Below are positions 1 through 41,095 of a stretch of DNA of 41,095 nt, piece after piece. The DNA is from Candidatus Coatesiibacteriota bacterium (GTDB lineage Bacteria; RBG-13-66-14; B26-G2; WVWN01; G020348885), in assembly GCA_020348885.1 (NCBI GenBank), contig CP070755.1, positions 2,278,702 to 2,319,796 on the forward strand, read 5' to 3'. A program made the position numbers and the translations under genes. A model generated the notes under the pieces. It was not told the DNA's origin and ran no database searches. It worked only from the letters and a program-made list of their open reading frames with translations. The stretch's first letter is position 1. Every line of letters begins with the position of its first letter.

Positions 1-79
1 ATTACCGCAACCCTTTTGCCCTAGGTGTAGTTGACCCGTTCCCTTCTAATTCACGAAGCGATATGCTACATTTACCCCA

Positions 80-1204
80 ATGCCCACCTGCCAGGTCTGC
101 CACACCGAATCGCCTACAATCGCCGGGTTTCTCGGCGTTTGCCGGGCTTGTATAGTCGAGCGGCCCGACGACGCGCGGCCGTTTATTGACGCGGCCCACC
201 GGGCGAACCGGGAACGGTACGGCCTTCCCCCTTTCCCGCCCGACGACCCGGAGGGCCGTCCGTGCCGGCGCTGCGGCAACGAGTGTCGGATACCGCCCGG
301 CGAACGCGGCTATTGCGGTATGGTGGAAAACGCCGACGGCCGGGTTCGGACGCTGGCGACCGTCGGTCGAGGTTACCTTTCGTGGTATCACGATCCGCTG
401 CCGACCAACTGCGTCGGGTCGTGGGTCTGCCCCGGCGAGACCGGCGCCGGCCACCCCCGGTACGCGAACCGGCCTGGCCCGGAACACGGCTACACGAACC
501 TGGCCGTCTTCTACCACTCGTGCACTTTCTCGTGCCTTTTCTGCCAGAACAGCCACTTCCGGCACGAGTACCTGCGCGGCGCCGCTTCCGCCGAGGACCT
601 GGCCGGCGCCGTGGACGCCCGGACCGCGTGCATCTGCTACTTCGGCGGCGACCCGGCTTCTCAGCTGAAGCATTCCTTAGGCGCGTCGAAGCTGGCTACG
701 AAGGCGGCCCGGCGCGACGGCCGGATACTTCGGATATGCTGGGAGACCAACGGGTCGACGTCGGGCCGGTGGGCCCGGCAAATGATGAAGATAGCGCTGG
801 AGTCCGGCGGGTGTATCAAGTTCGACATGAAGGCCGCCGACCCGAACTTGCACCGCGCGTTGACCGGCGTGTCGAACAGGCAAACTTGGGAGAACCTGGC
901 GGCGCTGGCAGAGTATATACCGGAGCGGCCGGACCCGCCGCCGCTGGTGGCGAGTACGCCGTTGGTCCCCGGGTACGTGGACGCGAAGGAGGTGGGCGCG
1001 ATAGCCGCGCGCCTGGCGGCACTGGACGCGGACATTCCGTACAGCCTGCTCGGGTTTCACCCGGCGCACCGGATGAACGACCTGCCGACCACGTCGGCGG
1101 AACACGCGCGCCGGTGCGTAGAAGCGGCGGAATCGGCGGGACTCACCCGCGTCCACGTCGGCAACCGGCATCTTTTGTCAAGGGATGATTACGGCGAAAA
1201 GTAA
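80..1204 (+). CDS. Radical SAM protein, PflA-like
   Basis: A 374-residue radical SAM enzyme. The cluster-binding motif CTFSCLFC (CX3CX2C, Cys148, Cys152, Cys155) is intact and is followed by QN, as in the pyruvate-formate-lyase activating enzyme-like branch. Upstream lie extra cysteine pairs (CxxC at 4-7 and 21-24, then Cys62, Cys65, Cys69 and Cys79) that probably bind zinc or another cluster. Family knowledge: these proteins cleave S-adenosylmethionine reductively to make a radical, but the substrate of this branch is not known. The ATG at 80 has no clear Shine-Dalgarno; a TATGCT box at 62-67 would give a very short leader. No partner glycyl-radical enzyme, MEMO or AMMECR1 gene lies nearby, so the substrate cannot be inferred from context. 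The family call is firm and the function is open. Confidence 0.9.
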   Translation: MPTCQVCHTESPTIAGFLGVCRACIVERPDDARPFIDAAHRANRERYGLPPFPPDDPEGRPCRRCGNECRIPPGERGYCGMVENADGRVRTLATVGRGYLSWYHDPLPTNCVGSWVCPGETGAGHPRYANRPGPEHGYTNLAVFYHSCTFSCLFCQNSHFRHEYLRGAASAEDLAGAVDARTACICYFGGDPASQLKHSLGASKLATKAARRDGRILRICWETNGSTSGRWARQMMKIALESGGCIKFDMKAADPNLHRALTGVSNRQTWENLAALAEYIPERPDPPPLVASTPLVPGYVDAKEVGAIAARLAALDADIPYSLLGFHPAHRMNDLPTTSAEHARRCVEAAESAGLTRVHVGNRHLLSRDDYGEK

Positions 1205-1490
1205 CGAAAAGGCGAGTAATACGGGCGCGATCTTCTATCTCTTAAGGTATTTTTTATCCCCCCTAACCCAACCTAAATATAACCTGGTACCGTCAATATC
1301 ACGCGGGCCGACCGGTATATCCTTCCGCCCATCCAACCCAAACAACCCGGCGAAACGCCGATAATCGCCGAAAGACTAACAGGTTCGATTGAAAGAATGA
1401 ACGAACATTAACGCTGCTTCAGCGTTGAACTTCCGCGCTATCGTCACGGCAGACGCGGTAACGGGAAAGGTGTGGCGGCAGTAGAGTAAC
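1205..1490. other. Non-coding gap before the small membrane protein
   Basis: I find no convincing reading frame here on either strand. The stretch holds a perfect 7-bp hairpin with a 3-nt loop at 1410-1426 (AACGCTG-CTT-CAGCGTT) without a T tract, and short CGGCG/CGCCG pairs near 1350-1370. No recognisable RNA gene is visible. Confidence 0.5.
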
Positions 1491-1519
1491 TTGAACCGGT
1501 CGTATACCTGTGTGATAAT
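1491..1519 (+). promoter_or_regulatory. Sigma-70-type promoter for the gene at 1563
   Basis: TTGAAC at 1491-1496, a 17-nt spacer, then GATAAT at 1514-1519 preceded by an extended -10 TGT. It lies about 45 bp upstream of the ATG at 1563. Confidence 0.6.
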
Positions 1520-1562
1520 CTAAACGTATGGAAGTTGATTAAAATCGGGAGAGGAAGTAATC

Positions 1563-1826
1563 ATGTTGCAAAACCAAAAAGACGGGACCGTGTCCTTGAC
1601 CGTTTCTCCCTTCGTTAAAGTCGTCCTTACCGTGATTGCCGCGGCCCTTTGTATAATCGCGCTACGCGGTTTCATCGGCCCGGAGCCCCTTTACGCGCAA
1701 GCGGGGTACGAAAGCGTAGATGTCTACGTCAAATCGCTACCGGGCGGCGTCAACGTAACCGTGTCTCCCGAGTGGGGCGGGTTTCCGGTCGAAGTAAAGG
1801 GCTATGTTGAAGTTAGGGACTACTAA
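1563..1826 (+). CDS. Small membrane or secreted protein, unknown function
   Basis: An 87-residue protein with one hydrophobic segment at about residues 17-37, followed by GPEPLYAQA, which resembles a signal-peptidase cleavage site near residue 49. The remaining 40 or so residues are short alternating polar and hydrophobic stretches that could form a few beta strands. The start is well supported: GAGAGGAAG lies just upstream of the ATG, and a good promoter sits at 1491-1519. It stands alone, convergent with the barrel-like gene at 1938. I do not recognise the family. It is either a single-pass inner-membrane protein or a small exported protein. Confidence 0.75.
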   Translation: MLQNQKDGTVSLTVSPFVKVVLTVIAAALCIIALRGFIGPEPLYAQAGYESVDVYVKSLPGGVNVTVSPEWGGFPVEVKGYVEVRDY

Positions 1827-1937
1827 TACAAGGTTAATTCCGGTAGCGGCGAAAACTACATCTTTCTAATGGAGCGTTGCCACGACTAGGCCTAAAGAGC
1901 TTCGGTTAATTTAACCGCCGCCTTAAAACCCGCAAAA

Positions 1938-2588
1938 TCACATAAAATACAACCTCAGGCACGCCGAGTAGAGGGACCCTTTGCCCGTGAAGTCGGCGTT
2001 TCCGCCCGGCGGTGCCGGGTCGTAGGAAGCCGGTAAATGTAGATAACGGTACCCGATCCCTATCGCCGCGAAGCCGTCGCCCCGGACGTAGAAGTCGAAG
2101 CCGCACTCGCCGAAATAGCCGAACGACCGGCCGCGCCAGGAGTCCATCACCAACTCGTCCCAGGTCATTGCATCCCTTGCGAACCAGACGAGCGCGGCGC
2201 CGGCCCCGCCGTATGGCCAGATAAAGTCGCCGAAAATCCCATAACGGACGCGGACGCCGCCGCCAAACTGCCACGTCGAGAAGCCGATGTAGAACGCCGG
2301 TTCGGGGTAGCCGCCTTGCTCCCACGACCGGGCGTCGGCCTTACCGAACGTGGTCATCCCGTAAACGTACGGCGCCACGTACGGGACCGGCAAGTACGCG
2401 AAGCTCCCGTAGAACTGGGCGCCGGTGGATGAGAACCCGAGGCGCGGGTGGTCGCCGTTGAAGTGGGTGACGCCCGCGCCTATCGACAGCTCGACGCGGC
2501 CGGAACCAATCGGCCGGACCTCATCGGCCGCGGCCGCCGCGGTGACGACAAATAATAACGTAATAACCAAAACGGTTCGCCTGTTCAT
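1938..2588 (-). CDS. Putative outer-membrane beta-barrel protein
   Basis: A 216-residue protein with a classical signal peptide (Arg-Arg near the N terminus, hydrophobic core, AAAAADE cleavage region at about residue 22). The mature part is rich in aromatic and glycine residues in alternating strand-like runs (for example YIGFSTWQFGGGVRVRYGIF) and ends in LRLYFM. These features suit an 8-10 strand outer-membrane barrel. The ATG at 2588 follows AAGGAATAAGG and a promoter with a perfect extended -10. It is transcribed divergently from the GlcF-like gene. No family-specific motif is visible, so the role is unknown. Confidence 0.75.
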   Translation of the reverse strand: MNRRTVLVITLLFVVTAAAAADEVRPIGSGRVELSIGAGVTHFNGDHPRLGFSSTGAQFYGSFAYLPVPYVAPYVYGMTTFGKADARSWEQGGYPEPAFYIGFSTWQFGGGVRVRYGIFGDFIWPYGGAGAALVWFARDAMTWDELVMDSWRGRSFGYFGECGFDFYVRGDGFAAIGIGYRYLHLPASYDPAPPGGNADFTGKGSLYSACLRLYFM

Positions 2589-2619
2589 ACCTTATTCCTT
2601 TTTCGGGGTTTTGACTGGG

Positions 2620-2648
2620 ATTATAGCAGGTTAATCCCCTTGCGTAAA
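2620..2648 (-). promoter_or_regulatory. Promoter for the barrel gene at 1938-2588
   Basis: On the minus strand, TTTACG (2643-2648), a 17-nt spacer and a perfect TATAAT (2620-2625), with TGC directly before it as an extended -10. It lies in the divergent interval shared with the gene at 2716. Confidence 0.65.
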
Positions 2649-2669
2649 CCGACTAGATGGTGTATCCTT

Positions 2670-2700
2670 TTCGGCGATACCTGTTGATTTTACTTATAAT
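2670..2700 (+). promoter_or_regulatory. Promoter for the GlcF-like gene
   Basis: A perfect TATAAT lies at 2695-2700, 15 bp before the start codon. The best upstream match is a weak TTCGGC at 2670-2675 with a 19-nt spacer, so the -35 is uncertain. Confidence 0.45.
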
Positions 2701-2715
2701 AAAACGGAGCCGGGT

Positions 2716-3948
2716 ATGACCGCCGCGACGGAACTAAAAACCCTCAAGCCCGACCTCGAGCGGTGCCTTCGTTGCGGCCTCTGCCGGGAGGTCTGCCCGG
2801 CGTTCCGGGCCCTGGGCGACGAGCGCCATTCGCCCCGGGGTCGTGTAGCGATGCTCTCGGCCTTGGCCGACGGCGTACGTTGGGGGCGTCCTTTCCGCGA
2901 GTCGCTGGACTACTGCCTTGCGTGTAAAGCCTGTGCCGAAAGGTGCCCCAGCGGCGTCGCCGGCGACCTTCTCGTGTTGGCGGCCCGGGCCGACGGTCAC
3001 TGCTCCGGCGGGCTTCCGTTCCTCAAGAGCCGCGCTTTCGCCCTGACCCTCGGGCGTCCCCGGCTGATGGCCTTCGCGTTGCGGTTGTTGGGAATGTTTG
3101 GGAAGTTGGGTCTCGCTGGCCGGTTCAGCCCCTTCCGGCCGCTGATAAAGCTTTTAGGAGTAAACCCGGCTCTGCCGATACCCGACGTCCCGAAACGGTC
3201 TCTAGATGAGATGGTAACGGTCGAAAAGGCGGAGGCGGTTAAAGGAACTGTCACGTACTTCACCGGCTGCGCGTCCAGGTTCGTCTATCCCGAAATAGGT
3301 CTCGCCGTCGTCAAGTTGCTTCGTAAAGCCGGTTATAAGGTGGAGTTGCCGGGGGACCGGGTCTGCTGCGGAATCCCGGCGCTGGTAAACGGCGATTGGA
3401 ACCTTGCGCGGCGCCTGGCGAAAAAAAACGTCGCCGCCCTCGGGACCGGCGGGCCGATAATAATCGACTGCGGTTCCTGCGGGACGGCCCTGGCCGAGTT
3501 CTATCCGGAGGTCCTTCGGGTTCCCGGGTCCGAGCGCTTCGCCGGCGACGTAATGGACGTCGCAGAGTTTATTCATAAAGTTGGCGGCGTCGAGTTCTCG
3601 AAAACCGGCGAGACCGTAACCTACCACGACCCGTGCCATCTGGCAAGGGGGCTGGGCGTGCGGGACGAACCGCGGGAGTCGTTGTCGGCGACCGGCGAAT
3701 ACCTGGAGGGCGAAGACGCGGACCGGTGCTGCGGCGGCGCCGGCGTTTACGGCGCGACTCACCCGGAAGTGTTCGAGAAAATAGGCGCCGAGAAGGCGGC
3801 GAACTTAATCGCGACCGGTGCTGAAACAGTCGCGACCGGATGTCCCGCTTGCGTTTACTACTTGTCGACGAGTCTGGCGGCGGCGGGGGGCGAGACGGTA
3901 GTAAAGCACACGGCGGAGGTACTGGCGGAGCGGTCGGACGGCGGATAA
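2716..3948 (+). CDS. GlcF-like (Fe-S)-binding oxidoreductase subunit with two CCG domains
   Basis: A 410-residue protein with two 4Fe-4S ferredoxin motifs at the N terminus (Cys17/20/23/27 and Cys67/70/73/77), followed by two cysteine-rich CCG domains. The first contains YFTGC, VCCG and DCGSCG; the second contains YHDPCH, RCCGGAG and TGCPAC. This order is that of the iron-sulfur subunit of glycolate or lactate-type dehydrogenases (GlcF) and related heterodisulfide-reductase-like proteins, which pass electrons from a flavin partner to quinone. Start: ATG preceded by GGAG at good spacing. The usual FAD partner (GlcD type) is not adjacent, so the donor is unknown and may be encoded elsewhere. 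The substrate cannot be stated. Confidence 0.88.
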   Translation: MTAATELKTLKPDLERCLRCGLCREVCPAFRALGDERHSPRGRVAMLSALADGVRWGRPFRESLDYCLACKACAERCPSGVAGDLLVLAARADGHCSGGLPFLKSRAFALTLGRPRLMAFALRLLGMFGKLGLAGRFSPFRPLIKLLGVNPALPIPDVPKRSLDEMVTVEKAEAVKGTVTYFTGCASRFVYPEIGLAVVKLLRKAGYKVELPGDRVCCGIPALVNGDWNLARRLAKKNVAALGTGGPIIIDCGSCGTALAEFYPEVLRVPGSERFAGDVMDVAEFIHKVGGVEFSKTGETVTYHDPCHLARGLGVRDEPRESLSATGEYLEGEDADRCCGGAGVYGATHPEVFEKIGAEKAANLIATGAETVATGCPACVYYLSTSLAAAGGETVVKHTAEVLAERSDGG

Positions 3949-3974
3949 CTTTTTACCTCGTTGAGTTTATTAAA

Positions 3975-4021
3975 GCGGGCCGTTCGGCGTTTTTTACTTT
4001 TAAACTAATGAAACGGCCCGC
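3975..4021. repeat. Perfect 10-bp inverted repeat after the GlcF-like gene
   Basis: GCGGGCCGTT (3975-3984) and its exact complement AACGGCCCGC (4012-4021) are separated by 27 nt. The left arm overlaps a short alternative hairpin (GCC-GTTC-GGC) followed by GTTTTTT at 3989-3995, which resembles a weak intrinsic terminator. The two structures could compete. Confidence 0.5.
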
Positions 4022-4085
4022 CGGTCGAAAATACACGCTAACGAAAGGATACTAACATACGGTAAGTAAACGAACGGGAGGTTCT

Positions 4086-5051
4086 ATGCGCGCCACAGTT
4101 TCGGTCTCATTTATCGTAGCCGCGCTCGCCGCGGCCGGCCCCGCCGTCGGCGCCGAGTGGTGGGAAGTCGCGAAGGACATGGCCATAGACAAAATGGTTA
4201 CGGACGAGGCGAAGGAAACCGTGCTGGGAGTCGTCGAAGATACGGCCCTGGAGGACGCCGCCGACAAGTTCATCGAGACCGAGACCGACGAGGACTCGAT
4301 TACCGTAACCAACTGGTCCGATATGTACATAGAGGTAACCGCGATGGGCACGGCAAACGTGTTCAAAGCGCAAAGCGAAGCCCACGCGCTTATCCTGGCC
4401 GAGGAAACGGCCCGCGCCCTGGCATACCGTAAACTCACCGAACGGGCGTACGGTGTTTACGTCAACTCTCGCAACATCATCAAGGACGGCGTTACCGGCG
4501 ACGACACGGTTCTGGTCGCTTGCGAGGGGTACATCAACAACGCCAAGGAACTGAACGTAACCCACGAGAGACTGGCCGACAACTCAATCCTATGTACGGT
4601 AACGATGGGGGCGTTGATTACCACCGACGATGGGTTAATGAAGGTCGGCGGTTTAATGCAGGCCGGCGAACCGGACGTCGAAATTTACAGCCCGGTAACC
4701 AAAGTATACCCGGGCGAATACTCCGGCATAGTTATAGACGCCAGCGGCCTTGACGTGAACCCGGCTCTGTACCCGAACGTAGTCACCGAAGACGGGAAGC
4801 TTATTTACGGCGGCCAATTCTTGGATCCCGAGTACGCGTTGATGAACGGCGTGTCAACTTACGTAAGGTCGTTGGAGGAAGCGAAGAACCTCGGCGTCGG
4901 CGAAAGCCCCTTTATCGTGAAGGCGCTCAAGACGATGGGCGCGTTCGCCGCGGACCTGGTACTCCCGGGCGTCGTCGTGGACCAGTTGTTCGGACTGGAA
5001 GAACAATACAACCATCTGAGCGAAGGACGCGTCGTTATACTAACGCGCTAA
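4086..5051 (+). CDS. Secreted LPP20-like protein, first gene of a CsgG/LPP20 operon
   Basis: A 321-residue exported protein with a signal peptide (residues 1-22, cleavage after AVGA). An acidic, helix-rich stretch follows, then from about residue 90 to 180 a region that fits LPP20/FlgT-type domains: an Ala-rich helix of the AHALILAEETARALAYRK kind, then strands where the pattern asks about conduct of a beta sheet (VACEGYI, CTVTMGALI). The C-terminal third has no recognised domain and contains a hydrophobic run (MGAFAADLVLPGVVV) that might associate with membrane. Start: ATG after GGGAGG. The next gene, encoding a CsgG-like protein, begins 37 nt later, and LPP20 and CsgG proteins are commonly neighbours. 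Exact function unknown. Confidence 0.75.
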   Translation: MRATVSVSFIVAALAAAGPAVGAEWWEVAKDMAIDKMVTDEAKETVLGVVEDTALEDAADKFIETETDEDSITVTNWSDMYIEVTAMGTANVFKAQSEAHALILAEETARALAYRKLTERAYGVYVNSRNIIKDGVTGDDTVLVACEGYINNAKELNVTHERLADNSILCTVTMGALITTDDGLMKVGGLMQAGEPDVEIYSPVTKVYPGEYSGIVIDASGLDVNPALYPNVVTEDGKLIYGGQFLDPEYALMNGVSTYVRSLEEAKNLGVGESPFIVKALKTMGAFAADLVLPGVVVDQLFGLEEQYNHLSEGRVVILTR

Positions 5052-5088
5052 CGCGACCTTTAGATATGCCTTGAAAGGGGGTTACGTT

Positions 5089-6297
5089 ATGTGCGTACTG
5101 ATAAACGCGTTCCTTCTCACGATTACTTTATCGATTCCGGCACTAGCCGCGGACGAAAACGGCCGGGCCCACGTCGCCGTGGTGGACTTCGAGGACCTCA
5201 CGGGCCAGGATCTCGGCGCCGCGGTGGCCGAGAACTTCCGTACGGCTCTGGCGGCCGGCGGAGCTTATTCGGTCATCGAACGGGGGCAACTCGAGAAGAT
5301 ACTCCACGAACAGAAGTTGAGCGCGTCGGATATGACCGACGCCGGGTCCGCGTCCCGGATCGGCGAATTGTTGGACGCCGACTACGTCGCAGTTGGCAGC
5401 ATCGTACGGCTGGGCGAACGATATACGATAAACGTTCGCTTTGTAGACGTCGCGACGTCCGAGACCGTCCGCGCCGGCCAGGCGTCCGGCGACGGCCTGG
5501 ACGACTTCGATACAATGGTTGACGCCCTGGTTACGGCCTGCGGCGGCCGTAGTACGACGGTCACCGCGACCGGCCTTCCGGTCGCGCCCGGCGACACGAT
5601 ATACGCAAACGACTTCGCCGCGCCGGACCTGGGCGGGATGGAGGTCATCGGGTCCGGAGTATATGGCATTAATAGCAAAGAGCGTGTACTTACCCTGGTC
5701 GACGGCGACGGCGACGGCGAGGAGATGCGAGCCGGTATATACCTCCGCGACGAGAACCTGGGCGACTACGAAATCAGCTTCGATATGCAATACCGGCGCG
5801 GTGGTTCCTTCGGCGTTTACGCCCGGACCGGCGAGGACGCGGCGGTACTCGCGCTCGCGATAACCGGCGACCGCTTCCCGTCGCTCCAACTCCACGAGCT
5901 GGGGCCGGCGGTTTACGACAAAGACGCATACTACCACGGCTATCCGAAGTCACTGACACCTGAAGTCGAGGGCGAACCGGACCCGGGCGATACGCTGGCC
6001 GCGGCCGTCGTCGCGAGCGCATTGAGTATAGCGTACTGGCCGTACTACTGGGCTACATACGACGATTACGACGTTTACGGCGATTTAAACCCGAACGCCA
6101 ACTACGCGTACGGCGACCTCGACGAGGACGTCTGGTACACGGTAAAGTTGAAGCTGGAGGGCGATAAGGCCAAGCTAGCGTTCGGCGGGACCCGCCTGGA
6201 TCTGGACCTCGACCGGGCCGAGAACGGCGGGTTCTTCGTAGCCGTCTTCGACGATTGCATCGTCGATATAAAAGACCTCGAAGTAACGGCTTTATGA
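5089..6297 (+). CDS. CsgG-like secreted protein with a C-terminal beta-rich domain
   Basis: A 402-residue protein from the ATG at 5089, preceded by AAAGGGGGT at ideal spacing; an in-frame TTG at 5071 is less likely because it would sit before this ribosome site. It has a signal peptide, then a CsgG-like domain (HVAVVDFEDLTGQ, then YSVIERGQLEKILHEQ, and ADYVAVGSIVRLGERYTI) at about residues 25-140. CsgG-family proteins assemble at the outer membrane, CsgG itself forming the curli pore. The second half (about 170-400) looks like a concanavalin-like beta sandwich (FYANDF-type opening, DYEISFDMQYRRGGSFGVYA, WYTVKLKLEGDKAKLAFGG). It has no lipobox, unlike CsgG. It overlaps or abuts the next gene, implying translational coupling. 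Confidence 0.8.
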   Translation: MCVLINAFLLTITLSIPALAADENGRAHVAVVDFEDLTGQDLGAAVAENFRTALAAGGAYSVIERGQLEKILHEQKLSASDMTDAGSASRIGELLDADYVAVGSIVRLGERYTINVRFVDVATSETVRAGQASGDGLDDFDTMVDALVTACGGRSTTVTATGLPVAPGDTIYANDFAAPDLGGMEVIGSGVYGINSKERVLTLVDGDGDGEEMRAGIYLRDENLGDYEISFDMQYRRGGSFGVYARTGEDAAVLALAITGDRFPSLQLHELGPAVYDKDAYYHGYPKSLTPEVEGEPDPGDTLAAAVVASALSIAYWPYYWATYDDYDVYGDLNPNANYAYGDLDEDVWYTVKLKLEGDKAKLAFGGTRLDLDLDRAENGGFFVAVFDDCIVDIKDLEVTAL

Positions 6298-6305
6298 GGT
6301 GGCTT

Positions 6306-7427
6306 ATGAAGTATCCGTATTATGCGGCGATATTGTTCGGTTTGTTCGCGACCGCCGTTTTCGCGACTCCTATAACGGTAACCGGCAAGGCGCCTGTTGT
6401 GGACGACGTCGTCGCCGCGCGGGCGGCGGCGCTCGCCGACGCGCGGAAGACCGCGGTCGAGAAGGTCCTGGGCGTTATGGTGGACTCGAGGGTCCGGGTC
6501 GAGAGCGCGCTTTTGGTACAGGATACTGTGCTGGCGCGAGCCGACGGTTTCATCTCGAACGAAACGATACTCGAGGAGGGGTTATCCGGCGACTTCTACC
6601 TCGTTAAAATATCCTGCGACGTACGCGAACGGGACGTGGCCGCCGAACTGGATAAGTTGAAGAAGTCGGTCGTGGTCCGGACCGTCGAAACTTATAACGG
6701 TAAGTCCACCGGCGAGGCGGCCGTCGAGGGCCTGGTACGTATGGCGCTGGTCGAGACCGGTCACAAATGCCTCGACCCCGCGTATCTTGCTGGTTCCGAC
6801 GCGGCCGCAAAATTGGATGCGGCGTCGGCCCTCTCCGAGGACGAGGTTCGCGAGTTGGGACGCCGGTTCCTTGCCCAGGTGCTGGTGTACGGTACCATCA
6901 CCGTCGAGGACGCGGGCGAGGTACCCGAAGATATCCCGTACGTGGACGGCAAGAACCCTCTGGCCGGGCTGAAGAAGGCCGTCGCGAGCTTCGACCTGAA
7001 AGCCGTGGATACGGATACGGATAAAGTAATCGCCGAGCGGCAGTCGGTACCGGGCGAGATAATTGGTTTCGGGACGGACCCGGACCGGGCCGCCCGGGAC
7101 GCGCTGGCCGAGGCGGGCGACGTACTGGCGGGATACTTCGCCGGTGCGCTGGCGGACCTCAACCCGAACGCGGAGCGTGAAGTCCTAATCGAGATATTCG
7201 GCGTCACCGACTTCTCGACGTTCGACCAGCTGTCTCGGACCGTTGAGACTACGCCAGGCGTTGTCGGATTGGCCGGGCGCGAGTATACGGGCGACGCGGC
7301 CCGGCTGACGGTTATCTACGTCGGCCGTGTCGAGGACCTTGGCGTTTCGGTGGACAATCTCGCGAACCCGTATATCAGGGTTATAAAGTTTACAGAAGAC
7401 CACATTACGGCAGAGTTGGAAGACTAG
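6306..7427 (+). CDS. Secreted FlgT/LPP20-like protein, last gene of the operon
   Basis: A 373-residue protein from the ATG at 6306, which has GAGG six bases upstream. An ATG at 6294 overlaps the previous stop as ATGA and is the alternative start; it adds four residues. A signal peptide ends at VFAT. Residues 20-110 match the FlgT N-terminal/LPP20 pattern: ITVTGKAP, then an Ala-rich helix (ARAAALADARKTAVEKVLG), VDSRV, then FISNETILEEGLSGDFYLVKI. A middle domain (about 130-250) has the fold pattern of an anticodon-like or CsgG-related sheet (VLVYGTITVEDAGE), and a final small domain covers about 285-373. FlgT stabilises the flagellar basal body, but no flagellar gene is nearby, so an envelope role with the CsgG-like neighbour is more likely. 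Confidence 0.75.
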   Translation: MKYPYYAAILFGLFATAVFATPITVTGKAPVVDDVVAARAAALADARKTAVEKVLGVMVDSRVRVESALLVQDTVLARADGFISNETILEEGLSGDFYLVKISCDVRERDVAAELDKLKKSVVVRTVETYNGKSTGEAAVEGLVRMALVETGHKCLDPAYLAGSDAAAKLDAASALSEDEVRELGRRFLAQVLVYGTITVEDAGEVPEDIPYVDGKNPLAGLKKAVASFDLKAVDTDTDKVIAERQSVPGEIIGFGTDPDRAARDALAEAGDVLAGYFAGALADLNPNAEREVLIEIFGVTDFSTFDQLSRTVETTPGVVGLAGREYTGDAARLTVIYVGRVEDLGVSVDNLANPYIRVIKFTEDHITAELED

Positions 7428-7468
7428 ATAAAGTATCGAATATACGGCGATACCCTCCTTTCGGAAAA

Positions 7469-7494
7469 ACGGCGCCCTTCGGGGCGCCGTTTTT
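7469..7494 (+). terminator. Intrinsic terminator of the CsgG/LPP20 operon
   Basis: A 9-bp stem, ACGGCGCCC (7469-7477) with GGGCGCCGT (7482-7490), closes a UUCG tetraloop and is followed by a T run. This is a strong Rho-independent terminator. Confidence 0.9.
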
Positions 7495-7560
7495 AATATA
7501 GGCCGCGTAAAAAACATCGGCGGGATTATTCACCGCAACGGAGAAGACCTTCGATTATGC

Positions 7561-7589
7561 AAAAGACGAAAGCGCCCAATAGAGCGCTT
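7561..7589 (-). terminator. Possible terminator of proS
   Basis: On the minus strand, AAGCGC and GCGCTT pair around an 8-nt loop (7570-7589), followed by TCGTCTTTT. The stem is short, so this is tentative. Confidence 0.35.
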
Positions 7590-7622
7590 ACGCTGCGATT
7601 CCCTTTACCCTTCCCTAACAGG

Positions 7623-9074
7623 TCAATATGCCTTCGCGAAGTAGGCCCAATGTTCGGCGTCTTCGCCGCAACCTACACACTTTTCGCCGGCCGCCGATTC
7701 CGGCTCCAGCTTGAGGAAACGGATAGTCGCGCCCGTTTCCTCCTGCATTTTTCCTTCGCACGCGCCGGAACGGCACCACGGCGCACGGACGATTCCCGGG
7801 CGCCCCTTAAACGTCAGGAGGAATTGAGCCCGGTCGGTGATGGTCGTCGTGTGGTCTACCGTATACTTCGTGGCGGCTTCGAGCATATCCACCTGGATAC
7901 GGTCGAGTAGTTCGCCCAATTCGCGGTTGAGGTCGTCCAGCGGTATCGGCTGCTTCTCTCGGGTGTCCCGGCGGACGGTCAACACCGAGCCTTTCTCTAA
8001 ATCTTTCGGTCCGAACTCGAGACGTAGCGGGACGCCGCGAAGCTCCCATTCATTGAACTTCCACCCGGGCGTGTACCCGTCGCGGTCGTCCAGGTGGACG
8101 CGGACGCCGGCACCCCGCAACTCGTTTAATATCTCGTTACACTTCTCCAGTATCCCGCTTTTGGACTCCTCGTAAATTATAGGTACGATGACGACTTGGT
8201 AAGGCGCGCACCGGGGCGGGAGTTTTAACCCGTAGTCGTCGCCGTGGACCATCACGAGGGCGCCTATTAACCTTGTGGTAACGCCCCAGCTCGTCTGGTA
8301 GACGTAACTCTGTTCGTCGTTTCTGTCGAGGTACGTGATGTTGAAGACCTTAGCGAAGTGCTGGCCCAGGTTGTGGCTCGTGCCGGCCTGGAGCGCGCGC
8401 CCGTCGGGCATAAGCGCCTCAACTGTGTACGTCTGTTCGGCGCCCGGGAACTTCTCGCGCTCGGTCTTTATGCCTTTGTACGCGGGAATCGCCATCACCG
8501 ACCGGAGGACGTCGTCGTAAACGTCGAGCATTTTAAGCGCTTCTTCTTCGGCTTCTTCCCGTGTCTCGTGGGCCGTGTGCCCTTCCTGCCATAGAAACTC
8601 GGTGGTACGAAGGAACAGGCGGGTAACCTTCTCCCAGCGGATGACGTTCGCCCACTGGTTAATCATCACCGGCAAGTCGCGCCAGGAGCGTATCCACTTC
8701 GAGTACATCTCGCAGATTATGGCTTCCGACGTAGGACGTAAGGCTAGGCGTTCCTCCAACTCTTCGTTGCCGCCGGCGGTAACCCAGCCGACCTGGGGCG
8801 CGAACCCTTCCACGTGGTCGGCTTCTTTCTGCAAGAAAGACTCGGGGATGAGCAGGGGAAAGTACGCGTTCTGATGTCCGGTCGCCTTAATCTCGTCGTC
8901 GAGCGCGTCTCGGACCAGCTCCCAGATGGTGTACCCGTACGGGCGTATCACCATGCAACCGCGGACCGGCGCGTAGTCGGCCAACTCGGCCTTCCGTACG
9001 ACGTCGATATACCACTGGGAAAAGTCGACGTCGCGGCTACAAATCTCTTTTACGAAATCTTTCTCGGTGGACAT
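7623..9074 (-). CDS. proS: Prolyl-tRNA synthetase, archaeal/eukaryote-like class
   Basis: A 483-residue cytoplasmic class II aminoacyl-tRNA synthetase that joins proline to tRNA-Pro. It has the short architecture without the roughly 180-residue editing insertion of the Escherichia coli type. It opens with DFSQWYIDVVRKAELADY, then motif-2 region LRPTSEAI, FLRTTEFLWQEGHTAH, and motif 3 SWGVTTRLIGALVMVHGDD. The anticodon-binding domain follows, then a C-terminal zinc-binding-type domain with CRSGACEGK and CVGC. The last residue is tyrosine, a hallmark of this class. The ATG at 9074 has a CGGAG site upstream. This class is known from archaea, eukaryotes and some bacteria such as Thermus. The gene stands alone on its strand with its own promoter. 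Confidence 0.96.
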   Translation of the reverse strand: MSTEKDFVKEICSRDVDFSQWYIDVVRKAELADYAPVRGCMVIRPYGYTIWELVRDALDDEIKATGHQNAYFPLLIPESFLQKEADHVEGFAPQVGWVTAGGNEELEERLALRPTSEAIICEMYSKWIRSWRDLPVMINQWANVIRWEKVTRLFLRTTEFLWQEGHTAHETREEAEEEALKMLDVYDDVLRSVMAIPAYKGIKTEREKFPGAEQTYTVEALMPDGRALQAGTSHNLGQHFAKVFNITYLDRNDEQSYVYQTSWGVTTRLIGALVMVHGDDYGLKLPPRCAPYQVVIVPIIYEESKSGILEKCNEILNELRGAGVRVHLDDRDGYTPGWKFNEWELRGVPLRLEFGPKDLEKGSVLTVRRDTREKQPIPLDDLNRELGELLDRIQVDMLEAATKYTVDHTTTITDRAQFLLTFKGRPGIVRAPWCRSGACEGKMQEETGATIRFLKLEPESAAGEKCVGCGEDAEHWAYFAKAY

Positions 9075-9132
9075 CGTAGGCTCCGTATATCAATGGACTA
9101 CGCTCGGGTCAGGCGCTTTTTATTTGAGCGGG

Positions 9133-9161
9133 ATATTATCAGAACCGGCGCGGCCGCGCAA
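9133..9161 (-). promoter_or_regulatory. Promoter for proS
   Basis: Minus strand TTGCGC (9156-9161), a 17-nt spacer ending in TGA, and TAATAT (9133-9138). It gives a leader of about 50 nt. Confidence 0.45.
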
Positions 9162-9221
9162 GTTATTTCGCGGGGTTGTAAGAAATACGGAAAGGCGCTC
9201 CCGGCCCGGAACGCTAGAAGA

Positions 9222-9247
9222 AAAGCGGGAGCATACGCTCCCGCTTT
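9222..9247 (-). terminator. Terminator of the secreted protein at 9269
   Basis: An 11-bp perfect stem, AAAGCGGGAGC (9222-9232) with GCTCCCGCTTT (9237-9247) around a 4-nt loop, followed on the minus strand by TTTTCTTCT-like sequence. It lies directly after the stop codon. Confidence 0.85.
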
Positions 9248-9268
9248 CGTTAGCTTTGGGTATCGTTA

Positions 9269-10411
9269 CTAGCGATACATACCCTTGATTACGCCCAGGG
9301 ATTCGCTTTGGATATTGATGTTACCGGAGCCCTGGTCCACGACGGTCCACAGGCTCAGGTCGCCCTCGAAGTCGTCGAAGAACAGCGTGTCCTCGAACGG
9401 AATGTCGAGCTCCACGTTGTCTATGCAGAACCAGTAGTCCCAGTAACCCGGGGTGGTGTAGTAATAGAAGCCGATCGAGAAGTCGTCGCCGACCGAGAGA
9501 TAGGGCGAGAGGTCGATATCGGCGTGGGACGGGCTGGACATATTGCCGTAGGAGGCGAGGAAGTCCTCCCAACCACCGTTTATCCAGGTCCAGACTTCGG
9601 CGGAGAAGCTGTACCCGTGGGAAACGTAGTCGTACTCGATGTTCAGGTCGGTGTCGTCTATATCGAGTACCTCGGGCGTCATCGCGGCAACGTCGTAGTT
9701 GTTGCCGATGTACTGGTCGTCGTCGCAGGAGAAGAACTGGCCGGAGCCGGGCGGCGTGTAGCCGTAGTTAAGGCTGTTATCCACGAGCCAGTGACCGTTC
9801 CCGCTGTAGAACTCTTCCCACCACGGCGGGTCAAGGTCTTCTACGCCGTCGTTTAGGTCTTCATCATCGAAATCCTCGTCTACGCCGGCGTTACCGATTT
9901 CGTAGATGTCAACGTCGTTAACCCGAACGCCGTCGGACGTACCGCTGTCGTCAGAGATCCAGCGGAACCGCATATAGACGTCATCGTACACGGTCCAGTC
10001 GCCCCACGCGCCGCCGATAAGGTCATAAGAGCGGCCCTCATAGCCGGCCGTGTCGGCGTCGAAGTCCTCGAAGGTCGTCCAGGACGAATCGTCCGCGTCC
10101 CTCATCTGGAAAAGGCAGTGGTCGCCGGGGCCGTCGTTCACGAGCGAGATTTGGAAATCGCAATTGAACGTGTCGGCCGTTACGCCGGTGAAGTCCAGCG
10201 TGCTGGTGTTGTAGACGCGGCAGTCGTCGCCGTCGCCGTACGTAGTACCGCCTTCGAGTACGCAGGCGAGTACGTCGTCGCCGCCGTCGTCGATAATCTG
10301 CCAGTAGGCGTTCGTCGGCGGCGTGAACGGCGCTTTCGCTACTTTAGTGACCGTAATGGCCGACGCCGAAGCGACGCAAAGTACCAAAGCCAAGATAAAT
10401 AACTTCTTCAT
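9269..10411 (-). CDS. Secreted protein with jelly-roll-like domains, tandem paralogue A
   Basis: A 380-residue exported protein with a typical signal peptide (MKKLFILALVLC...ASA). The first 170 residues form a beta-rich domain (PPTNAYWQIIDDGGDDVLAC, GDGDDCRVYN, CLFQMRDADDSSW, then YDDVYMRFRWISDDSG). The middle contains a second adhesin- or MAM-like beta sandwich (YDYVSHGYSFSAEVW, then YWDYWFCIDNVEL). The final 35 residues (from FFDDFEGDLSLWTVVDQGSG) closely match the tail of the neighbour at 10875. The composition is very acidic, with many Asp-Gly clusters that could bind calcium. ATG at 10411 follows AAAAGGAGGAAAG. Probably an extracellular or surface protein; no enzyme motif is seen. Confidence 0.8.
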   Translation of the reverse strand: MKKLFILALVLCVASASAITVTKVAKAPFTPPTNAYWQIIDDGGDDVLACVLEGGTTYGDGDDCRVYNTSTLDFTGVTADTFNCDFQISLVNDGPGDHCLFQMRDADDSSWTTFEDFDADTAGYEGRSYDLIGGAWGDWTVYDDVYMRFRWISDDSGTSDGVRVNDVDIYEIGNAGVDEDFDDEDLNDGVEDLDPPWWEEFYSGNGHWLVDNSLNYGYTPPGSGQFFSCDDDQYIGNNYDVAAMTPEVLDIDDTDLNIEYDYVSHGYSFSAEVWTWINGGWEDFLASYGNMSSPSHADIDLSPYLSVGDDFSIGFYYYTTPGYWDYWFCIDNVELDIPFEDTLFFDDFEGDLSLWTVVDQGSGNINIQSESLGVIKGMYR

Positions 10412-10486
10412 AATGCTTTCCTCCTTTTAAGTGTCCTCTTCCTCCCGTTTTGATTGGGCGCTCAGCCCCTTATTACCCACAAGCAT

Positions 10487-10515
10487 ATAATAACTTGACG
10501 CGGGACGCAAGTAAA
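10487..10515 (-). promoter_or_regulatory. Promoter for the secreted protein at 9269
   Basis: Minus strand TTTACT (10510-10515), a 17-nt spacer and TATTAT (10487-10492). Confidence 0.4.
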
Positions 10516-10787
10516 AAATGCGCGTATTTCGGTTTTTTCGGACCACTCCGAAACGCCCGAATAAACGCGGTCTTACGCCGATTACGACGGTCTTAACGTA
10601 CGTAACTCCCTGAAATAACGGCGGTTTTGTGTTCCGGCGGTTCGAGTTTGGCCCGAGACATCCGAAAAACCTTTCGCGGTCCTGGTTAACCGGAAGGTTA
10701 GCCGGTTGTTTAACGCGCCAAACCGCGAACTTCAATACACCAGCGGCGTGGTAATACACACCGCTTCGAAACTACAAGATAAAAGGC

Positions 10788-10845
10788 GACGGCGGGTTTT
10801 ATACCGGACGACCGCCAACGTTACTTCGGTTTAAAACCTGCCGTC
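10788..10845 (-). terminator. Terminator-like inverted repeat after paralogue B
   Basis: Arms 10788-10801 and 10832-10845 pair at 13 of 14 positions (GACGGCGGGTTTTA against GACGGCAGGTTTTA read on the other strand) around 30 nt, which pairs further. On the minus strand it is followed by CCTTTTATC. The long loop makes the terminator role uncertain. Confidence 0.45.
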
Positions 10846-10874
10846 TCGGTTTGAGGACACGAGGGTACGCGGTT

Positions 10875-11987
10875 CTATTGGAACATAGCCTTTATCGCGC
10901 CGTACGAACTGGGTTTGATATTCGCGTTCCCGGAACCTACGTCCACTACCGCCCATATACTAAGGTCGCCTTCGAAATCGTCGGCGAACTCGATTATATC
11001 CGGCGATGCGACCCATATCGCGAACGTGGCTGTATCTATGCCCGAGTAATTGTTGTAGTCGGACCAGAAGTCCACCGTTACGTTGGCGGTGTCGCAGTCT
11101 AATGTCGGCGAGTACAGGCTGGCGTCGAACACCCACGTCGGATGCCCGTAGCTGTTGCACCCGGCGCACGGCGGGTTCCCGCTCGGCGACGCGTTAACCT
11201 GTTCCCATTTGCCGTTTTCGCCGTGCTGGTTCTGAGACCAGCCGGTCGGCAGCCAGTTGTTGAACGGTTCGGTCGGGAGCAGGTCGCCATCGTTATCGTA
11301 AACCCAGACGTCGTCTATGTACCAGTGCCAGAGTAACGTTTGGCCGTTGGTATCGTAGTTCCATTCGAAGTAGAAGCTGTCGCCGGCGCTGAGGTAGCTC
11401 GCGCAGTTATGTATCTCGTGGGTCCTTAGGTGATCTTCGTTCCATTGGAATATGTTGGTCTTTGTGTATGCGCCGAGAGAGCCGTACTCGAGCAGGAAAT
11501 CGTCCACGCGCGTCCCTTCGGCCGTGCCGGAGCCGTCGGAGACCCAGCGGAACCTAATGAACACTTCGTCCTTACCCGACCAGTTACCGGCGCCACCGTT
11601 AATCAGGTCGTAGGAACGGTGTTCGTAGCCGGAAGTGTTTGAGTTGAAGTCCTCTATCGTAGTCCAACCCGAATCATCCAGATCCTTTATCTGGAACAGG
11701 CAGTGGTCGTTGGCCGAATCGACGGTGTTCTTTATGTCGAATTCGACGTCTATTATTATGGCGTCGGTAAAGTCGAAAGCTTCGTCGTTGCGTATTCGAC
11801 AATCGTCGCCGTTGCCGTAAACGGTCTCGCCGTCGAGAACGCAAGCCAGAACGTGGTCGCCACCCTCGTTTATAATATGCCAGTATGCGTTCGTCGGCGG
11901 CGTGGGCGCCGGGCCTATAGGTACCGTTGTCGCCGCACCTGCGGATACCGTCCACACGAGTATCACCGCAATAAGTGTATTCCTCAT
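10875..11987 (-). CDS. Secreted protein with cleaved-adhesin-like domain, tandem paralogue B
   Basis: A 370-residue exported protein, paralogue of the gene at 9269. Both share a signal peptide, the PPTNAYW opening, VLACVL, GDDCR, CLFQ(I/M), YDLI.G and FRW.S motifs in the first 170 residues, and a near-identical tail beginning DDFEGDLS. The middle differs: here there is a cleaved-adhesin or choice-of-anchor-like segment (FNNWLPTGWSQNQHGENGKW, then VTVDFWSDY) and a CxxC pair (PPCAGC). ATG at 11987 follows GAGGAGGG. A duplicated ancestor whose centre was replaced or diverged strongly would explain this. Likely cell-surface or released; no catalytic residues are recognised. Confidence 0.8.
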   Translation of the reverse strand: MRNTLIAVILVWTVSAGAATTVPIGPAPTPPTNAYWHIINEGGDHVLACVLDGETVYGNGDDCRIRNDEAFDFTDAIIIDVEFDIKNTVDSANDHCLFQIKDLDDSGWTTIEDFNSNTSGYEHRSYDLINGGAGNWSGKDEVFIRFRWVSDGSGTAEGTRVDDFLLEYGSLGAYTKTNIFQWNEDHLRTHEIHNCASYLSAGDSFYFEWNYDTNGQTLLWHWYIDDVWVYDNDGDLLPTEPFNNWLPTGWSQNQHGENGKWEQVNASPSGNPPCAGCNSYGHPTWVFDASLYSPTLDCDTANVTVDFWSDYNNYSGIDTATFAIWVASPDIIEFADDFEGDLSIWAVVDVGSGNANIKPSSYGAIKAMFQ

Positions 11988-12193
11988 ATCTTGCCCTCCT
12001 CTTAACTCCGCTTCGCGCGAATCCTCGAATTGCTTTGCTACCCTTATTATGTTAGGTTACTTTTTAACGCATTTCAACCGAAAAAGGGCGGCCGTTTATC
12101 TTTCGTTATCTGACGATTGGCGGACGTTTAAAGTATGCCGGAAGTGCGGAATCTCTATAAAACCGCGTTTTCCCGGAACCGCGAGGAATCCCG

Positions 12194-12541
12194 TCAGATA
12201 GACGCCGTTTCTATCCGCCATTCACCTTCGTCGAGTACGAGATGTATGGGGACCGGCGAACCTCTTTGGGTTCCGTCGGCGTTCAGGCGTTTGAACCAGA
12301 GGACTACCTTATCGTCGGTTTCCTCGCGTACGCCGTCGAACTCCCACGTAACGCCGTATTCTTCGGCGTAGCGGCGCCCGGAATCCCACCAGAACTCCGG
12401 CGACGTTCCGCGTACCCGATTCATTTGTTCGCGATCCGCGGTCGTAAGAGCGGCTTTGAAACGTTCTTCGTCGCCTGCCGCGATAGCCGCGTAAAACTCT
12501 TCGGCCACTTCGCGAGGCGAGAGCCCTTTTCCCAACGACAC
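12194..12541 (-). CDS. Small NTF2/SnoaL-like protein
   Basis: A protein of 115 residues without a signal peptide. The pattern is a pair of N-terminal helices (SPREVAEEFYAAIAAGDEER), then a curved sheet ending in VPIHLVLDEGEWRIE, which matches small NTF2-like/DUF4878-type domains that often bind ligands or act as scaffold. I choose the GTG at 12541 because GGAGG lies eight bases upstream; in-frame ATG (12556) and TTG (12559) starts upstream lack a ribosome site. It stands alone between the paralogue pair and the EF-G gene. The fold assignment is moderate and no function is implied. Confidence 0.65.
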   Translation of the reverse strand: MSLGKGLSPREVAEEFYAAIAAGDEERFKAALTTADREQMNRVRGTSPEFWWDSGRRYAEEYGVTWEFDGVREETDDKVVLWFKRLNADGTQRGSPVPIHLVLDEGEWRIETASI

Positions 12542-12664
12542 CTCAAGCACCTCCATCAAACATCGACGAGAACGACGGGGTTATTTTAAACACGAGCATA
12601 ACATAAGGGACGTGCCGGTTGCTATAAAAATAACCCGGAAATCGGCGGGTATTGCAACGACGAA

Positions 12665-12685
12665 CCGCCGGCGCAAGTCCGGCGG
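12665..12685 (-). terminator. Possible terminator of the EF-G paralogue
   Basis: A perfect 7-bp stem CCGCCGG/CCGGCGG with a 7-nt loop lies just after the stop codon. On the minus strand it is followed by TTCGTCGTT, only weakly U-rich. Confidence 0.35.
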
Positions 12686-12710
12686 CCGCCTATTTGAGGA
12701 GGTTGGAACG

Positions 12711-14798
12711 CTATTTATTTTCTTCTTCTTTTTTAGCCAGCTCGATTATTTTCCCGGTGATTTCTCGGGGTACCTCTTCGTAGTGAGAGAAGCGAACCGT
12801 AAACGAGCCTTTTCCGCCGGTTATGGAACGCAGGTCGATGGAGTACCGGAACATCTCGGCCATCGGAACCAGCGCTTTTATCTTCTGGAATATACCGGAC
12901 GGCTCCATCCCGAGGACGCGGCCGCGCTTGGAACTCAAGTCGCCGTTGATGTCGCCCATGAACTCCTCGGGCACCGTTACTTCGACTTCCACGACGGGTT
13001 CGAGGAGAACGGGCGCCGCGTCTTCCATAGCCTTTTTAAAACCGAGCGACCCGGCTATCTGAAACGCCATATCGCTGGAATCGACGGTGTGATACGACCC
13101 GTCGAAAAGCGTAACCTGTAAGTCCACTACGGGGTATCCGGCTATTACGCCGCCGCTCATCGCTTCGGCGACGCCTTTCTCCACGGACGGAATAAACCTG
13201 TTAGGTATAACGCCGCCGACGATTTTGTCTAAGAATTCGAAACCCGCACCTCTTTCCTGCGGCTCCAGCTTCAGGTGTACGTCTCCGTACTGGCCGCGGC
13301 CGCCGGTTTGTTTTTTGTATCGACCCTGGGCCGTCGTCGCCTTGGTTATCGTCTCGCGGTATGCCACCTTCGGCATCTCGTGGTCGACTTCTACGCCGAA
13401 CCGGCCCGACAATTTGGAGAGCATGACGGCTAAATGCTGTTCGCCCATTCCCGATGCTATCGTTTGTTTCGTTTCGACGTTGCGCGTTACGGTGAACGTG
13501 GGGTCCTCTTCGGTCAGTTTCGTAAGCGACCCCATCAGTTTATCCTCGTCGCCTTTCGACTTGGGCGAGATGGCGTATTGCATCAGTGGTTCGGGGAACT
13601 CCACAGGCGGGAATTGTACCAGATTTTTCGGGTCGCATAACGTATGCCCGGTGTGGATATCGTCGGCTTTTACCATGGCGCCGATGTCGCCAGCGGAGAG
13701 TTCGTCCGCCGACGATTGCTTTTTACCCATTATCTCGACCAGGGCCGAAACCCTTACTTTCGCTTCCGCGTTGGGGTCGTAAACCGTATCGCCCACTTTT
13801 ACCGAGCCGGATATAACGCGCATTATATTAAGGCGCCCGGCGAACATATCTATAACAGTCTTGAACACGAAGGCGCTGAAAGGCCCGCCCGGATCGTGGG
13901 CCCGCTCGACCGTTTCCTCGGTACCCGGTTTAACGCCGGTCCAGGATCCGGCGTCGGCTGGCGCCGGGAAAAACGCGTCGCCGTGGGTTAAGAGCTGGGT
14001 TACCCCGACTCCGTCGAAAGCGTCACCGGCGAAAACCGGTATCAGAGACCCGTCGATTATACCGGACTTGAGGCCCGCGGCTATTTCATCGGCCGATAGT
14101 TCCTCGTCCGCGAAGTACTTCTCCATTAATACTTCGTCGGTTTCCACGGCCGCTTCGACGACCGCAGTATATATACTGCTTACGCGGTCGGCGAGTTCGG
14201 CGGGAATCTCCGTTTCCGTCGGTTCCTTTCCCAGACCGTTTTCGTAAACGTAGGCCTTTTTATTTATAACGTCGACAACACCCTTGAAATCACCGGCGGC
14301 GCCGATGGGGAGGGTAAAGGGAACCAGATTGCCGGAAAGGAGCTCCGAAAGCTGGTTCAATGTCCCGTCGAAGTCGGCCCGGTCCCGGTCCATCCGGTTA
14401 ATGAATACGCCGCGGGGTGTACCGTACTCATCGGCGTAGCGGCAGGCCTTCTCTGTCCCGACCTCTACGCCGGCGGCGGCGTTTACAACGATTAACGCCA
14501 GGTCGGCGACGCGGATGGCTAGCGGAACGTCGCACACGAAGTCGGCGGAACCGGGCAGGTCTATCAGGTTATAACGACGTCCGCCGTGGTCGAAGTGGAC
14601 GACCGCCGCGGAGACGGAGTTGCCGCGTTTTATCTCTTCCTCGTCGTAATCGGTTACGGTGTTGCCTTCTTCGACGCGTCCGAGGCGCGAGACCGCGCCG
14701 GCGTTAAACAACATCGCTTCGGCTAAAGCGGTTTTTCCCACGCCGCCGTGGCCGGCGAGGGCTACGTTTCGTATATTTTCGATAGCGGTTTTCGCCAT
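12711..14798 (-). CDS. Elongation factor G paralogue, EF-G2 type
   Basis: A 695-residue translational GTPase with all five EF-G domains: G domain, domain II (GPFSAFVFKTVID), domain III (SKGDEDKLMGSLTKLTEEDP), domain IV (QTGGRGQYGDVHLKLEP, VGGVIPNRFIPSVEKG) and domain V (RGRVLGM). The G motifs differ from canonical EF-G: P-loop GHGGVGKT (16-23), DLPGS (80-84) in place of DTPGH, and NRMD (134-137) in place of NKMD. The catalytic-type His of the DTPGH motif is thus Ser. These departures resemble EF-G2/FusA2-type paralogues such as Thermus EF-G-2. Whether it is the main translocase or an accessory factor is unclear. It is not next to tuf, rpsL or rpsG, which supports a paralogue. Confidence 0.9.
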   Translation of the reverse strand: MAKTAIENIRNVALAGHGGVGKTALAEAMLFNAGAVSRLGRVEEGNTVTDYDEEEIKRGNSVSAAVVHFDHGGRRYNLIDLPGSADFVCDVPLAIRVADLALIVVNAAAGVEVGTEKACRYADEYGTPRGVFINRMDRDRADFDGTLNQLSELLSGNLVPFTLPIGAAGDFKGVVDVINKKAYVYENGLGKEPTETEIPAELADRVSSIYTAVVEAAVETDEVLMEKYFADEELSADEIAAGLKSGIIDGSLIPVFAGDAFDGVGVTQLLTHGDAFFPAPADAGSWTGVKPGTEETVERAHDPGGPFSAFVFKTVIDMFAGRLNIMRVISGSVKVGDTVYDPNAEAKVRVSALVEIMGKKQSSADELSAGDIGAMVKADDIHTGHTLCDPKNLVQFPPVEFPEPLMQYAISPKSKGDEDKLMGSLTKLTEEDPTFTVTRNVETKQTIASGMGEQHLAVMLSKLSGRFGVEVDHEMPKVAYRETITKATTAQGRYKKQTGGRGQYGDVHLKLEPQERGAGFEFLDKIVGGVIPNRFIPSVEKGVAEAMSGGVIAGYPVVDLQVTLFDGSYHTVDSSDMAFQIAGSLGFKKAMEDAAPVLLEPVVEVEVTVPEEFMGDINGDLSSKRGRVLGMEPSGIFQKIKALVPMAEMFRYSIDLRSITGGKGSFTVRFSHYEEVPREITGKIIELAKKEEENK

Positions 14799-14845
14799 GT
14801 TAGGTTGAACTCCTTATCGGATTAGGTCATCCGTGAAGAAGGGGG

Positions 14846-14874
14846 AATTTACATTATTTCGCGATAGTTTTCAA
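14846..14874 (-). promoter_or_regulatory. Promoter for the EF-G paralogue
   Basis: Minus strand TTGAAA (14869-14874), a 17-nt spacer and TAAATT (14846-14851), back to back with the promoter at 14910. Confidence 0.5.
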
Positions 14875-14909
14875 GTAGTATTTTCCCGCAGAAAACCCGC
14901 GAAAAAAGC

Positions 14910-14938
14910 TTGACAGGCGGGAAACAGTATGATAGAAA
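14910..14938 (+). promoter_or_regulatory. Strong promoter for the Glu-rich lipoprotein
   Basis: A consensus TTGACA at 14910-14915, a 17-nt spacer and TAGAAA at 14933-14938 with an extended TGA just before it. Confidence 0.6.
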
Positions 14939-14976
14939 TATCCTCAATCTTGGAATAAGGGAGGTGGATTATAGAA

Positions 14977-15222
14977 ATGCGTAAATCACTCGTCTTCATT
15001 CTTATCGCGTTATTCGCTTTCGGCGGTTACGCCCTGCTCGGCTGTGAAGCGGCCGAAGAAGAGGTTACCGAAGAGGCGACCGAAGAAGTGGGCGAAGAAG
15101 AGGCCACTGAAGAGGTAACCGAAGAGGTATCCGAAGAAGTAGGCGAAGAAGGCGGCGAGGAAGAAACCACCGAGGAAGAAGCCCCGGCCGAAGAAGTCCC
15201 GGCCGAAGAGGGTGGCGAATAA
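14977..15222 (+). CDS. Small Glu-rich lipoprotein
   Basis: An 81-residue protein with a lipoprotein signal (MRKSLVFILIALFAFGG, lipobox ALLGC, Cys23). Nearly everything after the Cys is a low-complexity tail of EEV/TEE/EEA-type repeats, about half glutamate and with no lysine or arginine. It would place an unstructured, highly negative brush on a membrane surface. Own promoter (TTGACA at 14910), strong ribosome site (GGGAGGTGG) and own terminator mark it as a monocistronic and probably well expressed gene. Function unknown; metal or calcium binding, or surface charge, are guesses. The antisense open frame over the tail is a product of the repeat. Confidence 0.85.
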   Translation: MRKSLVFILIALFAFGGYALLGCEAAEEEVTEEATEEVGEEEATEEVTEEVSEEVGEEGGEEETTEEEAPAEEVPAEEGGE

Positions 15223-15242
15223 CCTTCGCACGCGAGGAAAAG

Positions 15243-15267
15243 AGGCTCCCCGGCGGGAGCCTTTTTT
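15243..15267 (+). terminator. Terminator of the Glu-rich lipoprotein gene
   Basis: An 8-bp stem AGGCTCCC/GGGAGCCT with loop CGGC, followed by TTTTTT. Confidence 0.92.
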
Positions 15268-15291
15268 ATATCTCCGGTTTATGGGGGGTTT

Positions 15292-15843
15292 TTACGGCGC
15301 GGCTGCTTTTACCGTCACCCGGTCAACGTATAGAACCGCGTTCCCCAAATAGCGTACCCGGAACTCGAGTTCTTCCGGCTCCCCAAGCGAGACGCATAGG
15401 GGAACGGCGGTGTACGTTTCTTCGCTCGTAAATAACAAACCCGTTATCGTCCGCATATCCGATACGCTATAATCGGAATCGGCTGGCGGGTTGCGTCTGG
15501 CTACTTCCACCTCGGCGATAGCGCGGTCCGAACCGAGGCCGCCTTCCGTCCGAATAAAGAAGTTGATCAGATAAACGCCATCGCAAAAAGTGTAGCCGGG
15601 GCCCCGGAGGACGATTTCGCCGTACAGTTTCGTGGAGGGGGAGATTTTGAGTACTAAATCGCTTTCCGCGTAAGGGTCGGTTACCAGCTCACCGCCGAAC
15701 TCGTCGGCGTCTTTCGCGTAGAAAACGATCGTACCGTCTCGATACACGACTGGTTCCCGGGCGTCGGCGTCTAGAGCGCCCGTTAACGAGAAAGGGGATA
15801 AAACCACCAAAGAGAATACGAAAGTTGCGGTGTAGTTTCTCAA
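15292..15843 (-). CDS. Secreted protein, beta-sandwich-like, unknown function
   Basis: A 183-residue exported protein if it begins at the TTG at 15843, which places a good signal peptide at the N terminus (RNYTATFVFSLVVLSPFSL, cleavage near GALDADA). An in-frame ATG at 15942 would add 33 polar residues before that signal and would read through a terminator hairpin, so I reject it. The mature part is all-beta in pattern, with carbohydrate-binding-module-like strands (LRGPGYTFCDGVYLINFFIR; LEFRVRYLGNAVLYVDRVTV), the typical ending of CBM-type jelly rolls. No catalytic motif. The ribosome site is weak, so the start is the least certain point. Confidence 0.65.
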   Translation of the reverse strand: MRNYTATFVFSLVVLSPFSLTGALDADAREPVVYRDGTIVFYAKDADEFGGELVTDPYAESDLVLKISPSTKLYGEIVLRGPGYTFCDGVYLINFFIRTEGGLGSDRAIAEVEVARRNPPADSDYSVSDMRTITGLLFTSEETYTAVPLCVSLGEPEELEFRVRYLGNAVLYVDRVTVKAAAP

Positions 15844-15856
15844 GTTACCGACACGG

Positions 15857-15876
15857 AAAAACGGCCCGGAGGGCCG
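15857..15876 (-). terminator. Terminator between the two secreted-protein genes
   Basis: Minus strand CGGCCC-TCC-GGGCCG followed by TTTTT. It lies after the stop of the gene at 15902 and only 14 nt before the proposed TTG start of the next gene, so it may act as an attenuator. Confidence 0.7.
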
Positions 15877-15901
15877 CCGGTTCGCGTTAGGTTCTATACC
15901 G

Positions 15902-16438
15902 CTAGAAGAACAGATAGATACCCGTACCTCCCATAACGGCACCTATGACTATTGACGGATAATATACTTCCTTAATCTCGGTTAACGGTACGTAGCCGTA
16001 TTTTTCGTATATTTCGTCGTACTTCTTCTTGTTTTTATAATAATCGCGGGGCAGTTCCCTCCTGGTGTGTAATAACCCAAGGACAGCCATTACTCCGGCG
16101 GTAACTATAAAGGAAGACCCTATTATCAATCGGATATCGTGGTGGGCTTTGGCCGCCGGGTCGCGGTATTTCATCTTTTTTTCTATTTCGGCCCTTATCC
16201 GTCCTTCGTCCGGCCCGAAGTAAAATACCTCTCCGGGGCTATATTCGCTTTCTTTATCGTCGTCTTCGTAAAGCTGACATATCAACGGGTAAAGCGTTCC
16301 ACTATCGTCAAACAAGGCCAGGTTCGCTTCCACCATCGTCGGTATCTCCACGGCGGCGTCTATCTCCGTACCGTAAGCCGAAATCACCGTAAAAGCTAAA
16401 TAGGTGATTATTATTATTATGACGAGTAGTTTGCGCAT
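15902..16438 (-). CDS. Membrane-anchored protein with signal peptide and C-terminal hydrophobic segments
   Basis: A 178-residue protein. An N-terminal signal peptide or anchor (MRKLLVIIIIITYLAFTVIS) precedes an acidic exported segment (about 25-95). Two further hydrophobic segments follow, around 103-120 (IGSSFIVTAGVMAVLGLL) and at the extreme C terminus (SIVIGAVMGGTGIYLFF), separated by a Lys/Tyr-rich loop (YYKNKKKYDEIYEKYGY). The ATG at 16438 follows AGGAAG at short spacing. Probably an envelope protein with two transmembrane helices. I do not recognise the family. It precedes the gene at 15292 on the same strand, with a terminator hairpin between. Confidence 0.75.
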   Translation of the reverse strand: MRKLLVIIIIITYLAFTVISAYGTEIDAAVEIPTMVEANLALFDDSGTLYPLICQLYEDDDKESEYSPGEVFYFGPDEGRIRAEIEKKMKYRDPAAKAHHDIRLIIGSSFIVTAGVMAVLGLLHTRRELPRDYYKNKKKYDEIYEKYGYVPLTEIKEVYYPSIVIGAVMGGTGIYLFF

Positions 16439-16546
16439 TTCTTCCTGCCTTTCGAGTTCCGGTCGGCGTATTGAGTTTAACCCATCGAGAGTACGGTGTC
16501 AAACCGCGCCGCGTGGATATTTGATCTGAGAGCGAATAATCTTGCT

Positions 16547-17335
16547 TTATCTCAATCTAATTCCGACCCCGCCGTGAATCCCTTTCGAGCCTGTTTCTAG
16601 TAGGTATTCAAAGTAATAGTGGTTCGAGAACGGTTTGTCGTAGAAGGCTTCGCCGAATATATAGAGGTAGTCGGTTAAGTTTATACGGAGTCCTCCGTAA
16701 AGGGCGTAATCGAAACTGAAATGACCTACCGTATCGTTCCCCGGGTAGAAAAAAGTAAGGGGCGTTTTCTTCTCCGGTACGTAATAGTTGCGGACGGTCA
16801 ATTGCATATAGTTTCCGCCGATGCCGGCCGCTGCGTGCGGCGATATAAAAAAACCCGGAAACGGTTCGAAACCCACCCGTATTTTGTAATCTAGGTTGTC
16901 GGCTTTAAACGCTATGTGTTCTTCGACATACTGAGGAGGTTTGACGTACGGGTCAACCACCGAATAATCGTATCGATAAACTACGTTTCGTTCCTTGCCG
17001 GTCTGGTGGAAGAGGGAAATGGCAAAGTCGAAGCGGGTGTAAATAACATACCGGATAGTAGCGCCGTAGTCGTAAGTTTCTCCGATATCGTCAATTAGTT
17101 CGCCGGTGTTGCCGGCGCGTGCGGCTCTTTTCGCCGAGTGGTACACGCCGTCGCGGTATGTTATACCGTTGGATAAACCTCCAAAAACCTCTATAGCGGG
17201 GTACGCGTTCCTCGGGAGGAAGAACTTTTCTTCCTCGACGATCTCTTCGTCTTCATACTCGTCCCTGTCTTCGGCGTTAGAGGAGACGACAAGCAACAAA
17301 ACCGGGATTAGCGAAATGAGTAACCTTACCCGCAT
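16547..17335 (-). CDS. Putative outer-membrane beta-barrel protein
   Basis: A 262-residue protein from the ATG at 17335, which puts the signal peptide (MRVRLLISLIPVLLLVVSS) at the N terminus; an open frame extends 12 codons further upstream. After the cleavage region comes an acidic stretch (EDRDEYEDEEIVEEE), then alternating aromatic strands with turns (IEVFGGLSNGITYRDG, YVIYTRFDFAISLFHQTG, ISPHAAAGIGGNYMQLTVRN, YLYIFGEAFYDKPF), ending GGVGIRLR. This pattern is that of an outer-membrane barrel of roughly 8-10 strands. The ribosome site is weak. No specific function is visible. Confidence 0.75.
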   Translation of the reverse strand: MRVRLLISLIPVLLLVVSSNAEDRDEYEDEEIVEEEKFFLPRNAYPAIEVFGGLSNGITYRDGVYHSAKRAARAGNTGELIDDIGETYDYGATIRYVIYTRFDFAISLFHQTGKERNVVYRYDYSVVDPYVKPPQYVEEHIAFKADNLDYKIRVGFEPFPGFFISPHAAAGIGGNYMQLTVRNYYVPEKKTPLTFFYPGNDTVGHFSFDYALYGGLRINLTDYLYIFGEAFYDKPFSNHYYFEYLLETGSKGIHGGVGIRLR

Positions 17336-17600
17336 ATTGCGCAATCTACCACGACACGTCGGTACGGTCAAGTTTAATATCTGTGGTATGTAGTAGTAAA
17401 AACATGGCCTTAATCGTTACTCCTTCGCCGCTGTTTCGCGCGAAGTTGATCGGCGGACTCTCGTTCAAACCCATATTATAGTTCGTTATTCTCCCGCTGG
17501 AAACCGCCAGGGTTTGCAAACTCGCTATAAAGAGCCGTAGGTATTCGGGAAACGGATTAAAACGCTTGTATGTGTAGGCCAGCGGTTGTATTATCGCAGC

Positions 17601-19361
17601 GTGGCGGAGGGTACTAGGAACTCGGACGTGGAGCGGGTGAGGGAGGCCGTCGACATCGTCGCGGTCGTAAACCGCTACGTGGCGCTCCGGGAAGCGGGCG
17701 GGCAGATGGTCGGCCTTTGCCCGTTCCACGAGGATACGAAACCGTCGTTTTCAGTTTCGCCGGCCAAGCAACTTTTCTACTGTTTCGGGTGCGGCGCCGG
17801 CGGGAACGTTTTTACGTTCCTGACGCAAATCGAAGGTTTAACCTTCGGCGAAACCCTCAGGAAACTCGCCGCCGAAGCAGGCATCGAGTTAAGCGGGCGG
17901 CGCCGGGACAAAGCCGAAACGGAAATCGCGTCTCTGAAAAAGGCTGTCGCATTCGCGGCCGATTTCTACCGGTCGTTCTTGAAAGCGGACGACGAGTACG
18001 CAGCGGCGGCCCGAAAGTACCTCGCCGACCGGGGCGTAACGAACGAATCTATAGAACACTTCGGGATGGGGTTGGCACCGAACTCGTGGGACGCGCTGCT
18101 CGGTCGTGCGTCTCGCGCCGGCTTAAACCCGGACGTTATGGAAGCGGCGGGGGTGGTCAAACGGCGTAAAGACGGATCGGGCCGTTACGACCGTTTTCGC
18201 GCGCGTATCGTTTTCCCTATTTACAACGTTATGGGCGAGCCGGTCGGTTTCGGCGGCCGCGCGTTCGGCGCCGAAAAAGAGGAAACGCCGAAATACATCA
18301 ACTCGCCTAACACGGCGATATACGACAAGAGCAGGACTATCTATAACCTGGACCGGGCCCGGGCCGCGATCGCGAAGGCCGAACGGATACTCGTCGTGGA
18401 AGGTTACTTCGACGTGCTGGGCGTCCACCAGGTAGGGGTGGAAAACACGGTCGCCGCTTCCGGGACGTCCCTGAACGATACGATGGCGAGAACCCTCGTG
18501 CGTTTCGCTCGGGAAGTCGTAATGTTCTTTGACGGCGATACGGCAGGGCAAGCCGCGACGGCCCGGGCGATGTCTCACTTACTCGAGCAGGGCGCCAGGG
18601 TCCGGGTCGTAGTACTACCGACCGACGAGGACCCTTTCGACATCGCCGTATCCAGAGGACGGGAAAGTATCGACGAGCTTATTAATTCGTCGATTGATTG
18701 GCTGGATTTCGTCTTCGCCGGCGTACGTGAAAAACACAGAGGAGACGACGTCGGTTCCAAGCTGGCGGTTATACGTGAAGTCGAGGGTCTCGTGTCGAAA
18801 ATTCCCAGCCGGGTCGAGCGGGCGTTCTGGATGGACCGTTTCGCCAAGGTTCTCGGGATCGACCCGGGGATGATAGACATGAAACGCGGCGCGCCGCAAC
18901 TGCCGGAGGATAAACGCGACCACGCGGCCTGTCTCGACCCAGAGACGAGTTTATTACGAGTTCTATTACGTTATCCCGGAATGGTCGAGGATTACAGCCA
19001 CAGGCTCGAACGGGTAACGTTCTACGACGAGAGGGTTCTCCGCGTCGTCTTCTTACTCCGCGAGTACGCCGGGCGCGACGATATAATCCACCGCGTTCTG
19101 GAAGGTCTCGAACCCGAAGACCAGCGTTTTGTTACTGAGCTGGTAATGATCGAGCGTCCGGGAGAAGACGTCGGTCGTATAGCGTCGGACTGCCTTCGGG
19201 AACTCGACCGGCGGCGCCAGGACCGGCAGCTCGGCGACATCCTTGAAAGGTTATCCGACGGAGAAGCCGACGAGGTAACTGCTCAGGAAGCGCTGGATTT
19301 CGTTGAAGAAAAGCGCCGGTTTCTGGGCTTGGACGATACCGGCGGAGGCGTTTCATCGTGA
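17601..19361 (+). CDS. dnaG: DNA primase
   Basis: A 586-residue DnaG that makes RNA primers at the replication fork. The CHC2 zinc finger is intact (CPFH at 40-43, CFGC at 61-64), with the RFRARIVFPI motif at 198-207. The TOPRIM domain has VVEGYFDV (Glu267) and DGDTAGQ (Asp311, Asp313), the metal-binding residues. The C-terminal helicase-binding region is short and divergent. I choose the GTG at 17601 because it aligns the N terminus with family members (about a dozen residues before the VRE.VDIV helix); a TTG at 17586 and a GTG at 17629 preceded by AGGA are alternatives. The usual neighbour rpoD is absent; tRNA-Asp follows. Confidence 0.96.
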   Translation: MAEGTRNSDVERVREAVDIVAVVNRYVALREAGGQMVGLCPFHEDTKPSFSVSPAKQLFYCFGCGAGGNVFTFLTQIEGLTFGETLRKLAAEAGIELSGRRRDKAETEIASLKKAVAFAADFYRSFLKADDEYAAAARKYLADRGVTNESIEHFGMGLAPNSWDALLGRASRAGLNPDVMEAAGVVKRRKDGSGRYDRFRARIVFPIYNVMGEPVGFGGRAFGAEKEETPKYINSPNTAIYDKSRTIYNLDRARAAIAKAERILVVEGYFDVLGVHQVGVENTVAASGTSLNDTMARTLVRFAREVVMFFDGDTAGQAATARAMSHLLEQGARVRVVVLPTDEDPFDIAVSRGRESIDELINSSIDWLDFVFAGVREKHRGDDVGSKLAVIREVEGLVSKIPSRVERAFWMDRFAKVLGIDPGMIDMKRGAPQLPEDKRDHAACLDPETSLLRVLLRYPGMVEDYSHRLERVTFYDERVLRVVFLLREYAGRDDIIHRVLEGLEPEDQRFVTELVMIERPGEDVGRIASDCLRELDRRRQDRQLGDILERLSDGEADEVTAQEALDFVEEKRRFLGLDDTGGGVSS

Positions 19362-19424
19362 ACCGTAACGCTATTAATGCGACGCCGGTTTACGCAATGA
19401 ACGAGCGTTTTCACTAAAAAAGCC

Positions 19425-19453
19425 TTGCAATCGAGCGGCTGGTATGGTATATA
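19425..19453 (+). promoter_or_regulatory. Promoter for tRNA-Asp
   Basis: TTGCAA (19425-19430), a 17-nt spacer and TATATA (19448-19453), about 14 bp before the mature tRNA. Confidence 0.55.
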
Positions 19454-19467
19454 ACCGGCCTGCGAAA

Positions 19468-19542
19468 GGGGTCGTAGTTCAATTCGGCTAGAGCACCGGC
19501 CTGTCACGCCGGAAGTTGCGGGTTCGAGCCCCGTCGACCCCG
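19468..19542 (+). tRNA. tRNA-Asp (anticodon GTC)
   Basis: A complete cloverleaf of 75 nt. Acceptor GGGGTCG (19468-19474) pairs with CGACCCC (19535-19541) and the discriminator is G, as expected for aspartate. The anticodon stem CCGGC/GCCGG encloses CTGTCAC with anticodon GTC at 19503-19505. The T arm has GGTTCGAGCC. CCA is not encoded. It is transcribed alone between dnaG and the chaperone cluster. Confidence 0.97.
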
Positions 19543-19554
19543 AACGTAATGAAG

Positions 19555-19585
19555 CCGGGGGCCGGCGTTGAGCCCTCGGTTTTTT
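19555..19585 (+). terminator. Terminator of tRNA-Asp
   Basis: An 8-bp stem CCGGGGGC/GCCCTCGG with one G-U pair and a 9-nt loop, followed by TTTTTT. Confidence 0.88.
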
Positions 19586-19645
19586 ACATTGTTTTTCATA
19601 AGCCGGTAGGATTTACCTCGGTTTTTTATTCCCGGGAGAGCGAGA

Positions 19646-21457
19646 GTGGTAAACAGTATTAATAGGCCCAAGTTCGTCGTAATATCGTCATCGTCCGCCA
19701 TCTTTTTAGTCGCGGTTCTATTTGGCTGTGGCGGCGTGAATCCGGATAAACCGATCGTAACGATTGACGGCGAATATTTAATAACCGCCGGCGATTATCT
19801 GTATCGTTATCACCGGGCCGTTGATAAAGCCGAGCCCGGCGAAGAACCGGTAATCGATACGTTCGACGACGCTCAGTCCTTTCTCGACGGTTTAATTATC
19901 GGTCGCGTCCTCGAAATCGAAGCCGAAGCCCGCGGTTATGGTGACGACCCAGTATTGCAAAGGGACGTTATAACCCACCGACAGGAAACCATGTACGATA
20001 TGTTATACGAAGACGTTCTCGTTGAAATAACGGTTACGAACGAAGACGTACGCGAATACTACAACCGTAAAACCCGTCCTCGTTACGCGAGTTTAATAGC
20101 CACCAAGACCGAGAAAAGGGCCGAGGAAGCGAAAAAGGCCCTCGATTCGGGCCGGTCGTTCGAAGAGGTTGTGGGGGAGTTCTCGGATGACAGACTCACG
20201 AGGGGGATAGGTGGGAAAATCCAGGAACCGATGATGTACCGTACCGCCCCGGTTTACGACGCGATATTCGACCTCGAGGATAAGGGGGATTATACGGACG
20301 TTATATACCACGAGTTTTACGATATGTATTTTATATACAAATACGACGGCGACGCCGACCGAATCGAGTTGGACTACGAAGCCGAGAAAGGGAATTTACG
20401 GGGAGAGCTCGAAAACTACAAAGTGAACAACGCGATATCGGAAAGCGTTGATAAGCTACGCGACGGGGCCGAAGTAGAACGTAACGAGGGCGTTTACAAC
20501 GACGTCTTTTCTCTGTCCGTTGCCGAAGTAGGCGAGAAGCATTTTAACCCGATTACTATTATCGCGACTGTAAATGGTACGCCCGTTTACTTCGACGATT
20601 TCTGGGACTATTTCGTTTATAAGCTGAAGTTCTCCGGTACGGACCCTGATGCTTTCCGTGAATCGGACACGAAGCAGTTCAAGAACACGGTCGAGAAAGC
20701 TTTAGACTTCTTCGTACGCGAAACTTTGATCGAAGCGGTAGCCGCGAGACGCGGTCTTACGGAACGCGAAGATTTCGTAAGGGAAATGAACCGTTTCCGG
20801 GGGGGAAAACTTGCGGACCGGATGTACGAAAAAGTAGTCATTCCGACGGTTCCGAAGGTTACCGACGAAGAAATAAACGCATATTACGAGGGTCATAAGG
20901 AAGATTATGCTTTACCTGAGACTATGAAGGGGGCTTTTATACTATTAAAGGACCGGGGGTTATTAGAGGAATTGCACAAAGAAGCTTTGTCAGCGGACTT
21001 TAAGACCGCGGCCGATAAGGCTTACGGGTACTTGCTGGCTAAGTATGGCGTAACCGAGCCCGGTGGGAGACCACCGGATGACGCACGCGAAACCGTTGCG
21101 AAATTCGACGTTACCGCGGAACCGGCGGACGACAGGGAGCGGCCGTACGACGCTATCTTACGTAAGCACGTGTTCGATTATCCCGAGGGGACTATATCGC
21201 CGGTTATCGAAGTAGGCGACGGTCGCTTCCTGGTTTTCCGTAACCGTGAACATACGCCTTATACGGAGCGGATTTTAACGGACCCGGAAGTCCACGCGGC
21301 GGTAAAGAGGGATGCCCAGGCCGAGATAATGTTGAGTCCCGAGACGGACCGGAAGTGCCGTGAGTGGTTGGACGACTTTAAAGGGAAGCACGAAATCGTA
21401 ATAGACGAGAAAGTGTTAAACGCCGTTTTCGAGGATATCCAAAAAAAGAAAGGTTAA
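19646..21457 (+). CDS. Parvulin/SurA-like lipoprotein, first of the chaperone cluster
   Basis: A 603-residue lipoprotein with lipobox LFGC near residue 28. It has the SurA/PpiD/PrsA layout: an N-terminal chaperone helix set starting VTIDGEYLITAGDYLYRY, then a parvulin-like domain (YASLIATKTEKRAEEAKKAL, GRSFEEVVGEFSDD, GGKIQ). A second cycle follows from ITIIATVNGTPVYFDDFWDY with INAYYEGHKEDY and a further parvulin-like stretch ending ISPVIEVGDGRFLVFRN. The active-site histidines of working parvulins are not evident, so it may be a non-catalytic periplasmic chaperone. GTG start with GGGAGAG upstream. It is related to the next gene along its whole length. Confidence 0.8.
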   Translation: MVNSINRPKFVVISSSSAIFLVAVLFGCGGVNPDKPIVTIDGEYLITAGDYLYRYHRAVDKAEPGEEPVIDTFDDAQSFLDGLIIGRVLEIEAEARGYGDDPVLQRDVITHRQETMYDMLYEDVLVEITVTNEDVREYYNRKTRPRYASLIATKTEKRAEEAKKALDSGRSFEEVVGEFSDDRLTRGIGGKIQEPMMYRTAPVYDAIFDLEDKGDYTDVIYHEFYDMYFIYKYDGDADRIELDYEAEKGNLRGELENYKVNNAISESVDKLRDGAEVERNEGVYNDVFSLSVAEVGEKHFNPITIIATVNGTPVYFDDFWDYFVYKLKFSGTDPDAFRESDTKQFKNTVEKALDFFVRETLIEAVAARRGLTEREDFVREMNRFRGGKLADRMYEKVVIPTVPKVTDEEINAYYEGHKEDYALPETMKGAFILLKDRGLLEELHKEALSADFKTAADKAYGYLLAKYGVTEPGGRPPDDARETVAKFDVTAEPADDRERPYDAILRKHVFDYPEGTISPVIEVGDGRFLVFRNREHTPYTERILTDPEVHAAVKRDAQAEIMLSPETDRKCREWLDDFKGKHEIVIDEKVLNAVFEDIQKKKG

Positions 21458-21493
21458 CGTAACCATTACAGGTTAGGTAGGCGGAGGGTGTTT

Positions 21494-23329
21494 ATGAAGC
21501 GTACGGTATTGCTAACTTCGGTTGTAGCGGTCATAGTCGTCGGTTGCGGTCCTGTTCTCGAAGAGGAGACCGCAATCGCTTATATAGACGGCGAGCCGGC
21601 CGTTCTCGCAAACCTGTACTCGAGGGCTTACGAGAACATCGTCAAAGAGGAAAACGAAGGAAAACCTCTTCCGTATGAACGAGCCCGGGAACTTCTGGAC
21701 GATGTTGTAACCGCCGACGTTCTAGTCCGCGAAGCGGAAGCCGCCGGATACGCCGGGGACGGAGGTTTCGCGGAGGAGGTGAGGTCGTTCTCTGAAAGGG
21801 CTTTGCTTACGGCTCTCGACGAGTGGGCGGCGGGACAGGTGGAAGTCGCCGAAGAAGAAATACGATTGATGTACGATATCAACGAGAACCAGCGTTTATA
21901 CAGCGTAATTTACGGTTACCGGCGGGACCGTGTGGAGGAAGCGAAGGAGAAGTTGGACGCGGGCGAACCTTTCGAGGATGTCGCGGCCGAATACTCGGCG
22001 GACCCCGCCGCCGAAGAGACCGGCGGAAAAAGCGAAATACCCTTACCGTATAACGGCGACGTCTTCACCGAAGCTTTATACGGGCTGGCGGACATCGGCG
22101 ACGTGACCGACGTACTGACTAACGAGGTCAAAAGCGTTTTCGTGGTACTACGGTACGATGGCCACGCCGACGATGAGGGAAGCGAGTCCGAGGACGGAGT
22201 GCTTCCGGAGTCTAAATCTTACGACGAGATGGCCGACGTTTACGAAAGACAGATACGGGCTCGGAAAACGGGGGAGTTTATGAACGCCGAGTTGGACGCG
22301 TTCATAGAGAACAGCGCTCCCGTATATAACGATGAACTTTATGACGCGGTCTTCACAACGGCATACGAAGAACTTAGTGAACGGTATTCGGAGGATGACG
22401 CCGTTCTCGCGTCGGTCGCCGGCGTGGACTTTATGTTTAACGAGTTTTACGGCGTTTTACCGATGTACTTGCGCATGGGGCCCGAAGATATAGATGAATA
22501 CAGACAGGAACAACCCGAGTACTTCAGGGAAACCGCGGACGCTGCGTTACGGTGGCTTCTTCGGGGCGAAGTCAGGAGCGCCTTCGCCAAGAACCTCGAA
22601 CTTGACCGGACGCCCGACTTCGAACTGGAGCGCTACAGGAAAAAGGGCGACTTGTTGGTTTCTGATTTCTACGAGGGGGTTTTCGTTCCGTCGGTATTCG
22701 ACCCGACCGAAGAGGAATTAAGGGCGTATTACGAAGGACATAAAGAGGAATTCGGAAATCCCGAGAAGATGAAAGTCGCATACGTAGCCGCGTACGACGA
22801 AGCTAAAGTTAACGCGTGGCGAGATTTAGTCGCGTCCGGGGGCGACTTCCGAACCGAAGTTTACGAAAAGTGGGGCGATTATTTGAACGAGGCGTCTGAA
22901 GAGGAAATGGGTACCCGCGACCCCCGCGATTCGATAAACGCCGGTACGTATATTTATAAAGACCCTGATCGAAAACCGGTAATAATCTCGGTTAACGCGG
23001 ATATATTGGATCTTTTGGAAAAGGAAGTCTATAACTACGGCGCCGGCGACACTTCGCCGGTAATACCGACGGAAGACGGTCGTTATCTTTTCTTCTATAA
23101 CGCGGAGTACGTCCCGTATTCCGACAAACCGTACGAAGACGTGACCGACGAAGTACTTTTAGGTTATCAGAACGAGGTAATGGGGAACCCGACGACAGAC
23201 GAGAAGCTTCAGGGATGGTTCGCCGAGCTTAGAGCTAAACACGAAATCGAAGTAGACGAAGCCGTATTCAAGAAGCTTTATAAACGGCTTTCGGCCGGGG
23301 AGTGGGAAGATGAGCAATCGGGTGGTTAA
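21494..23329 (+). CDS. Parvulin/SurA-like lipoprotein, paralogue of the preceding gene
   Basis: A 611-residue lipoprotein (lipobox VVGC, Cys18) from the ATG at 21494, which has GGAGGG at good spacing. The layout repeats that of the upstream gene: IAYIDGEPAVLANLYSRAYE, then helices, a parvulin-like domain (YSVIYGYRRDRVEEAKEKLD, GEPFEDVAAEYSADPAAEE, GGKSE), then a second cycle with EELRAYYEGHKEEF and a last domain ending in SPVIPTEDGRYLFFYN. Both genes end in a similar HEI.(I/V)DE segment. This suggests a tandem duplication inside the operon. The parvulin active site is degenerate. It overlaps the next gene by 20 nt. Confidence 0.82.
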   Translation: MKRTVLLTSVVAVIVVGCGPVLEEETAIAYIDGEPAVLANLYSRAYENIVKEENEGKPLPYERARELLDDVVTADVLVREAEAAGYAGDGGFAEEVRSFSERALLTALDEWAAGQVEVAEEEIRLMYDINENQRLYSVIYGYRRDRVEEAKEKLDAGEPFEDVAAEYSADPAAEETGGKSEIPLPYNGDVFTEALYGLADIGDVTDVLTNEVKSVFVVLRYDGHADDEGSESEDGVLPESKSYDEMADVYERQIRARKTGEFMNAELDAFIENSAPVYNDELYDAVFTTAYEELSERYSEDDAVLASVAGVDFMFNEFYGVLPMYLRMGPEDIDEYRQEQPEYFRETADAALRWLLRGEVRSAFAKNLELDRTPDFELERYRKKGDLLVSDFYEGVFVPSVFDPTEEELRAYYEGHKEEFGNPEKMKVAYVAAYDEAKVNAWRDLVASGGDFRTEVYEKWGDYLNEASEEEMGTRDPRDSINAGTYIYKDPDRKPVIISVNADILDLLEKEVYNYGAGDTSPVIPTEDGRYLFFYNAEYVPYSDKPYEDVTDEVLLGYQNEVMGNPTTDEKLQGWFAELRAKHEIEVDEAVFKKLYKRLSAGEWEDEQSGG

Positions 23330-24263
23330 GGGCATATTGGTCGCCGCGGCTTTTATTTCGTTATGTGGTTTTCTAGCCGTAGGCGGTTGCGGCGGGATGA
23401 GGCGCGGCGAGGTATCGGAAACGGTCGTCGTCGCCCGGGTCGACGGCCGTAATATAACTGCGGCGGAGGTCTCGAGGCGGATGTATCCGCAGGGCAGGCC
23501 CAAAGACGCAGTGCCCGACCCGACAGCCGTCGAAGCGGTTACCGACCAACTTATAGAACGTGCGTTGATTCTGAACTGGGCCGAGAAAAACAAGATTAAG
23601 GTGGACGACGAAACCGTGGACGCCCGCATCGCGACGATTAAAGCCGACTACGGCGCCCGGGGTTTCGATAAGTACCTCAAGTCCCAGGGGATTAACCTGG
23701 AACAATTCGAGGCTAACGTTAAAGGCGATCTTACGGTCGAGCTGGCGGTGGAAAAGGCGGTAGTCTCCGAGGTAAAAATCAGCGAATCCGACGTCGTTAA
23801 GTATTACGAGGCCAACAAAAGTAAGTATTCGCCGGGCAAGGAATACCATATCCTGCAAATTATCGTCGAAACCCAAGTCGAGGCCGAGGAGGCGCTAACG
23901 AAACTGGCGTACGGCGCAAGCTTTGAGGAAATAGCCGCCGAAACGTCTCTCGCGCCCGACAGATACGCAGGAGGCGACGCCGGTTACGTACCAGCCGACG
24001 CGGTTCCGCCGGAAGTGGCCGAACAGCTGGCGGTTTTACCCGTTAATAAGGTTAGCCCGGCTATCAAGACCGACTACGGGTATTTCGTCGTAAAGCTCCT
24101 CGACGTTCGCGCAGGCGAAGCGGCGCCTTTGAGCGAAGTCCGTAGCGAAATCGAGCTCGGTTTACGGACGAAGGTCGAGGAGAAGCGATACGGCGAATGG
24201 ATCGATTCGCTCAAGAAGGATGCCGACATCGAGATAGATAAGAAAGCTTTGGAAAGGATTTAA
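23310..24263 (+). CDS. PrsA/PpiC-type peptidyl-prolyl isomerase lipoprotein
   Basis: A 317-residue lipoprotein (lipobox VGGC, about residue 27). It has the single-domain PrsA layout: N-terminal chaperone helices (VARVDGRNITAAEVSRR, LIERALILNWAEKNKIKVDD, then the NL.QF segment) followed by one parvulin domain (YHILQIIVETQVEAEEAL, GASFEEIAAETSLAPD, GGDAGYV, then VSPAIKTDYGYFVVKLL) at about 180-275. This is the best preserved parvulin of the three lipoproteins: it keeps the first His (YHIL) and the GGD and GY signatures. The ATG overlaps the previous stop region, and GGGGAG lies upstream. It folds or escorts exported proteins outside the inner membrane. Confidence 0.87.
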   Translation: MSNRVVKGILVAAAFISLCGFLAVGGCGGMRRGEVSETVVVARVDGRNITAAEVSRRMYPQGRPKDAVPDPTAVEAVTDQLIERALILNWAEKNKIKVDDETVDARIATIKADYGARGFDKYLKSQGINLEQFEANVKGDLTVELAVEKAVVSEVKISESDVVKYYEANKSKYSPGKEYHILQIIVETQVEAEEALTKLAYGASFEEIAAETSLAPDRYAGGDAGYVPADAVPPEVAEQLAVLPVNKVSPAIKTDYGYFVVKLLDVRAGEAAPLSEVRSEIELGLRTKVEEKRYGEWIDSLKKDADIEIDKKALERI

Positions 24264-24268
24264 TCGCC

Positions 24269-25576
24269 TTGGTTAAGATAGCAACCTCGTTTCCGTTTAT
24301 AGCGTTGGTTCTCGCCGGCGTGATCACCGCGCAACCGGCGACGGCCGAATTAATACCTATAGACGGGACAGTCGCGATAGTAAACGACGACATCATCCTG
24401 GGGAGCGAAGTAGGGGAGCAGGTTCAATTCCTACTATCCCAGGTGGACCCCGCGATGGTCGAAGAAGCCGGCGGCGTCGCCGCGCTTACGGGAAGCGTTT
24501 TAAGCGACATGGTCGACAGCCGGCTCCTACTTCAACGCGCCGACGAGTTGGACATCGCCGTAGCCAAAGAAGAGGTGGATGCATTAGCGGAAGAGAACCT
24601 GGCCGCGTTCCGGGCGAACTTCGCGTCAGACGGGGAATTTGCGGCGGCTCTGGCCGAATTCGGTATTACCGAAAAAAGCCTGATGAAGTACTATAAGAAG
24701 AACATCAGGGAGCAGATGACTATTCGGCAGTTGATAGACCAGGAAATTTACCCGAAAATCGAGATAGATGAGAACGAAGCCCGAAACTTTTTCGAGTCGC
24801 ACAAATCGGAGTTCGCGGTTCCGACGCTCGTAGATATTTCCGAAATAGTCGTCGCGAAAAAACCGACAGAGAATTCCGCCACGGTGGTCCGAACGCTGGC
24901 GTTCGACCTGAAACGCCGGGCCGAGGCCGGCGCGGACTTCGGCGATCTCGCCCGCGAATATTCAGCCGCCGCCAACGCTTCTTCGGGCGGCGAATTCTCG
25001 TTTAAGCCGGGCGAGACGTACCCCGAGTTGGAGGCGGCGGTCGCGGTACTCGTACCGGGCCGGGTAAGCCAGCCGATAGAAATGACAGACGGTTACTGGC
25101 TGGTAGAACTTGTCGGTTTCGACGGCGAAACGTACGTAACCAGAACGATATTCTTACCGATATCCGTTACCGACGCTGACGTATCGGCGGCCAGGACGAA
25201 AATAGAACGCGCTTACGAGGCATTGGAACGCGGCGTATCCTTCGAAAACGTAGCCGAGGAGTACAGCGAAGAGGAGAGTACGGCAGGGGCCGGCGGCCGC
25301 GTCGGCGAGTTGGGCCTCGCGGCGCTTGCGCGTGACTTCCCTATAATAACCGCGGAGTTGGAGTATATGGAGCCGGGGGACTTTACGAGCGTCGTGGAAA
25401 GGGAAGAAGGTTTTTACATAATAAGACTCAACGGCAGGGAAGAAGGGTACGCCCGCGGGTACGAAGACGCGCGGGAACAGGTTATTGACGTTCTCAGGTC
25501 CGAACGTGTCGAGGACGAGTTAAGCGACTATATTCAGGATATTAAAGAGAAATCGTATATCAAGACGTTCCAGTAA
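24269..25576 (+). CDS. SurA-like periplasmic chaperone/peptidyl-prolyl isomerase
   Basis: A 435-residue periplasmic protein with an ordinary signal peptide (cleavage near ATAELIP) rather than a lipobox. It has the full SurA order: N-terminal domain (GTVAIVNDDIILGSEV, then DMVDSRLLLQRADELDI), a first parvulin domain (VDISEIVVAKKP, then GADFGDLAREYSAAANASSG, GGEFSF), and a second parvulin domain (VSFENVAEEYSEEESTAGAG, GGRVGEL, then FTSVVEREEGFYIIRL), ending in a helix. SurA carries unfolded outer-membrane proteins to the BAM complex. TTG start with GGAAAGGA upstream, only 5 nt after the previous gene, so it closes the operon. I do not assign the symbol surA because the canonical mfd/lptD neighbourhood is absent. 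Confidence 0.88.
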   Translation: MVKIATSFPFIALVLAGVITAQPATAELIPIDGTVAIVNDDIILGSEVGEQVQFLLSQVDPAMVEEAGGVAALTGSVLSDMVDSRLLLQRADELDIAVAKEEVDALAEENLAAFRANFASDGEFAAALAEFGITEKSLMKYYKKNIREQMTIRQLIDQEIYPKIEIDENEARNFFESHKSEFAVPTLVDISEIVVAKKPTENSATVVRTLAFDLKRRAEAGADFGDLAREYSAAANASSGGEFSFKPGETYPELEAAVAVLVPGRVSQPIEMTDGYWLVELVGFDGETYVTRTIFLPISVTDADVSAARTKIERAYEALERGVSFENVAEEYSEEESTAGAGGRVGELGLAALARDFPIITAELEYMEPGDFTSVVEREEGFYIIRLNGREEGYARGYEDAREQVIDVLRSERVEDELSDYIQDIKEKSYIKTFQ

Positions 25577-25602
25577 TATTTGAACCGACGTATAAGGGAT
25601 TA

Positions 25603-25814
25603 ATCAGGACGAAGGCTTTCGTTGCGGCCGTGACGGTCGTGATGGTTTTCATCGTACCGGCGGTCGCTTTTGTTTCGCCGGTGTATATGGGCACCGCCGA
25701 ACCGAGCTAGTCGACGAGTCGGATTTAGTAGTCAATAACGAACCAGCGGGAAAAGGGGCTTTCTAAAGTCCCGACGGATTCATACGTTCCGGGACTTACG
25801 TAAAAACCCTTTAA
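25603..25814 (+). pseudogene. Decayed copy of the adjacent small exported-protein gene
   Basis: Conceptual translation from ATC at 25603 (the likely former ATG, preceded by AAGGGA) gives a signal-peptide-like stretch ending FVSPVYMGTAEPS, then a stop at 25708-25710. One frame away, from 25701, it resumes as TELVDESDLVV, which matches TELVDNSSLVV of the intact gene at 25850. After an in-frame TAA at 25764-25766 it continues with DGFIRSGTYVKTL, resembling DDLIYSRAYVTVD of the intact gene. So a frameshift, at least one internal stop, a lost start codon and a missing segment mark it as a relic of a tandem duplicate. It is about half the length of the intact copy. Confidence 0.75.
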
Positions 25815-25849
25815 ATATACGATATCGAATCGTAGCAGGAGGTATGAGC

Positions 25850-26311
25850 ATGAAGAAGATCTATTTAGCGTCGGCCGTCATTATCTTATATACAGTATGT
25901 GCCGTCGCGTCTTTGGTTTATATGGACACGACAGAGCTGGTAGATAACTCCAGCCTGGTTGTGACGGGAGAAGTCGACAGGATCGAATCGTTTTACGGCG
26001 ACGACGATCTCATATACTCGCGCGCGTACGTAACCGTTGACGATTTCGTTAAGGGGGATTATGAAAACTATATCGTCGAAGTAGTGTACCCCGGCGGGAC
26101 GGTAGGCGGTACCGGTATGGCTACTTCGATATCCCCTCGGTTTGAACTCGGTATGCAAGTCGTGCTTTTCCTTAAACAAGACGACGCCGGCGAGTACGTG
26201 TTGACGAACCACGCCGGATCGAAGTTCACGGTAGTAAGCGACACAGTCGTTGAGAAAGGGATTACGTTGGACGAGTTCGTCGCGGAGATAGCGGCGGCCG
26301 TCAATCGATAA
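25850..26311 (+). CDS. Small exported protein preceding a matrixin-like protease
   Basis: A 153-residue exported protein from the ATG at 25850, with AGGAGG seven bases upstream; an ATG at 25844 is too close to that site. A signal peptide is followed by a beta-rich domain with VTGEVDRIES, then AYVTVDDFVKGDYE and VEVVYPGGTVGGTGM, then FELGMQVVLFL. This pattern (a strand series, GG.VGG, then a VLFL strand) is one I associate with small proteins coded beside matrixin-type metalloproteases, and such a protease gene follows after 12 nt. It may act as its partner, inhibitor or chaperone; that is inference. A decayed copy sits just upstream. Confidence 0.75.
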   Translation: MKKIYLASAVIILYTVCAVASLVYMDTTELVDNSSLVVTGEVDRIESFYGDDDLIYSRAYVTVDDFVKGDYENYIVEVVYPGGTVGGTGMATSISPRFELGMQVVLFLKQDDAGEYVLTNHAGSKFTVVSDTVVEKGITLDEFVAEIAAAVNR

Positions 26312-26323
26312 AGGACGGTAAGG

Positions 26324-27538
26324 ATGAATAGGGTTCCAGCTGTTACTTATCTATTGATAATCGTCGCTATCGGTTACGCCGGGGCGTGGGAACTTATCTA
26401 TTGGGACGCGGGCCACTACGCCCGATGGAAGGATAGCGACCTTCCAGTGACGTACAGGGCCAACGAGTCCGGTACGCCCGACTGCGGCGGGGAGTTTACG
26501 GCGTTGGAAGCGTCGTTGGATACTTGGACGAACGTCACAACGTCCTATTTCGATTTCAACTACGGGCCCAAGACTTCGAAGAAGGACACGAAGCTCGACG
26601 GCGTAAACCTGTTTTATTGGGCGGAGACGCAGGCCGACCTTCCGTACGCCGGTAATTATATAGCCGTAAACACGTTCTGGACGTCCGGCGAGGATATGGG
26701 CGATTGGTACGCGACCGTCGAAACGGATATATGCTTTAACGGTTATCACTACGACTGGTCCGACTCGGGCGAATCCGGCAAGATGGACGTGCAGAACATA
26801 GCTACCCACGAAACGGGACACGCGTTAGCTCTGGCCGACCTTTACGATGTTGGCTCTAAAGAGTTTACTATGTGCGGGTATTCATCTTACGGGGAGACCA
26901 AGAAGCGTACACTCGAGTACGACGATATCCGAGGTATATCCAGCGCCGAGTTGTACGGGTATACCGGGATAACCCTGGAAGATTTTGAGGCGGCGGCTGG
27001 CCTTGACAACATAGAAGTAACGTGGGTCGTTAGTAGCGAAACCGGTCTGGCGGGTTATAACCTGTACCGGGCGCTTGACGGGGAAGCTGAATACGCGAAA
27101 CTGAACGCCGCGCTCATAAGCGGCGAATCGCCCTATTACTACCTGGACGAAGAATTCGAGCCGGGAATGACGTATAAATACCTGCTGGAAGCGGTCGATA
27201 TAGCCGGCGGTACGGAAACGTTCGGGCCCGACATCGCGACTGCGCCGACGGGCGATGGTAGACCTGTTTTATCGTTGGCTCAGAATAGTCCCAATCCGGT
27301 TACGAACGACACATCGATCCGTTTTTCGATACCCGAAGCAGGACGGGTGTCGTTGGGAGTTTACGACCTGACTGGGCGGAAAGTAATTACCCTCTACGAT
27401 GGTGACGCGAACGCAGGCGAACACGAATTGGAATGGGACTTACGGGGCGACAGAGGCGTTCGGGTTGCCCCCGGGGTTTACCTGTACCGTTTGATGGCGG
27501 GTGGCGAAAACGTCGTACGAAAGATGGTAGTGCGATGA
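26324..27538 (+). CDS. Secreted matrixin-like metalloprotease with C-terminal sorting-type tail
   Basis: A 404-residue exported protein. The metzincin motif HETGHALALAD (His162, Glu163, His166, Asp172) and a Met-turn candidate in FTMCGYSS (Met183) identify a zinc protease; the third ligand is Asp rather than the commoner His. An N-terminal signal peptide, catalytic domain (about 25-205), a fibronectin-III-like domain (about 215-305: AGYNLYRALDG, YKYLLEAVD) and an FlgD/Por-type C-terminal tail (LSLAQNSPNP, VYDLTGRKV, GVYLYRLMAGG, ending VRKMVVR) are seen in order. Such tails direct export and surface anchoring through type IX or similar systems in other bacteria. Translated just after the gene at 25850. 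Confidence 0.88.
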   Translation: MNRVPAVTYLLIIVAIGYAGAWELIYWDAGHYARWKDSDLPVTYRANESGTPDCGGEFTALEASLDTWTNVTTSYFDFNYGPKTSKKDTKLDGVNLFYWAETQADLPYAGNYIAVNTFWTSGEDMGDWYATVETDICFNGYHYDWSDSGESGKMDVQNIATHETGHALALADLYDVGSKEFTMCGYSSYGETKKRTLEYDDIRGISSAELYGYTGITLEDFEAAAGLDNIEVTWVVSSETGLAGYNLYRALDGEAEYAKLNAALISGESPYYYLDEEFEPGMTYKYLLEAVDIAGGTETFGPDIATAPTGDGRPVLSLAQNSPNPVTNDTSIRFSIPEAGRVSLGVYDLTGRKVITLYDGDANAGEHELEWDLRGDRGVRVAPGVYLYRLMAGGENVVRKMVVR

Positions 27539-27567
27539 AAGCCGGTCCGTATTGAGTATAATAGCGT

Positions 27568-27592
27568 GCGCCGGGGATCCGGCGCCCTTTTT
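27568..27592 (+). terminator. Terminator of the matrixin gene pair
   Basis: GCGCCGG (27568-27574), loop GGAT and CCGGCGC (27579-27585), followed by CCTTTTT. Confidence 0.9.
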
Positions 27593-27707
27593 ATGGTATA
27601 ATACGCTTTCGATTAAACTGTAGGCCGGTTTTTTGCGACAATTATAATAATGTCCGTTTAGTCGGTTATTCCGCTTTTCTTTTCGGCGCCCGAAACCCGG
27701 ACGTAAA

Positions 27708-28358
27708 ATGGCCAAAAGGGATACAAAATACCCGGTCCCGGATTCGATTAAAAAGGTTTACAACGAAGCCGTCGGGCTAATGGAGGACGACCCCGTAAGC
27801 GCTCGGGGAATCATCGAGGGGCTTCTGGAACTAGAGCCCGACGAGCCCAGACTTCTAAACTCGTTGGGCAATACTTACTTCGTAGAGGGCGAGCTGGAAA
27901 CGGCGGAGGAGTACTTCCTCGAGGCCCTCAAACGTGGCCCTGATTTTTCGATTCCCAACAGCAACCTCAGTTCGGTTTACAGTAAGATGGGCCGCTACGA
28001 AGAATCCGCCAAGTACGCGGCACGGGCTATCAAATGCTTCAAGGCTTCCGCTATCCCGTGGAACACTTTAGGTATTTATTACGCTCGGTCCGGCGACTAT
28101 AAGACCGCCCTCGAATACTTCCTGGCTTCGTATTCGTACGACGGGGATTACCTTGTGGCGGCTTACAACGCCGCTTGTTCATATGCCGTTCTGGGTGAGC
28201 CCGATAAAGCGTTGTCGTACTTGGAGAAAGCGTTGGAGGACCGACGATACGTTAAGGCCACAGAGACCGACCCCGACCTCGATTCGTTACGGGATATCAC
28301 CCGGTTCCGGGAAATGTTCGCTGCCGCTAAGTCCGAGTTAGACCCGAAGGGAGATTAA
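27708..28358 (+). CDS. Tetratricopeptide-repeat protein
   Basis: A 216-residue cytoplasmic protein without a signal peptide. It carries about four TPR units, beginning near residue 50 (LLNSLGNTYFVEGELETAEE, then SNLSSVYSKMGRYEESAKYA, WNTLGIYYARSGDYKTALEY, and YNAACSYAVLGEPDKALSYL). The last is followed by DPDLDSLRD.TRFREMF, a cap common in TPR proteins. TPR arrays are protein-binding scaffolds. The start at 27708 has no clear ribosome site. A TATAAT with TGG extension at 27597-27602 and a second TATAAT at 27643-27648 lie in the 115-nt upstream region. It is monocistronic and ends with its own terminator; partner unknown. Confidence 0.88.
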   Translation: MAKRDTKYPVPDSIKKVYNEAVGLMEDDPVSARGIIEGLLELEPDEPRLLNSLGNTYFVEGELETAEEYFLEALKRGPDFSIPNSNLSSVYSKMGRYEESAKYAARAIKCFKASAIPWNTLGIYYARSGDYKTALEYFLASYSYDGDYLVAAYNAACSYAVLGEPDKALSYLEKALEDRRYVKATETDPDLDSLRDITRFREMFAAAKSELDPKGD

Positions 28359-28380
28359 CGGCGAGTTAATAGACCTTATT

Positions 28381-28404
28381 AACCCGCCGCCCCGCGGGTT
28401 TTTT
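28381..28404 (+). terminator. Terminator of the TPR gene
   Basis: ACCCGC (28382-28387), loop CGCCCC and GCGGGT (28394-28399), followed by a T run. Confidence 0.88.
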
Positions 28405-28449
28405 ATTGCGGAAGTCGTGCTAACCGCTCCGTCCGGAGCGCTCTTAACC

Positions 28450-28542
28450 TCAAGGGTTATTATCGCACGCGAGTAATACCAACGGCGCCAACGTCAAGAA
28501 TATGACGATTATGGATAACGATATCCTTTTTAGCCCTTCCAC
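28450..28542 (-). CDS. Mini-lipoprotein of 30 residues
   Basis: A very short gene 24 nt downstream of the DUF3352-like gene. GTG at 28542 is preceded by GGAGGG five bases upstream. The product has a basic N terminus, a hydrophobic core, the lipobox LLAC and only four residues after the Cys (DNNP) before the TGA. It is an almost complete lipoprotein signal followed by a stub, similar in plan to entericidin-like or lysis-type small lipoproteins, though no homology is claimed. The combination of ribosome site, lipobox and operon position makes chance unlikely. It may be a membrane-anchored peptide or regulator. Confidence 0.65.
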   Translation of the reverse strand: MEGLKRISLSIIVIFLTLAPLVLLACDNNP

Positions 28543-28566
28543 TTGTTCCCTCCGTTCTTTGCCCGG

Positions 28567-30327
28567 TTAGAAATCAACCGACGTAGAACCGGCCTCGAAA
28601 GGCGAGTACAAAGCCTGCCAGAGGCCATACGCGTGCCCTTCGTAAAGCACGCCGTCGTCGACAGGCTTAATTGCTAACGTTACCGGGCGGAGCATCATCT
28701 CGAGCGCGGCCGCCCGTTCCGCGTCGTCGCCGTAAGTTACCATCGCCCGATAGTCGATATGGACGAGTACGCTCTGCTCGGGAGAAAGGCGTGCCATATT
28801 CTCGACGAAGTCGGCGTCGGTTGACAGGAGGTTGCCGGTTATAACTTCTTTTAGCGCGCTTTCGATTTCGGTTCCGTCGGCGGACGAGTAAATCCAGCCG
28901 CCGTATTCTGCGAGCGTGAACGTCTCGTCTTCGGACTCGAATTCTACGAAGCGCGTTCCGGCCGGTCCGTCGTACTCGGTAAAGACGATATCTTCGGCGG
29001 AGTCGGCCAGTTCTTTCAGGCCGACATTGAAGGCGTTAGGGTCTTCTAGTTCGGTTATAAACAGGTAACGACCTTCCGATACGTCGGGGAAGTACGCGTC
29101 TTGGTCACCGGCTGCGGCGTCGGTGGCTTCCCGGTAACAAAAAGCGAACTCGCCGCCTAACGACGGGAGGAGATCCGGCGCGTTCGTGTCCATTAAACGG
29201 ACAAACGACGCGAATTCCTCACCGAATTCGTCGTCAACCTCGCTAATAGACCGGAGCGAATCGCTCGTCAGCATTTCGGCGAACCCGCCGCTGGAATAGA
29301 ACACGTACGCGCCGAAACCGGCGGGCGCCGCGCCGGGACCTTTAAGTACGGCCGATTTCCCGAATAACGGCGCGTAGTCGGAACCTGCGAAATCGGGTAT
29401 ATACGCGAACGCTTCATCTGCAGAACCGGAATCGTCGTACGACACGGTGTAGACGAAAGCCCTGACGTCGCTGGCGATCGCTTTAAAAAATCTATCAGCG
29501 CCGTCGTCGTGCTCGGACGGCCTGAGTTCCTCGGCGACCTCGGGCGCGACCGCCGCCAGCCGGTCCAAGTTCACGTACTCGACTAAATCGGACGGTCCGC
29601 TAACTGCTGCCGTGCACGCTAAGTATTTCTCGTCGTCGGAAAGGCGGCCGGAACCTCGGGCGGCTTTCTCGATATGCTCGAATATCCGTTCCTCGTCGGA
29701 TATTACGAACCAGGCGCCGTCGTCGCCGATATATATGTCTTTTACTTCTTTGAATCTATCGATACTGTCCGGCGCGTAGCGGGTTTCGGTCTCCTCGGTT
29801 ATCTTGACGGCCGCGTAATCGAAACCGTGGCCCTTCTCGTGTTTAACGTCCACCTCGCGTTTGCGGTACCAGTCGCCGTCGCGTTCCTCGTACGCCGAAT
29901 CTTCCAACGCATCAAAAATCCGGGCTATTATAGATTCATAATCAGCCCGGTCCGGCGGTATCTCGGCCGCGAGGACTATGCGAACGACCGGATGGACGTC
30001 GCCGTACTCGTCGACTTCGCCGCCGCGGCCGAAGCGGGCCCCGTCGTAAACGGCGAACGCGACATCGCCGCCGAACTCGCCGATCAGTTCTTCGAACGTC
30101 AGGTCGGTACCTGTTTCCTCGAAGAACTCGTTAAGGTCGTCGGGGGAGGCCTGTTCTTCGGCGAACAGCGGCGACGTGAATATCTCGTCGGCGAACGCAG
30201 CAGCGTCCGATACCGAGATGAACGCGAACGCGTTATCGGGGAGAACGTCGGCGGCGCCGGGGGATTCGGCGGACGCAGGGGATATCGAAAACGCCAGAAC
30301 CGTGATTATCATTATCTTTTGTACCAT
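28567..30327 (-). CDS. Large secreted DUF3352-like protein
   Basis: A 586-residue exported protein with a signal peptide (KIMIITVLAFSISPASA). After it come alternating motifs of the DUF3352 type: VLPDNAFAFISVSDAAAFAD near the N terminus, a central YLACTAAVSGPSDLVEYVNL stretch, and repeated FAFCYREA, ALYSPF-like segments. The protein is strongly acidic. DUF3352-type proteins are exported, of unknown function, and probably bind other envelope factors. ATG at 30327 follows CGGAG at seven bases. The upstream small membrane protein ends 20 nt earlier, and the mini-lipoprotein follows, so these are co-transcribed. Identity with DUF3352 is by pattern only. Confidence 0.7.
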   Translation of the reverse strand: MVQKIMIITVLAFSISPASAESPGAADVLPDNAFAFISVSDAAAFADEIFTSPLFAEEQASPDDLNEFFEETGTDLTFEELIGEFGGDVAFAVYDGARFGRGGEVDEYGDVHPVVRIVLAAEIPPDRADYESIIARIFDALEDSAYEERDGDWYRKREVDVKHEKGHGFDYAAVKITEETETRYAPDSIDRFKEVKDIYIGDDGAWFVISDEERIFEHIEKAARGSGRLSDDEKYLACTAAVSGPSDLVEYVNLDRLAAVAPEVAEELRPSEHDDGADRFFKAIASDVRAFVYTVSYDDSGSADEAFAYIPDFAGSDYAPLFGKSAVLKGPGAAPAGFGAYVFYSSGGFAEMLTSDSLRSISEVDDEFGEEFASFVRLMDTNAPDLLPSLGGEFAFCYREATDAAAGDQDAYFPDVSEGRYLFITELEDPNAFNVGLKELADSAEDIVFTEYDGPAGTRFVEFESEDETFTLAEYGGWIYSSADGTEIESALKEVITGNLLSTDADFVENMARLSPEQSVLVHIDYRAMVTYGDDAERAAALEMMLRPVTLAIKPVDDGVLYEGHAYGLWQALYSPFEAGSTSVDF

Positions 30328-30347
30328 ATTTAACTCCGATCTTTCGG

Positions 30348-30587
30348 TTATGGTTCGCTGTTTCTATGCCTTTCCGCATCCCGCCGTTTCCTGTACAGTC
30401 CGTTCAACCCCCAGAACGACGCGACGCCTGGAAGAATGCCCACTATGGCGTAACCCCCAACGCCTGGTATTAACCATAGTACCGCCGTAAGCACAGCGCT
30501 TATCAACAGCGATACGGCGAGCGAAACGAGTAACGCTTTCTTATACAAGGTCGCGTCGAGTATTACGTTACTGCGGCTCCGTTCCAA
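30348..30587 (-). CDS. Small two-helix membrane protein
   Basis: A 79-residue protein from the TTG at 30587, which overlaps the glycosyltransferase stop by 25 nt. A shorter form begins at a TTG at 30548. Two hydrophobic helices (KALLVSLAVSLLISAVLTAV and VGGYAIVGILPGVASFWGL) are separated by a short turn, and a basic tail (YRKRRDAERHRN) should face the cytoplasm. No clear ribosome site, so the start is uncertain; the reading frame itself is supported by its hydrophobicity pattern and tight position between two genes. Family unknown. It lies between the glycosyltransferase and the DUF3352-like gene in a single operon. Confidence 0.6.
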   Translation of the reverse strand: MERSRSNVILDATLYKKALLVSLAVSLLISAVLTAVLWLIPGVGGYAIVGILPGVASFWGLNGLYRKRRDAERHRNSEP

Positions 30588-31606
30588 ACGGCTTCGGAAA
30601 GCTCTTCGGCCGTTTCTTTCATCCCGCCCGAAAGCCATTCTACTATATAATCGGTCGGGGCCGGTAGAGAATGTTTGACAGGTTCGGCCTTCTCTAGCAA
30701 TCCGGCGATTATATCGGGCCGCGGGGATTGAATCGACTTGCCCAATCCCCATTCTTCCAGCGCGGTTACGTTGCAGGTCTGTTCGTACTGGCCCCATATC
30801 GGTATGGAAATCGTAGGTTTCCCCAGGTAAAGGCATTCGCTGAGGAGCGTGAACCCGGCGCAACAAACGACGGCACGAGCGGACGCGAGGTCGCCGATAA
30901 AACCGGTGGACGAGAACTCCTTAATCGTCACGTTTTCGCCCTCGGGTACGTAGTTCTTGCGGTTTGGGTACGCAATTACGTCGTAATCGGCCATCTCGGG
31001 CGCGGAAAATAGGGCGTCAATGGTCTCTTCGATGTAAGCCGGCAAGTAAACGAGTATGTGCGAACCGGTCGAGACTTCGGCGGCCCTTATCTCCGGACGT
31101 ATTATCGGCGGGAGTGTAGTCGGCGTACAACGCCGCCAGTGGAGGCCTAGAGGTACATCCACCGGCGCGTAGTTCTGGAAGACCAGCTCGGCGAACGGGT
31201 CCTTAAACGCGGGCCGGGGCGCGTCGCCCCAGAACGCGTACTGATGGGCGATACCCACGGTTTTCACGCCGTTCATACGGCCCCACCAGGCGGATATCGG
31301 TTCGAAGTCGGTAATGACTAAGTCATATGGGCCTTCGACGGATTGGTAGTCGTCCCAGAGTTGAAACGGTCGGAACGCGGCGAGAGTCCCCAGGTAGGAT
31401 ATACCGCCGTCGCCGTACTTGAAGTTCAGGCCGTGGAAGGCTTTATACGGCTCCAGATCCGGGTGGCGCCGGGACGCGCTTTCGCTGGTCGTCCCCGAGC
31501 TGATGACGTCCAGGTCGAGACCCGCCGCTTTCAACCGCGGCACTAACGTAAGCGCCCGCGAGAAGTGCCCGTTCCCCGTGGACTGAAAACCGTAAAGTAC
31601 CGACAT
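30563..31606 (-). CDS. Glycosyltransferase, GT-B fold
   Basis: A 347-residue GT-B-type glycosyltransferase of the PF13528-like family. N-terminal LYGFQSTGNGHFSRAL is the family signature (a nucleotide-binding GHxxR-type loop), followed by LVITDFEPISAWWGRMNG, GIAHQYAF, and the donor-binding C-terminal half with CCAGFTLLSECLYLGKPTIS and IPIWGQYEQ. It should transfer a sugar from a nucleotide donor onto a lipid or glycan at the inner face of the membrane. ATG at 31606 is preceded by AAAGGCGG; a TTG at 31612 is a weaker choice. A near-consensus promoter lies at 31625-31653. First gene of a four-gene operon; the acceptor is unknown. Confidence 0.88.
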   Translation of the reverse strand: MSVLYGFQSTGNGHFSRALTLVPRLKAAGLDLDVISSGTTSESASRRHPDLEPYKAFHGLNFKYGDGGISYLGTLAAFRPFQLWDDYQSVEGPYDLVITDFEPISAWWGRMNGVKTVGIAHQYAFWGDAPRPAFKDPFAELVFQNYAPVDVPLGLHWRRCTPTTLPPIIRPEIRAAEVSTGSHILVYLPAYIEETIDALFSAPEMADYDVIAYPNRKNYVPEGENVTIKEFSSTGFIGDLASARAVVCCAGFTLLSECLYLGKPTISIPIWGQYEQTCNVTALEEWGLGKSIQSPRPDIIAGLLEKAEPVKHSLPAPTDYIVEWLSGGMKETAEELSEAVWNGAAVT

Positions 31607-31624
31607 CGTCAACCGCCTTTCCCG

Positions 31625-31653
31625 ATATTAAAAAGCGCGTCGATGACTGTCAA
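31625..31653 (-). promoter_or_regulatory. Promoter for the glycosyltransferase operon
   Basis: Minus strand TTGACA (31648-31653), a 17-nt spacer and TAATAT (31625-31630), close to consensus and back to back with the protease promoter. Confidence 0.7.
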
Positions 31654-31682
31654 GTCTTATCGGACGCGTAACCGTTTTAAAA

Positions 31683-31711
31683 TTGACCTTCGAGGTTCGA
31701 TATAGTAGAAT
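31683..31711 (+). promoter_or_regulatory. Promoter for the large metalloprotease
   Basis: TTGACC (31683-31688), a 17-nt spacer and TAGAAT (31706-31711), just upstream of AAAGGAG and the ATG at 31732. Confidence 0.6.
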
Positions 31712-31731
31712 ACCCGGAGAAAGGAGCTTCT

Positions 31732-33756
31732 ATGGATAAATCACAGACGTTAATGAAATCAGTACTTACGACCTTAACGGTAACAGCCGTCCTGATTGCG
31801 GTTCCGGCCGCGGCCGCCGACCTCGGGTACGAAGGTACACGCTGCCTTACCTGGGTATCCGACGACCCGGTTTACGGCGCGATTATTGAGGAAGCGAAAG
31901 AGGACGCCGTCGGTAAGCACCGCTTAAAAGGCCCGCCCGACGACCCCGACGTTGGGGATAGTTGGCAATGGTGGCTGATGGTTCACGATCCTTACCCGGT
32001 TTGGGACCTGTACTGGTGCACCGTCCGCGGTGAAGGGACGAACTGCTATGTCGTAGTCGAAGATTCTCCGTGGAACGTCAACATAGATTCGGCCGACGTC
32101 ACCGCTATTATCGATTTTTTCGATAACGCCACGCCTGGCGACCCGACCCGCGGTACGTACGAGATAAACTCCGACGTTTTCGGGACGCCGCCGGACGAGT
32201 TGGACGACGACCCGAAAATCTACATTCTGTACTACGACTTCGGTACGACGGCCGACGGATGGTTCAACTCGGACGATATGACCGAGGGCGGGACGTCAAA
32301 CGAATGCGAGGTCGTCTATATCAATCCGGCCACTTCGGCGGACCCGGGCGAGCCGTATCTGAACGCGGTCGTCGCCCATGAGTTCGAACATATGATCCAC
32401 TGGAAGTATGACGAGAACGAATCTTCCTGGGTGGACGAAGGATGCGCCGAACTGGCTATGTACCTGTTCGGGCACCCGGATACCATATCGGGTTTCAATA
32501 CTAACCCCGACAACGACCTGACCGACTGGGGCGGCGAATGGGCCGACTATATCCAGTGCTACTTATGGACCCTTTACTTCTACGAAAAGTACGGCGGCGA
32601 GGATACTATCTACGCCCTCGTACACGAACCGGCGAACAGCATTACCGGCGTCGATAACACGCTCGCCGGCGAGGGATACAGCGAGGATATGATAGACGTC
32701 TTTACCGACTGGGTGGTCGCGAACTACCTGGATAATGACGACTCGGGCTTCTTCGGCGGAAAGTACGGTTACGAGGGGGAAGACTTACCGCCGTTCAACT
32801 GCTTTAAAACCTGGACAGATTACCCCGTGGACTCGAACGCGTCGGTACAGCACTGGGCCAGCGATTACGTCAAGTACGAAAGCGGATACGACGGCGGAAT
32901 CGACGACGTTGTCGTGTCTTACTCCAGCCACAAATCGACAGGCGGGACCGCTTATAATTATACCGCCGATGCCGACTGCGACCCGGTCGAGCTTTTTCTG
33001 ACTTTCGATGGCGCCGACAACAACTCGTTCGGCGTCCAGGCGATGCTTTTCGACAACGGCGAAGCGACAGACGTCCTCGCGATGACCCTGGACGGGTCTC
33101 AGTACGGCGAGTTACATATAGCCGACTTCGATACGCCAGTTTTAATAACGCACTTCTCGGCCACCGGCGTTGACGGCGGGATAGAGGTAACATGGCGTAC
33201 GGTCGAGGAATCGGACGGTACGTATTATAACCTGTACCGTCGGCGAAACGACGCCGACGCGAGGCGTACGTCGGGCGGACTAGATAACCCGAGTCGGACC
33301 GACGTTTCAGGCGGTTACGTCTTGTTGAACGATTCGCCCATTACCGGCGCGTCGCCCTATAGCTTCGTCGATTCCGCCGTATCGAGGGACGTTACTTATT
33401 CTTACCTGCTGGAGGCCGTGATCCCGGACGAAGAAGCGGCGAGCGCCGGCCCGCTGAACGCGAGTTGGGGCGGGTCTAAACCGACCGCGTTCGGACTGGC
33501 GCGGCCGTACCCGAACCCGGCCGCTTCGGCGATGACTGTCGCGTATTCGATTCCCGGCGAATCGGGAACTACGGCGGTCGAATTGTCGTTGTACGACGTT
33601 TCTGGTCGAAAAGTCGCGACGCTAGTGAACGGCCCCCATGCTCCGGGGAATTACGAGGTAGTGTACGACGCGACGGAACTCTCGGTAGGGGTTTACGTTT
33701 GCCGCCTGGCGGCCGGTTCCGACGCCGCTGCGAGGTTGGTAGTCGTCGCAAGGTAA
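31732..33756 (+). CDS. Large secreted zinc metalloprotease with C-terminal sorting-type tail
   Basis: A 674-residue exported protein. The HEFEH motif (His216, Glu217, His220) is followed by HW and WVDEGCAE, whose Glu236 is the likely third ligand, a gluzincin arrangement resembling M6/M30-like proteases. The signal peptide (cleavage near AAAADLGY) and an N-terminal domain precede this. After the catalytic part come a beta-rich segment, a fibronectin-III-like domain with YYNLYRRRNDA and YSYLLEAVI, and an FlgD/Por-type tail (FGLARPYPNPA, LYDVSGRKVATLV, GVYVCRLAAG) ending in VVVAR. Start ATG after GGAG. The tail suggests delivery across the outer membrane by a type IX-like route. Confidence 0.9.
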   Translation: MDKSQTLMKSVLTTLTVTAVLIAVPAAAADLGYEGTRCLTWVSDDPVYGAIIEEAKEDAVGKHRLKGPPDDPDVGDSWQWWLMVHDPYPVWDLYWCTVRGEGTNCYVVVEDSPWNVNIDSADVTAIIDFFDNATPGDPTRGTYEINSDVFGTPPDELDDDPKIYILYYDFGTTADGWFNSDDMTEGGTSNECEVVYINPATSADPGEPYLNAVVAHEFEHMIHWKYDENESSWVDEGCAELAMYLFGHPDTISGFNTNPDNDLTDWGGEWADYIQCYLWTLYFYEKYGGEDTIYALVHEPANSITGVDNTLAGEGYSEDMIDVFTDWVVANYLDNDDSGFFGGKYGYEGEDLPPFNCFKTWTDYPVDSNASVQHWASDYVKYESGYDGGIDDVVVSYSSHKSTGGTAYNYTADADCDPVELFLTFDGADNNSFGVQAMLFDNGEATDVLAMTLDGSQYGELHIADFDTPVLITHFSATGVDGGIEVTWRTVEESDGTYYNLYRRRNDADARRTSGGLDNPSRTDVSGGYVLLNDSPITGASPYSFVDSAVSRDVTYSYLLEAVIPDEEAASAGPLNASWGGSKPTAFGLARPYPNPAASAMTVAYSIPGESGTTAVELSLYDVSGRKVATLVNGPHAPGNYEVVYDATELSVGVYVCRLAAGSDAAARLVVVAR

Positions 33757-33766
33757 CGGTTGAGGT

Positions 33767-33803
33767 AAAAAAACGGCGGCGGGTTTTTACAGCCCGCCGC
33801 TTT
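33767..33803. terminator. Bidirectional terminator between convergent genes
   Basis: GCGGCGGG (33776-33783) pairs with CCCGCCGC (33793-33800), with TTT after it on the plus strand and seven T on the minus strand (33767-33773). It serves the metalloprotease (+) and the gene at 33824 (-). Confidence 0.88.
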
Positions 33804-33823
33804 ATTGCGTTAGCGTTAGGTAG

Positions 33824-34276
33824 TTACGGTTTCGCCAGCCCCTCCATATGCTCGGGCGTTGGTTCCACGGAAGGTTCGGTTTCCATCCGACCGCCGAAGT
33901 ATATACGACGCAGGTCTTCCGGTAGGGTCTCCGGCGGCGCGTTCATAAAGATAGTCATATGCTTCGAGTCGATACTCAAGTCCGGGTGGCCGATTACGAA
34001 CGATACGCTCGGTTTCGGACGTTCACCCACAATAACGTACGGAGCCGTTTCGTCTTCGGTTAAGTTTTCTTCCTTCGGTTCGAATATAAAAACCTGCGCG
34101 TCATACTCTTCGTTTTTCGAGAAGTCTAATACGTGGGCGGTCGTCTCGGTAATCGTGAAGTACTCTTCCAGTTCGACGTCCGGGGCGTCGCTCGCTTCGC
34201 CGGCGGTCGCGTCCTCTCCCGCGAACGCTAAGGGAACCAAAAGGATAAACCCCATTATAGCTGTTATTAACCGCAT
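33824..34276 (-). CDS. Small acidic secreted protein
   Basis: A 150-residue exported protein from the ATG at 34276, preceded by GGGAGGG; the open frame runs 16 codons further upstream, but the signal peptide (MRLITAIMGFILLVPLAFAG) starts here. The mature protein is acidic, with an early Ala/Asp/Glu-rich stretch and two short beta segments (FTITETTAHVLDFS, YDAQVFIFEP). It then contains APYVIVGERPKPSVSFVIG and KHMTIFMNAPPE. No family is recognised. It is convergent with the metalloprotease and divergent from dnaN. Confidence 0.75.
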   Translation of the reverse strand: MRLITAIMGFILLVPLAFAGEDATAGEASDAPDVELEEYFTITETTAHVLDFSKNEEYDAQVFIFEPKEENLTEDETAPYVIVGERPKPSVSFVIGHPDLSIDSKHMTIFMNAPPETLPEDLRRIYFGGRMETEPSVEPTPEHMEGLAKP

Positions 34277-34398
34277 ATTGTACCCTCCCGTTGATATTAT
34301 AATCTTTGACGGGGCGTTTTTCAAGCCCTATAGAATTTAGACGCTTAAACATGGCGTTGGTATTAACCGCCGGGGCGTTTTTCCGCGGCTTTTTTCGG

Positions 34399-34427
34399 TT
34401 GACTATATATAAAGTGCGTGTTAGCAT
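34399..34427 (+). promoter_or_regulatory. Possible dnaN promoter
   Basis: TTGACT (34399-34404), a 17-nt spacer and TAGCAT (34422-34427), about 55 bp before the GTG. Confidence 0.4.
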
Positions 34428-34480
34428 CAACTCGAATATAGCACGAATTGAATATTGAATATAGATAAGGGGGACCTGCG

Positions 34481-35575
34481 GTGAAGTTCACCTGCGATAA
34501 AAAGGTGCTGGCGGACGCGCTGAACCTCGCCCAGAGCGCCGTTGCTACGAAATCCACGCTGGCGATACTCGGTAACGTAATGCTGGTTGCCGAAGACGGG
34601 AACCTCGAGTTGACGGGGACCAATATCGACCTGTGGGTTCGCGTGCGCGTACCCGTCGAAATAGGCGACTCCGGGTCTATAACGCTGCCGGCGCGGAAAA
34701 TGACCGATATCGTACGCTCGATATCAGCCGACACCGTTGAGGTAACGGTCGAAGGTACCGCCGCTACGGTGAAGGGCGGCCGTGCCACCTTCAAAGTGAT
34801 GGGGTTGGACGCGTCCGACTTCCCGACCTTCCCTACGGTCGAAGCCGGGCAGGCGATAACGATGCGCCAGGGCGACCTGAAGGACTACGTCAAGAAGACT
34901 CTGTTCGCGTCGTCCGACGACATCACCCGCTACGCGCTGAACGGTATATGTATCCAGATCGAAGGTAAGGAGATACGTTTCGTCGCGACCGACGGTTACC
35001 GGCTGGCGTACGCCGCCGTCCACACGGAAATAGAGACCGGCGGCGTCGTAGACGTGATACTCCCGAGCCGAGCCGCCGGCGAACTGGGTAAAATCTTGGG
35101 CGACGACGACCCCGTCGAAATCAACATCGGCGAGAACCACATCTCCTTCGATTGCGATACATTCCTTTTGGTTACGCGCCAGGCCGAGGGCAAATTCCCG
35201 CCGTACCGCGAGGTCGTCCCGCCGTCTTTCGAGAAGCAGATTACCACGGCGCGCGCCGAGTTTTTGGAGTCCGTGCGCCGGGTAGCCCTCGTGGCCGACG
35301 AGCACTCGCGCCAGATAGTCCTTTCGGTGGCGCCTTCGGAGATAACGGTCGAGGCGCGAACCGCCGACGTGGGCGAGGCCGACGAAAGCTTCCCCGCTAA
35401 TTACGACGGCGACGAGTTCAAAGTAAGCTACAACGCGAATTACCTTACCGAGATACTGACGAACATAGAGGGCGACGACGTGCTATACGAACTGAACGAC
35501 CCCGGCAAGCAGGGCATGTTCCGCAGCACCGGCGACGAGGAGTACTTCTGCATCCTGATGCCGATAAAGTTGTAA
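34481..35575 (+). CDS. dnaN: DNA polymerase III beta sliding clamp
   Basis: A 364-residue beta clamp, the ring that holds replicative polymerase on DNA. The three similar domains are visible: first MKFTCDKKVLADALNLAQSA to about 120, second from about 128 with RYALNGICIQIEGKEIRFVA and DGYRLA, third from about 245 with ARAEFLESVRRVALVADEHS and a final CILMPIKL, the usual end of the family. GTG start with AAGGGGGA upstream. The gene is not near dnaA or recF, unlike the common origin arrangement. It has its own terminator. Among 25 Ile codons in it, 14 are AUA, 10 AUC and 1 AUU. Confidence 0.97.
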   Translation: MKFTCDKKVLADALNLAQSAVATKSTLAILGNVMLVAEDGNLELTGTNIDLWVRVRVPVEIGDSGSITLPARKMTDIVRSISADTVEVTVEGTAATVKGGRATFKVMGLDASDFPTFPTVEAGQAITMRQGDLKDYVKKTLFASSDDITRYALNGICIQIEGKEIRFVATDGYRLAYAAVHTEIETGGVVDVILPSRAAGELGKILGDDDPVEINIGENHISFDCDTFLLVTRQAEGKFPPYREVVPPSFEKQITTARAEFLESVRRVALVADEHSRQIVLSVAPSEITVEARTADVGEADESFPANYDGDEFKVSYNANYLTEILTNIEGDDVLYELNDPGKQGMFRSTGDEEYFCILMPIKL

Positions 35576-35600
35576 GTACGCGAAGATAACTGATTAGGAA

Positions 35601-35628
35601 AAGCCGGCGGTAATCCGCCGGCTTGTTT
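35601..35628. terminator. Bidirectional terminator after dnaN
   Basis: A perfect 10-bp stem AAGCCGGCGG/CCGCCGGCTT with loop TAAT. Plus strand follows with GTTT, minus strand with a run starting at TTTTCC. Between it and the barrel gene lies another imperfect hairpin at 35655-35680. Confidence 0.8.
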
Positions 35629-35685
35629 ATTTGGTATTAATATAGTTACTCCGCGTCACCTCCGGCGTGGCGGGAGTGACAGGTA

Positions 35686-36150
35686 TTAGAGGAAGAAATT
35701 GACGCCGCCTTCGAGGTCGAGGTAGTTGAACGTTAACGTCTCGAACTGGAAGCAGAACGACATCTTAGGGCTGAATTTAAGCTCAGTACCGCCGCCAAGG
35801 ACAAACTCGGCGTCGTTATCGCTTCCGGCGTCGGTCCAGCCGTGGGCAATCGCGAACCCCATGTGAGCGTACGGGACGAGTTTACCGGTCGGGTAGCGGA
35901 ATTTCCCGGCGAAGTTAATGTTGAATATTTTTAGGTCGTCTATGGAAAATTCGATCGCCGGGCTAATCGCGAACATCCCGTTGAACGGCGGTTGCGGAAA
36001 TATCAGGTCACCTTTAAACCCGAAGACGGGACCGAAATATTCTCCTTCTCCGAAGCGCATACCGAACGTGGGACCGACGGCCGTCGTTATGGCGTAAGAG
36101 GCGCTCGTTAATACGGTCAGTACCGTTATCAATACTAATACCTTGCGCAT
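35686..36150 (-). CDS. Small putative outer-membrane barrel protein
   Basis: A 154-residue protein with a signal peptide (MRKVLVLITVLTVLTSASYA) and a mature part of about 135 residues in alternating strands with aromatic girdles (VFGFKGDLIF, FAISPAIEFSIDD, VPYAHMGFAIAHGW, FVLGGGTELKFS, MSFCFQFETLTFNYL), ending in GGVNFFL with terminal aromatic-rich residues. This fits an 8-stranded outer-membrane barrel of the OmpA/PagP size class. ATG preceded by AAGGAGGAG. No other clue to function; it sits convergent to dnaN. Confidence 0.75.
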   Translation of the reverse strand: MRKVLVLITVLTVLTSASYAITTAVGPTFGMRFGEGEYFGPVFGFKGDLIFPQPPFNGMFAISPAIEFSIDDLKIFNINFAGKFRYPTGKLVPYAHMGFAIAHGWTDAGSDNDAEFVLGGGTELKFSPKMSFCFQFETLTFNYLDLEGGVNFFL

Positions 36151-36180
36151 TTCTCCTCCTTCTCGAGCTAGAATTAATGG

Positions 36181-36209
36181 TTGACGTTACTTGGCCGTTC
36201 GTCTTTATT
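36181..36209 (+). promoter_or_regulatory. Possible promoter for the two-gene unit at 36278
   Basis: TTGACG (36181-36186), a 17-nt spacer and TTTATT (36204-36209); the -10 is only a moderate match. Confidence 0.35.
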
Positions 36210-36277
36210 CACTGGATTTTCCCCTATATCGCCGGTAAAATCAAGGGAAAATTGGTTTTTTACGAGAGGAATGTCCT

Positions 36278-36931
36278 ATGCCCGATTACGACGAGAAAGC
36301 GGTACACAAGGAGACGATAGAGTACTACCGGTTGACGCTGGCGGCGCACAAGAAAGACCCCCACGCCGTAGAAACGGCGAAAGCCGACGACGCCGTACTT
36401 GCGATGGTGAAGGAAACGCCCGACGTCCTCGAGATAAACCGGAAGATGATGGAAGGCGGGTTGGCCTTCGCCGTGACCCGCGCGATGGCCGTCGACGGCG
36501 CCACGTTCCAGGCCGAGGTTTACGAGGAACTCGACGAGGAGCCGCTGGCCGAACTTTGGCGGAAGCGGGCCGAAGCAGTAGCCGCATCGGGAGATATGGA
36601 CGAGCTTTACGCCGTCTCGGAAAAGATGGACGCCGAGGAAGCGCCGGTTAAAGAGGACGAGGCCCGTTTGAAACAGGTGGCGGATACGATAATCGAAAAG
36701 ATGTTTTTAGTCGAAGCCAGCCCGACAGGGACCGACCTGGACGAGAGTCCAAAACAGACACTGGTCGCGACCCTCGATGAGCTAGGGGAGCGTTACCCCG
36801 GCGTGCGGTTTCCGGACTTGCTCGAGTTGCTGAGAATACACAAGCGGTTGTTCTATACCGATAAACAACTGAAGCGGTTGACCGAGTTCTTCGAGAAGGT
36901 CAACGCCGAGCGGTTAGGGGGTAAGTACTGA
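36278..36931 (+). CDS. Cytoplasmic helical protein of unknown function, first of a pair
   Basis: A 217-residue protein without a signal peptide, rich in Ala, Glu and Lys and predicted by eye to be all-helical. From about residue 45 it holds a module VLEINRKMMEGGLAFAVTRA followed by FQAEVYEELDEEPLAELW. The same module occurs in the next gene. The rest consists of an N-terminal helix (HKETIEYYRLTLAAHKKD) and a C-terminal helical region (VADTIIEKMFLVEASPTG, then FPDLLELLRIHKRLFYTDKQ). ATG with GAGAGGA upstream. Its stop TGA overlaps the next ATG by one base (TGATG), so translation is coupled. No recognised family; it could be an adaptor or structural protein. Confidence 0.8.
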   Translation: MPDYDEKAVHKETIEYYRLTLAAHKKDPHAVETAKADDAVLAMVKETPDVLEINRKMMEGGLAFAVTRAMAVDGATFQAEVYEELDEEPLAELWRKRAEAVAASGDMDELYAVSEKMDAEEAPVKEDEARLKQVADTIIEKMFLVEASPTGTDLDESPKQTLVATLDELGERYPGVRFPDLLELLRIHKRLFYTDKQLKRLTEFFEKVNAERLGGKY

Positions 36932-38436
36932 TGGACCCGACCGTAAAGCAGATGATAGACGGTTTCAAGATGGGCGTGGACGCGCAAGCCGGGATGGCCG
37001 CCGCTCAGGACGCCGTCGAGGAAGTTCGCGGTATCATCGCGAAGATGGAGGAAATCGCGAACGAGCCCGGAATGGACATAATGAAGTTCCAGGAGCGAAT
37101 GGGCGCCGAAGGCTTAATGGATAAATACGGCGAAGCGATGGCCAGACTCGCGACAGCCGGCGAAGCCGCCGTAGTTGAGATGGCCGACGCCGTGGACGAG
37201 GCGGCCGCCGAGGCCGAACCGGTGGACCTGGCCGAACTCGACATCTACGACCTTGAGGTCGCCGTCGGGCCGCACCGCCAGGTGTACGAGACGACCGTTA
37301 AAAAGAAAACGGACTTACCGTATCTAAAAGCCGCATACGAAGCCCTGTTCGCTCTGGCCGACGAGTGCGAGACGGTAGTCGAGTTCAACCGCCGGGCGAT
37401 GGCCGATGGGCACCTGTCACATCTGGGCCTGGCCGGGACGTGGGACGCCAATATGAACACCTTCGAGAAGGAGGTCGTCCACAAACAACCGGATATGATT
37501 ACGTACGCGCTGGACGCGTTGGAGACGACCCGCGACAACCCGTTCCCGGAGACTATAGTGTACGCGTTGAACCGGCTGGCGTTCCTGAACGAACGGAAGA
37601 TGGCGGTTCGGCAAAGCAAGTTCAGCCTTTTTAACGCCTTCGCCGCCGAACTTTCCGCGTACCTAATACTGGTCCATACCGAGGAACAGCGGCAAAAAGC
37701 AGTCAATATGTTCGGGATTCAGAAGGAGTTAACGGGCTGGGGCTTCGACGAAGCCGCGTACGATCCGTACGTCCGCCAGCTTCTGACTATGGGCGACGCC
37801 GGGAAGCGGGCCGAACTCGGCCCCGACTACCTCGGGATATTTCCGTTCCTGCGCGTGGGATGGTATTTAGACGCTTCCCTCTCGCCCGACGAGAAGAAAG
37901 AGTTGGCCGAAGCAGAAGAACCGCCGCGACCGCCGGCGTACCCGTATCCGTACAGGACCGGGCCGGTGGGCGGCGTCGAACTAACCGTCGAGGAACCGCA
38001 GTTCACGGCGGCCTTCGACGAACCGTACCCGGTTAAGTTATCGCTCGCCAACAACTCGGGGGAAGCGAGGAAGCTCGACGCGAAGAAGGGTTTGCGTATC
38101 TGGGTAATCGCCGGCGACGGCGCCGAAACGAAGAAGTTTAAGGCCGACTTACCGGCCGAGCTGGGACCGGGCGAGACGTGGTCCGCCGACGGCGATTTGT
38201 ACGCGTGGGGACTTCCGAAGGAGGAGCGGCTTTATTTGGTAGCGTTTGACGTTGGCCTCGAAGGCGAGTATGGTTGCGACCTGGCCGAGAAGTACGGCGA
38301 CCCGAACGCGGCACCTCTGGACTTCAAAGCCAACTGCTTCCTTGAACCGTTCGAGGGTGGCTGTGCTACGGACCCGGTTTTTGCGGCGCCGCGGCGCCCG
38401 GTGCCAGAGTACCCGTTTCCGATACCTGTGGAATAA
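36931..38436 (+). CDS. Cytoplasmic protein of unknown function with a C-terminal beta-sandwich
   Basis: A 501-residue protein with no signal peptide. The N-terminal 85 residues are helical (MDIMKFQERMGAEGLMDKYG) and resemble the module of the upstream gene. Residues about 110-210 carry a clearer copy (VVEFNRRAMADGHLSHLGLA, FEKEVVHKQPDMITYALDAL), followed by more helices to about 330. A Pro/Tyr-rich linker (PPRPPAYPYPYRTGP) leads to a beta-sandwich at about 350-460 (YPVKLSLANNSGEARKLDAK, LRIWVIAGDG, then LYLVAFDVGLEGEYGC) of the kind found in BsuPI or other adhesion-like domains. The tail is Pro-rich. ATG overlaps the previous stop. A bidirectional terminator follows. No function can be assigned. 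Confidence 0.8.
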   Translation: MDPTVKQMIDGFKMGVDAQAGMAAAQDAVEEVRGIIAKMEEIANEPGMDIMKFQERMGAEGLMDKYGEAMARLATAGEAAVVEMADAVDEAAAEAEPVDLAELDIYDLEVAVGPHRQVYETTVKKKTDLPYLKAAYEALFALADECETVVEFNRRAMADGHLSHLGLAGTWDANMNTFEKEVVHKQPDMITYALDALETTRDNPFPETIVYALNRLAFLNERKMAVRQSKFSLFNAFAAELSAYLILVHTEEQRQKAVNMFGIQKELTGWGFDEAAYDPYVRQLLTMGDAGKRAELGPDYLGIFPFLRVGWYLDASLSPDEKKELAEAEEPPRPPAYPYPYRTGPVGGVELTVEEPQFTAAFDEPYPVKLSLANNSGEARKLDAKKGLRIWVIAGDGAETKKFKADLPAELGPGETWSADGDLYAWGLPKEERLYLVAFDVGLEGEYGCDLAEKYGDPNAAPLDFKANCFLEPFEGGCATDPVFAAPRRPVPEYPFPIPVE

Positions 38437-38458
38437 ACGGAATGCCGGTAATAAAAGA

Positions 38459-38486
38459 AAGCCGCCCATACGGGCGGCTTATTTTT
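38459..38486. terminator. Bidirectional terminator between the pair and tldD
   Basis: AAGCCGCCC (38459-38467), loop ATAC, GGGCGGCTT (38472-38480), then ATTTTT on plus and TTTCTTTT on minus. Confidence 0.9.
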
Positions 38487-38502
38487 ACCGGGTTGCGTTC
38501 CG

Positions 38503-39951
38503 CTATGCTTGCCGCACCTGAATTCCCCGGAAGCGGGCCGGCGAAGTCCCGTGGCCTACGTGCATTGTCTGGCTTGGTTCGCCCTTGCCGCAGTTGGGCG
38601 TACCCCACATAGCCCACTCCTCCGGCCCGCCGATAGCGTCGCACGCGTTCCAGAAGTCGGTCGTTTTCGCCGTGTAGGTGGCGTTCTTGACCGGGTCGCC
38701 CAACTTACCATTCTTTATCTCCCGAGCCCACTCGGTCGTGAATTGAAAGTTGACCCGCTTGTCGTCGATGGACCAAGCGCGGTTGGTCTCCAAATATAGT
38801 CCATCGTCTATACCGGCGATAAGCTCCTCAAGTGTCCCTTCGCCCGGTAGCAGGTTGATATTTGTCATCCTGACCAGGGGTATCCGGTTCCAACCGTCGG
38901 CCCGGTTGGCGCCTGTGGACCGGGCGTCCGGTCCCAGGGCCGGGGCCGTCTCCCGGTTGGACAGGTATCCGACGAAGACGCCGTCCTTTATGATGTCGAA
39001 ACGTTGGGCCGGTACGCCGTCGTCGTCGTAACCGAAAGTGCCCAGGCCGCCGGGGGCCGTGGCGTCGCCGACGATGTTAACGATGTCCGAGCCGTACTTA
39101 AAGTTACCCAACAGGTCCGGTTGGAGGAAGCTCCCGCCGGCATAGCTGGCCTCCATACCCAAAACCCGGTCCAGCTCCGAGGGGTGACCGCAGCTCTCGT
39201 GGACCTGAAGCGCCATCATCGTACCGTCTATGACGATGTCTGTTACTCTGGTCGGGCAGACCTTCGCTTTCAGCAGTTGAACCGCTTCGGCGGCGACCCT
39301 CTCGCACTGCGCAAGCACGTCCATTTCCCGGATCGCTTCGTACCCGACGGCCCCGAAGTTCCCACGAAAACTATTGGGATAGCTCCGGGTCTGGACGTCG
39401 TCCTCACCTACAGCGGTCGCGGTTATGCCGCCGCCGGACTCGGTTAACCTCTGGGTTACGAATGCCCCTTCGGTGTTCGCGAAAACTTTGTCGGTGAAAA
39501 AGAAACTCATAAAACCTTCAGCTATTTTTACTTCTTCCTCGGCGTCGAGTATTCGCTCGGACGCGTCCACCAATAAGTCCATCCGTTCGTTCATCGGGAC
39601 CGAAAACGGGTCTTCGTCGTAAGGGTTTTCCCAATCATCGATTACCGGTTCTTGGGGCGCCAGCGTTACGTCGTCGGTCTTGAAGCGGGCGCTGGTCTTC
39701 GCGATTCCGACAGCTTCGTCGGCGATACGGTGCATCTCGTCCTTCGTAATCCGGCTCGAACTCGCGAAACCCCAGGCGCCGTCGACGATCACGCGGACGC
39801 CGAACCCGTCGCTGGAGTTCGCCGAGATGTTTTCCGGGTGCCCGTTCTTCGCGTGGAAGTTCTCCGATTTTTCGCGAACGACACGGACGTCCCCGTAGGA
39901 GACGTGTTTGGTCTTAAGATAATCGAGTACATCGTTTATTATGTCTTTCAT
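38503..39951 (-). CDS. TldD/PmbA-family metalloprotease
   Basis: A 482-residue TldD-type protein. The HESCGH motif (His251, Glu252, His256) matches the HExxxH zinc site, and Cys454 in PNCGKGEP provides the third ligand of the family. The Gly-rich pocket and C-terminal barrel typical of TldD are also visible (GLGTFGYDDDGVPAQRFDII, then TRAWSIDDKRVNFQF-like strands). In E. coli TldD and TldE (PmbA) form a heterodimer that processes peptides such as microcin B17 precursor and CcdA. No TldE partner is adjacent; a NIF3-like gene lies 27 nt upstream on the same strand. Start ATG with AAAGG upstream. The gene symbol is withheld because the orthology to tldD rather than tldE-like paralogues is not settled. 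Confidence 0.92.
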   Translation of the reverse strand: MKDIINDVLDYLKTKHVSYGDVRVVREKSENFHAKNGHPENISANSSDGFGVRVIVDGAWGFASSSRITKDEMHRIADEAVGIAKTSARFKTDDVTLAPQEPVIDDWENPYDEDPFSVPMNERMDLLVDASERILDAEEEVKIAEGFMSFFFTDKVFANTEGAFVTQRLTESGGGITATAVGEDDVQTRSYPNSFRGNFGAVGYEAIREMDVLAQCERVAAEAVQLLKAKVCPTRVTDIVIDGTMMALQVHESCGHPSELDRVLGMEASYAGGSFLQPDLLGNFKYGSDIVNIVGDATAPGGLGTFGYDDDGVPAQRFDIIKDGVFVGYLSNRETAPALGPDARSTGANRADGWNRIPLVRMTNINLLPGEGTLEELIAGIDDGLYLETNRAWSIDDKRVNFQFTTEWAREIKNGKLGDPVKNATYTAKTTDFWNACDAIGGPEEWAMWGTPNCGKGEPSQTMHVGHGTSPARFRGIQVRQA

Positions 39952-39978
39952 AATAGACCTTTCTTCCGAATTTCCCGG

Positions 39979-40959
39979 TTAATTCCGTTCGACCCTGTCG
40001 TACCCGCTACACGGAATTATTTCGATGTTCGTACCTTTCAAGACTTCGTCGAAGAGCAGGTTCAATCCCAGGCTGTCGGACGCCGTGTGCCCGGCGACGA
40101 TTACGTTTATATGGTTTGTTTTCGCAACGTCCAGGTTCCGATCGGAGATGTGCATCCCGACGAACGTCCCGACCTGGGTGTTGGTCGCGAGCTTATCGAA
40201 CATCTCCTGGGAGCCGCCGGTCCCGCCGGTCATGTCGACGAAAACCTCCCCGGCCCGGATTCTGTAAACGTCCTCCACCGACTTTGCCGAGCGGGCTAGG
40301 ACTACCAACCCCGTCGAACGCTTCTTCATCAGTTTATACTCGGGGATGGCCTCAAGGAGGTCGATTACTTCGCCGACAGTATCGAGCTTCTCTTCGTCGA
40401 ACTTTTTTTGGAGATAAGTGTTCACGCAGTTGTCGGCGACGGTGTGGAGGCATATAAACGGGAACCCGAGAAGCCGGGCCGCGTCCACGGCCCGCATGTG
40501 ATTGCGGACCAGGACCGACCGCTTCACTTCGTGCACACGCGGGTCCAGAATGCCCTCGGCGACGTTGATGGGGATACCGAGCCGCGCCATTACGTCGGCC
40601 TGCAGGTCCATCGCCCGGAAAAGGTTCGCGAGCGCGTGTCCCTCTGGATGGTGGGCGACGCAAAGGTCTATCTCGGTTCCTTTCTCCCGTAGCCGGTCAG
40701 CCAGCAACAACTCTGGCGTTTCCAGGTCGACGCCGACCATTATGGAGTTCACCTCGGCGTCGTCGGGGCCGTTCAATATACGGGTATCGGGATAGGGGTT
40801 GGTGAGCCGTTCGGTATCGAACGCTTCGTCCTTCTTCTTGCCGAGTCGTTCGTACTGGCGTTTTTCTTTTATGAGGAATTTCGCGATCCCGTCTTCGTCG
40901 CGCGGGTCGTTGGCGCGGCCGACTTCGATGGCCTTCTCGTACAGTCCCTTGACTTTCAA
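39979..40959 (-). CDS. NIF3-like protein
   Basis: A 326-residue NIF3/YbgI-related protein. The metal-binding signature is IDLCVAHHPEGHAL (His103, His104), with a second part at AGHTASDSLGLNLLF (His291, Asp295) and a final IEIIPCSGYDRV. This is the longer version, with an N-terminal helical arm of about 65 residues and an inserted middle domain (HEVKRSVLVRNHMRAVDAAR). NIF3 proteins form metal-dependent hexamers of poorly understood function, sometimes linked to GTP cyclohydrolase-like activity. TTG start with AGGAGG nine bases upstream. It is coded directly before the TldD homologue, probably co-transcribed. Confidence 0.9.
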   Translation of the reverse strand: MKVKGLYEKAIEVGRANDPRDEDGIAKFLIKEKRQYERLGKKKDEAFDTERLTNPYPDTRILNGPDDAEVNSIMVGVDLETPELLLADRLREKGTEIDLCVAHHPEGHALANLFRAMDLQADVMARLGIPINVAEGILDPRVHEVKRSVLVRNHMRAVDAARLLGFPFICLHTVADNCVNTYLQKKFDEEKLDTVGEVIDLLEAIPEYKLMKKRSTGLVVLARSAKSVEDVYRIRAGEVFVDMTGGTGGSQEMFDKLATNTQVGTFVGMHISDRNLDVAKTNHINVIVAGHTASDSLGLNLLFDEVLKGTNIEIIPCSGYDRVERN

Positions 40960-41054
40960 ATGGGGGGCCTCCTGTGGGGTTTAATTACTGTTATTTTAAC
41001 CTGTTTGCGGGTTGTGTTAAATATTTTTCTTGGTGTGGGGCGTATTTAGGCTAA

Positions 41055-41080
41055 GAAAAAACGGCCGGGGCGCGGCCGTT
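41055..41080 (-). terminator. Terminator of a gene beyond the right edge
   Basis: Minus strand ACGGCCG-CGCCC-CGGCCGT followed by TTTTTT. It points to a minus-strand gene that ends just outside the window. Confidence 0.85.
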
Positions 41081-41095
41081 CCTTCGATTAACGTT

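Follow-up and report, generated by a model that had tools for sequence, protein, structure and literature searches.

How are the two proteins encoded by a tightly joined gene pair in this stretch of DNA (the window, 41,095 nucleotides in all) related to each other, and what might they do together? Both genes lie on the plus strand. Gene 1 (36278..36931) encodes a predicted all-helical protein of 217 amino acids, and gene 2 (36931..38436) encodes one of 501 amino acids, made up of an N-terminal module, a core, a Pro/Tyr-rich linker, and a beta domain; both have homologues. A ribosome-binding-site-like GAGAGGAA (36264..36271, plus strand), recognized by reading the sequence, stands 5' of gene 1. 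As an earlier, sequence-only reading of this DNA had described, the two open reading frames overlap at TGATG (36929..36933, plus strand), the A of which is common to both, and this stop/start arrangement would be expected to couple their translation. The two-gene unit is ended by an intrinsic-terminator-like hairpin with a 9-bp stem and a T tail (38459..38480, plus strand; terminator-like on the minus strand too). Across the three genome pairs compared, dN was lower than dS for gene 1, gene 2, and every part of gene 2, with dN/dS ratios of ~0.13 to 0.44 for gene 1 (dN well below dS) and ~0.20 to 0.27 for gene 2. Gene 1 and gene 2 are real genes under purifying selection.

Do the two proteins share a repeated module? 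The sequence-only reading had proposed three related segments, whose motif copies are VLEINRKMMEGGLAF (gene 1 residues 50 to 64; 36425..36469), IMKFQERMGAEGLMD (gene 2 residues 50 to 64; 37078..37122), and VVEFNRRAMADGHLS (gene 2 residues 149 to 163; 37375..37419), all on the plus strand. Its letter pattern, (F/I)(N/Q)RxMxxxG(L/H), fits the gene 1 copy but is loose as written, both gene 2 copies deviating: in the N-terminal one position 3 is E, and in the middle one position 5 is A. The follow-on segments that it had aligned begin at gene 1 residue 77 and gene 2 residue 178, at a nearly equal spacing from the motif. Predicted secondary structure gives the same order of helices, with similar lengths, in all three copies: residues 6–25, 31–46, 50–59, and 62–84 in gene 1 (AF2 model, pLDDT 86); 3–20, 26–43, 50–59, and 62–94 in the N-terminal module of gene 2 (from a model that is poor overall but acceptable over its first ~70 residues); and 108–126, 130–145, 149–158, and 168–182 in the gene 2 middle module (part of the same poor model).

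We then asked whether these likenesses reflect common descent, using hhalign and deep profiles that pooled ~28 homologues per gene from the two phyla in which the pair occurs. Because hhalign E-values are for single comparisons, the weight is carried by shuffled controls, in which heptad blocks were permuted so that local helical texture was kept. Residues 18 to 200 of gene 1 (36329..36877, plus strand) aligned with residues 116 to 294 of gene 2 (the core; 37276..37812, plus strand) over 176 columns in a single register (E = 3.9e-9, score 67). None of 200 controls did as well, the highest scoring 28, and the register was identical in 10 of 10 random half-samples. A profile comparison of the segments had been put forward with the sequence-only reading as its refuting test; with pooled profiles the score is significant, and the duplication reaches beyond the one proposed, extending through gene 1 residues 18 to 200 and the whole gene 2 core.

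Among the individual modules, that of gene 1 (residues 18 to 85; 36329..36532, plus strand) matched the middle module of gene 2 (residues 116 to 184) with E = 4.1e-7, and the N-terminal module of gene 2 (residues 4 to 68; 36940..37134, plus strand) matched the same middle module with E = 8.5e-6, in each case with deep profiles and with 0 of 100 controls as good. The third link is weak: gene 1 set against only the N-terminal module of gene 2 gave E = 0.005, a level equalled by 1 of 100 controls. The three segments are related all the same. Judged by these profile comparisons, gene 1 and the gene 2 core are paralogues, products of an ancient duplication, and the comparisons also support reading the N terminus of gene 2 as a further copy, within the same protein, of the first module.

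Could gene 1 and gene 2 instead be unrelated operon partners whose amphipathic helices have converged? Every segment is helical and acidic, and neither shallow nor single-phylum profiles gave a significant score. With shallow profiles (~7 near homologues per gene), the copies aligned in the expected register but at hhalign E-values of 0.03 to 0.66 per pair; none of these matches was significant, and the 7-sequence profiles would wrongly have marked the relationship as unsupported. Gene 1 against gene 2 with single-phylum profiles was likewise not significant, the pooled profiles being required, a sign of their wide divergence. Convergence does not readily account for pooled profiles that beat every one of the 200 heptad-permuted controls along a single register, nor for the independent recovery of the same partner module by genome-wide search. 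The gene 1 profile was run blind, in six frames, against the 14 genomes from the window's phylum; it matched the gene 2 middle module in 8 of them (E = 2.9e-4 to 0.008), and its only other matches at E up to 0.01 were to gene 1 itself. The gene 2 profile, for its part, was matched by a divergent gene 1 sequence (E = 3.4e-4). The present scores are strongly against convergence, which we regard as very improbable.

A larger repeat reading, with three units in gene 1 and four in gene 2, was also considered. The helix spacing fits, but the extra units did not rise above controls (pairs g1R1-g1R2, g1R1-g1R3, g2R2-g2R4, and g2R1-g2R3), and the high g2R2-g2R3 and g2R3-g2R4 scores are merely the overlapping ends of cut segments; the larger repeat is therefore not claimed.

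How widespread is the pair, and do the two genes stay together? Counting either gene 1 or gene 2, the pair is present in 10 of 14 genomes in the window's phylum. When 386 genomes were searched with a gene 1 profile, a match adjoining a gene 2 homologue turned up outside that phylum (E = 2.2e-13), and gene 1 was matched in 23 of 42 genomes of this second phylum. There, gene 2 directly follows gene 1 in 19 of the 20 loci examined, and the remaining contig stops within gene 1. Adjacency, which the sequence-only reading had suggested surveying, is thus kept in both phyla, without exception among the examined genomes that have the two flanks assembled, the junctions ranging from a 17-nt overlap to a 2-nt gap. 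In trees, the sequences cluster mostly by phylum. Three genomes, one in the first phylum and two in the second, carry a divergent type of the pair. The gene 1 profile gave four faint matches elsewhere (E = 0.0015 to 0.035), with no recognizable pair in the stretches around them. No gene 2 turned up among the other bacteria sampled, a sample that leaves room for further phyla; 386 further genomes, covering 85 genera around one distant genome, yielded nothing; and no relatives were confirmed in viral contigs. The flanking genes outside the pair are not common between families, and the pair is therefore a unit of its own.

Some loci depart from this picture. In two (L127, frames 1083–1503; L128, frames 775–1324), gene 1 is a degenerate copy interrupted by an in-frame stop codon; the first of these continues into apparent gene 2 sequence, and an intact divergent pair (L122) is present in the genome with the second. 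Within the second phylum, several genomes of a single genus (L092, L095, L100, and L101) have the pair close to a gene run that includes, judged by eye, aconitase/isopropylmalate-dehydratase-like subunits, an arrangement not seen in the other genera examined.

The sequence-only reading had also placed the two proteins outside any known family, and this holds for Pfam, NCBIfam, PHROGs, PADLOC, and PDB sequences. The best hits of the window's gene 1 were far below cut-offs (Pfam, E = 0.084; NCBIfam, E = 0.077), gene 2 matched neither database, and relatives of both likewise gave none at the curated cut-off. PADLOC defence profiles gave no match up to E = 0.1, PHROGs gave none of note, and PDB sequences offered no family for either protein. 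The AF2 model of gene 1, built from a two-sequence alignment, is good (pLDDT 86, pTM 0.68) and all helical, with helices at residues 6–25, 31–46, 50–59, 62–84, 88–103, 107–147, 157–172, 178–187, and 195–212. It has no clear match among solved structures. Its long antiparallel helix arrangement resembles helical-repeat and BAR-type helical bundles (e.g., 7udl, 4dcn, and 6fes), but Foldseek E-values against the PDB all exceed 0.6 with Z at most 6.4, and for helical models such a likeness may mean a common arrangement only. The gene 2 model is poor (mean pLDDT 46), with an acceptable first module, and is limited by its input, which, as for all the structure models, was the window plus one related locus.

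Beyond its core, gene 2 has the Pro/Tyr-rich linker that had been noted from the sequence (residues ~330 to 345; 37918..37965, plus strand), conserved in the alignment as PYRTGPVGGVEL. The "beta-sandwich" said to follow it corresponds to a putative beta-rich domain with a conserved Pro-rich tail (37966..38433, plus strand), its strands, between residues 349 and 441, being predicted at low confidence. This domain occurs in window-type proteins and is absent from the divergent type and from the second phylum, where gene 2 is ~352 amino acids long, so the fusion that had been suggested is supported for the beta domain, in the window type only; the linker, too, is confined to that type. A weak match of the Transglut_C Ig-like domain (PF00927) to the beta domain, seen in two of seven homologues (best E = 0.1), is below cut-off and not significant. 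A 119-amino acid protein (L051) with a weak profile match was dropped, since only 47 profile positions around a PVDL linker were involved and close relatives were present in two genomes only.

What history and what product would account for these observations? An ancestral helical protein gene may have undergone tandem duplication, one duplicate becoming gene 1 and the other gene 2; gene 2 would have acquired, at its N terminus, another copy of the first helical module and, in the lineage to which the window belongs, the C-terminal linker and beta domain. Tandem duplication, module duplication, and beta-domain gain are reconstructed events to which we assign no order among themselves. Gene 1 and gene 2 are probably read from one transcript, and with overlapping stop and start codons they would therefore be made in matched amounts. 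The two proteins might then bind each other through equivalent helical faces, giving a soluble heterodimer in the cytoplasm, or an assembly of several such dimers. A cytoplasmic location, proposed earlier, is consistent with the lack of any strongly hydrophobic or transmembrane-like stretch in either protein; both are acidic.

We infer a two-component complex because adjacency is conserved and the reading frames overlap. General ground for such a step is offered by one source on the use of conserved gene neighbourhood to predict interacting products (PMC6941341) and by another on operon organization and complex assembly (PMC4742563). Adjacency could also reflect a shared pathway without contact between the proteins. 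The pair resembles the general class of tandem-duplicated, translationally coupled paralogous subunits, with adjacent overlapping genes, paralogous products, and a conserved unit: homology of the products was found, as was conserved adjacency with overlapping or abutting frames. It differs in that its fold and family match nothing named, and in that the complex is here deduced from the genes. On balance we favor, with some confidence, an obligate soluble heteromer of two paralogous helical subunits that would probably serve as a binding scaffold, the complex, its stoichiometry, and its scaffold role all being deductions.

Does residue conservation speak to function? Hardly any residue of gene 1 or gene 2 is invariant across both phyla; those invariant or nearly so are Y16, A69, D73, and R97 in gene 1 and D49, Y136, and N153 in gene 2. 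Paralogous heterodimers with shared active sites are common, and these few residues would suit a heteromeric enzyme with its active site at the interface of the two paralogues. That reading fits poorly, however, with the lack of a match to any enzyme family and of a catalytic-looking set of conserved His, Cys, Asp, or Glu across the two phyla; low conservation is in itself a weak argument against an enzyme, and on the whole we consider one improbable. A binding or scaffolding role is favored because conservation does not pick out a group of polar residues of the kind expected at a catalytic site, and because the beta domain looks like an extra part for binding.

Another possibility is a toxin-antitoxin-like or defence pair in which one harmful protein and its partner are held together by coupling. 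Such a pair could explain the tight two-gene unit, its patchy presence (10/14 and 23/42 genomes), the degenerate copies in some genomes, and the lack of a fixed neighbourhood. It accords less well with the lack of any PADLOC match and of PHROG matches of note, the lack of confirmed viral relatives, the grouping of sequences mostly by phylum, and two proteins that are paralogues of each other, and we think it quite improbable.

Are any modules found outside the pair? An 87-amino acid homologue of the gene 2 N-terminal module is encoded elsewhere in the window's own genome (L040:6513-6776), between a lactate racemase (larA) gene and an FAD/Fe-S D-lactate-dehydrogenase-like gene. A second genome (L039:6673-6936) has the same small gene, then the same dehydrogenase. 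The small protein is 92% identical between the two genomes, and the following gene 68%. Because this copy stands alone between lactate racemase and dehydrogenase genes, it suggests that the N-terminal module can act on its own. The same arrangement might point to the pair as a regulatory or accessory partner of lactate metabolism; but it was found in two genomes only, among the neighbours of the pair itself no lactate gene was noticed, and such a role is quite doubtful. Somewhat speculatively, and with the odds against it, one might see an unnamed helical module family that forms a dedicated two-subunit cytoplasmic assembly in two phyla and whose single module, encoded between lactate genes, also works alone, which would suggest a new protein-binding module of general use. 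Two hypothetical proteins become one defined family conserved in two phyla, with a putative history of tandem duplication, internal module duplication, and later domain gain. The pair is a concrete target, and the stand-alone module a first link to metabolic genes.

Two other genes in the window were noted in passing. Divergent from gene 1 on the minus strand (35686-36150) is a small predicted outer-membrane beta-barrel protein (PF13505, below cut-off). Farther upstream, on the plus strand (31732-33756), a predicted secreted protein bears a C-terminal sorting domain of the Por secretion type (PF18962), a hint of type IX-like secretion in this organism.
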